DNA from: Paramecium tetraurelia
Lineage: Eukaryota; Ciliophora; Oligohymenophorea; Peniculida; Parameciidae
Length of the DNA: 64,000 nt
Reading direction: 5' to 3'
Assembly: GCF_000165425.1 (NCBI RefSeq)
Contig: NW_001799055.1
Span: 251,804 to 315,803 of the forward strand
Part shown: in pieces, positions 1 through 64,000 of the stretch
Layout of the letters: each line of letters begins with the position of its first letter
Position numbering within the stretch: position 1 is the first letter of the stretch
Position numbers and translations under genes: made by a program
Notes under the pieces: model-generated
The model's input: the letters and a program-made list of their open reading frames with translations, nothing else
The model's database searches: none
Told to the model about the DNA's origin: nothing

Positions 1-143
1 GTTAGGAAACTGATCATCCTGTGTTTTAAGTTACTTTGCCTAGAGCTTTCGGTAACGTAGAGACTTTTCACATTTTTATTGAGAAAAGACTCTCTGCCAT
101 CCTGATTCGAAGATTTAATATCCTATCTGCATGAGCTATACAT
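1..143 (-). CDS. 5' end of an unknown gene, cut by the window edge
   Basis: An ATG at 141-143 (minus strand) opens a frame that stays free of TGA to the edge of the window, about 47 codons. The predicted start reads MYSSCRQDIKSSNQDGRE, followed by a Ser/Asn/Lys-rich stretch. An in-frame TGA lies 15 bases upstream of the ATG, so this is the first possible Met in that frame. Composition is like neighbouring ciliate proteins, but no domain is visible in so short a piece and no function is proposed. It would lie downstream of, and in tandem with, the K+ channel gene that ends at 261. The short length makes a chance frame possible. Confidence 0.45.
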
Positions 144-260
144 TTTATAAATTGATAATCAAATTAAATATATCAGATCATTATGCTAAGAATAATCTTT
201 TTGAATGAAATATAAATACAATAATGTAAAAAAAGTGATATTTTAATATCAATCATATGC

Positions 261-3200
261 TCAATTATCTTTTTCAACGAAGCTTCCCCTAATAGTAGTA
301 TTCTTGGCCTATCTGATACGATCAAAGAGAGTGAAATTGGTTTTAGTTCTTTTCATTTCTCTCATATCAAATTCCTGTCTTTTTTCGTTTTATTTTTCAT
401 AATAAATATTAATCCTATCTATTACAATTTCAAGGTTGAAATCAGGAAAATAGAATTTCGACGACTTGGCATTGTCCATATCCATTTCAAAGTGGACTCG
501 AACTATGTCTTGTATTCTCTTCTAAATTCCATCCATTGATTAGCCCACATGCACACTATTGCTATCTCCATTGTTATCATATTTGTTGTTGGAATCAACC
601 AGAGCTGAATTACTAGGTACTCCAGCCGTATACACACTAGAACTATAGGCTTCATTGTTTAGAACACTTTTTTCTGCTTTCTTATTTGATTTATTATCAA
701 CTTCCGATTGTTGGAAGAACTATAATAACTATGTGGTTTTTCTCCTTTTCTTCCTACGAGTGACTTCAATACTTTAAAATGTAAATTGAACAAATACTTG
801 CTGGTTTTCTTGGAAATGATACTATTTTCCCTTGCCTCTATTCTTTGTTTGATTTCAATTTCCTATGAATAAGAGGGAGGTGATTGATCGAAATTAGTCT
901 CACTTCCCTTACTAACTTGCTTTAATAAATGGTTCGCTTTATTATCTAGTTAATTTAAATATCAAATGAAAACCTAGATGCTAATTAGTGCCACTATCAA
1001 ATTCTAGCCATGATACTTTTCTGATTCCTATGTTTGGATTGTTATTGAGTTTGCTTTTGACTACCTTCAGTTTGCTATGTATATAATTTTGTGATCCTGC
1101 ATTGGCATTTTTAATTTTATCTTCCTCTTGAATCAAAGATTCATCCAAGAGATCAACTGGCCCATTGTTATTTTGATGATATTTCCCTTTCAATGATTGG
1201 AGAGTCTTGCCTCTATCTAAGCCTTGCAGTTTTATTCTATTAAGACTCCTTCTAAATTGACTGCCCTGATCCCAATCTAAGACGCTTTCCTAATAATCCA
1301 TAAGACAGATAGTTTTACATTTGTCATACTAGGCCGTTGACCATCTTTGAGAAAGATTGCTGTTTGATTTTAGGACTTTTGGTCAGCAGGTAACACAGTC
1401 TATATTGAAGGTTATGGAACTGGCTATTAAAGATTGTTTTCAAATTAGGACAATATTTTCTAATCTTTGAATAAGGAATTCTTCTTATTTCCAACCAACT
1501 TCTATAGTTCATCCTCCCTATCATTCAACTCAAAACCGAGATTAATCAGATAAGTATCATTTATTTCTCTTGAATATTTATCAATTGTACCTTTCCGGTA
1601 TTATATTGTTCAAGACTATATATCCCAATGCTGCTTCTTAGACATCAGGGAGATTATTTTTCCAATTCGATTTCGGCAATGTCCTATAAGGAAATACCAA
1701 TCGTTTATTAGTTTTCGTTTAAGCAAAAGAACTGGCGATTTTATTTTTGTTCGGTTACAGAAATACGAATGGGCATCTATAGAAATATTACAAATTAGAC
1801 TTACTAAATAAATCGATGAGTCCATCCGCATATTTCGCAGATCTAACCAAAACCCTTGTAATTGGAATTAAATAATAGATTGTCTTTAGCCAAACAGTAC
1901 TTCTCGAATTCCTCGTTGTTCTCTTATAGAATTAGATAGAATTGCTAATAACTAATTCAAAATGAATTCAAAATAATACTCCACAACTAATAATTGAGTA
2001 AATTTGGTTGCTCTGGCATTGTATTCATAGGGTGTTTGCGAAATGAATTCTCGTTCTCCAATGACAGCTCTATAAAATGATGTTGAGTATTATATATTTA
2101 CCCTTGAGTTATCTTCTTCAAGAAGGTTTCAGTGTAAAAGTGTTCATCCTCATCTAAAAGCATTACTTGACATTTATACTTTAATGGTCAGCAACATATT
2201 CCACCGCACCGGATAAAACAAACCAAAGTGCTTTTGGAGAATCGTTCCTCTAGAATAGTAATTATTCAGGATATAATTTGGTTTCTTTAACTACCTAACA
2301 CAACCTATGGATAGTTTCATCACTAAAGTTCTCTCTCAAGAAACGTGATTGAGTCAATGTTTTACTGTAAATATCAACCAGAACCTCTTCTCTTAAATGT
2401 TTTGTTAATTACTCAATGAATTATTCGGCATGTTGATCTTCCTCTTACTTAACCTTGAAGAAATACTCGAAATATTTTTTAACCTAAATTGATTCCAACT
2501 GACTACCTTTAATTGCAAATTGTAACTCAACCCTCTCTTTCTAATATGTTGATTGATTTCCCTAATTCTCTATTTGTAAATAGCCTTTTTATCAGATATT
2601 TATTTAAAGATGTTTCCAATGTTGGATAAACAATAACCAAAAACACCACAAATCAACAAAGTAACAACTATCACAAACACTCTCTCCACTGTTGTAACTG
2701 GAACAATATCACCATATCCTACGGTAACGGTTGTGATAACACTCCAATACAAAGAAATGATGTATCTATCAAACCAATAGTAATCCATAGCATTAGGATC
2801 ATATTTAGTCAACCAAGTTTATTCCTAATTATAATTTTCATATTCTATCACTGCAACCCAATGCCATGCACATCCACAAAAGTGTCCTGTGAGCAAGAGG
2901 AAGAATATCAATTTTAACAAATCCAAAAAGACTTACATGTTATCCTAATTCATAACTTTGAATATATTACTTCCAAATTTAATACTTCTTCGATACTTGT
3001 CATTAATGGAGTCAATCTCGTTAATCTCAATAACAATGTATATCTAACGAATGGGATATCCATGTTTGAAATTAAAAATGGAATTATGACTATTAAATCC
3101 CAGAAAAAGTTCCCCTTCACATAATGCTTCATTATCTACTTGCGATCTTCATGCATCAACCCTTTATCGTAATAGGCAGTATTGAAATTCAACAATATCT

Positions 3201-4313
3201 CAGCAACAAATACCCATGAGGGCAATAAATCAAAAATCCATTCGAAAACTCCTTATGATCTCACATCGAAACTAATGTAGATGGGTATGTAGAAGATGTT
3301 CACCACAATAAATAGCAGTAATACTATATCCCATATTATTTTGAATAAACTATCAGGTTTTATTACTTTCACATATTTTCCAATGAATGCATTTATTAAT
3401 TCTATCCAATTTAGAAGCTTAAGAGCTTTATTTTAAATTTAGTCAAAAATAATTAAACTGATACTAGGTTTTTATTTAATTAATCTATTTATTAACATAT
3501 ATTCGAAATTTGCACTGTTATCGCAAATTACCTCAAAAATTCTTTTAGTAATTAATCTGAACTTTATTCTTTCTGTCTTTGTTTTTAATTGTTGTATAAA
3601 TCGAGAAACCAATCTAATAATTATTAAGGCTTTTTAAGTCCAGACTTCATTTAAACTAAAATTTACTACGAAATCAATACCCTGTTTTCATCTCTTTGCT
3701 TCTGCCTCTCTATATCAATGATTGCTATTTTATAGTGTCTCTGTGAACTTATGCTCGCTTTGTTCTTTCGTTCTGCTCCTGCTCATCTTCTATCTATTAC
3801 ACAAACGTCTAATATTTTGCTATCTTAGCATCGGATTTCAATCCCAAATTGATTGTACCATTGATCTAAAGTGGAGATGATATCACAAAGTCATCTTATT
3901 CGAATTTTTATTAATTTTAAATAGTTTTGTTAGATTTAATTATTGTAGTCTTTCTTAATAGAGGTTATTAGGATTTCAAATTGCAACTTATTGAACTTAT
4001 AGAACCTTAAGGTTCGCTCCTTTTACCACTTTAATATCAAATCTAAATACCTTAAATTACTCATTAGACAGTCCTCCTCATTCACATCAGCCTTGTGGCC
4101 TAGATTTATGGCATTCTTGTGACTGTTATCAAATATGTCCCTCTTCATCCTCACAGCTTCTAGTTACTACAATTAAGAAAACTCAAGTGTTGGATCTAAT
4201 TGCTAACCTCCAATAGGACTAGCCTAATCGATATCAACCAATTGCCCAGATGAGATGTTATTGCTCTGAATTCCACTTTCCAAATCCTAGAATCCAGTGT
4301 CTCGATTAATCAT
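261..4313 (-). CDS. Ciliate K+ channel with C-terminal cyclic-nucleotide-binding domain (12 short introns)
   Basis: About 1244 residues after removal of 12 introns: 4029-4050, 3656-3680, 2945-2970, 2484-2506, 2154-2179, 2070-2101, 1952-1979, 1777-1804, 1569-1590, 1290-1318, 946-973 and 729-757 (22-32 nt). The spliced length is an exact multiple of three. A Q/S-rich cytoplasmic N-terminus is followed by S1-S6, with the K+ filter TVTVGYGDIVP at about 2706-2729. A C-linker comes next, then a cyclic-nucleotide-binding domain that keeps a phosphate-cassette-like pattern (GERE...ARAT). A C-x2-C-x3-H-x4-C motif (CEICGWTHRFIQC) follows, then a long hydrophilic Asn/Lys/Ser tail. S4 is weakly charged. 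By family knowledge it is a plasma- or ciliary-membrane K+ channel. Cyclic-nucleotide gating is inferred, not shown. The start is the first in-frame ATG (MINRDTGFQD). The stop TGA is at 261-263. Confidence 0.93.
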
Positions 4314-4361
4314 TAATTTATATTATTAAAAATTAAGTAATAATTATAATAATACTTGTTT

Positions 4362-5491
4362 TCATGAATCATTATTCCTAATTTCTATGTAAGACTTCAA
4401 CAACTCAGTTTAGGTTAGGTTATACACTATTAATTTTTATATCTTCCCTCGAAAATCGTTATCATAAAAGTATCTATCTACCAATCCTTCAATGTGTGCT
4501 CCAACATCCGTGATATACTGACTCTTAACCACATTCGTTGTCTTTAGTAGATGTACCTAATTAATATACAATCGAATTTTACAAGCGATGTAGCGATATC
4601 ATCACTCACTTTTCCTTGGTTATTTGAGTTCACAAGCATCACTGCAAAGGATAAACAACCAGCAGATATCTCACTTTAGTAATAGATACTCTGTAGTTTG
4701 TAATCGAAACAACACAACTTCAATGTAAAGTAAGCTATCTCAATTATATCATTCTCCTTATCCTTTATCTTACTCAAATATAGTCTTAATAATAAAGTTA
4801 AAAACAAAAAACCATTAGAAAAGTTAAGTTAATGATCTAAACTTTCAAAAATTTCTAACTCTCTCTACAAAATCTTAGTTCGAGCCAATCTATTATGTGA
4901 AATATCTATTGCTTAATCTAATCTTAAAGGTATAACATCGTTAAACTTTGATGCCAGATATATACAACTCACACCTGTTAAGTGGAGATTATCTTTAGTA
5001 ACACTATCATCTATTATTAAAACTTACTTTAGAGTTATTTTTTAATATTCATCCAAAATAGAACAAACTATGAAAAATGTTGAATAATTCATTGAATATG
5101 CCTGTGTGATCTCTACCAACCAATTCAAAAACCTAATTCTCTCTTCATCATCCAAACCCTTGGGGTCTATAAATAAGTATTCGGTAGGCTTATTTTGTTT
5201 TTCCAAATAACTTTAAAGTACTAAATTATAAAATTCATCAGTTTTCCCATTCTTCTAAATAATCATGCTTAAATCTAGTTTGAACTCCAATGGACTATGG
5301 ATTTCTTCTGGATTTTCTATTTCGTTTTGATTCTCTGACTCTGTTGGCTTTTATTCTATTGCACAAGCTAGCTCTCCTAATTAGGCGACAATTGCCACCT
5401 TGTCCGATTTCACTGATACGCCAGAACTGAAATCGGAAACTGAATCACTTGCAATGATGGAGGAGGATTGCTTTGATTGTTTTGATTTCAT
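4362..5491 (-). CDS. Cyclin (A/B-like cyclin box)
   Basis: 367 residues with one 26-nt intron at 4557-4582; the spliced length is a multiple of three. A Ser-rich N-terminus of about 100 residues precedes a cyclin box. Diagnostic pieces are EERIRFLNWLVEI (near residue 117), CSILDEY, LTGVSCIYLASKFNDV (about 171-186) and KILQRELEIFESLDHQLNFS (about 206-226). These match the R-x2-L-x-WL-x-E, L-x-G-x3-LA-x-K and E-x2-L-x-L positions of mitotic-type cyclins. A second helical half follows to the end. The protein should bind and activate a cyclin-dependent kinase. Which CDK or cell-cycle stage cannot be read from sequence. It ends 48 bp upstream of the K+ channel start (same strand) and is divergent from the Tmc-like gene at 5825. 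No destruction box was convincingly seen. Confidence 0.88.
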
Positions 5492-5824
5492 TTATTTAAT
5501 TTTTAAAGGCATTCAACCGCTCAATAATATAAATTTTATATCACAGTACAAATTAAAAATTAATTTCCAAGCTCCTATTTTCCTATTATTTAATAGAACT
5601 CTACTATCCCTTCTCTTTAATTCTCAAATTCCATTCCTTCAATAATTATTTATTACTTTGTCTTTCAACCGAATTTCGCTTCGAGGAGTAAAAATACAAG
5701 ATTACTTTTTATTTTTAGATTACTTTACTATTTGATAGCTGATTCATTCGATTTTGATATTATAGTGATTTTTTTGGATTTCAAATATTTAATTAATAGA
5801 TGTGATAAAGTTATTATTTTTTAG
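5492..5824. promoter_or_regulatory. Spacer between divergent cyclin and Tmc-like genes
   Basis: This 333-bp AT-rich interval separates two divergently oriented starts (minus at 5491, plus at 5825). It should hold both promoters. I see no gene or clear motif in it. Confidence 0.4.
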
Positions 5825-8800
5825 ATGAATTAAAAAAATAAAATATCTCTTTCAAAAAGAATGAAGTTAGCAACAAGAGAATATCTTGCATATTTTTAAT
5901 TTTTAATGTTGAGAGATAACTTTGAAGTCACTCTAAAGAGCATTTTATGGTTTCGATTCCTTTATATAATTAATACTATACAAGTTGTTTAATTAATTAA
6001 TGGCTAAAATGTGTAAAATATTCATATTCAAAATTAGCTTCATTTAAGAAATGCTAACCAAATATAGAATAAATCTATTAATTTATTTTGGGAACAGCAA
6101 CTATTTGATTTTTGCCTACATCATTATTTTAAGCATTTTTTTTCATATAGCTACTACTAAATTTTTAATCAAAATGAAAATTTCAGTCCATCAATGTATT
6201 GGTTCCTTTGTTGTTTAAACGATATATTACATATTGTCTATGCCAATAATTTTGAACTCCCTGTATGCCATTTTAAATTAAGATCAATACGCCCATTTTA
6301 TTTTGTTCCTCTTGAATGTTTTATTGAATGTCATGTATATTTACTTCAACTGCTAAACAAGTTTTTATTAGATTGACGGTAGTTTTTCAAGATAATCAGA
6401 TGAAATTATTATCTATCTCTTTCGAATTATTTTATGCATATTAAAGATCAAAATACCTATAATCGAATTGCAATTCACAATAATACTCCTTGAATCAATT
6501 TTGTTGACTATATTTTAAATGAAAAATACTGAATCGAATAGTCATTTTATTTTAAATTTAAGAATATTCCTATTAGTATTTGGAATAGCAGGGATAGCCA
6601 AATTAGATTGGATCTTTATATTATTACTCTACGTATTCCTTAAGAATATTATACAATCTTATAAAAATAGAGTTTAAACTAATTAATTGTTTATCGATAA
6701 AAATTAAGGTTAATTAAAATTATTGATTTCCTAAATTGTAAATTATAATTAAAATGATGAGACTTTTAAGCTTATACTGATTTAAAGATATTTTAAATTG
6801 AAGTTTTCCAATCTACAACCAAATCCTTATGATGATGTTAAGCTCTAAGATAGATTAATGATAGAGCGATATTTTTAACAGAACATATATAAGTTGTATT
6901 TTCTATTGTTGTCATAAAATTAATAAAAAATGAAATTTTTAGATTTTGTATTTGTGAAAGCTTACACTTATTTAATTTAACAAGAATGCTAATCGAAATC
7001 TAAGAAAGATTAATAAGACAACTCATGGCTAATTCGAATTTTCGTATAATAAGAGACCAACTTTGATATTTTGGAATAAGCTAGAATAACAAAGTTAATT
7101 TATTTTTAAAACTTAATTAAGACAAATATCAATGAATCTAAATATTTTAAGATGATTAAAAATTAGACTTCGTAATTTTGTATAAAAATGTAAAAATTAA
7201 AGAAGAAACTTGAGACTAACATTGATTTAAAATCCTAAACTCTTTAAAATTCTGATATTGTTGATCTTAAAACCATTTAAGCTATTTAAAAATACTACTA
7301 TGTCTTTTATGGTGACCATGAGAAAGTATCACAAAAATCTAATATATTAGGCTACTCAAATTGGAATGAAGGCTAAGGATTAATTAGGGTGGGATCGTAG
7401 TTTAAACAAAAAGTTATAAAAAAGTAAAAGTTTTCATTCGATATTTAGATTAAATCTTTCTAATTTAAGTAAGTTATTTATAAAAAAAATGGAAAATTTT
7501 GAACCCTAAAGCAAAATATTTGGAAGAATATTTTAAAAATCAATATTTGGATAATGTTTTGGATCTATTTCCATAATTTTTAAGGGGACATTATGAATAA
7601 TAATTAATTAATTACGTAGAAACTGAATTTGTCGACAAATATCAATTAAAGACTTTTATATTGAAAAATAATTATATAATTTCTTGTAGAATTTCTTTTT
7701 ATCACGAAGTTTTAGATAATGACTTAATTATCAACAATGTAATAGAGATTGAAGATAACAATAATTTTCTATTATTTGATTAATTTGGCAAAATTTTTGG
7801 GATTTCAGAGTAACTCTTCTATGAACTTTAAAAACTTGATGAATATTCTACCCAGGAAATAAATTATTCAACCTTCCTCGATAAAGCAATGATATAATTT
7901 TATATTCCAGGCATAGAATATTAAGTTCTTTAACTTACTTCATTTTAATAATGTAATTAAATTGAATTTTAATCATACTTTTCCAAAAACCTTAACCTTG
8001 ATGATTGCTTATAGTTGAAAATAAATTTCAACTTATCAGAGGAACTTCTACCTTCGATTAAACGTAGTTCATCATAGAATTTTAGAAAAATAATTCAAGA
8101 TGACAATCAAACTTAAAAGAATAAGAAAATATAACTTTTGAATCCTAAATTTTCGATGTAGTTTGAATAAACCCAATAGTGTCTAAATTAAGATTAAAAT
8201 ATATTTTCTCAGAATTTTCAATTAGAATATATTCAATTAAATAATTGTGATTATTATTATTTTATCCTCCATTTTTCTGATTTAAAAAATAATTTGGAAA
8301 GTTAAGATAGGAGTTTGAAATTAGAAACAAAGACAATAAGCAAGAATCGTGTTATTGAAAATAACATAAATATGTCAGTTATTGAATAAATAATAGAAAA
8401 AAAGAAAATATCAAGGAATTTAAAGCTGTAAATAATGCTAATAATTATTCTTATCGTTTATGTGGTTTGTAGTATTTTTGTCAACAAATAGTCAGGAAAC
8501 AGTGAAATCAAATCTTATTAAACTTCAATTAATTTCTTAATCAATCCTTAAGCCTTAACTTTCTCATATGCAGGATCATTTCTTTTATAGTGGAATAGAT
8601 ACTGTGTAGAAAGTGGTTTATATAATATGTCTTAATATATAGAATTTTAAAGGCAATCAAAATTAAATTACGCTTTTACATTATGGAAAGGTATACATAT
8701 CAATTATACTTTGAATCTAAGTAAAAGAAGCAGAGAATTAGGGATGGAAATGGTTGATGTAATAGAATATGACAAAAACAATAATAAAATCATAACTCAA

Positions 8801-10213
8801 ATGGACTATTATTCATTTTATACTATATCCAGAGAAAAAATGGTTAGAGTATAGAAAAATACTAATTATTCAAATATTTCAACTCATGACTATTCTATAT
8901 TTAAAGCAAATGGATTTATTAGGCAGAACATTTTGACTATCTTTAAATTTCATGATATAGTGATAAATGATGAAATTGAATATTTGAAACAAAAAGTAGA
9001 ATTCTCTCAAACAAATTTTTATTTGATAGAAATAATTTAGATAGGTTGTGCAAATGTACTTTCAACTGCTCTCATTTTTTTTATTTATATACAAGTCAAA
9101 TTAAAGAATAGAATATTCTTTTTATTATCCTTGATAGAGATTAATTCGATAAAAGCTTAGATAATATAAACAAAAGAGTTATCTTAGTTTACAAATTATT
9201 CCTCAAAATCGAAGAAATAATATTTAATTAATAATAAAGATTCAACTGAAGATTTTTAATAATAGAAAAATAACCATACAATTTAAAGATTACAGAATAT
9301 TAAATTCTCTACTAAATTGTATTTAATTATACCGATTGTATTTATGGTTTGTTATGGTTCATAAATGATTGGAGCCTATTATTACAGAGCATTTTACTAT
9401 AATAATTATAAGAATTCATTATTGATGACAATGAATTACATCAAATTTAAGAAGCTATTTGATAGTTCCATCTTACTTGGTGAATTAATTAAAACAGAAC
9501 ATCTAATACCATCAAATCCTCATTATTTAATTAATGAAACTGAAACTGTAGAATTATATTTGATGTATGCTGACAATTCAACTGATTTGTTTAATAAAAT
9601 ACTGGATGATTTAATCGTATCAGATTATTTTAACTATACAATGAAAAATCTAATATTAAGTGCTTTTAGAAAGGATTTGTGTTTGAATTTTACAAGATTT
9701 CTCGTCTTTTGTAATATAAGTTAGATTAAACTACCTTACAAAGCCAGTGATTCTTATTTATCCATCACATAAAATGGTATAGGGGGAGTAATATAAAATT
9801 ACAAAAAGATGGTGTAATAAGATTATTTTATAGAGAGGTAGACTTTGAAATATTCAAAAAACAATACTTAATTTATTAATTCTTAGATTCACTAGAATTT
9901 CTATGTTCAATATGCCTAAGATATTTAATCATGCTTTTTCACTTGTTTTAGTTACTTCATTAATGAAAGCATCTATTTAAGTGATCTATTTATTGAAGCG
10001 ATGTCAGATTACTTTAACTTAACTGGAATAATGTAATTATTTCTAAATTATTTAAGTATTTTGCTACTATATATTCTATTCTCTGGGTTTTGGATCGTCT
10101 ATCAATATTTACAGATACATTAGATAAAATTTGTTTTACTCTTACTTGAACCAAAATTAGTATAGAAAAAAGGAATTCATCCAATGTTAGTGAGAATTAT
10201 GAATTAAATATGA
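5825..10213 (+). CDS. Large multi-pass membrane protein, tiny-macrocysts (Tmc)-like, copy 1
   Basis: The frame reads in ciliate code from ATG 5825-5827 to TGA 10211-10213, about 1.4 kb codons before splicing. The N-terminal third holds several hydrophobic helices, for example around 6190-6360 (MYWFLCCLNDIL, RPFYFVPLECFIE). A long helical cytoplasmic part follows, then a PAS-like segment at about 7500-7900 whose NPKAKYLEEYF...LFPQFLRGHYE region resembles the 'N-x3-L-x2-MP-x2-H' segment of this family. The C-terminal half is TM-ectodomain-TM twice, with N-glycosylation-like N-x-S/T sites in the ectodomains. A 22-nt intron is likely at about 6361-6382. At least one further junction, near 7440-7500, was not resolved. 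Family assignment rests on recalled architecture and on likeness to the two other copies here. Molecular function is unknown, probably membrane sensing. Confidence 0.72.
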
Positions 10214-10291
10214 TTAAATATTGTAATAAAATTCACTTACATTTCTATTTGCACATTTTGAAAATTGTAAAAAAATTTAAAATCTTTTATA

Positions 10292-13200
10292 ATGACTACA
10301 AAGCAAAGAGAAAATTTTATTTTGAAATTAAATTATCTATTATTTGAAATGCTTGAAAAAATTCCTAGTTTTCTTTAGAAACTGATTGAAAATTATCTAG
10401 ATTTCTTTGCTGCTGCCTGCTACTAAAGAAATCAATTAGCTGTGTAATTGTTCAGAATAGCTGTGATAATTAATGGATTACAAGAATTGTCATTAATGGA
10501 AGACAACTTACACTAAAGCGACACGATGTATTTAGTATTTCAAATTTTCTAGACTATTCTATTCCAGTCTAAAAGAATCTCTACCTACAACTTAATTAAT
10601 TCGATATGAAAGCAAATCTACTCTATCAATACTTCTAATCACACACATCATCATTAATTTCTTAATATTTGTGAACTTATTTTTTATTAAGAAACAATCA
10701 TATTTCCATACAGTAACTTTATCTATAATATTGGTTGAAAACTACATTCTTTTGTATCCTACCCTTAAGGCAATTTTTTATTTTAATAAATTATAAGCAG
10801 ACTACGAGATTTATTTAATTTCAATTTTTAATCTAATAATGTACGTGCAAATTGCAATCACATAATACTCTTGGAGATAAACTAAATTAATTGATTTATA
10901 AGGTTTGGTAAGAACAAACAATCTTAAATTAGAATTGCTATCTCATTTGATTCTAATGTTAGCTGTTGGGTTTAATGAACTATCAAAAATTGGGTCCTAC
11001 ATATTGATAATGATTAAATAAATAATTAAATTAGGATTGAGTTTTGATTAGTATAACTAAAATAGTTAATTCATGCTCTATTAAAATGTAACATAAATCA
11101 TATTCATGACTGTATTGTACTTCAACATCAACATGATTTACACCCTATTAATTTTTGCATTTGTAATATAATTAATACATAAAGTTTAATCCCTTTTATT
11201 TGAGAATCATTTAATATAATTTGAAATATCCCTCAAGAAATGTTAAATTTATGAACTAATATTTAATTAATCTGAAAATACATCCAAAATTCTTTTATTG
11301 TAGTCCTTATTATAAAAAAGCTTTTAACAAAAGTAAAAGAGTAAAACCAAGAAAAAGTAGACAGATTTCCTTTTTACCAATCAATAGGATATCCTACAAT
11401 AGTTGATCAGATAATCCCATTTTAAAAAGAAGATGTTGATTTAAATTTTTTGTAATTACGACCTTCAAAACAAACCTCAAAAGACACTTATTTAGTTTAT
11501 GAAATATTATAAAGTATAGAATATATACGATAGAGCATATGGCAAAGCATTATAAAAGCAATTAAATTACATCATTAATTAAAATTAGTCATATTTTAAT
11601 TCAAGAGTTTAGTCCATAAATATGATGGATAATGAAACAACGGTGTAAGCATTAATTAAAAGTGAAAATGCAATAGATTGTATCCAAAAAGTAGTTTAGA
11701 GTAAGATTTCTTTGTTAGAATCACTTCGAAAAGGGTTTTAGTAATAAATTGAAATTTTAGATTAAGTTGATGATTACACTAACAATATCTTTAAATGCAG
11801 AAATTTCATTTTATAATCTTATGATTTGAAAAGATACAAATTGACAGGCTGTTAATGTACTGATATTCTTAGTTTAAGAATCTTATAAATGTATTTTGGA
11901 ATTATTTTGAATGATATAAAAGAAGTATTTACTTATTAAAAATTAGAGTAAAGTTATTGAAAAGTTAATTGAAGACATAATAAAGGCTGACAAAATACTA
12001 TAAGATACAACAATAAATAATCAAATTTTACTATAAAGTATATGATTCATATATTCAAATTAGATCGATTTATGGTATTGAATACTAGCTTAATCAATTA
12101 AAGAGGAAAGCTGATCAATTGTAATAAATAATAGATCTCTTAATTTTTTGGATGTTCACAAGAAATAATGCAAAATTACTAATATATACATGAATTTATG
12201 CCTGACTTTATTGCTTAGATTCATGATGAATTAATTGATTAGTTTATTGATAACGGATACACATAATTGATGAAAAGTGGCAAACTAACTTTCATTTAGG
12301 ATCCATAAAATTATCTAATGCCAATTTATATTCATTTGTACAATCCAAATATTTAAGATGATTTCACCTTATATTCTATATTGACAACATAATTCTAATA
12401 GTAAGACTATGTGATTTTTGATTCAGAAGGAAAAATTTAAGGAATTTCTAAACGATTTTTTGAGTACACAAAACTATCAAAGTCATTCGCATAAGATATA
12501 AATATTTACGACATTGTTCACAGAGGAAGTAGTATTTTGTATTATTTTCCTAATGTTATAAGTTTGATAAAAGATCTAAAAAATAATATTGATCATAATA
12601 TTAATAATACATTAAATAATGTAAGATCATTTTGGTAAATTCCTGATAATCACTTGGAATGTCTATCATAAACACATTCGCTAATTAATTACTCTTAAAG
12701 GATGGAGTTTCAACCAAATTTAATTTTGGGTTAAAATATAAAGTTATTGGATTAAGCTTATTCATAATCTTTCATTAATACAATTAAAAAAAAATAAAAT
12801 AATTTAGATTCAGCCGAAAATCATATTGAAATGCTACATAACCTTTCACTCTACATTATTGGAGATCATATATTCTTTTTGATTACAATAAAGGAGTATA
12901 AGCTAGCAGATTTTACTAAGACTTACACATCTAACTCAATACATCAACAATAGAATCCATTTACATCCTTTTCTACACATTTTACTTAATTAGATTAATT
13001 GATGTCTGAGAAATAGTTAACTACAGATAATGGCACAATTTAGGATATTAAATAATTCTGCACTTTTCAGCATTCTTAAATAATTGAAAAACTATTCAAA
13101 GATGATGATATGAGTGGCAGATTTGTAGTTGATATTACTTAAAAATAGTAATTAAATGCCAGTCATTCTTAATCCAAATTGCCTTTCTTATCTTCTAGAT

Positions 13201-15352
13201 AACCTTTGTCAAATAGATAATTACTATAAACTGGTCTAGTATCTATACGGATGGTTTAACCATAGTTTCATTTACCATCGATAGACTCTAAGAAAAAAAT
13301 AGAAGATTATTAATTATACGAATTGGAGGAGGATATGAAGGAGATAGCAGGGATGGAAAGTATCAAGTAAATTTAAGTCATGTAAAATGAATAAGAGATT
13401 GCCAATTAGAAATAAGAAAATATTAATTTTAATCGTTATGATAGTAATGTTAATGAAGATTCAATCAAGATGTCTGAAAAATAAAATGACTCCTAAGTTT
13501 AGGCATTAGTGTAAAGCTAGATTCAACAAGGCTCTTAATTGTAAATGATTTAACAAATTGTAAATTTTAATGGAACTATGAAAATGGTGAACATCGGCAT
13601 AATTCTAAATCTGTTTTTGGCATTATGGATATTTATTATGCTCTTTGTAAATGAATACTTAATAAATAATGAAATCCAAACATATTTTCATCAGCTTACT
13701 AATAGTATTGGTTATTAAAGTTTATAATTTTATATTGGAATACCTTATACAATACTCCTATAACTCTATATGAATGATAAGGAAATCCTTAATTTTAGCC
13801 CAGCATTGTTATAAAATACAATAAGTAAAGTGCCGTTTTTATATGGGTATTCATAAATTCAATAGTCTTCATTTTAAGATATAGTTTGTAGTTAATCTAA
13901 ATATTATGATGAGCATTTTGCTGATGATAATGAATGCTCTAATTATTTCATTCAATTTCATACTGCAATTTTATAATCATATCTTCAGTATGAAATTGAT
14001 GAAACATTTGATTACGAATTGTTTAAAGCCAATTCATTTTATAGAAATTAATCATTTTATGGTTAGAAAATACTATTAGATTCTTTAACCAATTTTATAA
14101 GTTCTTTCTAGAAGGTTACGCTAAAAGATACTTTTTTAATATTGCTAATGATAAACCTATTGGTGGTTACAATTATATATGTCACATAATTTTAAATGAC
14201 AAAATCTAAATAAAATTTAAAGCAAAAATTCTATTAAATTTTGAATAGATTGTCATTTGATGAAATAGTGGAATTGATAGCTCGATTTAGTTGTTTTAAG
14301 GTAGCCTTAGGAGAGAATGCATGGAAATTGATAAATTATTACGATATGATAAATTATAATAACATTGCGAAAGAGAAATCTAATTTAAATGCTCATAAGA
14401 AATACATTTAGTTAAGCGACTCAAAGCTTAAGAAGAAAACAGATGTATTTCAAATTATTACAATAGTGTCATCGTTTTGTTGTTGGATCCTCTTTTTTGT
14501 ATTGGGGTTCCTCCTTTTTTATTTTTTATTTGAAGAATTTGCTCCTAGTTTTAGAATAGCCTAAAATTTTGTAGCCTTCAAATAGAAGCTTGATCTCTCA
14601 TTGTGCATTGGATTTTGGATAAAAACAGATCCTTTGACCAATATGAGAAGAGACACATCGGAGTAATAGTAGATGATTAGTTTGTTTTTGAATTTAACAG
14701 ACAGTTTGTAACTTCTTTTAGATGAAATTTCAACTGATTTAGTAAAATCAACTTATTTAAATGAAGAAAAGATGAAAGTTATCCAACAAACTCTAAATTC
14801 TGATTTATGTCCTTCTTATTAATATCTCTTTTGTTATCCAGAGGAATTATCAGTACATCATTATTATGATTCTGAATCATATGCTTCAATATTAGCAGGT
14901 GGAATCACAGGATTTGTAGCCTAAGTTTACAAATTTTCAGTATCAGAATTCACAATAGAAAAAGAGACATTGCAATATTCTCCATATCTAGATGAACTAT
15001 AGGTAGTAGTCTAGGAGCAAGTGTTCAAAAATTTATTTGTTTAGTACATTTAAGATATTCAATACACTATGTATAGTCTTTTTTCTTAGTTTAATGATGG
15101 GAATTCATATGCTGGTGAAACTCTACTTTCTTACATGAACTATTATAGTTTTGGGTTTGGAATTAGGTATAATTATAAATTTGATATAATAGTTTAATTG
15201 TAGTTTATAATATTATTGATTTCATAAGAATTAGATAGGGTGTTAAGGAATTAGATTAATTAAAATTTATCCTCTTGGTTCTGCCAGAACAAAAGTTTGA
15301 AAATTAGATTATAAAGTAAAAGATCACAGAAATAGGTAAATATTTCTTTTGA
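10292..15352 (+). CDS. Large multi-pass membrane protein, tiny-macrocysts (Tmc)-like, copy 2
   Basis: It starts 78 bp after copy 1, with the same orientation and architecture. Start is ATG 10292-10294 (MTTKQRENFILKLNYLL). A 25-nt intron at about 10528-10552 joins the N-terminal helices (SILLITHIIINFLIFVNLFF and onward). A Cys-containing helical region (TGCQCTDILSLRIL) lies near 11840-11890. A PAS-like segment follows around 12200-12560, including QQDYVIFDSEGKIQGISKRF. The C-terminus has TM helices flanking ectodomains, with hydrophobic cores near 13600, 14160 and 14480. The last intron, 15200-15228 (29 nt), restores the frame into a family-like tail KELDQLKFILLVLPEQKF. It is convergent with the RFC3 gene, with 44 bp between stop codons. 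Other introns between 11300 and 14300 were not all placed. Function is unknown. Confidence 0.75.
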
Positions 15353-15396
15353 ATTAAATGGAATTTGTATATATATAATAACAACAATAACAATAA

Positions 15397-16489
15397 TCAT
15401 GCAAATTATTTTATAATCGTCATATATTCAGCTGCCAATGCTTCTAGATGAACGATACCCTTAGATCCCTATCTTGCTCTATTTTCACATTTTGCTGTTG
15501 ATTTTATGAGTTCATACAGAATTATCTTATTTGCATGATCTTTATATTAATTTAGCACTCCTTGAAGCATTTCAAACATAATTCTATCAACTGGAATGCA
15601 GTTGACCAAAAGTTGGTAGAATTTTTCTCTGATTTCTTTCATTGTTTCAACTAATTGGTTCTTTACTATAGGCATGACGATATTATGTTAAATGTGTAGT
15701 TTCCATTCTTGAGCTGCTATATTTTGATCATCTTTAATGCATGTGTTATTGACTCTAGTAGATTGCAAATATAAAATGGCTTCTCTAAGATTACCATTAC
15801 TTGCAATAGCAATTTTATTGATTAGTTATTGGCTGATTTTGCAATTATATTATGCACTAATCTTATCTAAGATTTGAGCCACTTGAGTTTGATCAGGAGC
15901 AGGTACTCTAATTAAAAGGCACCTGCTTCTTATAGGATTAATGATTTTAGCCAAAGATTCGCAAATCAAAATAATTCTGCATCTCTCTATATACTTTTCC
16001 ATTGTTCTTCTCAGTGATGCTTGAGCCTCCTTTGTAAGATTGTCGACTTCATTAATAATTACAACCTAATATAGTGTTCAGATGTACTTTGAAATCTTTG
16101 GTTTATTTGCTATTTACTTGATGTGAACTTGCAACTTCCTTAATTAGTTTCTGGATGATCACTTTATCGTGATGATCAGCATCTGATGGTGCAACATCAA
16201 TGTGAAATTTGGATGATAATACAGTGCAAGAAGTAGTGGTATTTGAGGTTTCATTTATTTTATACTCCTTTTCTTCTTCAGTGACTGTGTATACACCTGA
16301 TCCATAAACTTCCTTAAGAAATGCAAGCACTCTTGTTTTCTTTCCAGCTCCATTTGGACCATAGAACAATAAATGAGGGAAATCGGAATTTTTGGCAAGT
16401 TTTCTCAGGATTTCACTGATTTCTGAATGATAATCCAAAGAATCAAGTGATTTTGGTTTAGTTGATTCAGTCCATAACTATTGAAGCAT
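15397..16489 (-). CDS. RFC3: Replication factor C subunit 3-type clamp loader
   Basis: 356 residues with one 22-nt intron at 16066-16087; the spliced length is a multiple of three. It starts MLQQLWTESTKPKSLDSLDY. The Walker A segment FYGPNGAGKKTR is at about residues 42-53; the GAGKKTR form is typical of the RFC3 (yeast Rfc5) subunit. The Walker B region reads VVIINEVDNLTKEAQ, and the SRC arginine-finger motif is in NPIRSRCLLIRVPAP. The C-terminal helical collar domain (REAILYLQSTRV onward) is complete, and total length fits the family. In the RFC complex this AAA+ subunit helps open and load PCNA at primer ends in the nucleus. The Asp-to-Asn change in Walker B is in line with this subunit being degenerate in other eukaryotes. 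It lies 48 bp upstream of the histidine kinase stop, same strand. Confidence 0.95.
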
Positions 16490-16537
16490 TTTAGAGCGGG
16501 AAATTTATATATATAATTAAATAAATATAAGCAAAAG

Positions 16538-19150
16538 TCATTTAAAAAAGTAAGTATTCATTATTCTTTCTAATTCAGATTTAGTGGCTGGTTTTACAAT
16601 GTAATCATCCATATATTATAAACATTCTTTCTTTTCTTTTTCTTCAGCATATCCACTACATCCAACTATTGTCACTGGAACATTCATGGTTCTATAAAAA
16701 TTCTTAATGTTTTTAGAGGTCACTATTCCATTTTAGATTGGTAATTCCACATCCATAAATATCAATCTATAAGGATGACATATATGCTATTATTTTGAAA
16801 ATCGCTATTATACTTTTTATTCAGCCAATTACCCAGAGATTGTATAATCTATTTTTATTAAATTTTGAAAAGTTCGATTGAATCTGAGTAAAAATGAATC
16901 TACATTAAAATGATTGTCTTCTACCAATAATATTTAAGGACAAGAACAGAAATTCTTTTAGAGAATAAACTTTTTTTCATTCATTGATTATCTTCTAAAA
17001 TCATTTAATTTTGTCTCCAAATCTACATCTATTTCTTTTTTAGAATCTTCATAATTTTCTATTTCATTTGTATATGTTTATTTATTGTTAGTCACCAAAA
17101 AACAAAATGTTGTGCCTTCTTAATACACTGATCTAAAACCTAACCCTCGCTATTCAGAATTCAATTAAGTGGCTATTGAATTACTTATCAATAATCCTAA
17201 TCCCACACCCTAAGCATTCATTTAACTTGTCTCTTTATTTTCAATCTTAGCAAATGCTTTGAATAACTTAGGTTAGTCTTCTTCTCTCATCCCCACACCA
17301 GTGTCCTTGACTTCTATGCAAATTTCATTAGGTGCATCCAAGTAGGCTCTCAGAGTTATTGAACCTTCCAAAGTAAATTTCAAGGCATTCCCTATCAAAT
17401 TTATTGTTATTTATCTTATTCTATTTAAATCACTCCAAATATCTGTTGTCAACGACTTATCATAATAGTAATTCAATTAAATATTCTTCTTCATTGCTTA
17501 TATCTCAAACATACTAAGACAATCCCTTAGAAGTGACTTTAAATCGAAAAGGGTATTTCGAATCTTAAATTTACCTGCTCGAATCTATGCCAAATCTAAT
17601 AAATCATTTGAGAGATTAAGTATGTATTTAGAGTTATCTAATGCTGATTAAATAAGTTATTATTCACTCAAATTTAAACTGGATTTATTTTCTATAACTT
17701 CTTCGAGCATTTATATGATACAGGTTAAGGGAGTTCTAAATTCATGACTTACAAAAGATAGAGTCTTCGATTTTTGGGAATTGTAATCTTTTAATACTTT
17801 AATGTAATCCTTATGATTCACATCTCTGAGGATTATTACCAACATAGGCTTATTGTAATGCAAAGCACTAAAGACTTTAAGGTCCAAACATTGTTTTTTC
17901 TATTATTTTTTTATGTTGGTTACAAATGCATTACTTTCATGAATGTAATAGAGAGGTTAATTTTAGTAATTCACGACCTTCTCCTTAACCAATGTGTGCA
18001 ATTATTGCCAAATCTATCCCAAGAGATAATGAAAGGAGTCGGCATCTTCTAAGGACTTTTTGTGTGAAGTTGCATAATTAATTGAAGGAGAATTGGAATG
18101 ATTCAAGTTGTCGTTTTTTGTTTATGCACTTGGAAATACTATTTACACCTGAGGAAATTGGAGACAAAAGTCATGATTGGATTGAGGTTGTTATAGCAAA
18201 AATTCTTATTTTTAAGAGCTTGATTGATTCTCCAAAATGAATTATTAGGACAATTTAAAGCCTGACTTACAATATGACTATTATTTAGGTATTATCTTAA
18301 AACTATTTCTTCTCACACTCTACTGAGATTAAATGCTGAATGAGTACTTATAGAGATGTTCTTCGCTTTTCTGTTTTTGAGAGGCACTTTTTAAATCAAA
18401 TAGTTCTTATAACATCTAATCGTGATCATCAGAATCTACTAGGTATTTGGCTGCAGAATTTGAATATTTTATTGTAAAATCCTCCTTTGTGTTTTTTTCA
18501 AGAATTATAATTCCTTCAGGTAATACATCAAAAGTCTTAAAAAGCTTCTGGGAATCCTGCGGCTCGTATTCAAAGTTGATGCTTCGAGGTACTGATGGTT
18601 CCATTTCTTAATTATTTAATTTCTGAGCTTCCTTTAATTAATTACATTCCTTTTCGTGTTCTTATCTAAAGTGATACAATAATAATTTCAGTAAGATCGA
18701 TGAACATAATGCTTTTATTAAATCAGTAATTTCTTAATTATGAAATCCAACCCGAAGAAATACATAAGCATTAATAACCATCGCTCCCAAAAATAACATA
18801 TATTACACTATTTTTTTTTTTTCATTTCTATTGAAAAACACAGCATCGAATATTGCCAATTATAAGAAAATTAAAAACTCGGTATCAATTTGTAATTCCA
18901 CAGAGAATAAGGTCAGTATAAAATATTAACAATATATGATGAGCTATGTTCTCATTGTACTAAAGTAATAGGATAATACCTGATATATTATCATCACCAA
19001 CAAAAAAATCAGAGAAATCATTATAAATGGTCCTCTGCTTTGAATTAAATTTTCAATAATTTATGCAAATATTATCAAACTATTAAAACATATCAGCAGA
19101 TCTTTGAATTTATAGCTATCCAGACTTCTAAATTGTTTTACACTTTCCAT
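16538..19150 (-). CDS. Membrane hybrid histidine kinase with receiver domain
   Basis: 870 residues in a single uninterrupted exon; I checked the frame across essentially the whole gene. Four hydrophobic helices occupy about the first 170 residues. A short PAS-like piece (FDVLPEGIIILEKN) follows, then a Gln/Ser-rich linker. The HisKA domain has SFVSHEFRTPL, with the phospho-accepting His at about 17744-17746. The ATPase domain shows N box NLIGNALKFT, G1 VKDTGVGM and G2 GVGLGLL. The C-terminal receiver has ILLVEDNHFN, phosphorylatable Asp in LIFMDVELP, and the conserved Lys in IVKPATKSEL. It should autophosphorylate and pass phosphate to its own receiver. The input signal is unknown. A run of 12 A within the membrane domain (about 18811-18822) is a place where an assembly error could matter, but the frame is intact as given. 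Confidence 0.94.
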
Positions 19151-19440
19151 CAATAAATTAAAAATAATTATTTTATTATTATGATTAATAAGTACTAATT
19201 ATTAAATTGAACATTTAAAAGCCCTTACTCTATTATGAATCTCTAAAGAGTTTAGTATTCTGAGTGCTGATTAAAAATGGAATTCAGAAAACTATCATAT
19301 AGTTCATGAATTTTAGTAAATATCAAGATTAAAGATAATTTAAAAATAATAGCTCAAATTAGTGTCAAATTTTTATATCAAAATTATTGATTTCAGTCAT
19401 TGTCATTTAATTAATTATCAGAGATTGTTTATCAATTAAA
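19151..19440. other. AT-rich spacer upstream of the histidine kinase
   Basis: No convincing coding stretch was seen on either strand. It should contain the kinase promoter (start at 19150, minus). Confidence 0.35.
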
Positions 19441-20290
19441 ATGACTCCTTGTTTGAATTTCACTTTGCTATTGATCGCAGAATATGAAGATAACTTTATA
19501 TTCAAATAAATCATTCTTATTCTGATTTGAGTGTCATTAATGCTTTGCTATTATTAGAAAACCTTATATTTACTGTTTTGAGCATCATAATTTATTCTTT
19601 CTGCTTATACAACTCTTTTCATAATTGGGCTGTTCCATTTGAAGAAGTAAATAAACTTATATTATAAATTTATTCTTAATATTAAAATTCATGGTTATTA
19701 AGATAATATATCATCGAATTGTAATATTTTCTTATAATTTGAAATTGCATCCTTATAATTTGGTTGAGAATTCCCATTCTGATATTATTTTTTATTTGAG
19801 ACCTTTGAAAGTACAGCTAATAGAACCATATAATAATTAGGCTTAAGAAATTGTTATTCCAATTCTATTGATTCACTTTTTTTCCTTTAGCAATAGTATT
19901 AATCATTTCATAATTCTGCCCACTAATTTTCATCTATTCTTATTTGAAGAGGTAATATTACTAAAAAAGAAAATAATGATCAAAATGAGTATAGGATTAT
20001 AGTAAATTCGAAATGATTATAATAATTTTAATTTAAATTAAAGAATTTTATTATTTTATAATGATCATTAATAGTTATTCATGTAAGACCAAATTTTCAT
20101 ATATATAGTTATTTTAAATTAATGAAGATCCTTTCATTTAGAGATAATCAAAAGTTTTCATTAAAAAATAGTCAGATTTTTCAATTAAATCCTTCTTTAT
20201 CTTCTTAGTTTATTATCTTATTTCAGCCTATGTTTAACTATGAATTAATCTATTAATATTATACTTTTTACAGAGTTCTTACAGTTACTT
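19441..20290 (+). pseudogene. Possible N-terminal relic of a Tmc-like gene
   Basis: Several plus-strand pieces look like the membrane N-terminus of the Tmc-like proteins but do not form one gene. One has a hydrophobic helix, IFTVLSIIIYSF, followed by HNWAVPFEE (about 19560-19650). The longest TGA-free frame is 19691-20125, containing LHPYNLVENSHSDIIFYLRP and a further hydrophobic stretch IPILLIHFFSF. The helical, PAS-like and C-terminal parts expected of the family are absent, and the J-protein gene starts at 20485. I read this as a truncated, decaying copy. A small independent gene with unplaced introns remains possible. The family link rests on spacing of hydrophobic blocks, not on alignment. 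Confidence 0.3.
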
Positions 20291-20484
20291 TACTTTTGCT
20301 TGCAGGGTTTAAATATAAAAATAATAATGCTAGTATAATAAGCTTAGTGGTTCATAAAATCATTGTTTTTAGAATTTAAAAGCATTTAAATTAAAAATAC
20401 AAAGTTAAAATTTACTTTTTATTGAATAACAATATATATATATAATTAACTTAAAATTGTGATAAATATTTATATTAAAGAAAT

Positions 20485-22210
20485 ATGTAATTAAAGAGAG
20501 ATTATTATGAAATACTTGGATTGGAGTAGAATTGCGATCAAGAATAAATCAAAAAGGCATATAGGAATATGGCATTGAAGTGTCATCCAGATAAGAACTA
20601 AGCAGAAGATGCAAAATAAGTGTTTTAAGAAATCCAGGAAGCTTACTCAGTTCTTTCTGACCCTAATGAAAGAACTTGGTATGACAATCACAAATAGTAG
20701 ATCTTGAATCCTGATCTTGACAAAGCTGATTTAGAAACTATGGAAGGATTTGGTTTTAATATATGGCATTATTTTTCGCCACATTATTTTGGTTTTGGAG
20801 ATGATCAATAAGGTTTGATTTAATATTTATATTTTAGGATTTTACGCCTTTTATCGAGAAGCCTTTGAGAAAATTAAATTTGAGGAAGAATCAGCTTTTA
20901 ATAACAAATAGTTGGATTCAGAAGAAGAAGACTCAAATACTGAATTTGAAAAACTTCCAGGTTTTGGTGCCTCAAATATGCCAATTGAGTAAGTCCTCAA
21001 ATTCTACATCAAATGGGAGAATTTCACAACTTATAAATAATTTGCATATGCTGATAAATACAATCCCAAGGATGCCCCTAATAGATGGGTAAAAAGGGCA
21101 ATTATTAAAGATAACAAAGTAGAAAGAAGGGAAGAGAAGAAAAAATATCTGAAAACAATTAAAAAGTTAGTAGAAACAGTGAAAAATAAGGATCCCAGAT
21201 ATAAAGAATATTTGGAACAATTAAAAAAGGAACAATTCATCAAGGAATAACAAAAGAAAAAATTCAAAGAAGAAGAAAAAATACATATGCAAGAAATATT
21301 AAAATAGGCTAGACTTGAAGAGTAGGAAAGGTTTAAAGAAAATGAAGAGTATTTTAAGGAGAGACAACAATTTTAGGTCATTACAGAAAAATAAGAGAAA
21401 TCTTCAGATGTTTTCTTTTGTGAGATTTGTGATAAGGAATTTAAATCAGAATCATAATTTAAGAATCATCAAAATTCAAAGATTCATAAATCTAACCTAA
21501 AGGACATAATTTCTTAGATTACTGTAGATAAGAGGGAATAAGAAGAATTATTAAAAAAAAATGGAGTTAGTAGTGTGAGTGCTTAAGATTTAGAGGAAAC
21601 CTAAAAATAAATTTAAGAGTAGATAAATAAAGAATTAGAGAAAGAATAATAAAAATAATAAAAATTAATTGAATAGTAGACAAAACAAAAGGAGAAGAAA
21701 AAGAATAAAAATAAAAAAAAGAAATCTTAGTAATAATAAAAATAATAGGACCAAAAAGAAGAGAATAATAGCAGTGACGATGAGTAGTAGAAAGATACAA
21801 AAAATGTAGAAGATGATTATGTAAATAGTGATGACGATGATCATTTTACACAATTATTAAAAAATAAGAAAACCAATCCAATTAATTAATAATAGGATAT
21901 TAAATAAACCACAAATGTTTAATAATAATAAAATAATGAGAAATAATAATCTGATTCTAAATTCTTAGTTTAATAAAGTGATTCTGATGATGAAAAAAAT
22001 ACTGTTCAAGATAATAATAAAGAAGTTGAAGAAGCTTCAACAGAACCAAAGCAACTTAATAAAGCAAAGTTAAAAAAATTAAAAAAAAAAGAAAAAGAAA
22101 AATAAAACGAGTAAGAAAAATTCAAATGCAATATTTGCTAAGAGGTTTTCTAATCAAAAACTAAATTATTCAAACATTTAAATGAATCTGGTCATTAAAA
22201 AGCAAAATGA
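20485..22210 (+). CDS. J-protein with two C2H2 zinc fingers (JJJ1/DNAJC21 type)
   Basis: 566 residues; one 25-nt intron at 20813-20837; the spliced length is a multiple of three. The J domain is at the N-terminus (KRDYYEILGL...), with the catalytic HPD tripeptide at residues 34-36, needed to stimulate Hsp70 ATPase. A highly charged middle region with RRxxKK-rich helices (KRAIIKDNKVERREEKKKYL) follows. The first C2H2 finger is CEICDKEFKSESQFKNH...H; a long Lys/Gln/Asp-rich low-complexity stretch comes next; the second finger is CNICQEVFQSKTKLFKH...H at the extreme C-terminus. This order (J domain, charged helix, two U1-like fingers) matches yeast Jjj1 and human DNAJC21, which act in late 60S ribosomal subunit maturation. 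That role is inferred from family. Confidence 0.92.
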
Positions 22211-23096
22211 TGTTTATTAATGTTTTCTATTGTAATTTAACCATAAGTTTATCAATAATTCTATATAATCTCACTGTTTATTCAATTTATTTTATTATTG
22301 TAATTAAATTTTTATTAATTAGAATTAGTCAAAACATTAAAATATTCCTCAAGAATAATGATCTGTTATAATTAAATATATTAAATTGTTGTAAATTATA
22401 GTATTAGAATGATTTTTATACCTCCTTAACATGATTTGTCGCAATTCTTAAAATAATATTATAGTTTACATTAGCAGTATTTAAACTCAAAATTTTTATT
22501 AAAATTAAATTTTTCATAATAAATTTGACTTATTTAAAGTAAATTTAATAAAACTTAAAACGTATTTTATATTTCAAATTTGGATTAATATGATAATCTT
22601 TATCAAACATCTATCATAGCCTAAATAACAGATGATAAAATGTTTAGAAATAAATTTATATTCTATTTATATTATTAGAAATGAAAAGTTATGTAAATTT
22701 TGAAAAAATAATTAGAATGTGGAATCGCAACAAACAATTCTATTAATATACAAATAGATAATAAGGAATTTCTTAGTTGATTTAGTATTAAATATTTATA
22801 AAACTAAATTTTAGGATAATATTTTAATTAATAATAGAAAGAATTATTCATAAAATTTATTATAGAGTATATTATGCAATTATCAATACCCAAAATATTA
22901 GACCTGAGAAATAAGATATTCAAAGATAAAATGTCAATATAATATTCTATACTATACTTAAATTATTCTTACTTATTTAAGCAATACTAATAATACTATT
23001 CCAAATTAAGATTGATGTATGTTTCTCGTAGGAATTCGCTTATAATATAATTAAGGTTCAAGCCATTTTATAATTAATAATAAATATAAAAATAAA
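22211..23096. other. 886-bp AT-rich intergenic region
   Basis: No supported gene. One plus-strand frame from ATG 22681 stays free of TGA for well over 100 codons, but it runs into the next gene in a different frame, has low complexity and shows no domain, so I treat it as chance. Promoter elements for the downstream coiled-coil gene are expected near the right end. Confidence 0.35.
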
Positions 23097-24358
23097 ATGT
23101 ACGAATTAAATGTTCACAAGTGTGCTAAATTCCGAACATTTGAAAATAAAGCTGATACTCGACGTGCGATGGTTTTCTTGAAGTTATTGGATAACGTATC
23201 ATAAATTTAATATTAGAGTTGTCCAAGAGAGGAGGCATTAAAATTTTGTAAAAAAAGAATATGTCGATTTGATACTACCAAAAAATTAGAAGGACCTCCC
23301 AAGTTTAGATTGATAAGAAATGCAACTACTAGTAGGGGATGGATTTTTCCTGAGGAGATCAAGTATGATCTTGGTAAAAATTACGAGAGACCAAAGACAG
23401 AAGAGGATAAAGCATTTTAAAAGTTCTTTTAGTCTAACAAATTAAAGATAGTGTAAGAATAACAACATCAAGTGGAGGTTGTGAACTAGTTTATGAAGGA
23501 AATAGACGGATAACTGAACATGAAATATAATAATTTAAAGGAGTTAAAAAATAAGGTTTAGGATGTCAGAATTAAATAAGAGTAGTATAGAAACACTCCT
23601 GTAAATTACTTGAAATTCAAAGGGCAACGATTCATTTAATTGTATGATGTGTACTAATTCATAATTATATTTAAGATTCAAGAAACATTATGACAATGAT
23701 TTGTTGGGATTTGAAAAACAATTTCCAGTGACAGTTTAAGAAAAAACAAAAAGAAACGAAGACTTTTTTGTTAGAGCAAACAAAAAACTTGAAACTGATA
23801 ACTTGTAAAAGAAATTTATAAAATTATAAAATGAAGGAGAGATAATAGCCAAACTAACTTAATCTGAAGGGAATAAGGATTAAGGTATATCGATTAAATC
23901 ATTTTAACACATCAATGATGTAAAGAATCTTGCCATGGAATTCAATAAGACCTAATATGTTTTTGATGATGATAAAATAAAGAAAAAGAAGAGAAATTCT
24001 TTACATCAGTTAAGACTGAATAATAAATATCGAAAGAATAATAATCAAAAAGATATTAAAATTGGGGATTTCGATGAGAAGTTAGAGAGAATAGTAACAA
24101 ATAGAATAGACTCCATAACTAGAAGTGGAAATGCAACTAATGTGGATTATGATCAAATAAATTCTTTAAAACAAGTAAAAAATTGAATATCATAAGAAAA
24201 CTGAAACGGCTAGAAATAAAGAATTTAACAAGATCAAATCTCATTTCACTCCAAGATCAATCAAATAGAATTAAAGAGCATATACTACTTAATAGTCAAC
24301 AAGAAAGTTAGAATTAAGAAGTAATAGATCATACAAGTAATTATAAAAATAAGGTTGA
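23097..24358 (+). CDS. Lys/Asn-rich coiled-coil protein of unknown function
   Basis: 404 residues; introns 23651-23675 (25 nt) and 24175-24196 (22 nt) restore an exact multiple of three. It starts MYELNVHKCAKFRTFENKAD. Residues about 40-110 contain a compact, Cys-containing segment (CPREEALKFCKKRICRFD, RGWIFPEEIKYDLGK). The rest is hydrophilic, charged and predicted helical, with long Lys/Glu/Gln/Asn stretches. The C-terminal 60 residues are strongly basic (SHFTPRSIKQNQR). No signal peptide or membrane helix is seen. I recognise no known family. The basic tail and helical middle would suit a cytoskeletal or basal-body component, but that is only a guess. It sits 204 bp upstream of the first of two tandem K+ channels. 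Confidence 0.8.
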
Positions 24359-24562
24359 GTTATTTAATGTTTATTAAAACTCGTATTTGCTTATAAAATT
24401 TTGAATGAAATTGATATTAATGAATTATATTAAAATGATAATGGATCGTACAAGAAATAATTATGTTAATTTTAGTATTTAATTAATAAATATACTGCAA
24501 ACAAATCTTGTTAAAAACTGCAAATTTTTGATCTTTATTAATCATACATTTTTTAAAGAATA

Positions 24563-27528
24563 ATGCAATATCTTCAACCTGTTCTTTGTACAGAATAGCC
24601 AGCTGAAGAATCAATATTGCTTTAATTCAATTAATCATCTCAAGCAAAGGCAGCATTACAAAGTCCAATTTTGCAAAACGAAAATTACTTCATTAATTCG
24701 GCTAATAAGGACTTAATCAAACTTCATGACACGTAACCATGTTTATTATACTGTATTAGTATAGCAATAAAGGAAAAGGCAGGGTCATCGTTGATCCAAT
24801 ACTTTCATATAAGACATTTTATTCATTCAATTATGAAGAAGCGAAAATACTTGACAAAGTTTTCGAGAATTCATTTTAACCTAATAAATGATAGCGCTTC
24901 ATTTTTCAATCTAAAATTACTAAAATAAAATGCCTTGTCGTTGAAACCAATTTCTTAGACAATTTAATAAACAATGAGATAAAACACGAGAAGCCTAAAG
25001 AAAAAGAATGAGTGTTGGAATAAGATAGCTTAATCATGTGAAAAGTGCTTAAATATGATACCCTTAGTATATCCGGATGATAAATTAAAAGTGAGATGGG
25101 ATTGCATTTTAGTCTTGCCTCGTTTTTATTTTATGTGTATAATCCCGGTTGATTTGGCTTGGACTAAAGAGCAAGTATTGTTTGGCTATGCTTTCATTCC
25201 AACTCTGATATCTTTAGGACTAATTATCATAGATTTCTTCTTTGGTTTTGCCTGTAGTTATTATGAAGATGGACAAGTAATGGTAGATAGAAAAAAAGTG
25301 TTCTTGCATAATCTCACAAAATCATATGGAATTGAATTAGCATCAACTGTGGTTTTGATTATCTTCTTAATCTTCCAGGTTGGCTATGATTAATAGGTCG
25401 ATATCTCAAAAGACATATACTACTTACTATTATTATTTTCCTTAGTGTAGTACAGAAACATAATGAAGATACGAGAACAATTGGAGGAAGCTTTAAATCT
25501 TTCAGAATATGGCAGTTCCATTGTAGAGCTCGTCAAATTGTTGTGTTTGGTCTGTTACGTTATTCATATTTTTGGCTGTTTATGGTTTTGGGTATTTTTT
25601 ATTGGTCATAACAAAAGGTTGGATATTACGGTTCGACATACTTAAACGAGGGTTGGCTGGTTGGATAAGAAGTTGTAACGGCAAATTTTGGTACCCAATA
25701 CTTAAGAGCCATTTACTTTTCTACCGTTACTATGTTCACAGTTGGATACGGAGATATAACTCCAAAGACTGAACCTGAATACATACTGGCAATTATCTTT
25801 ATGATGGTCAGTAGCATTCAATTATCATACAGTGTGAGCACTGTGGGGGCTGTTCTTGAGAAAATCACATCCTTTAAGGAGATTAAATAAAAAAAACTTA
25901 GTATTATAAATAATTTCATGGAGAAAAAATAAATAAACTCCAAACTGTAATTTTAAGTAAGACAATATTTGAACTATTATTGGAACAAGCAATAAGACGA
26001 AGAGACTTAGGCTGAATAAACAATCATAGATTAATTGAGTCAAACTCTAAAAGAAAAATTAACCTATGAAGCCAATTCTAGGATTCTAAATTAATGTCGA
26101 TTTATCAAAGATAATTTTTCGGATAAATTCTAAAAGAAATTAGTTGAAAAGATAAGTTCTCAGTATTTACAGCCAGAAAACATTATAGAATTTTAGAAGT
26201 TTTTCAAAAGAATCAAAAAAATTGAGAAAACTGAATTTTAATGTTTATGCTTCATCGAGATGGGAAAAGTTGAATCATTTATTGAAGATCCCAACACCTA
26301 AAATGTTATTGCTTCAAATATCACTAATTATTTATAAGGAAAATGCTTCAATGAAATATCATTTCTTACTGGATAAGATTTTAAGGAAAAATTCAAAACT
26401 GTAGAATTTACCAAATTACTTATTCTATCAAGAAGAGATTTTCTAGCCACAATGAAAGATTTCCCTCAAGACTTTGAAAAATATAAAGAACTTGTAGACG
26501 ATTTTAACATAAACAAAGAAATGTCGATGTTAAAAATTTAATGTCAATCATGTGATTCATACAAACATTTAACTGTTGATTGTCCAATTGTCCATTTTGT
26601 TCCAGAAAGAGAGGTTATTATTAAAAGATCTGCTTATTCATAATTCTAATAAAGAAGGCACATAAAGAGATCCAGAACCAGAACCAAACCAACTATCAAG
26701 ATTCAAAGATTAGTGGCCATGCAAGCGAACAAAATGTACAATTAAGTTACCATCGATCCAACCTATTGCAATATCTATGAAATTCCAGATGAGCAAATAT
26801 TTACAGGGGCTGAAGAACCATAACTGTTAAATCAAAATCCTTAACATGTTTAGATACAAATAATAGGTTCTTAAGCCAATAGCTTCGTTTAAAATTCTAT
26901 ATCCGTTCTACCCCAATAACCAGAATCGCCTAAGCAAAAGAAAGGCTAAAAGACCTTTAATCATCTTAGTGCAAGAGCAATTAGACATAAAAGTAATCCC
27001 AAAAAACTATTTCGCTTGGGATTTAATGTGGTATCAGGTGCAAGGTTTTGGTCTAAAGTAACGAAGATCAGGAAAAATAGTTCATTATCATTAGAGAATA
27101 TGAATAAGGAATTGCAATTAAGAAGGACATTGATAAATGACTAAATGGATTTAGTACCCAAATCCATTTTGGATGATATGTTCTTTGCAGAATAACTGTT
27201 TTAATAACTTCTGACGCAGTAGCAAGTTGAAGATTAATTCGATTAAGTAAGAGAATGCAAACGGTACAAACCTTAAGATAACCTAAACTAACAACTCTGT
27301 AAATAGGATTTGATAAATGAAAAGTGTTCACCTAATGAATTGGCTTTCTTCCAAAAGATTAGAGAAAAATTGTCATAGTTTATGTGTTTCCCGCATCAGT
27401 ATATTTTGAGATACAAATATCCCTTATCTATATCATCTAAAATTGGGTTAGTGGTAGATGTCAGGAAAATTAAAAGGTAAAGCAAAAGTAAATCCAAGAT
27501 TGGGAAGTCTATGACGGGAAAGAGATGA
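24563..27528 (+). CDS. Ciliate K+ channel with degenerate CNBD and zinc knuckle, tandem copy A
   Basis: 971 residues; introns 24741-24764 (24 nt) and 25592-25617 (26 nt); the spliced length is a multiple of three. Six TM helices: S1 begins near KVRWDCILVLPRFYF, and S5 ends FGCLWFWV just before intron 2. The pore reads TVTMFTVGYGDITP (about 25722-25763). S6 is followed by a C-linker (QVRQYLNYYW). The CNBD-like fold reads NEISFLTGQDF...TVEFTKLLIL and lacks the Gly-Glu and Arg that bind cyclic nucleotide phosphate, so ligand binding is unlikely. It is followed directly by CQSCDSYKHLTVDCP, a perfect C-x2-C-x4-H-x4-C zinc-knuckle pattern, and then about 300 hydrophilic residues. S4 has few basic residues (QYRNIMKIREQLEEAL). 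Paralogue of the next gene. Confidence 0.93.
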
Positions 27529-27608
27529 TATATTATAAAATTAAAATAACATCAATGTGTATATTTTAAAAAAGGAAATATATTATATATTATAAATATA
27601 TTAAAATT

Positions 27609-30295
27609 ATGAAACAAAGATTGGCACTCCCTTTTGCTTTTGAAGCTAAATTGCTATCAGAACAAAATGAGTCTAATTTGCTTAGTAGTAAAATTCAAAA
27701 TAGCAAATTAATGTAGTATCGATCTGCTCAGTTTTAAGCTGATTTTTGGTGTTTACCTACTAATGATAAAAAATAATTAAACTACGAAAAGAAAAACGAT
27801 TTCATAAGGAGGTTTATTGATAATATGCTTGATCACATTCGAAAAGTCAAGAAATTAACCAACTTTCACATATCACTAATTGGCGACTAAGGAGCCTCTG
27901 AAGAGGTTTTTGTAAAAAGGAAATCTTCTACGCTTCATCATTTAAATTAGTAACAATTGAAGTTTTTTTAAAATGTTAAAAAATCCATAATTATTTAATT
28001 AGAAAAGTTACCACTTATACACCCTGGTTAATACATTAAAGTGATTTGGGATATTATTGCTGTGACTGCTCGTTTATACTTTTTATATATAATCCCTATA
28101 GACTTGGCATGGGTTAATCAACAATTTATATTCCATGACTTGAGCTACATTTCAATAACATTTTTACTTATATTGGTTTTTGATTTGCTATTGAGTTTGA
28201 ATACTATATATTTTTAAAACGGAGAGGCAGTGGAATCTAGAGTTCATATAATAAAAAATAGCTTGTATAATACTTACGGATTGCAATGGCTCTCAGTGTT
28301 TTAATTATTAATTTATTTCGTTATTTCAGCTTTTACGGATATTTCGTTGGATATTTCCAATAATATATTTAATATAGGTTTACTTATATTTTTAGTTCAC
28401 CATAAGACAATTATCAACTATGCCACTAATTACGAAGAAGGTTTGAATTTGTCAAAGCAAACCTCAACGATATTAGCCTTACTAAAATTGATAGCATTTC
28501 TATTCTATGTGATTCATTTATTTTCCTGTTTTTGGTTTTGGGTAATCCTATTCACTAATGATTTTAGGTTGGTAGATATAGCATAGATAATTATGAAGGG
28601 AAGAGTTGGCTAGTCTCTACTAACATGCTTGAATAGACTTTTAATACTCAATATCTTCAAGCTTTCTATTATACCGCTGTTACGATGTTTACAGTTGGTT
28701 ATGGAGATGTAACGCCATAGTCCAATATTGAAAAAATAGTTTCAGTTATTTTAATTATGATATCAAGCATCCAATTACCATATAGCATTAACACTGTTGG
28801 TACAATTATAACAGAAATTTCTGCGTTTTCAGAAGAAAAAAAAAGAAAATTAAGAATCATTAACTCATATATGAATAAAACTTCCTTGTCCTCTGGTCTA
28901 TAAGTTTAAGTAAGGAAATATCTTTCTTATTATTGGGAAAATAAAGTCGTTTCTTAATCTGAGGAGGAAAAAGAAATTATAGATTCCTTATCTGAATTCC
29001 TAAGACAATAATTGATTAATGAAGCTCATCAAAATATTTTTGACTAATGTACTTTGTTTCGGATACCTTTTACTGAATAATTCAAAAAGCAATTAATCAA
29101 AGAGGTTGAAGAGGTTCTCTTATCTCCAGAATAGGATTTGAAATAATCCAACGATATCTTATTGTATTATATAGAGGAAGGCTCTGTATAAATATGTTTA
29201 TAATAAGGAAGAAAAATAAACCTAGGGATAGTTAACAAAGGAGCTTCTATTGGAATGAAAAATTTTATTACAGGCACTGAGTCTCTTGAAACTTTGAAGA
29301 GTGTTGGATTCACAAAAGCTATGTTACTCAAAAGAAGGTGCTTTTTAAAGATATTGCAAGATCATCCTGAAGACTATGAATTATTTTGTTCCATTAGAGA
29401 CAAATTAATATTTCAAAAGGATGATCAATATTTTAATGTGAAATGCTTTTCTTGTGGAAAAGAATCTCACAAATTAATTGAATGTCCTTTGATTAAATTT
29501 ATACCAGATAAAGAATTCATAATTAAACAATATTTATATCCTAAAGCTTAAGAAAGAGTAGAATTTGCAAGAACCAGAAGGAAGGTTTAAAGTTTAAATC
29601 AAAATAGAAAAAAGTTAGAATAGTGCGCACTATTAATTTAGAAGGACAATCCCTAATTATTTTAATTATATAGATTCGATAATATTTTGAATATAGATGA
29701 AGAATAGTTAAAGCAATACATAAAAAGGTCTAATACAATCCAAAATATAAATACTCATAAACCAAAAATTAAAAAGAAAATTATCTCTGCTTTTGAATAA
29801 AATCAAGATCCGATAAAGAAAAAATTTAGATAATTAGTAAATAAATTAATTTCGATAAATAAAATATACCCTTATTTTTTAATATAAACGTATGTAGAAT
29901 TTGAAAAAATGATTGAATAAAGATCTATTTCATTAACTCTATAGATTTTGGAATAAAGATTAAAAAATATCCATTAATTAGATAATAAACGATTTGATAT
30001 CTACCTAAGTGATATCAACTTTATCATCTCCAAGTTATCCAATAAAACATATATAGACGATTAAGAATTTGAAAGTCCTCAAAGTTATAAATATTATTTT
30101 AGGAAAGATAATTTTTCAATTGTCAAATAGAAGAATTTTTTATAAAATCTAAATGTTTTGAAAAAATTTATACATTATGTTCAATACCCAGGGGATTTAA
30201 TTTAGAGATTCAATTTAACTCAAATCGGAATGTTGTTAGTGGTAAATAAGAGAAGACAAAACTTTTGTCTATCAGCAGTTTAGCCAATTAAGTGA
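27609..30295 (+). CDS. Ciliate K+ channel with degenerate CNBD and zinc knuckle, tandem copy B
   Basis: 886 residues; one 26-nt intron (28542-28567) at exactly the site of intron 2 in copy A, after the shared FWFW. The spliced length is a multiple of three. TM layout is as in copy A (YFLYIIPIDLAWVNQQF in S1). The pore is TAVTMFTVGYGDVTP. S4 is even poorer in charge (FLVHHKTIINYATNYEEG), so voltage sensing is doubtful. The CNBD-like region (GIVNKGASIGMKNFI) lacks the cyclic-nucleotide cassette. It is followed by CFSCGKESHKLIECP, again C-x2-C-x4-H-x4-C. The hydrophilic tail is shorter and different from copy A. It starts 80 bp after the stop of copy A, so the pair is a local tandem duplication that has diverged. 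Confidence 0.93.
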
Positions 30296-30546
30296 ATTAA
30301 TATTTCAAAATTAATATAATTGTTTTTCTCAAGATTTTGGTCTTATAAAATGTACAACCTTTTTAGTTAAAAATATAAATTAATACGATTACATACCTAA
30401 GTTAGTTTAAGGTTAAAATAATTTAGACTATTAATTAGGAATAAATGGGATTAACATTCTAATTCAAAAAATTAAATTTATTTATATAGTAATACATTAC
30501 AAATAGTAGATTTAAAATATATTAGGTTTATAAAGTATTGTATTGA

Positions 30547-33500
30547 TCATTATTTTTTTCTTGCACTTAATAATGTACCCTATTGATATTCATTTTATAA
30601 AGATAGATCATATTAATTTCTGTATATTGGCAATTATTCTTATTCATAAATTTCTTAACTTTGTTGAGTAGTTTAATGTTTTATTTATCCAAAATATTCT
30701 GTTGGATCAATGATTCGTTCATTTAAACTAACTTTTTAGTTATACTTGTTCTTATGTTTGATTTTAACATTTTTTTTGAAATTGTTCTTTATTTAACTTT
30801 TAGGACTACTCCTTATACTACTGCTATACTGCATTTGATTCAAAGTATTAGTGAACATCATTTAGGATAACTATTTGCTCTGTTGATTTGATGTCAAATT
30901 CTCAGAATCAGACATTTCATCCTCATAATCATAACAATTGAAACTAATGTAATTACAATATAGAATACTTTTGTCTACTGACTTTATCATTTTAAATGCT
31001 TATTTCATCACTGTCTGAAAATTTGCCTTCTTTTTCTATTTTGATAAACACTAATTTAGAGTAAGATTCCCAAGTTTTGAATAGGATTAAAACTGTCAAA
31101 TAATCATGTAAAATGTTGAAATTAGCTCTTAATTGTTTACTAGAACTAATGTTTGTTCTCTCTAATAATCTATTTTTTCTATAGTACATCAATCTCAACT
31201 ACATTTCATTATTGAATTATTTGATCTTGACAATCGAAGATTCAGTGCCTTCTTTGAATACTTCGTTGATAAAACATCTTCGAAATAGTTCATACATCAA
31301 TTAGTTATATTAAATATAGCCATAATGATCACTAGGATAGAAAAGATAAATACCATTTTAATTTGAATGAAGAAGCCAATTTAGCTACATCCCAGAGATT
31401 CTCTTCTTTGCTTCCTCCTAAAGGTTTGCCAATATCCAACAGAAACTTGCATAAGAACTTATAATTCATGGCTTGTCCTTGAGTTTCTGATGAGTATTTA
31501 CACCATACAGTCTTAATCTTATCCACATTTTCAACATATGTTTGAATAAGCGAATTTTGCAATTAAAAGAATTGTTCAAATTGTTCTATAAGACCAAGTA
31601 CAAAGAGATTGAGCAAAACATAATTTGACAAGAGCATGAACAAAAAGAAAAAATATTAATTATTAACACTACCACAATATTTGGGGTCTTCTAAACACAA
31701 AGGATTATGTTACATAGTATCTGTCATTATTGTCCTCCAATCATCTCCAGAAGCGCATTTAAACAAAGCAAGAAGAGCCTAAGCTACATTTTGAAAATTG
31801 ATTTGATCATCCATCACAGCTCCACCATCAATCTCACCATACAATTAGCATCCAATCAATGCAAAAATGAGCATTGCTATCATTAGGATTGTAAAGATCT
31901 TGCCTAAAAAAGGCAACGCAAATACCATCACTCTCATCAATCTTTACAAATTGATAAGTCCTTAGAAGATCAAAATCACTCTTAGACTTCTCAAAGAGAA
32001 AAACAATCTCAATAATTGATATCCATTATCATAAGGTGTTGATTTATAATAGATCATAATCCAATCGATCGAATAATCTGCTATAAAATCTATTATTGAT
32101 ACTATTATTAAAAAGAAATAAAATCTTCTCCAATAATTATCGAAAAATCTACCAATACCCAAAGCCAAAAATAGCAAAATCACCCAGATCACATATAACA
32201 CAGTCAAAGCATTATGGATATTATTGACTGATCTAAAGTACTCTTCACTCATATCTGATTCAAACAATAACAGAATTATCAAGTCCAATATCAAAAACAA
32301 ATACATACAAATTAACAAATATGTATTGTTAGTAATATCTGATGCCAATTTTCTAATACCATTTGTAGGAGGAGAACTGAATATTGGAAAATCTTTAATT
32401 ATAATTGATGCAATTTCTTAGAATTCCTTCTAAGACTGAGTCTCATCTGTCATCTCTATTTTTTATTAATTTTCTTTCAAATTTGAATACAATACTCCTG
32501 TGAATAAACTCAAAAAGAACATTGAACCTATGAAAACAAATATGATAAAAAAGAAGTAAGTGTATACATAACTATTGAATGCCTCTGGTCCAATACTTGC
32601 TAATTAACTGTTTTCAGCGATTTAATATATTTCTCCCCAGCCATCTAATGTTGATGTTACAAATAATGAGGGTATTGCAACTGTTATATTATCAAAATTA
32701 TGTTTGTAGTTAATCCAATGTCTATTTTCTCTTATACATTATTCATAATTAATTTTAAAATTCATTTTGTCATCACAAAATCCAAATTGTCCTTCATACA
32801 ATATAATAGCATATACTCCAAACATAATCCACACTGCTAACATTGTAATCAAAACATTTGTGATATCTACTAAAGAATACCCTAATGCAATTCTTAATTA
32901 AGTCAGCCAACTTATCCTAAATAACAATTTCATCGGTCTCAAATACCCTAAATACAAGCAAACATCAAAGATTGGAGCATAGTGATCTGAAGAATTGCTG
33001 AAGGTAATGAAATGTGAAATGATGTATATTACATCTAAAATTTACCACACTGACACAAAATATGATCCCTTATCTAAAAATAACCCTTTTGCTATAACAT
33101 TGATTATTATATCTAAAAACATTTGAATGTTGATTATTAACTGAATCTAATCACAAACTATATTGCTAGTATCCTCATAATCATAGTATGTATTCATTAT
33201 AAAAGTAACCAATGAAGTGTACAACACTAGATCCATAAAGTAAATATAAGTTTTAGATGTTGCTAATCTAGTGCATATCATTCTTAAATAATTAGTCTTT
33301 TCAAAAATGTAAAGAGAGGTTTAACATTCAATTCCTGTATATAGCTTTGGTGATTTATTGAGCAATTCCTTATTTAAAGATCCTAAGTTGATTAAACATA
33401 TATTTAGTACTTATTGATTTAAAAAAGTTGGTTATGAGACCAATCTTAGATTTTCCTTAAGTTTAAGTTTGTTCTAGCATAATATTAGTTTAAGATGCTT

Positions 33501-36500
33501 GTGGAGTCAAGATTGTCTAATATACTTATTGTTCTAATTCTTAATTGGAATTCTAAGTCAATTGAGCATTTTCTTCATGTACGTGTGTACTTTCAATTGA
33601 TTAGTCTAGATACTTCCCAAAACCATCAAGTAGAATAGCCATAAATAGACCATAAGTTAAATAATTCAATATGATAACCATCGAATAAGAATATATTACT
33701 GCGAAAGTGTAATTAATATCACTTCCCATTACATACACTCCATACCAATCATCATTGGTCATTATGTTAAATATTGTCATGAATGCTTTAAATATGTTAT
33801 CATATGAATGCAATTGTCCTAAAGAATCAGCCTAATCAAACTTACCTGCATACATCTCCATTCCAACCAAAGCATACATAAAAATCACTAAAAACATCAA
33901 AAATGTCAAATAAATGTATTGTTTGAAAGTCATTGATGCTATGTGTCCTATTTTAACAGCCATCGCATTGTATTTTAGACACCGATAAAATAACAAACAT
34001 TTTGTACCTCTAATCAATCTCAAGTTTTATTATCCCAAACCAATTAACAGATTCTTAATAGTTAATTCAACTATATTCAATATAACAATTGCTGCTTAAA
34101 GTAAGTAATTAGGATTGCTGGTAAAATTTTTTATTGAGATTGATATCAATCTTAGAATCAATTCAAAGGATAGTATGATAGTTGAAACGTTTTCAACTGA
34201 ATGGATTGTAGTAGAATCTACAATATTCCATAATGCCAAAAATGTAAAATTTATGAAAATAATCAAGTCAAAAAATGTTTGACTAGTTGAACTTGTAATT
34301 ATAACATTGGTATGTTTGTTAAAATTTAGAACCATTCCTTTGAGACCTTTCATCCAAATTAGGATGTCCTTTCTGTTGAGTTGAAGGAAAATTTGACTAA
34401 ACATCTAATAGTTTTTTGTATTTAGAGTTAATACGTCTTTACCTGACCAATTGCTTGAAGTGATCAGCTTTCCATTTTAAACTTCTTTCTCTCTTATTTT
34501 TCTATATTTAAATTGATTACTTGTTTAATTATCTTTGATAATTGGGATTTTCAAATTAATTTTATCACGAATTTCTTTATATGAAAGATAATAACCCTAC
34601 ACATAAACAGCCTATTCACCATTTATAATTTTTATAAATTTCTTTGATTTTTTTTTAATTGATGTATTCTTTTCAAAACAAAAATTCAGTTTTTATTCAG
34701 GAGATCTTTCAAAATCATCACAAGAATTTTTGCTTGTTTCTTATTCTTTTTCATCCTCTATTTTGATGGTAGTATTCCATTTATTACTTTTCTTTTATCT
34801 ATAAGGGAACTTATTCTTCTTAATTTCAATAGATCTTTGAGCCTATTTCTTTAACTTCTCTACTTAACCCTGCCAATCAGGATATTAATGCTTAAATTTA
34901 ATTTTTCTCATTTTTTCTGGATTGAATTTCTTTTCTTCTTACAATGCTAAATCAATTTCACTAATTTATTAAATTTAAATACATAAACTTTAACAAAATG
35001 TCATGTTAGCTTGAATAATTTTAATCTATTTATTAATTCACTTAAGATTATAGACATGAATATGATATATTTTACAACTTTTATAGAATTTCTAGTTCTA
35101 GAGGATCATCTGAATACTTTTTAATATTTATCTTTTGTTATTGGTATTTCAATACACGAAACTTAGTCAATAAAAAATTCTTGGTTGTAAATTACCTTAG
35201 TTTATTTTAAAAACTTAAATTCTCTACATTCTATGAAATATCATTTATTTCTTACATATTAGTTATTTAATTTTCTCTATGCAGCTGATAAGGTTCTAGC
35301 TTCAATTATTGTTTTATTCATCTAAGCTTCTGATTCCAAATTCCAACTTAAAACAGATCTTCTCTAAAAAGACTCTCGATATTTTTGAATCGTAGCAAAA
35401 AACCCAATATCTCTTAAAAATGCTACATCAAAGACATTTATTAACTCTCTCTCTGGATATTCTTGATTATCTTTAATCAATTTCTCAATCCTAGCTTTTT
35501 CCTATTGCTTTTCGCTTTCTTCAGCAGCCTCTGAATAATGAGTCTTCAACACAGCTATAACCAAATTAAAACCAAAAAAACCACCCACAAATATAATCAA
35601 CAAATAGTAGACCCAAATCCAAGGATGAAATATTCTCATAGTAAAAAACATCACCCAACTCCAATCATCCATTGTTATAGTTCTTAAAATCTGACCGTAT
35701 GAATATATCACATTATTAAATGATGTGGGCATTTTAGGGGTTTCCTCAGTGTACGTACATGTCATGCCATCTTGATAACACTAATTTTGATGACACTGAA
35801 TCCACCCATCTGTTTCATCACCATTGTCATATTCACATCGGAAATTAAATAATCCTTAAAATAGAAATACACCAAATATTGCAAAGAATAAGGAAAAGAG
35901 TCCAACTATCATCAAGGCTTCCAATAAAAATTTAATTGATTATTTCAAAGCCAATAACATAACTCCCAATCCTACAAATATATCTCCAAGATAAAAAAGA
36001 AGTGTAATCATTCTTAATGGTGAAATATCTATTATAAAAATCTCTGGATAATAAAGATTAATTGTAGTAGCAAATATCAATGTGAAATCATAAATATCCT
36101 AAATGTTTCGAAAGAATGCATTTTTTGTAAAAAAAAATCCTGAAACGAAGATTCTCATCAAAATTTCAATTATGAATAGTATAGTTACTGCCTATTCAAT
36201 TTCAAATGTGTCTTCTCTATGCTCTGTCTTAACAACTATAAATAAGCAAACATTAAATAATATTAGGATTGTCATAAGCATTTTGTATATTCTGGTATTC
36301 ATCATTCCCTTTGCTAAGATCGGAATCACTAACGAAATAAAAACAAGACATTTGCGAATCTGCAAAAATTTTACATTATCTTAGTATTTCTCAATATTAT
36401 AATTACATATACCTTTAATTCATAAAATAATCTGCTTAGACCCTATAGTGGTACTAATATAATATAGTATGGATCTTGAAAAGGATTTCGCTAGATTTGT

Positions 36501-37070
36501 TTCTCATATCTTTTGATTATCTTCTAGTAAGCTATTTCATTTTCCTGTGGTTCCTCTTGTTCTATAGCTAATAGTTTAGTAATTTCCAACAATTTGTCTC
36601 TATTCTGCAAATCTTACATCTCATAATCACACTGGGGATTGGCATTCAGGGATTTTACATTAAGATTCTCGATAAACTTTTTTGACGTTTTTCTTGATTC
36701 ATATGAAATATATTGAATGGTTAATATAGTTTCTTCGGAATAATCAGATGAATTTAAATTATACTCTTCACAACCCTCTAATTCTTTATCTTATTTTTTT
36801 CTACTTTTAAAAGCAAATAATTAACTTTTTTTATTTAACCAAAGAGGAGCGAGAATTCAAGGATGAATCTATTGATTCTTTTCTATTCTCCTTTTCTTAT
36901 TTAATCACTTTTTATGGAGATCCCTATTTTACTATTTGAGTGCCGGCTAATCAAAATGAAAAACATAGAATACATTAAAATTACTAAATAATGCTCTACT
37001 TTCTTTAAGCCAATTCTTTCGAAATTGTTTATCGTTTTTTGTTATTCCTGGGTTAGTGCTATTAATCCAT
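30547..37070 (-). CDS. Four-domain voltage-gated cation (CaV-like) channel alpha subunit, copy 1
   Basis: The start is ATG 37068-37070 (MDQQHQPRNNKKRQTISKEL) and the stop is at 30547-30549. Four homologous six-helix domains each have a P-loop in which an Asp sits where CaV channels have Glu: ITMDDWSW (35661-35675), MTNDDWYG (33745-33759), STLDGWGE (32637-32651) and ASGDDWRT (31737-31751). S4 segments carry fewer Arg than animal CaVs. After domain IV a cytoplasmic segment IKTVWCKYSSETQGQ...FLLDIGKPLGG matches the CaV post-IVS6 EF-hand/PLG region. Introns seen include 27 and 22 nt near the start and a 22-nt intron near 31350; others were not all mapped. It should be a membrane Ca2+-conducting pore; selectivity is inferred from family. 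Paralogue of the divergent gene at 38715. Confidence 0.88.
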
Positions 37071-38714
37071 GAAGAACAATAAATAATAATTTAATAGTAA
37101 ATACAAGTTAATATTTTCAAAAAACAATAAATCAACAATAGAAAATAAAATAGAGACAATGATAATCCTTTTAAAATTTTTATCTCAAATGATCCAGAAA
37201 TTTGTTCTTACTTTGATAAAATATAGAGTCTTATATAATTTACTGATCATTATTGAACAATCTAATATAATTGCATTATCCGAATATCTAGTTAATATAA
37301 ATGCCAATATCAAAGAAAAATTGTGATAATTTATATTTTCAATTTCAAACATTGACTTTTTTATTAAAGTTATTAATAAACTATTTGTACTCTTTACCCT
37401 TCCCATAATCCAACTATTTTTAAATTATCCTTATTCAACTGCAACTCATTCTAATCGACCTTCCCTCATCAACTCTTTAGAGAACATAGGTTTTCTTTAT
37501 TAATTAAGATGGCATACTATATATATTTCCTAATCCTTACACAATTAAGTTTCTTAACCTAATGCTTTTATATTCATTCCTAAGTAATATTTTCACCTCC
37601 AAATCCATATTGATTGACTTTTCATTCAAAGTTCTTGACTTGATCATTATGATTTTAATTATCACTCAATCAATTTATCATTTTCCAAAAAATAATAATT
37701 ATTTACATACTCTCTTCTTTTCAACTCTAGTTAAGTAATTTGTTGCACTTTATTGGTGGCAAACAAACAAAGTGCATTTTATTCTATTGATAGTATAATT
37801 TATAAACACTACTTATATATTTTGGATGTTTATTGTTTTTAATGTTATTCTTAAACTTTTAAATTTAAAGATCGTCTTATTTCATTCATTTTTAAATTAG
37901 AAGGACTATATTAGAATTATTATTATTATTTTTAATAATCATACTATAATTAAATTATTTTGACTCAATCCCAAGTTCTATTTTAACATTATCATTCTAA
38001 CTTTCTCTTTACTTTTAATTTTGATATATAAATTAGTATTTTCTAATTCACATATTTTAAGATGACTATTCACAATTTCTAAGTTTCAGAAATTCACTAA
38101 AATTAAAGACTTTATAATAATTTCTTAAAAAATGAATATTTTTAAATTATATATTAATTACTAATTCCTATTAAATTTATATCAGAGTGTCCTCACTAAG
38201 GTAATTTCTAAAAAATTTAATTATGAATGCTATAATTATTATGTCTTTAATATTTCACCCACAAATGTTTCGTTTACTTTCATAATTTCTATCCTAATTT
38301 TAACTTGAATCTTAAAGTTTTATCATAATTGATTAAATAGATTGAGTGAGGAGTAATTATAAAGTCCTTAATTGAGCAATTATAGGAATTACTATTTTGT
38401 TTAAATTGTTAAAAATGTCTTAAAATTGTTAGAACTTGATTTAAAGGAATTCCTTTTTGGTATTTTAGATGAAGTTTTCTAATTTTAATGCTTAAATCAT
38501 ATGCAGTAGATTAGTTTATCTTGAAATTTATTTTAATTTAGTTAAATCAAAATATTTCAAATAATTTATATCTGATGTCATTGAACAAACCCTATGATAT
38601 GCTAAAGATCCTAAATGGAATGATGAGATTAGAATAAGATTAAGATAAGGCGATATGATGATTGAGTTTTTGATAAACTACAATGATTAAATTATATTAA
38701 TTTTTCAATAAAAC
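37071..38714. other. Spacer between head-to-head channel genes, with unresolved coding-like pieces
   Basis: This 1.6-kb interval must hold both channel promoters. It also has protein-like frames that I could not assemble into full genes. On the minus strand, roughly 37185-37650, one piece contains KILLRNEYKSIRLRNLIVQG and another ILAFILTRYSDNAIILDCSI. On the plus strand there is a hydrophobic stretch near 37980-38030. A better run ends at TGA 38595-38597 (LDLKEFLFGILDEVFQ, a 28-nt GT...AG intron, then SKYFKQFISDVIEQTL). Its reading frame is the same as that of the following channel gene, separated by that TGA. It may be a short gene, a broken gene, or 5' coding sequence of the channel with a missed intron. 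Confidence 0.3.
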
Positions 38715-41700
38715 ATGCTTGTAAAGGATAATTCATCACCATAAAAGTTTTCAGCTTAGCAACAAGAATTCAAAAAACAAAAGAGTCAACGATTTACTAT
38801 TTCTAATTAAATGAAGAAAAAGAGTCCTACAAGATATTTTAGGGAGATGAAGAGTCTAAAATAACATCGTCAATAAACGATATTAAAGAGTTCAAAAAGT
38901 TTTCAGCCTAAAAGATAAAGTTAAGATAACTCCTCAGAATCAAGCGAATGCGACAATATTGACGAGAAATCAGACATGGAAGAAAAAATTATAGCAGTAC
39001 CTAATTTGAGTTTTAAAGAAGGGCTAATGGTTACACATGAATAACCAGAATAATTAACTCATAATTCTTCTGATCCACAGCATTCATAGAATCAGAAACA
39101 TCATATTATCAAAAATATCAAAAAATGCTAAGGTGATCATAGCCTGATGAGTGATATGAATTCATAAGAAAACTTACTTTCTAGAGATTAGGATTCTTTT
39201 CAGAATAGAAGCTTTTAAAATTTCTTATAAGTGTAACCAATAGAAGACAGATAAGATTTTTATGAAGAGCTTGATCCAAGAATACTCAAAAAATATTAAA
39301 AACATGCAGAGCGTAATCCTTTCGAAGATTCATATTATGTTGTGCTTACACCACTTCATGGCTTAGAACGCCTTAGATATGAATTAAATGTAATAGATAT
39401 AATTATTAATCTTAGAATTACAATGACCATCTAAATTTACTCAAACTAAGAAAATACATTGTTTATTCATTCTTATGCATACCTATGCATTTTTAAAGAA
39501 TTGTAGATAGTGTCTAATTTAAAATTATCAATGGTATTCTCATTATTTGCAATTTAACTTTTTTCACTTTGAGCAATTCATCTCCACCAGTTACAAATGA
39601 GGAATACAAATAATTTATCTTTTATTGTTTTGCTATTGAAATCGGAATAAGAATTATTGCTGCAGGAGGAATCTATCCAACCATTCATTTTTTATGCAGC
39701 AAAGAAGACATGTTTAATTTGCTATGCACATTAATTACATTCCTACATTATTTTTATCCTAAACATATTTCATTTGATCTATCACCATTAAGAATAATTA
39801 CAATATTATTATATTTGGGAGATGGATTATTACGACTTAAATACATGTTGATAGCTCTCAAAAAATCATTAATATTTTTGGCGGAGGCTATTTTTATATT
39901 ACTTATATTATCTCTCCTATTTTCAATAATTGGAGTGTCTCTGTTTTAAGGATTATTTAATTACCGATGCTAACCTATGGTAGGAGAACCTATTGATGAA
40001 TGGGTTCAATGTTATTAAAATATTTGTCCTGATGGCATGATTTGTGTGTTTTCATCAGAGACTCCTAAGCTTCCAACTTCATTCAATAATGTGATTTTTT
40101 CCTTTGGTTAGATATTAAGAACAATAACAATGGATGATTGGAGTTGGGTTATGTTTTTCACAATGAGGATATTCCATCCTTAGATATGGATTTATTATTT
40201 AGGAGTCATTTTTTTATGCGGTTTCTTTTCTATAAATTTAATGATAGCTGTTCTTAAGATTCATTATTCTGAGGCCACAGCAGAATGTGAAGATTATGAG
40301 AAGTTATCAAAATAGAAAAACGATCACAGCTTAATGCGGCAGGAGATGTTTTTAAGTAAAGACCTTATTACTTATTTCGACTTGTCATTTTTAAGATATA
40401 TTGGATTTTATTCTGTTTTGAAAAAACATAAATTATTGCTTAATACTGCCAAACCCTTAACTGAATTGATTGATGACGAGAATAAAGTCGATAAATTTAA
40501 TAATTAATTGCGATTGTTGTCGTCTAAATAAAAGAAGATTTTAGACGAAGCCAAGTAGGTATTATTATGACTTAATTTTAGAAAAGTCTAAAGAAATCTT
40601 TTTGGAATTAATTTAAAAATTTTTCTATTAAATAATGGATGCTGCCCAAATTTAAAGATCTATAAATAGAATAAAATAAAATAAATATTAAGATGTATTC
40701 TGATGATCCAATTGAAATTTCCATACTTTTGAAATTAAGCGAATATTAATTCACTTAATTCCACAATTCTGTTAATTATCATGTAGATTAAAAATTCAAG
40801 AGTCTTAAAGATGTTTTCATATAAAAAAAGAGGTATAATATATGAATTTACAAGCTAGAGTTGCGCATAAAGAAAAAATCAAAATATATTATCAACCTCT
40901 TTTCACTAAGAAAGAAATCAAAATCATACCTCGTTAATAATCAGATGTTTCCCTAAGTCGTTATCCAATACACAAGAGTACTCGTAGAATAACTGTTTAA
41001 AGATCATTTAGTATTAAGGATGACAGTCATGGAACATAATCACCTTAAGTTAGAAAAAGATAGAATGATATTTTTGGAACTGTGAACATTAGGTCAAGAG
41101 TGGAAAGAAAATTACCATTTCAAATTTTAAGGGGAACGAGAAAATATATATATATTCATGGATTTTATATTGATTATGAGTAGATATAGGAGAAAATAAA
41201 TACAAAAATACCTAAAACAAAATAAGTTTTAGATTCAAATGAGGAGGTCTATTTATAAATTTTTTAAAGGGAAAGAGAATAAAAACTCATCAAGTCAAAA
41301 AATTGGTCAGGAAATAATGTTCTCTCTTTGAATCCTAATAGAATGTAGTAATTTCAGGAGATATTCAATAGTTTAAATAATTTCAACCATCTTATATGGA
41401 TGCCAACCTTTGGTGGCAAATTACTGATTTTACGAAGATACACTCTTATAATTATTGATAACAAGATTACTCAATTTTTCTTTGATTTCATAATTCTAAT
41501 CAACTTCATATTCCTTTCATTATATGGAATAGCTGATGCTCGTATAATATCGAAATTTGAAGACATATCTACTATAATTTTATTGATTGAAATAGGGTTT
41601 CAAATGTTTACATACCCTTTGCATCGTTTCTTTTCTAGCAAGGAAAATGTGCTTTAAGCTATTATTATGATTGCAAGTTTCATTGAATTCAGTTTCAGTG

Positions 41701-44700
41701 ATTATTTAAACTTAACCTAATAGTACTTAAGAATGATCAGAGGAACTAAATGCATTTTATTTTATAGATGCTTAAAATATAATTAAATGGCTGTACTCAT
41801 AGGTAAAATAGCTTCAATAACATTTAAATAATACATCTATTTGACAATATTTATGTTCATTATGATTACTATATATGGGCTAATTGGAATGGATCTTTAT
41901 GCTGGATAATTTGATCAAAATGAGCCCTTAGGATAGTTACACTCTTTTGATAATCCTTTGAAAGCTGGTATGACTATTTTCAATATAATGACAAATGATG
42001 ATTGGTATGGAGTATATGTAATAGGATCTGAACTCAATTTAACAGCAGCTGTAATTTTTTCATTTTCAATGGTTTTAATTTTAAATTATTTAACATATGG
42101 ATTAGTCTTGGCAATTTTATTGGATGGGTTTGGGAGATATTTAGAAGAAAAACATGATTAGGATGGAAATTAACAATAATTATTGACATCTTAAGCTTCA
42201 AACAACAGAGATGAAGAAGCCCTGAATACAGAAATAGATTCTATGTTTGATTAGAAAGTTAAGTCTTAGTATTTCTCATAAGTTTAAATTTTTGATTAAA
42301 ATGAAGAGAAGGAATAACCAAAAATTAAACTTGATATTATTAAATCATTCCAGAGATCTCTAAGTATTAAGTCTTAATTATATTAGAGTAATTAAATAAA
42401 TAGATACTAATGTCGAATCCAAAGTTATATTAAGATATAGAATGCGAAACTGCTTTGTATTTCTTTGCCAAAAACAGTAGGATTAGAGTTATTTGTTGCA
42501 ATATCTGCACATCAAAGAGATTTTCATGGTTTTCAAACACAGTGATGGTTTCCTCAATATTTCTTATGATAGTCAGAACATATCATGATTATGAAGATGA
42601 AAAGAGCTAATATCCCTATATAATATTAGCAATTTTGAATGTGCTTAAGCTATTTGAGGATATCATTTCGATAATAGCTAAGGGATTATTTATGGATAAG
42701 GGTAGTTATTTAAATTATTCCTGGTAAGTGGTGGATCTAATTTATTTGTTTGCTTTCTTTATTGATACATACAAATAAAATCCAATAATAGACGTGTGTT
42801 TATTTTTTGGACATTTTAGGCCAATGAAGCTGATGTATAGAATCAAATGGTTAGATAATATAAGGGCTGCATTAGCATAATCTTTATTGGACATGCTTAA
42901 GATTTTGTTAACTTTGATTTCTGTTTGGATAATGTTTGGAGTTTTTGGCATAATCTTATATGAAAGTTAATTTGGATTTTGTGATGATAAAATGCAATTC
43001 AATGTTAACTAATAGGAATGCATTGAAAATGATAGGAAATGGATCAATTATAAACATAATTTTGACAATATAACAATAGCCTTGCCAACATTATTTGTAG
43101 TATCAACATTTGATGGATGGGGTGAAATAATGTAAGTGGCAGAAAATAGCAGATAAAGTAATTTAGGTCCTGCACCATTTGCATCATATTTATCAACCTA
43201 TGGTTATTTCATGTCCTTTTGTTTTATAGGTTCAATGTTCTTTTTAAGCTTTTTTACAGGAACACTGTTTTCTAAATTAAGAGTGAATTAATAAAAGATA
43301 GAAATGTAGAATGTAACAAGGTCTTAGAAAGAGTTTGTTGAATTATGTCCTATGATACTAAAAGACTCTCCTGGTTTTTCGACTCCACCTACTAGATTCA
43401 TGGGAAGATTGTCATCATTTATAGTTAACAATTCTATTAGTTAGAAATTCATGTTTTTATTACTATTGGTTGATTTAATATGTTAATTGCAATACCACTA
43501 TGGCATGAATATAGATAAAATAAGAACCCTGAATCTAATTTAAAGGTTTTTAATTCTATTTTATGGCATATGGATAGTTTTACTATTTATGTAATTAGGT
43601 ATTAATAGATACTTTGACAATTATTGGAGAAGATATTATATTTTTTTAATTTTTATCTCTCTATGTGATATCATAGCAGATTTTCAATATGATTGGGTCA
43701 TCCTTTATTATGAATCCAATGTTTACACACCCAACTATTAGATATTAAGACTGGCCTTTATGACAAGATAGTTGAGACTCTTAGGAATCTTTCAGGGATT
43801 AAGTAATTTATCAAGATTGATTCGAGTCATGGGTTTTGCTATTCCTTTTTTAGCTAAACTTATCTCTATTCTCATTATTACAATGATCATTTATGCTTTG
43901 ATTGGGTGTGAACTATTTGGTAAAATTAAACAAGGGGCAGTCATTGACGAATACATAAACTTTACGAATTTCGAATATGCATTATTGGCATTATATAAGT
44001 GTGCATCAGGGGATGATTTTAGAACAATAATGACTGATACGATGCACCATAATCCATATTGTTTAGAGAACTCTGACAATTGTGGATCAGATTTTAATTA
44101 ATTATATTTCATTACTTTTATGCTATTCTCCAATTATGTTCTATTAAATTTATTTGTTCTTGGATTGATAGAATAATTTGAGGAATTCTTTCAGGTATAG
44201 AATTCAATGATTCAAACTTACGTAGAGTAAATTGATAAGATTAAAACTACTTGGTGTAAATATTCAGCCGATAATAATGGTGAAAGCATGCATTATAAAT
44301 TCCTATGTCGATTCTTACTAGATATTGGCTAACCATTGGGAGGAGGGAATGAAGATAATCTTTGGGATGCTGCGAAATTGGCATCAAAATTAAATCTTAG
44401 ATGGTATCTTTATATCTATGCATCTTAGTGATCCATATGGGTATATTCAATATAATCAATTATTGTATCATTTATTTAGAAGTTGCTATCATGATGAAAT
44501 CTTTAAGGATGGATCTCAAGAGTCCATCAAAAAGATTAAACAATTCAATAAAGAAATGCATACAAGATTGTATTATTATAGAAGAAACAAAACTCAGAAG
44601 AGGAGCAATATTTGTCTAAATAATTTACAATTTAAATCTAATTTTAACATTCTTCATGATTATCTAAATGTTTTAATCTTATTTAAAACTTGGTAGTCAT

Positions 44701-45063
44701 ACTCAAGGTTATTAGTTTAAAAAATAATCAGAAGATAAGATGATTACACAGAAAATGATGAAATGACCATTGATATGGAATATTTCAGTCCATAATAGTA
44801 AATAATTTCATTAATTTATTAGTCGGCAAACTGATTTTATATCTGATGGTTTTAGCTCAAGGAGAACAACTGATATTAAGTTCTAAGAGAATTTGACTGG
44901 CCATCATGTATCTAGATAGAGTCATGAATCTTAGCAGCAATAGCATTAGTTACCTATTTATTAAAACACTCTGTAATAGGAAACAGATAGAATATACGGA
45001 GGGTTTGATGAAAATGTAATTTTGGGTTTCAAAGAAATTAGATTTAAAAATTGTAATTAATGA
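38715..45063 (+). CDS. Four-domain voltage-gated cation (CaV-like) channel alpha subunit, copy 2
   Basis: Same architecture as copy 1, opposite strand. A hydrophilic N-terminus (RNPFEDSYYVVLTPLHG aligns with RNPFQDPYYIILVPLQG of copy 1) precedes four six-helix domains. Pore motifs: ITMDDWSW (40127-40141), MTNDDWYG (41991-42005), STFDGWGE (43103-43120) and ASGDDFRT (44003-44020). Domain IV has Phe where the others have Trp. The post-IVS6 region IKTTWCKYSADNNGE...FLLDIGQPLGGG resembles CaV channels. A 25-nt intron lies at about 44403-44427, where copy 1 has a 22-nt intron, and another near 44801-44825. The tail is Gln/His/Ser-rich and ends at TGA 45061-45063. Start 38715 is the last safe Met; in-frame ATGs at 38655 and 38658 are alternatives. 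Convergent with the next gene (18 bp). Confidence 0.87.
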
Positions 45064-45081
45064 TTGTAGACTATTAATTTA

Positions 45082-46407
45082 TCATACTTTTTTATTTTAG
45101 ATTTGCATTTATGATTCTTGAAGTTGCTTGCTTTTACTAAAAAAATGTCTATTAGTACCAATATATAATTCTTGAGGAACCTCCTCACATTCAAATTATA
45201 GCCCTATTTACAACAATAAAATTACTTGCATTTTTAAAGTTCGATTGACAATTTGAATTAATCTATCTATCATCAAAATTAATTCCACAAAAAGTGCACT
45301 GCAGTTTATATTTATTTAGTTCTTCTTAATATTTCTCCTCAATATTTTACCATTTTTAATACTCTTACTAAACTTATTATTCTAACTCAGCTTTGATTTT
45401 CAATATCTCTGCCTTAGAATCATTCATCAATTTCCAAATCATTTCATTCTTAAATTCGATCATCTATTATTATATGATACTCTATTAGTAAGACTATTTC
45501 AATTAAACAAACTCTTATGGTAAATCGTTTGAGTAAATGTCAATTTAGGTTTTGATCCTCACCTTGGCCATTCTTTCTATGTCCCCAAGTATCTTAATTG
45601 AGGGAACCTATTCCTGATTATTTAAAGCGTAGGATTATAGAGAATCAATATATTCAATATTACTTTGAAATTTATAATTCCAATTTAATACCTTATAAGT
45701 TCATCTTTATCTTGATATAATCTTTACAGTTTTTAATTTTCAGTTGATCTTAATCTTTCTATTATACAATCAAACTCTTCTCTAGTCATATTTTCAATTT
45801 TTTAGGTTTGATATTTGATTTCTTCAATCCTATTTTCTATCTAATTCATCATATAAAGTACTAACCTTTTAGATTTAATAGAGTATTTCCTGTCTCTTTG
45901 GCAACAGATTTTAATTAATCTAGTTTCTAATGCTTTCAAATCGATAATCGTTTTAGTCTTAATTTCCCATATGATAATGTTGTTTGTGATAATATTGTTA
46001 ATAATTTTACATTGGTTATGTCTGCTATTAATAATAAGGAATGTTATTTAATTAGCTACGATATTCTTCTTAAGTTGAATCTGACGTGAATTAATTTGTA
46101 TTATAATCGGTACTTCTTTGAAAATTATTGCTCAATTACTATTAACTTTAAATTCCAGAAAAATTATTCATCTATGAAACACCATTAGAATAAGAGGATG
46201 TGAAGGTTTGCATATATGGATCATCCTCATTATTGGCTATGATGTTATTTAATTGATACCTAGATTTTTGGTTTCTTTATCCCCTCCTCTGCTAATTACT
46301 CTTGCTATCAATTGAGATTGTTCTAAATCAGGAACACTTTAAATTTTGGTATCCTTTTTTTCTAATTTAGCTGTTTTCTTCTTTTTATCTTTATCTTTTG
46401 AAGACAT
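45082..46407 (-). CDS. Gln-rich coiled-coil protein of unknown function
   Basis: 406 residues; four introns (23, 25, 29 and 28 nt, the first just inside the 5' end) bring the length to an exact multiple of three. It starts MSSKDKDKKKKTAKLEKKD, a very basic N-terminus. A low-complexity Asn/Gln/Tyr-rich region follows (IPYYQQQTQPMQNYQQYY), then a long charged helical stretch likely to form a coiled coil (IEFKNEMIWKLMNDSKAEIL). Near the end is a Cys-containing motif CTFCGINFDDRQINSNC that could bind a metal but matches no family I know. No TM helix or signal peptide. The context (tail to tail with a channel, divergent from a very small ORF) gives no functional clue. Confidence 0.78.
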
Positions 46408-46780
46408 TCAGTTATTAAATTTATAAAAATTATAATTCTTAATCACAATGATCTTTTTTATAGTCATAAACATACTTATATAAATTAATAATTTAAATGA
46501 ACTTACAGAAAGGGCATTAAAATGTTAAATCTAATGTATTTTATAAAAAGTGTGAAAATAAACTTCACTTTTTGATATTATTTTATTATAATTTATAGAA
46601 TAATTGTTATATATAAATAGTTTAAAATAATTGAATAATTAAATATGATCTCGATTTTGAATATTTAATTAAAAGGGATTAATAAAGTTGGATTATACGA
46701 ATGACATGACGCATTAATTAATGAATGATATATTATAATTTCATTTCTTTTCATTGATCAAAATAAATAAAATTAAGAAA
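46408..46780. other. AT-rich spacer between divergent starts
   Basis: The 373-bp interval lies between the minus-strand coiled-coil gene (start 46407) and a small plus-strand ORF (start 46781). No coding potential was seen. It presumably contains promoter sequence. Confidence 0.35.
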
Positions 46781-47026
46781 ATGAATAAGCAATAATAGAG
46801 TGTTTCAAATAGTTTAACGTCCATATGGAGTAAAAGGACTTCTATTGAAACAATCTAAAATGAAGCTCTTTCTCCTGAATTCGAAAATAGTACTTAAGAC
46901 ATTTCGAAATATCATTTTGTCATTGGAATTTTAAAACCTGGATAAAAAAGGATAGGCTTAATAGCTATTAACAAAAATAAACTATCAATTGCAGGCATCC
47001 TAGGAATAAAAAAAATATAGAAATGA
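46781..47026 (+). CDS. Small hypothetical protein (81 residues), possibly incomplete model
   Basis: An ATG at 46781 opens a frame with protein-like composition (MNKQQQSVSNSLTSIWSKRT...) to TGA 47024-47026. The second half contains a mildly hydrophobic segment KRIGLIAINKNKLSIAGILG. No domain is recognised. The same frame reopens after the TGA and stays open to beyond 47150, with a hydrophobic run, so a missed intron or a decayed longer gene is possible. It is convergent with the Tmc-like gene that ends at 47167. Treat as a weak gene call. Confidence 0.4.
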
Positions 47027-47166
47027 TGCATTTCTAAATAATTGATAATCTCAATCTAAGTTGTTATTTTAATAAATTAATAATCTATATTCTCTTTTAT
47101 TTTATTGACAGTCAATTTATTCAATGGCTTCTTCTATATGTAATTGAATCTTAAATTTTAATCATT

Positions 47167-50100
47167 TCAAATCACTTTTGGCATTCTATGATTTCTGTGA
47201 AAAACAAATAAAATGGAGATATCCTTATTTGATGCAAAAAGGAGATGAATATTTGAATCATGCTTTAAATATATTTATGTATATTAATTTTATTAGCCAT
47301 ATAAATTAATTAAAGTTTCTAGATAAAAAATAAATTCCGTATTTAAAATTTTAAGGATAGCTTTAATTAGGGAAAGTATGATCTTATCCTAAATCTTAAA
47401 GTTAGGCAGGTAGGTGAGAGAGAGCATTACTCTCCTGACCTTTTACTTGAGCAGACTCATTTCCAAAGCAGCCAGAATTATTGTCAAACCATGATAGGGA
47501 TTCCTATGCCAATAAACAAGTTCTAAATTAATTAATTCTTTGATTCTTTCTCATCCTTCAAGAATGTTTCCAATAATAATAGTAATCTATCAAATATTTT
47601 ATAAATCAATTCTTATCCATACATTACTAGTAGTTTGTATTCTTAAGTATTATAATACGCATTAACTTAAAGTGTATTAATCTGTTATTCCTAATATTGA
47701 ATTTAATAATACTAGCTCAAAAATGTTTGATAATTAAACTACATCTTCTGTAGGATATCCAATGTTCCCTTCAAACCAGTATTAAAGTAATCAAATTATT
47801 ACTATTGTTAATATAGAGTGTCTTAAGTATAATAACATAAGTTATCCTTTAGCAAATGATTTATTTCACTCAACACACTTAATTGTTGTATTTAGGGCAA
47901 CCTCGATTGATATTACTCAGAAGTGACAATAATTTTTGAGGAATTCGAATCATATCCATAATCTAAATTCAATTACTCTAAAAACTTTGACATATCACTA
48001 ATGTATGATTTGATTTTGCTAGTGTCAGAAGAGATTGTTAGGAGAAAGTAAGAAATCTATTAATCGTAATAGAAATTCAATAAAGTAAATTGTGTGGGGA
48101 TACTGGTAGATTACATATTTAAATATCTTTAAGTAGTGATCGATAATTTTGAAATTAAGCTTGTAGTATATACACTTGTGCTAACAGTTTAATCGAAATA
48201 GTCTATAAAAGGAGTAAATGTATTGATTTAAGTTTGAATAATAATTATAGAAAATATTAAATAGCCAATAGAAATTGATGAAATCATAACATACAATCCC
48301 ATGTCTTACCAAATGCTTAAAGTAGTATCACTTAATTTGGAATAAAAATAAGAGCTTTCATTTCCTTTTGATTTGACATTACCATTTTTAGTGTATTTCC
48401 CATTTAAATCAATATCCTTACTTTTATTATAAAAGATGAGTTTGACTTGGTTTTGTATGACTACAAAGATATTGACTAATTCATCCTCATTATTTAATTT
48501 TTCATCATCTTCTTATAAGTCTCCTTAACTCGTGATATTATTGCTAGTAATTGAATTAGATCCTGAAGGAGTACTATGTCCACTTCTTTTCATGTCCTCC
48601 TTTTCAGAATTTCAGAGTTTTCTCTGAAACTTTGCTCTTGTGATTCAAATTAATCATTTTTTACTTCAATATTTGATACTCTCCTAAGATTTAATCTACC
48701 AAACAACTTTGCAAATAGAGCTGTAGGACTTGAAAAAGAGTTCTTCCTTTCCTCAGGAACAGAGAGTGAGGAGGGCTATTTCTCTCTTTATTATTATTAT
48801 TATATAGGTTATAAAAAGGATGGAGCATTTAGAGTAGTAGGAGTTTCAGAAGGAGGATCTTTTGGATTAAGAGCCTTTTCTATCTTCTTTAAAAAAGATA
48901 ACTTAAGTTTTTTCTTTGGTGGTTCTTCCTTTAGTCTGAGAGACTACTTGATTATTCCTTTAGATATTCTTTACTTTGAATTGACATCTATTTAATTTTT
49001 TCAATAGAATTTTACCTCTTTAATTATGGGACGTTTAAATTCAATGATTGAGTCATAGAATGATTGCCACCTTTTGGAATTAGACTTTCTTTCATTCATT
49101 TTCAATATCAAACGAGGACTCATTTAATTTTTGATTTTGAGCTACAAAATTGACTTTCATGTTTGGTCCATCGTCTCTATCTAGTTAAGTTAGATATGAT
49201 CTGCTATCTGGAATAGCCAAAGTGACAATGATTGGTTAATCAATATCTCCCTTATATTTAATTTATTATTGAGGAGTACCGAAACTCTCTTATTTTGAAT
49301 GGATAAAGATCTTTTAGGCTTCTCTTTGTCAAATGAATCCAAGGAAGAAGCCTATTAAATCAAGCTTTTCCTTAATTCTTCACCTCAATCAAATTATTGA
49401 TTTTTTTCTTTCTTCATATGAATTTTTAAAACATCCTTTCTTTTTGCTGTTTATAGATTTAATGATCATAATCTGCACACAAAATATAGGAATTGATCTT
49501 TTTCGCTTGCTCCTCCAACTCCTACATCAATTGAAGAAACACACTTGTACCTAACTTACTGCAGTAATTTGGCATCATGAGATTCTAAGGCTTCTTTTAA
49601 TAAGGCTTTAGAATAACATTTTCTCACTTAATTATCAATAAAATCTTAGAATTCAGCATCGAATAAGTGATAACAATTCTACTGTTACTTAATGTAGGCA
49701 TATCTGTTCTACATTTGCTATCTACGTATATATTTAATTTCCATATCATTCTTACTCTCCATAAATCGCTCTCCTGCATCATGAAAATATTCAATTAATT
49801 CATTATAATTCTTAGGCACATAGAGGATCAATCTTTCATCTTGCAATAAGGACATGTTCTTTTTCATCAATGAAATTGTTCATAATGAAGTTTCTATACT
49901 GATCTTTACCTAACATAGCACTGGATAATCCAACTTAATTTAAGCTCTGTTATCGATCAATAAATTGACTAATTTATCTTTATAACATATTACTAGCCTG
50001 ACTTTCAAATAACTTATTATTATTTTATTGTTAGACATCTTAGTTTTTCTGATTGTCTGTTAACTGATTAAATTATTCTTGAGATTCTCTTTATAATAGA

Positions 50101-52720
50101 TGTCTTTGGCCAGTAAATCTGTAATAGTTTTTCCAACCTAAGTCAAAAAGTGTTAGATACTTCCAAATTGTAACAAAATGTCTGATGGTTTTTGATATGT
50201 TCTTTTCAATTAAAATTTTGTTGTGCCTAATTTTTAATGCGTAGTTATGGTTTTCTTAAATAATTTAGCATTTTTATCTCTGGCTATGTTATGTAATAAG
50301 GCATTTTTCAGATGTCCAAGTTTCTCCATTTTTTAATTTACAGACTTATACTGGACCATCCCAAATTCATCCAAAGCTCCTTTCAATATCAATTTATCAA
50401 AAGTATGCAAGGAAACACCTAAGATACGAACCCATTAATCAAAAATAAGATATTCATCATCATCTTTAATTTTCAAAATAGATCCTAAAAGTGTAAAATC
50501 AGACAGAGTTTAAAAATTAAAAGATAAGTTGGTGTTGATTGGAAATACAAATCTTTAGGCATCACATGCATAAGAATTGATTGGTTTGTCATAATAATAA
50601 GTGTATCCCCTTTGTATGAATCTAGAAATGAAATAATTGTGAGAGGCAGTCAAATATGGAGGCATAATGCTTGAAATTTGTAATTTGTCTGAGTTCTAAC
50701 TCGAATTAGATGATTGTAGTCCCCTAATACGTAGATTTTGAATCATATCCTCATAATTTGCATATCCCAAAATATCAACTAATCTATTTGAGACTCCCTT
50801 AAGGATTTAGCCACTCTATACTCCAGCACTTACTTCTAAAGTCACTAGATCTCCTGAGAGCCATTAGAAATGCCAATCTATCCTTATTTATGAGCTGCTC
50901 TACTCAACTACCATGAATCTTCTACTTTCCTTTAGAAAACGACTGCCTATTTATAATCTGAATCAAAAAAGAGAGATCTAAAGCATTGATACTTCAAATA
51001 GTATCAATAGTTCTTTTGAACTTGATTGGTGAAGCCACTCAATATTATATCTACTTTGTTCCTACTCTGTTCAATTTAAAGTGAAATTTTGATAATATCA
51101 TCGAGAAATCGATTCATATTCTGAATATCTCCAGAACATAAATTCTCCCAAAATGTTATCTTTTTCCTCAACACAGATACAATACTCTTAACAATATCCT
51201 CTTTAACCATTTCCAATCGCAAAATTTCAGTCACATTCATTTTGACAAGGTCATAATATGAGTTTTTGTCTTCGAAGTGTTTTAATTTTAAGAGCATTAA
51301 TAAATTATGATTCTTGTACTTTGGTAACATTACTAAAGAAGTAAGAAAATTGAACAGTTCTACTTTGTATTTGTTTGATTTTGGTGAGAGATTAAAGGCT
51401 GTTTACTTGAAGAAGAACATAAAGAAATGTACTTCAATGATAAATATTCAACTTCATCCAAATGCAAGGAAAATGACAATTATTAAATAGTTTAATGGAA
51501 CTATCTTTTGTCATATTATGAAATAAGATCTTCGTTGATCGTATTATTCTTGATGAATTTCATTGGTTAAAATTAGATGGTCAAAGGTTTGCTATTCAAA
51601 CTGAGGATGACCTCCACCAGCAAAGGAATCATTTTTACGACTTCCATCTTTGATAGTCTTCTGAAATTAACTGACATCCAAATTTTGAGAAATGTTCCAA
51701 GGATTACTGTTTTTATCTCCATTGCTCAACAGAGCTGTTTTAGATGAAAATGATGATCTGTGACTCATACTTTCTTAATTTTGAGTTTTGGATTAGATAA
51801 ATCTTCTTTGCATTCACAATTTGGATCATTGCAGTTTTGAGTGTGATATTTCAACACATAGAGAGACAGCATGAATATATATGAATCCATTCCGGCTTAC
51901 TCCACATACCAAACAAGAGCTTCTAAAGACGAACACAATTTCTTTATGTCCATCTATTTCATTGATCCAGTTAGAGTTTACAATATTAAATCCTTCAATT
52001 TCCTGCCCTAAAGCGATTAGATAAATATAAGAATATTGGAAATACCAAGAGGAAAGTCTCAAAGATGTTATCCCAATTATTGAAGGGTAGATCTAGGAGA
52101 GGGAACCCAAAAAGGATACTATGAATAGGCCTGTTGTTCCAAACATATAGACTTTGTTTCAAATGTTACCTTGTATGGCAGGAACAACATTATGTCCACC
52201 AATTTGAAAATGCTGAGCAACCAAAAAATATATGGCTGGATCTGCATGTCTGTGTTCCAATCTATGGCTACTATAAATATCACAATCAGATAATAGCAAT
52301 AAGATATTAGATTTTATGTTCTATACAATCTCAATTAATTGAATTGATAACTGCGATAGAAGTAGAAGTAAATTAACACAATAATGGAGTGCAGAAATAT
52401 GTTTATGATTGGCAATGCACTCCAAGCACTACTTTGTTTATAGAGCAACCCAAAGTTGATAGATAACTAGAATTTAATCAAGTGCCTAAAATTGGACAGC
52501 TAAGCTTCACTGCACTTTCAATTCCCTATGACAGTAAGATGTGCAATCTATTGAATTTTTTTCCGACATAATTATCTTGTTCTAATTCTAAAGTTTCAAG
52601 TACGACATCAGCAGTAGACAGCCATACAAAAACATGTTTAGTATCAGATTTAAGATACAGATTGGTACAAATAATATATTTGTTGGTCTTGCGAATATAC
52701 TTAAAAACTACAATAACCAT
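47167..52720 (-). CDS. Large multi-pass membrane protein, tiny-macrocysts (Tmc)-like, copy 3
   Basis: This is the clearest Tmc-like member. N-terminal TM helices lie around 52200-52500 (in part YCYYLIVIFIVAIDWN). A Cys-rich turn follows at about 51820-51880 (KYHTQNCNDPNCECKEDL). The family's helical block is at 51076-51330 (LLMLLKLKHFEDKNSYYDLV, MVKEDIVKSIVSVLRKK, ITFWENLCSGDIQ). A PAS-like domain with a HNYFISRF stretch is near 50600. A TM helix (VMISSISIGYLIFSIIII) near 48290 and a long ectodomain come after that, then a last TM and a tail ending at TGA 47167-47169. Several introns are evident, for example 29 nt near 49260 and 28 nt near 49010. Junctions near 48600 and 47500 do not resolve with a normal intron, so the 3' half may be damaged or mis-modelled. 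The start (ATG 52720) is uncertain. Confidence 0.68.
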
Positions 52721-53636
52721 TTAATATTACATGAGTAAAATATTCATAGCCTTGGTTTTATTCAAATTTCAAACTGAAGCTCATCAACGAAACAAAGTGA
52801 ACTAGTACTAGAATTAACGCTTTAGTCCCGAACATATTTTGTTATCTGCAATTTTAGTAATCTCTATTGACAAGACTTGGCCAAAACTTAATTCTTAATA
52901 TTAATTCATTTTTCTAATTTAATTTAATATTTCAGACTCTAAGATCAGAATTTTACACTAATAAATATCTACAATCAAATTATATTCACTTTTGTAACTT
53001 TATTATTCAAACATATCCTGGTTTCTATCAACCTCTAAATATATCAATAACAACAAATCAAATCAATTATATATCATCAAATTAATTTCAGAACCCAACA
53101 ACTAGGGAGGAATGGTCTCAACAATAAAAATTCACTAGAATTATGTTAGGTTGGTAAAGGATTCTTTTATATATGCTAACTTTATAACTTAAACCGACCT
53201 TCCTTTGTTTTTAAGCAACTTTAAAAATATATTAAATTTCTATAGTATGAAACAAAAAGGGTACATTTCATAAATGTATCTTATGAAAAATAATATCTTA
53301 CTAAAATTAGAAATTTTCAAGTGTTTATTTACAAAATGAAATGCTACATCTAAAGGATGTTTTGTTCTAGAGAATTAAAATGAATATAGCAATAATTATC
53401 TAAAAATAGTCTAAAATATGCAAGGAATAATAGCAATTTAATTATTGTCACTTCAAATTAGGCAATTATCTAATTCTCTTGATTATTTTTATATCTACTT
53501 TTGACTCGGAGATCAACTACCAGTTTGTAAAAGCAAGAGAAAATAAATTGATTGATTTCAACTAATGAATGAGTTATTTCGTAATGGATTTCTAAAGATG
53601 AGAGTAAAATTAATTATTAAAATTGAAATTGAAATT
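52721..53636. other. AT-rich spacer between divergent Tmc-like and GTPase genes
   Basis: No supported gene or RNA was seen in this 916-bp interval. Both strands have frequent TGA in most frames. Promoters for the two divergent genes are expected here. Confidence 0.35.
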
Positions 53637-55423
53637 ATGTCTTAATAATAATAAAAATCCATGAATGATACTCTCTTCGATACTAAGGTTTTAGATAACT
53701 TTGAATAAGAGTTTTAATAGGTTCATGATGATATAAATCCAAAAGTTCACTCTCGTATTGCTCCTTTGGTATATGCAATTAAGGGATTGAAATAGGAAAT
53801 CAATCAAGTCTTTGCTGATTTCATTCGAGAAACAAATAGAGCAACTGATGTTATGAGGATTAAGGATATGTTTGAAGCAGTGTTGATGGAATATAATCTC
53901 AGAGAGAAGGAAAGCAACAAATTAATGGAGGCCATCTTATAAAACGATTCCTAATAGATAAGATAGATATCTCAATTACTCAAAGAAATTCGTGAACTCC
54001 AACTTGAAGTAAATCATTTTTAAAGACAGAGCGAAGTCAAACGACAAAGGTAATGTGGTATATTTAAAGGAAATCCAACAGATTTCAAGAAATAAAATAC
54101 TTCAATTATAGACGAGACCAGCATCTATGATTGGGTGGTTGACATAGATTTTATAACATCTATAAACAGTTCTGGATGGAAGGTTTGGTTGTCTCCAAAG
54201 ATGATAAACCAAGAGATAATCAACATAAAAGCATTGGAAGGAGCAACGGTAGCTGTAACTGGACTGTATGACAAAGGGAAGACATTTGTATTGAACAGTC
54301 TCACCATGAGTAATTTGCCGTCTGGGAAGAAGGTTACGACAAGAGGCATTTCATTTAAGCATGTGAATGTAGATAATGGTACGAAACTTATTTTAGTGGA
54401 CACAGCTGGAACATACAGTCCTGTTAAAATAGAAAATGAATTGTCTATTGTAGACAAAGAAGCCACAGAAACATTCATATCAGATCTTGTATTTGATTTG
54501 GCAGATTACTTTTTATGCGTTGTCAATGATTTTACCAGTCTTGATCAAAGATATCTTGACAGATTGAGTCGCAATCTCTAACAAAGTCCGAACAAGACAT
54601 TTCGAGAAATTATTGTAATACATAATCTAAAAGATGTCGAATCTACCGAAATATTAGAACATGTGTGGAGTACATAAGTGACATAAATATATGCGAATGG
54701 AACTCTATAGAAAACTAAAGTAGCTGCCCTTAATCCAATTAATAAATAACTATTGGAAAAACATGTTCTTTGGTTTAAGACTCCCTATACTCGACATGTA
54801 TGCATTGTGAATGATGATTGCAATTTGGGTAAGGGTCTCAATCCTTGGGTATTTTCATTACTCAGATATTGGTTAAAGGCAGTTTTCATTCCTGTGAACA
54901 GAAGTTTTTCAGTTTTGGATTGTTTGTTAATTTAATCAAGATAAAAACTTGTTAATTTTTTTAGAAAGAATATTAAAATTGATCTGAAAAACACTGACGA
55001 TCCTTTGATCAAGGTCATCAAGACAGAGAATGAGTTCCAGGATAAAATTCAAATTCCTTAAGGATAAGTTGATATGAGTGGTTTAATAACAGGGCAACAG
55101 GATTCTTTTTAACCTGCCACCGATATTATTGCAGGTGATCAATATATAATTTTGATGGATGCTCCGGGATTGACTAATGATGATGTAGACATTCAGAGAC
55201 AGAATGTTGTGACTTTGGTGAAGGGGAACAAGTAGAGACCGTACATAAATCAAGGGCAATTGGAAAAGAGTGAAAGGAAATATGGGGAATTTACACTCAC
55301 ATTCAAAGTATTGAGTAAATTACTAATTAGATTCCTGATATATACGAAAGATAATGGTCTCATTTCGGTGTGGAGAAGGGAGTGATCACGATAAAATACG
55401 ATAAAGATAAAGATGATATTTGA
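53637..55423 (+). CDS. GTPase fused to a C-terminal HSP20/alpha-crystallin domain
   Basis: 587 residues; one 23-nt intron near the 3' end; the spliced length is a multiple of three. An N-terminal helical region of about 170 residues (coiled-coil-like, IRQISQLLKEIRELQLEV) comes first. A G domain follows: P-loop TGLYDKGKTF (about 208-217), switch-I-like TTRGISF (about 233-239), G3 LVDTAGT (about 253-259) and G4-like HNLKD (about 329-333). After a linker, residues about 480-587 match an alpha-crystallin fold: GDQYIILMDAPGLTNDDVDI, then SERKYGEFTLTFKIPDIYE (across the intron) and GVEKGVITIKY. The G domain recalls GBP/dynamin-type large GTPases without a clear subfamily. The fusion suggests nucleotide-regulated binding to client proteins or membranes. 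That is inference. It ends 16 bp before the next start. Confidence 0.87.
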
Positions 55424-55439
55424 TTATATAAATTATTTT

Positions 55440-57284
55440 ATGAGTGAAAGTCCACATTAATTGAAAGCCAAGATTGACTTCCTACATCAAGAAAACCAAT
55501 AGTTGAGAGTCACTATAGAGGATTTACAAACCGTCATCAAATTGAATAAATAGTCAATGCGATCTATGATTGATTAAGACGTTGCCAATCCAAGATTTAA
55601 TTAATAGACTACAATACGTGAGAATGAAAACACCGTGAAAGCACTTAAATTAGTAATTACAGAACAACAAAAAGAAATTGATCATTTGATGTCATCGTTA
55701 GAGAAAGTTTAAAAAGAGAGGGATTTTGCATAAGGCAAGGCCCTAATCTCAGAAGAGATAACCTACGCAGCAGAAAAGAGTGAAAAGAAGTTCATAGCTG
55801 AACTTGAGTCAACTATTTTCGATCTTAATCACACCATCAGTTAATAAGCTTAAAAAATATGTTAACTTGAAAAATAAGCTGATCAAAGAGATGATACTAC
55901 TGGAGTTGTTGTGAGATATAGGGATGTCATTCATCCTAATTCAGCCACTATTTTACTTCATGATGAAATGGAAACATTACACCAATTGATTGTGAGATTA
56001 CAATTATAAGTTAATTACTTAAAGAGTATTCAATTAAAATTAGTGACTCTTATCAATAAAGTCATAACTAATATATAGATGAAAATCTAAGGAGAAGTTA
56101 TCGATTTAGATGAGGATTATGAAAGAGCGCAGCATGAATTCTTGGAAATCTTAGCTTAAATTTAATGTAAATAAATTAACTTAATAACTATTTTTAGAAT
56201 CTAGATTACCCACTGTAGATTTGCCAGCCAGAACAAATTCCATCTAATCACCTATGAATACTGATATGATACACTCTCCAATACCTTCTCCTTTTCCTGC
56301 TAAGGCTCCCTAGGTTTTTAAAAAAAATTGTTAAAATTTAAATTAAACATTTGATGGAGGAGTAGGTCTTAATGAATCATATTAATAATATGGAAAATAG
56401 GATGATTTTAAGAAAAACAATTCTAAGTTGCCTGTGCCAAAATTGAATTTAGCCAAAGCTTTTCAAATTTAATAGATTAATGCCAAAAGATCAACCCAAT
56501 AAATCAAACTAACTGAAGATCAATTATAAAATAGAGTTCGTAAGTTAGAACAGGAACTTGAAGAAACCAAGAAGAATCTATCAAGAGAGATGATTTTATG
56601 CAAACATTATGAAATCGAAAATGAATCATTGAAAAGACATATAAAATAAATTGAAGGAAATAATGACATTTTAGTCAAATCCAATCTCAATCTCAACCAG
56701 AAATGGGAGAAAATTTAAAAAAGTTTTATGTTCTACAAAACATTTTTTGTCGAACATAAGGATTAGTTTGCATAATTATAAATATTAGTTTAATCTGAAA
56801 AGGAAGTATTAAATATATTTTGATTCATAGAAGGCTTAATCTTAAGAGGATTACAACGAGTTTGGTTTTAATTCTGCGAGGGTGAGTCATGCAAGAAAAG
56901 GACAGACCTAAAGAAAGAAAAACTTATTGGATTAGACAATTTCTTTATATGTTCCTGCATATTAAGGTAATATTGTTATAATAAACATATTAAGAAAGCC
57001 TGATGGATGTCGAGTCTCGATTAGCCAGAGTCAATCAATCAGAAACATACAATCAGAATAATAGAATCGACTCAAGTGTGATCGAAAACGATAGGGATGG
57101 CGAACTTGGAAACTATTGTTTAGATAGGGATGATAGTTACATGGAGAACAATGAATGGAAGAACAATGTTAAAAAAGAATGGACAATCCTAGCATCCTAG
57201 GTTCACTCTGCAAAACCGAAAGATTTAGCATAACAAATAAAGCAATCCTAACCAATACAAAAGTTATAAAATATCAAATCATGA
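55440..57284 (+). CDS. Long coiled-coil protein of unknown function
   Basis: 586 residues; introns of 31 nt (about 56167-56197), 25 nt (about 56809-56833) and 28 nt (about 56967-56994); the spliced length is a multiple of three. The N-terminal half is a near-continuous heptad-like helix (LKAKIDFLHQENQQLRVTIE..., KALKLVITEQQKEIDHLMSS). A central Pro/Ser-rich linker (SPMNTDMIHSPIPSPFPAKA) follows, then a second coiled coil (RKLEQELEETKKNLSREM) and an Asp/Asn/Glu-rich tail. No enzyme motif or TM helix. Such proteins in ciliates are often basal-body or cytoskeletal, but no specific match is claimed. Its stop codon TGA (57282-57284) forms part of a TCATGA palindrome shared with the stop of the convergent TRIM-like gene. 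Confidence 0.85.
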
Positions 57285-58409
57285 AATATATTATTAATTA
57301 CAATCAACATCCATCCCACTAATTATTTTTTTGGTATCATTGATTTATTAGAAAATTAAGTTCGATAATTGAAATACCTTAACATTAGGAGAGGGAGGAA
57401 TTTGGGGAATAGTCTAATTCTATAAATGTCCAAAATAGTTGAGTAACTCTACTTCACTCTTTTAATCTATTATTCGAAAAATCTTATCGTTTAAGTTTGA
57501 AAGTTTCATATGAGTATCAGTCAATCTATTAACATAATTTTCTTATTAATCTATTATCGAAGGAAGATTGCCAATTTTTTCTAATAATTCGTTTTGTTTG
57601 CTATTCAATAATTGATGCATAACCTATTTGTAACTCAAAAAAATTACTTGAAATTCTTAGGCTATTTGAAGTCTCATGTGTTCTTAAATTGCAGATTATT
57701 GAACTTGCTTTTTTTCTAAATCTTATCTGTAGTTCTCAATCTAAGTTATACATTGGTTATTTTATTCGACTTAATTTTCCAATTACTTTCTAACCAAAGG
57801 ATATGACTTTTTGATTGTTTTAACTTCATGGTTCTTATGGATTCCATGAATTATACATTCAGGACATATACATTTACTATTGCAATCAAAGCAAAAATAG
57901 GAAACCTCCTCTTCTGGATGGTCGAGACATTGCTCTCTTGAGTGTTGGATAAATGAATTTTCACTTTATTGTTTGCTCATTTGACGTTATGACTAATGAA
58001 CTGATGATTTTGCTTCTGGATTCTAAATTGCAAATTTAATTGTCTTTTCTTTTTGATTCTCCTTATTATCTTATCGAGTTTAGGATCTTGATTTCACTTA
58101 TTTCTCAGAACTTATATTCGCTTTTTAGACTAGAGCAGGTTTTCTATTAGATCGATCGTGTAATGCAGATGCTAGATTTATTTTCTCTAATTCATAAATG
58201 CTATTAGAATCTAACTCAGTGTTCCCCTAGCAGATGTCACATACAAAAAACTTTATATTATTTTCAAACTAGTATACTTTTTTGTGCTTTTTTGTCTATT
58301 GAATTGAAAAAGATTTGGCAGCACAATCCAAACAAAGATCATGATTACAGGTCAACATTAATATGTCATCAGGCACTTTCTAACAGTAACTACATTTTGA
58401 AACATTCAT
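57279..58409 (-). CDS. RING-like plus B-box zinc-finger protein (TRIM-like)
   Basis: 376 residues, no intron needed. N-terminal RING-like Cys pattern: CSYC ... CNHDLCLDC ... CDIC. A basic Gln/Lys/Ser-rich linker follows, then a B-box: CLDHPEEEVSYFCFDC...CICPEC..H..H (about residues 165-200). A long coiled coil comes next (QNNQCITQIENYRQDLEKK onward). This RING, B-box, coiled-coil order is the tripartite motif, though the first finger has a Lys-rich gap (QTKKHKK) and lacks some RING spacing, so ubiquitin-ligase activity is only probable. No B30.2 domain; the C-terminus is short. Its start is 34 bp from the start of the divergent gene at 58444. Its stop overlaps the stop of the convergent coiled-coil gene by six bases. 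Confidence 0.85.
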
Positions 58410-58443
58410 TATTTTTAAATTTTCTTTGTTCGTTAACTAATTT
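58410..58443. promoter_or_regulatory. 34-bp interval between two divergent start codons
   Basis: The minus-strand TRIM-like gene starts at 58409 and the plus-strand gene at 58444. Both promoters must lie in, or overlap the coding sequence around, this very short spacer. Confidence 0.5.
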
Positions 58444-59112
58444 ATGAAATAATATAAACTAGATCAATTAGCACAAATAATAAAGAGACTAGAAAATATT
58501 CTAGATAATCCTAAACCAATAAATTCTCAATATTCTCTCTTTCGTCTCTTACCCACTTTTTAATCTGAAGATTAGACCTCTTCGGAATCGAGTACGAACT
58601 AAATTATTTTTGATGAGCAGCCAACTTAAGATTATACAAAGAATGAACTGAAGACTTTTTCAACGGAATCTCATAGTCTTAAACTAGATTACACGAAAAT
58701 TTCAACAGAATTAAGAGGAATGCTACAGAACACGTTTAGGAGCCTTAATATAGACTAAACAAATTATATATCCCAGGTAATCTTAAAGCATACTCAAAAG
58801 GATAATCCTTTAATTGCTTTGATTATAAATTAATTAAATCTTATTCAAAGTGTAGTTGAAGCAAATTCTATTTGTCAAAAATATCATGCTTCAATAGAGA
58901 ATTTATAAAGTCAAATCAATAATTTCGATTAATAACATTTTATAGCATTAGTAATCTCATTAAGATCAAAGTTTTTTTCAGAAATTAATAAACATAAAAT
59001 CGATACAAGCTTGGTTCCTTAATATGATTAATTTTAGTTAATTAAAGAATAATAATTAAAAATTTAACATGTTTAACGAGCCATTGATTAGCTAATTCAA
59101 TAGATTAGTTGA
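58444..59112 (+). CDS. Small helical protein of unknown function
   Basis: 222 residues, no intron needed; start MKQYKLDQLAQIIKRLENIL. The N-terminal helix is followed by a Ser/Thr-rich segment (SEDQTSSESSTNQIIFDEQ), then helical stretches with moderate hydrophobicity (HTQKDNPLIALIINQLNLIQ). The Gln-rich end (KEQQLKIQHVQRAIDQLIQQ) would form a coiled coil. No recognised domain, signal peptide or clear TM helix. It ends 50 bp before the stop of the convergent phosphatase gene. Confidence 0.72.
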
Positions 59113-59162
59113 TTATTTTATTTATTTATTTTTCATAAACATAATCATATGTTGATAGTATC

Positions 59163-60931
59163 TCAAAAGTAAATATTATATAAATTATTTTACAAATCAT
59201 CAAAATCAGAATAATCTAAGAACTATTTTAATTTTAATTATTTTTAATTTAAATCTCTAACATCTTTAACATTTCTGAAATTCAATAAATAATTTTCTAA
59301 ATGTAATAATTCCTATATATCGATATTTGAATTACTTGGTCTTCTTTGTTATCATAATATGAAATAATTGGGATTCCATTGTCAATTTATTTGTTAAATG
59401 AATAGGAAGCATTGTCTACTAATAAAACATCAGAGAGTTTTCGATTTCCTAATACTCTAAAACTAAATGGAATTTACCTTAAATCTTTAATGTAAGCTCC
59501 CTCCTTTGTTTAAATGCAATGTTCCCTGAACAATCGATATGAAACCCATTATTTTTTTGGATCCAAATAATCAATAACTACATTAGCGTAACATGAATGA
59601 GAAGCTGTAAAAATAACAATTTCAAAATCCCTTGAAAGTGTTTACAGGATTTATTTTGCATAAGGTCTAATATTAATAGAAGCCTAAATGGTTTCATTAT
59701 TTGGAAAGGTGATGGGTAATGTGATGTCTCCTGGAATTGATGTGTTCTAGTTACAATGAATCAATGTTTCATCCAGATCAAACACTATTGTCTTTAGATT
59801 ATTTGATTTTGGCAAGAATGTAACCTTATCTGGTTCAAATTGCACTTAAGATCTACTTGCATAAAGTAATCCCTAGATAAATTAATACTAAATTCACTTG
59901 ATATGTTTGTAAAAAATGATCTTTAATAAGTTCATCAAGTTCTGTAGGTTTCTTACTTTTTATAGCTTAGATTACAGTTGAAATGTAGTACAAGAACTAG
60001 ATAAGCTAAATAGCTTACAGGCTCATTTGGTTATGTGTCACTCATCTTCTTTAAATAAAAAAATTTGGAATCCATCGATTATTATCTTTCTGATTTATTT
60101 AAATTAGAGTTTGGTGAATGTACATTGGAACCCTTTAATAATTAAGAATTCTTATTTAAATTTGTTTTAATTTAAGTGACAAAATCTTTTAGTTATCCAG
60201 TCTTTTTGTCCTATGATTGTCTTAATAATTAAGAATTCGATGTATAACTGTTTAGATCCTTTATTTATGCATAAATATTTAATGTTGATTCAATATCTTT
60301 AGTAACTTTCCTCTCTTCTTAACTAACATTCTTTTATTATTAAACTAATTTCTAAGGGAAGTATTTAGATACCATAGAATACTATTTTTATTTTATTCTA
60401 TCTGTTTGTTTGTCTTATTAATTTTCACTTCCATTAGCAGAAGTATCCTTCAACCGATTAAACCTTTTTTCCAAATTTTCCAATTTCTCATTCAAACTCT
60501 TGTAAGACTAACTTTCTGAAGGTTTTTATCTTTGACTCTCATTTAATAAGTAATCTATCCATTTATTATTTTACTCTTTAGTTGATTTTGTATAATTATG
60601 TCTAAATTTAAAGCCACTTTGTTATAACAAAGTGAAATATGAAACCTTTTTCGTCTCATTAATTTATTATTGATTTCCTTTCTAAATGTAATATGAATTT
60701 TTCTCAGCAGCTGATTAAGCACGATAGAATTATTATAGCGATTCAGATTTATATAATCCACTATTTGAGCGATTTTCATTTTTTTATTGACTTGAGTTGC
60801 TGCTCTCCCTATTCTAATACTATTTCTTTTTCTGCAATTAAGCATTAGAGTTTTCCTTATCATTTGTTATTGGAGATCTGAAATTATCTAATATACTTTA
60901 TCTAGATATCAAATCTATATTGAATTTTCAT
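59163..60931 (-). CDS. FCP1/SCP-type (NLI-interacting-factor-like) HAD phosphatase
   Basis: 552 residues; five introns (19, 22, 25, 21 and 23 nt, 5' to 3') give an exact multiple of three. The N-terminal 350 residues are Ser/Asn/Gln-rich and unrecognised. The catalytic domain contains the DxDx(T) nucleophile motif in TIVFDLDETLIH, motif II IVIFTASHS, the RLFREHC segment, and KDLR...KLSDVLLVDNASYSF with the closing acidic residues of motif III. The end LLHLENYLLNF...VKDVRDL fits the family's last helix. Enzymes of this class remove phosphate from serine in proteins, classically the RNA polymerase II C-terminal domain; the substrate here is unknown. The first intron, 19 nt, is at the lower limit and makes the start (MKIQYRFDIQIK) slightly uncertain. 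Confidence 0.88.
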
Positions 60932-61654
60932 TTAGTTACCTGCGTAAGAACAGTTTTATGCAGTCTTGTACATCTTTTAAGATTCTGATATTTAGAATAA
61001 AAAGTCTGTTTATTTTAATAAAACAAATAATAAAGGAAAATATGCTCATTTTTTTACAGCTGCATTTTAAATGTCTGCTTTTCTTGATTTTGAAAATCTT
61101 TAAATTATTTTTTAATTTTTATTCTAAAGCCTTATTTATTAATTTTATTTAACTCTATGGAGTTAAAGTTCTAAGATATCTGAGTGTTAACCTAGTACTT
61201 TTATAGAGTGCGTGATTTTAAAAGCTTTCTTATTTAATTTATTAAAAAAAACTCTTCTTAGCATCAATTTTTCCAAGGATTGAAAATATTCATAACTATT
61301 ATGTTTTAAAAATATAAACATAGGATTACTAAATTAAATTTCTGAGTGATTCTGAATCATTTAATAAGTGAAGTTATTAGCTGAGAATGTTATGATATAA
61401 TGGTTGATTAAAGATATAATCAAAAACAATGTTTTAACTTTTATATAGTATGGGGTAAAATCGATATTCTCAAAAACTTTTAATAATCCTCAAAATTAGT
61501 AGAAGACTTAAACAATGGATCAAAAGACAAGTTTTATTGAATCCATTTACATAGTCGATAACTTGTGTGTATCCTTAGATTTCAACTTTATTATTTTTCT
61601 ACTAAATAGGTATATAAAAAATGTAATTATTTTACATATAAGTATATGTTTTCA
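60932..61654. other. 723-bp AT-rich intergenic region
   Basis: No supported gene. Short ATG frames on the plus strand are hydrophobic, low-complexity and lack homology signs. The region lies upstream of the phosphatase start and downstream of the helical-repeat gene. Confidence 0.35.
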
Positions 61655-63213
61655 TCAGTATAAATCACTTTATGCTCTAAGCCATTCTTCAACTCCTGTT
61701 AATATAACAATAAGCTTTTTTAGATTCTTAGACATTTTTTAAATATCACCAACATCAAATAAAGGCTCTAGATCTTCAGCATTTTTATATGATTAAGGGA
61801 CTTTATTTAACTCGATATGCTAGTAATTGACTAAACATCTATTTGGACTTAAGTGATTTAGCAAAACTGGATTCTTGAGCTCCCCAAGTTAAATATGTGC
61901 ATAAGATAGTCCTTTTATTTTACTAAGATCTAGAGTTCCTCTTTCTGTTAGTAGAGACTAAGTTTACTATGCTCTTGGAATTCTATCATTCAAATTTTAT
62001 TTGTACCTAATAAAAGAATTAGCATTTTTTGATTCTTGTTATTATCTTTTTACGTTGGTTCTGTCGAATAATGGCTGTTTTCTTATTTAATAATGCAGAA
62101 GTTAAGGTTTTTTCTTGGAATTATGCCTCATAAGCTCAAAATTATCTTTAGCTTTTTATAAGCCTTCATCCTTCTCTTAAGCAAAGATAACCTCGAATGG
62201 TTCATCATCAGAAGATATATTAAAATCTGCTTCTTCAGTATTTACAGATTACTTCTCTCTATTACTTTTGCCTATCGAACCTTACTCAAACTTAGCGACT
62301 GCCAATCTCTTCAATGATGAATTAGATTTCTAATATGATTAACAAAATATTACTAAAGTATCTCCGTTAATCATTTTATTATGATAAAACTAAGCCATTT
62401 CAATGTTACCTTCATAATAATAATACTTTCCCATCTAGTCATACCCTTTTAGTTCTTCATTTGGTTTATCCAATTTCCAGCTGCACATCAAATACTTTGT
62501 TATGTAGGTTTTAGCTTGCTTAAGTCTTAGCTTAAGGAAACATAACGATAAGATTTCATAGGCCTTAATTTTATACTTTAGCATAGGCTCTGAGTCTGAA
62601 AACCTCTTTGCATTTTTAGCGAGCAAGATAGCATAATGGAGGAGATTATAATATCTAGCAATTTTAGAGAGAGATAAACTAACTAAAATCTTGATATCTA
62701 ACACATTGATTAAGCTAAAATACCAATATTACGGATTTTAGATATTTGGTTATTGATTTCTTAAATAATCTCTATGCAACAGGATCGTTTGGATTTGTTT
62801 AGAAGAATCCTTCTTAATCTATCGATAAGAATGGAGATATCATCTCTGTTTCTTAGTAGCATATCTTGACTGAAAAAATAGATTGAAACATAGTACATAT
62901 ATAGCTGTTGATTTGTTTATCGGATTCTGCATTCATCCTTTAACTTTTCTATTTCACATTTGTAGGTATTTTTTATGTTATTTATAAGTATATTTATCTT
63001 GCTATTGATTTGTTTAGGGTACGGATTAGATCTTTTGATTAAATAGCCTTCGCTAGTTGAATGTTCGGTATTAAATTTTTCATGAATATACTTGCTAGAT
63101 TTGTTGGTATGAACAGTAGTTTAAAGAACATCACATGTTCTTTCTGTTGTTTTATATCCACTTAAACGAGAAAGAGACGGTTTATTCTTTGTTAGAAAGT
63201 ATTGATAAAACAT
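61655..63213 (-). CDS. Helical-repeat (possibly TPR-like) protein of unknown function
   Basis: 510 residues; one 26-nt intron near 62700-62725; the spliced length is a multiple of three. It starts MFYQYFLTKNKPSLSRLSGY, with a basic N-terminus of about 60 residues. A helical stretch follows (NSKINILINNIKNTYKCEIE). Then comes a segment with TPR-like helix pairs: ARYYNLLHYAILLAKNAKRF, KYKIKAYEILSLCFLKLRLK, QAKTYITKYLM and YYYYEGNIEMAQFYHNKMI. The C-terminal half is acidic then Lys/Gln-rich with no domain seen. TPR arrays scaffold protein complexes; the partner is unknown. I see only about three repeats, so the TPR label is tentative. Confidence 0.78.
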
Positions 63214-64000
63214 AAAATAAAATACACATTTATCTAATATTGATTAATTGACTCGGCATCTCTTTAATTAGAACAATTATTATGATCTATATTATTGTTG
63301 AACTGTTTAGATGATTTAGATTTATTACAATATTGTTATTTTTCCTCTTATTCAATTTAGAGTTGATTATTTAAATTTATCATTCTTATGAAAATTACTA
63401 TGATTAGAACTTTGTCTCCGTATTCTAAAAAGGTATTCCATAACTAAAATACAAAGCAAAAATTGAATTTTTTTTCTTAATTGGGATATGTATAGTGAAA
63501 TTGAAATTCTTGATATGTTTATAATTCTCATGAAAATGGCGTTCAGAGTATTTAAGAAAAGGTTATAATCGTTTAACTTTGACGATTTTTCTAAGATATA
63601 TTCAATTTCTTATTGAAAACGATAATAAAATTTGGCTAAATTTAAAACTGAATATTTTTGACAATTTAAATATTCAATGTTATTTTGATTAAAAATAAGC
63701 AAAAATCTTTGGAGTTGTAGATATCTATTTACAGGTTTTCTATGATCAATAGGAGCAGCAATTAATTTAAGACATAAAAATAGGATTTCTAAAGGAATTT
63801 AAATTTGATAACGTTTCTTCTTCTAAATTAAAATGTAAATGGATTTGAAAGATATTGGAATCTTAACTAATCCTTATTATTTTCAGATCTAGACATGAAA
63901 ACAATATAAATTTATGCTTTTTCCTTTCAAATCTCTCATTTAGATTTATTGGACCAATAGGATTTCTTAAAATAATTTAATATAAAATTATAGTTTTCAA
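63214..64000 (+). other. Right-edge region with an unresolved coding-like stretch
   Basis: About 63534-63848 on the plus strand is free of TGA for some 105 codons and looks protein-like (IENDNKIWLNLKLNIFDNLN, AKIFGVVDIYLQVFYDQQEQ). It has no ATG and no splice junction I could fix. An ATG frame at about 63489 could be its first exon. It may be part of a gene that continues beyond the window. The rest of the interval holds no supported feature and includes the upstream region of the helical-repeat gene. Confidence 0.35.

Follow-up and report, generated by a model that had tools for sequence, protein, structure and literature searches.

K+ channels with a cyclic nucleotide-binding domain (CNBD), namely SthK, the LliK type, CNG, HCN, KCNH and the plant channels AKT1/SKOR, are the closest described relatives of the channels reported here. 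Their pore, C-linker and CNBD align to the profile of our family, with E values of 2.7e-42 for SthK, 5.4e-32 for HCN1, about 4e-29 for KCNH2 and about 1e-26 for AKT1. The C-helix is the moving part of CNBDs, and in KCNH-type domains the residues that bind the phosphate of a cyclic nucleotide (cNMP) are not needed for membership of the channel class. K+ channels with a structural zinc in their cytosolic region are known: in the T1 domain of Kv2-Kv4, Cys/His ligands form an inter-subunit Zn2+ site involved in tetramer assembly. That site differs from the motif described below in being N-terminal, in having its ligands distributed over two subunits and in not being a knuckle, and a sequence relation between the two is not expected.

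CCHC zinc knuckles (Pfam zf-CCHC) of the spacing C-x2-C-x4-H-x4-C are found in retroviral nucleocapsid proteins and in LIN28. The nucleic-acid-binding type has Gly before the His and an aromatic residue after Cys1 (position 2), and both matter for base stacking. The cysteines of such knuckles can be oxidised. No report of a channel combined with a zinc knuckle was found in a search of part of the open-access literature. Here, CCHC motifs directly following the CNBD of K+ channels were analysed in the window, i.e. the whole stretch of 64,000 nucleotides of Paramecium tetraurelia DNA, and in the channel family of the same genome.

K+ channel genes of the window and their CCHC motif

Two tandem channel genes, K1 and K2, lie on the forward strand. 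K1 extends from 24563 to 27528, with the first-exon frame beginning at the ATG at 24563, a short intron inferred at about 25570-25640 and an open frame from pore to stop at 25390-27528. K2 occupies 27609 to 30295; its start at the ATG at 27609 is approximate, and the open frame 28562-30295 covers pore to stop. A third gene, K3, is on the minus strand at 261-4313; these outer coordinates are taken from the preliminary description, and the pore and knuckle were confirmed here. All three carry the K+ filter T-V/I-G-Y-G-D, as TVGYGD at 25738 in K1, at 28691 in K2 and at 2725 on the minus strand in K3. Pfam recognises Ion_trans_2 in K1 (2.7e-12) and K2 (3.5e-14). The C-linker and CNBD fold was identified by the alignment of the family profile with SthK, HCN and KCNH and, in K1 and K2, by Pfam cNMP_binding, which is over the cut-off in K2 (1.2e-6) and just under it in K1 (6.4e-6; 26.5 against 27.5 bits).

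A six-frame scan of the window with translation table 6 and the pattern C-x2-C-x3..5-H-x3..5-C returned three matches. Two of these are the knuckles of K1 (CQSCDSYKHLTVDC, 26542-26583, plus strand) and K2 (CFSCGKESHKLIEC, 29444-29485, plus strand). Each has the exact spacing C-x2-C-x4-H-x4-C followed by Pro, as had been noted from the sequence, and the placement directly after the CNBD C-helix is likewise correct. The third match, a C-x2-C-x3-H-x3-C at 25544-25579, precedes the K1 pore and belongs to a stretch of hydrophobic residues. The knuckle of K3 (CEICGWTHRFIQC followed by P, 1773-1839, minus strand) was missed by the scan because an intron splits the motif. Removal of this 28-nt intron (GTAAGTCTAATTTGTAATATTTCTATAG, 1804-1777, GTAAGT...TATAG) yields CEICGWTHRFIQCPFVFLQP, which reads C-x2-C-x3-H-x4-C-P, and the earlier reading of K3 as a close variant with x3 for x4 therefore holds after splicing. 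An alternative GT-AG intron of 24 nt would drop Cys4. A candidate intron is present at exactly the K3 position in five paralogues (L183, L184, L186, L200 and L203), and its splicing regains Cys4-Pro in all five; the introns inside the motif measure 22-36 nt, and the removal of each restores Cys4-Pro.

Distribution and conservation of the knuckle

The knuckle had been described from two or three channels. Its presence there is confirmed, but it is not confined to them: the knuckle module is a trait of a large K+ channel family in Paramecium tetraurelia. When the K2 module (29378-29599, plus strand) was used as query, at least 150 tails were retrieved from the same genome, including K2 itself and K1, whose C-helix, knuckle and conserved basic segment (26476-26700, plus strand) form part of alignment A2. 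In 173 distinct same-genome tails, the ligands are kept as Cys1 in 173/173, Cys2 in 173/173, His in 172/173 and Cys4 in 169 of the 169 aligned. Variability of the ligands had been set beforehand as evidence against function, and the opposite was found. The exact C-x2-C-x4-H-x4-C spacing is seen in 148 of the 173; in 18 others a single uninterrupted frame has x3 between Cys2 and His, the spacing also present in K3. Among the exceptions, Asp replaces the His in paralogue L167, and L156 has x2, not x4, ahead of the last Cys. With near-invariance in 173 tails set against three pattern matches in the window, a chance occurrence is ruled out, because the motif is conserved across the family.

The ligands stand out from variable surroundings. 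The median pairwise identity at non-ligand tail columns is 23% (148 tails). Each of the four ligands is encoded by both of its synonymous codons (Cys TGT/TGC 119/47, 107/59 and 122/44; His CAT/CAC 139/27), and constraint therefore acts on the protein. In alignment A3 (69 sequences) the four ligands are the sole invariant columns within the tail region common to all; columns upstream of the tail could not be invariant in it, because 33 of the 69 rows are mostly tail fragments. The remaining 36 long rows span C-linker to tail and contain 15 invariant positions, of which four are the ligands and 11 lie elsewhere in the C-linker, CNBD and tail. Other tail positions are also well kept (R60 in 152/161, Q58 in 126/162, P43 in 115/171), and a conserved signature, P-D-K-E and Q-x-R, follows the knuckle; such conservation outside the ligands is what a folded module would predict. 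Within the young K2 clade, the whole module is 69-86% conserved, lower than the C-linker and CNBD (82-95%). The 84-residue knuckle regions of K1 and K2 match with a BLASTP E value of 1.5e-13, while their downstream tails have no significant similarity (best E 4.9). Thus the proposed retention of the motif in an otherwise diverging tail is borne out.

Channels were also selected by the pore only, blind to the tail. This gave 150 channels among the matches listed; tails were read in 111 of them, and 109 of these 111 have the knuckle. The other two are the divergent channels L198 and L199, in which no such tail occurs within the 301 bases examined. Outside the 111, C194 and C217 show a zf-CCHC match at the expected place, and 18 more pore-selected channels (17 + 1) are candidates for the knuckle, in that a homologous tail match covers the knuckle positions of the query. 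Conversely, a K+ filter (TVGYGD, TIGYGD or SVGYGD) lies 744-821 nt upstream of 27 of the 30 best knuckle matches. No K+ filter is seen in the eight loci of the genome that score best with the Pfam CNBD model (L001-L008), and the tail model matched none of them convincingly (best E 0.034). Among 160 prokaryotic and viral loci, nine of them spanning the CNBD, there was no tail-model match (none below E 0.59); those nine relatives (L204-L212, prokaryotic) end a few dozen residues past the C-helix without the motif. These two sets rule out the knuckle as a general property of CNBDs.

Comparison with solved chains and known zinc knuckles

Among the 60 PDB chains in the matches listed (400 matched), the knuckle is present in one, the Tetrahymena-derived chain C of 7w5z, 'Cyclic nucleotide-binding domain protein'. 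Its alignment covers profile positions 7-337 of 339 (E 3.5e-87), whereas the alignments of the other 59 chains stop at position 280 or before, short of the knuckle. By sequence comparison, this chain shares the GYGD pore, C-linker, CNBD and knuckle (CYNCKKIGHISSSCP; segment CYNCKKIGHISSSC, around residues 796-863), followed by a Q-x-R segment. It differs from the Paramecium channels in that its entry places it in a structure of mitochondrial complex IV; its channel-like part may be built in that model or may stem from a fused gene model. The 7w5z entry is used as a model of the Tetrahymena complex IV dimer.

After 7w5z chain C, the solved sequences nearest to the channel knuckle come from retroviral nucleocapsids (best E 1e-4), whose knuckles have the spacing of the 148 exact tails. 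The channel knuckle is unlike zf-CCHC in being a single copy on a membrane channel in which Gly before the His is rare. Scores of K1 (zf-CCHC_3, 14.1 against 27 bits) and K2 (zf-CCHC, 13.8 against 20.8 bits) are below the Pfam gathering scores, and a zf-CCHC match at E <= 1 was obtained for just 12 of 69 members. In a genome scan, six channel loci are over the zf-CCHC cut-off (C191, C207, C197, C194, C16 and C217).

Possible roles of the knuckle

The motif most likely binds metal, judging from its ligand pattern and its likeness to known zinc knuckles. Probably, it is a genuine zinc knuckle with a structural role, giving order to a tail module that would serve in assembly or docking. Cys1, Cys2, His and Cys4 would bind one Zn2+, on which a segment of about 14 residues would fold; the knuckle would then hold the CNBD C-helix in place at its end and present a rigid face on which the channel could assemble or a partner could dock. 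In a wider and more speculative reading, which we consider doubtful, ciliates evolved a channel architecture of their own in which a module stabilised by zinc and fused to the C-helix of the CNBD, replacing or standing beside cNMP binding, couples the cytosolic ring to the pore. If true, a large repertoire of ciliate K+ channels would be gated or assembled via a metal- or thiol-sensitive site. The family has well over a hundred members, and the four residues presumed to bind metal equal the best-kept C-linker and CNBD positions in invariance. The knuckle also provides a simple sequence signature for this class of ciliate K+ channel, and a route to asking whether zinc or thiol state affects ciliate excitability.

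The knuckle is not a cyclic-nucleotide sensor. The cNMP phosphate-binding residues (GE...R-x-A-T/S) were looked for in K1 and K2 and are absent. By eye, the canonical cassette (FGE..R-x-A-T/S) is present in four of the 36 long sequences (L035, L037, L038 and L064), all of which also carry the knuckle; occurrence of the knuckle in sequences with and without the cassette rules out a tie to cNMP binding. Gating of these channels by cNMP should not be assumed. The presumed ligands are much better kept than the cassette, and what took over from cyclic-nucleotide gating in these channels is now a testable question. Since 32 of the 36, judged by eye, lack the cassette, another input would be plausible, and the position of the knuckle right on the C-helix and its oxidisable cysteines would suit a metal- or redox-sensing gate. 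Such a gate would read cytosolic Zn2+ or thiol oxidation, with loss of zinc unfolding the knuckle, shifting the C-helix and opening or closing the pore. However, that the ligands stay invariant in 173 tails whose neighbouring sequence differs widely suits a structural site at least equally, and a sensing gate appears rather unlikely.

Lower still is the probability that the module is recognised by an adaptor of the cilia or cortex in trafficking or partner docking, and is not a part of channel assembly. Its family-wide presence in a ciliate that has to sort many channels and the conserved P-D-K-E and Q-x-R signature are consistent with this; paralogues with different destinations would be expected to vary more in this surface than is seen.

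The knuckle is probably not a nucleic-acid binder. Binding of RNA by the tail, be it the channel's own transcript or a localised mRNA, in the manner of the nucleocapsid or LIN28 knuckles, would be in line with the shared spacing, the nucleocapsid matches among solved sequences and the basic residues downstream of the knuckle. The family does not have the features of the nucleic-acid-binding type: an aromatic residue is at position 2 in just 98 of 166 tails and Gly directly precedes the His in 10 of 166, so the base-stacking positions are not conserved family-wide. With a single knuckle on a membrane channel, RNA binding seems very improbable. Of the interpretation given in the preliminary description, the reality of the motif, its place after the CNBD and the protein-level constraint stand, while nucleic-acid binding is poorly supported. 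Recent shared ancestry alone, with duplications too young for the motif to change, would fit a large family with some close copies (the three nearest to K2 are 75-86% identical), but it is scarcely credible: it is contradicted by the 23% median identity outside the ligands, the synonymous variation in the ligand codons and the same motif in the Tetrahymena-derived chain.

The CCHC motif in the channel genes of the window

The window has a GC content of about 27% and is read with the ciliate code (TAA and TAG as Gln); introns are very short, 22-36 nt in the cases read. These features agree with a ciliate of the Paramecium type. A pattern scan located the CCHC pattern C-x2-C-x4-H-x4-C, followed by Pro, in the K+ channel genes K1 (26542-26583) and K2 (29444-29485), both on the plus strand, as the preliminary description had claimed. 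Across 75 aligned columns surrounding the motif K1 and K2 share 27% identity, the four ligands (Cys1, Cys2, His, Cys4) and the Pro being identical. In the third channel gene, K3 (261-4313, minus strand), the frame reads CEICGWTHRFIQ and then enters an intron. Removal of these 28 nt (GTAAGT...TATAG, 1804-1777) gives ...RFIQCPFVFLQP, so the x3 variant attributed to K3 is correct. K3 shares this intron position, offset 35 from Cys1 within the knuckle, with candidate introns of five paralogues (L183, 22 nt; L184, 36 nt; L186, 23 nt; L200, 22 nt; L203, 22 nt), whose splicing brings back the fourth Cys and the Pro in each of the five.

By eye, few or no basic residues are present at the expected S4 of K1 (24563-25570) and K2 (27609-28560), and thus their voltage sensor looks degenerate. 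The expected segments are ...QYRNIMKIREQ... in K1, ...NIGLLIFLVHHKTIINYATNY... in K2 and ...LLLRLTRLTP... in K3. Just left of the window lies L020 (C101:248472-252467, minus strand), a further channel with the knuckle, CLSCQSPSHSIINCP; together with K1, K2 and K3 it makes this region a local channel cluster. K2-like and K3-like tails also occur together on contigs C17, C199 and C206.

Conservation of the four ligands across the family

The 74-aa K2 tail (the knuckle module, 29378-29599) was used to search the 69-Mb assembly of 231 contigs. At least 150 matches were obtained at E ≤0.012, these being the best 150 of 164 candidates. DNA was read for all 150 (109 as short stretches) and for 26 further channels. 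A six-frame profile search of it yielded 195 rows, 173 of them distinct, which represent every locus from L009 to L203 save L198, L199 and the intron case L200. The proposed check of ligand conservation, run on this genome's family, found Cys1 and Cys2 in 173/173 distinct tails, His in 172/173 and Cys4 in all 169 rows reaching it. Cys2-His spacing in one uninterrupted frame was x4 in 148 of the 173 and x3 in 18. The seven failing the simple pattern are five intron-cut rows (K3, L183, L184, L186, L203), L156 (x2 before Cys4) and L167. L167 (C20:194680-195010; His to Asp, CYYCKIQGDYIVEC) is the sole tail found with a replaced ligand, its frame being otherwise open. Pro directly follows Cys4 in 118 rows of the 173-tail set. 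Both synonymous codons are used at every ligand among the 166 rows whose motif is uninterrupted (TGT/TGC 119/47, 107/59 and 122/44 for the three Cys; CAT/CAC 139/27 for His), and thus the constraint on the four ligands acts at the protein level.

Since these tails were found through likeness to a knuckle, channels were also chosen by pore and C-linker alone. The query (window 28565-29134), which holds neither CNBD end nor knuckle, gave 152 matches, 150 of them listed. A tail match lay ≤1500 nt downstream in 85 of the 150 listed; all 85 carry the four residues, L156 alone with altered spacing. From the remaining 65, 26 were read in two batches: the knuckle was present in 20/20 of the first (17 in an uninterrupted frame, three after splicing) and 4/6 of the second (two spliced), giving 109 of 111 pore-selected channels examined from the 150 listed. 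No knuckle tail was found in the 301 bases read for each of L198 (C208:214400-214700) and L199 (C187:236790-237090); these divergent CNBD channels are among the weakest pore matches and perhaps represent a second channel class in this genome. Among the other 39 listed pore matches, two (C194, C217) have a zf-CCHC match at the expected place and 18 more a homologous tail match covering the query's knuckle positions. Conversely, a K+ filter lies 744-821 nt upstream in 27 of the best 30 knuckle matches. Of the other three, L044 is masked at the expected filter place, and no GYG filter was found in the knuckle-bearing family genes L050 (C101:544934-548122) and L051 (C36:588020-591208), the latter reading HWASVYLTSSGLSN in that region. 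The eight loci that score highest for the Pfam CNBD model in this genome (L001-L008) gave no convincing match to the tail model (best E 0.034) and lack the K+ filter.

Outside the ligands the tails vary widely, with a median pairwise identity of 23% (5-95%: 14-37%) in 148 nearly complete tails. In an alignment of 69 family sequences (A3) the ligands are the only invariant columns, which is valid for the tail alone because 33 rows are mostly tail fragments. From C-linker to tail, 36 long rows have 15 invariant positions, the four ligands and R33, Y35, L58, L62, L66, P104, G122, D186, E188, K237 and R247 (K2 segment). The knuckle was said to be retained while the rest of the tail diverges, and this holds for K1 and K2: the 84-residue knuckle region matches at a BLASTP E of 1.5e-13, whereas the 264 (K1) and 219 (K2) residues beyond the module are unconserved (best E 4.9). 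Between K2 and its three nearest copies, identity is 61-85% after the module, 69-86% in it, 82-95% in C-linker and CNBD and 86-93% in the 14-residue ligand span; thus the module as a whole is not exceptional within this young clade.

Position of the module and its possible role

Profile alignment places the knuckle directly after the CNBD C-helix, in agreement with the place just behind the CNBD-like fold given in the preliminary description. The consensus of the module is ExFCxIKDxLLFN (C-helix), about 8-10 residues, then CxSCxxxxHxxxxCPxLHYxPDKExxIKKxxYxxxQxR. Among the best-kept non-ligand positions are R60 (152/161), Q58 (126/162), D8 (125/160), P37 (119/169), P43 (115/171) and K50 (110/168); the first and last profile columns appear invariant merely since rows stop there.

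From the pattern of the four ligands and the likeness to known zinc knuckles, the motif very probably binds zinc. It probably serves as a structural element that turns the CNBD end into a rigid assembly or docking module: bound zinc would stiffen that end, and the rigid end would then act in assembly or docking. The strongest rival, a metal- or redox-sensing gate, is considered unlikely. The canonical phosphate cassette (FGE...R-x-A-T/S, by eye) is present in only four of the 36 long sequences (L035, L037, L038, L064) and absent from K1 and K2, while the knuckle occurs in 36/36, so it is not tied to nucleotide binding.

Among solved sequences, the K2 module is closest to 7w5z_C (chain C of PDB 7W5Z; E 4.4e-8); zinc knuckles of retroviral nucleocapsids follow (best E 1e-4). 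A zf-CCHC scan of the genome gave 23 places above cut-off, six in channels of the family (C191, C207, C197, C194, C16, C217), with K1 and K2 under it; at E ≤1, 12 of the 69 A3 members match (best 2.4e-5). Gly before His and an aromatic residue after Cys1 are typical of nucleic-acid-binding knuckles; with 10/166 and 98/166 tails respectively, neither characterises the family, and RNA binding by the channel knuckle is therefore not favoured.

Relatives beyond this genome

Tail-model matches below E 0.59 were absent from the forward frames of 160 loci, the best 80 of 254 prokaryotic and the best 80 of 110 viral relatives. Most of these match the pore alone, and nine prokaryotic loci spanning the CNBD (L204-L212) stop shortly past the C-helix. 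The available text of the open-access literature searched yielded no report of a zinc knuckle, zinc finger or CCHC motif on K+ or CNBD channels; a prior mention is possible. CNBD-containing channels are described as abundant in Paramecium in an excerpt of PMC3283738, and the words zinc, Paramecium and Tetrahymena are absent from the accessible part of a survey of eukaryotic CNBD channels (PMC7576140).

Eukaryotic comparison was made with PDB sequences. Among the best 60 of 400 matched chains, 7w5z_C alone aligns through the knuckle, to position 337 of the family profile, whereas the alignment of SthK stops at position 266, read as just before the C-helix. PMC10227065 and PMC10060162 use 7W5Z to represent the complex IV dimer of Tetrahymena thermophila, which makes it very probable that a second ciliate genus carries the motif. 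The chain, 1471 residues long and named 'cyclic nucleotide-binding domain protein', combines pore, C-linker, CNBD and knuckle; its presence in a mitochondrial complex IV entry possibly reflects a fused gene model.
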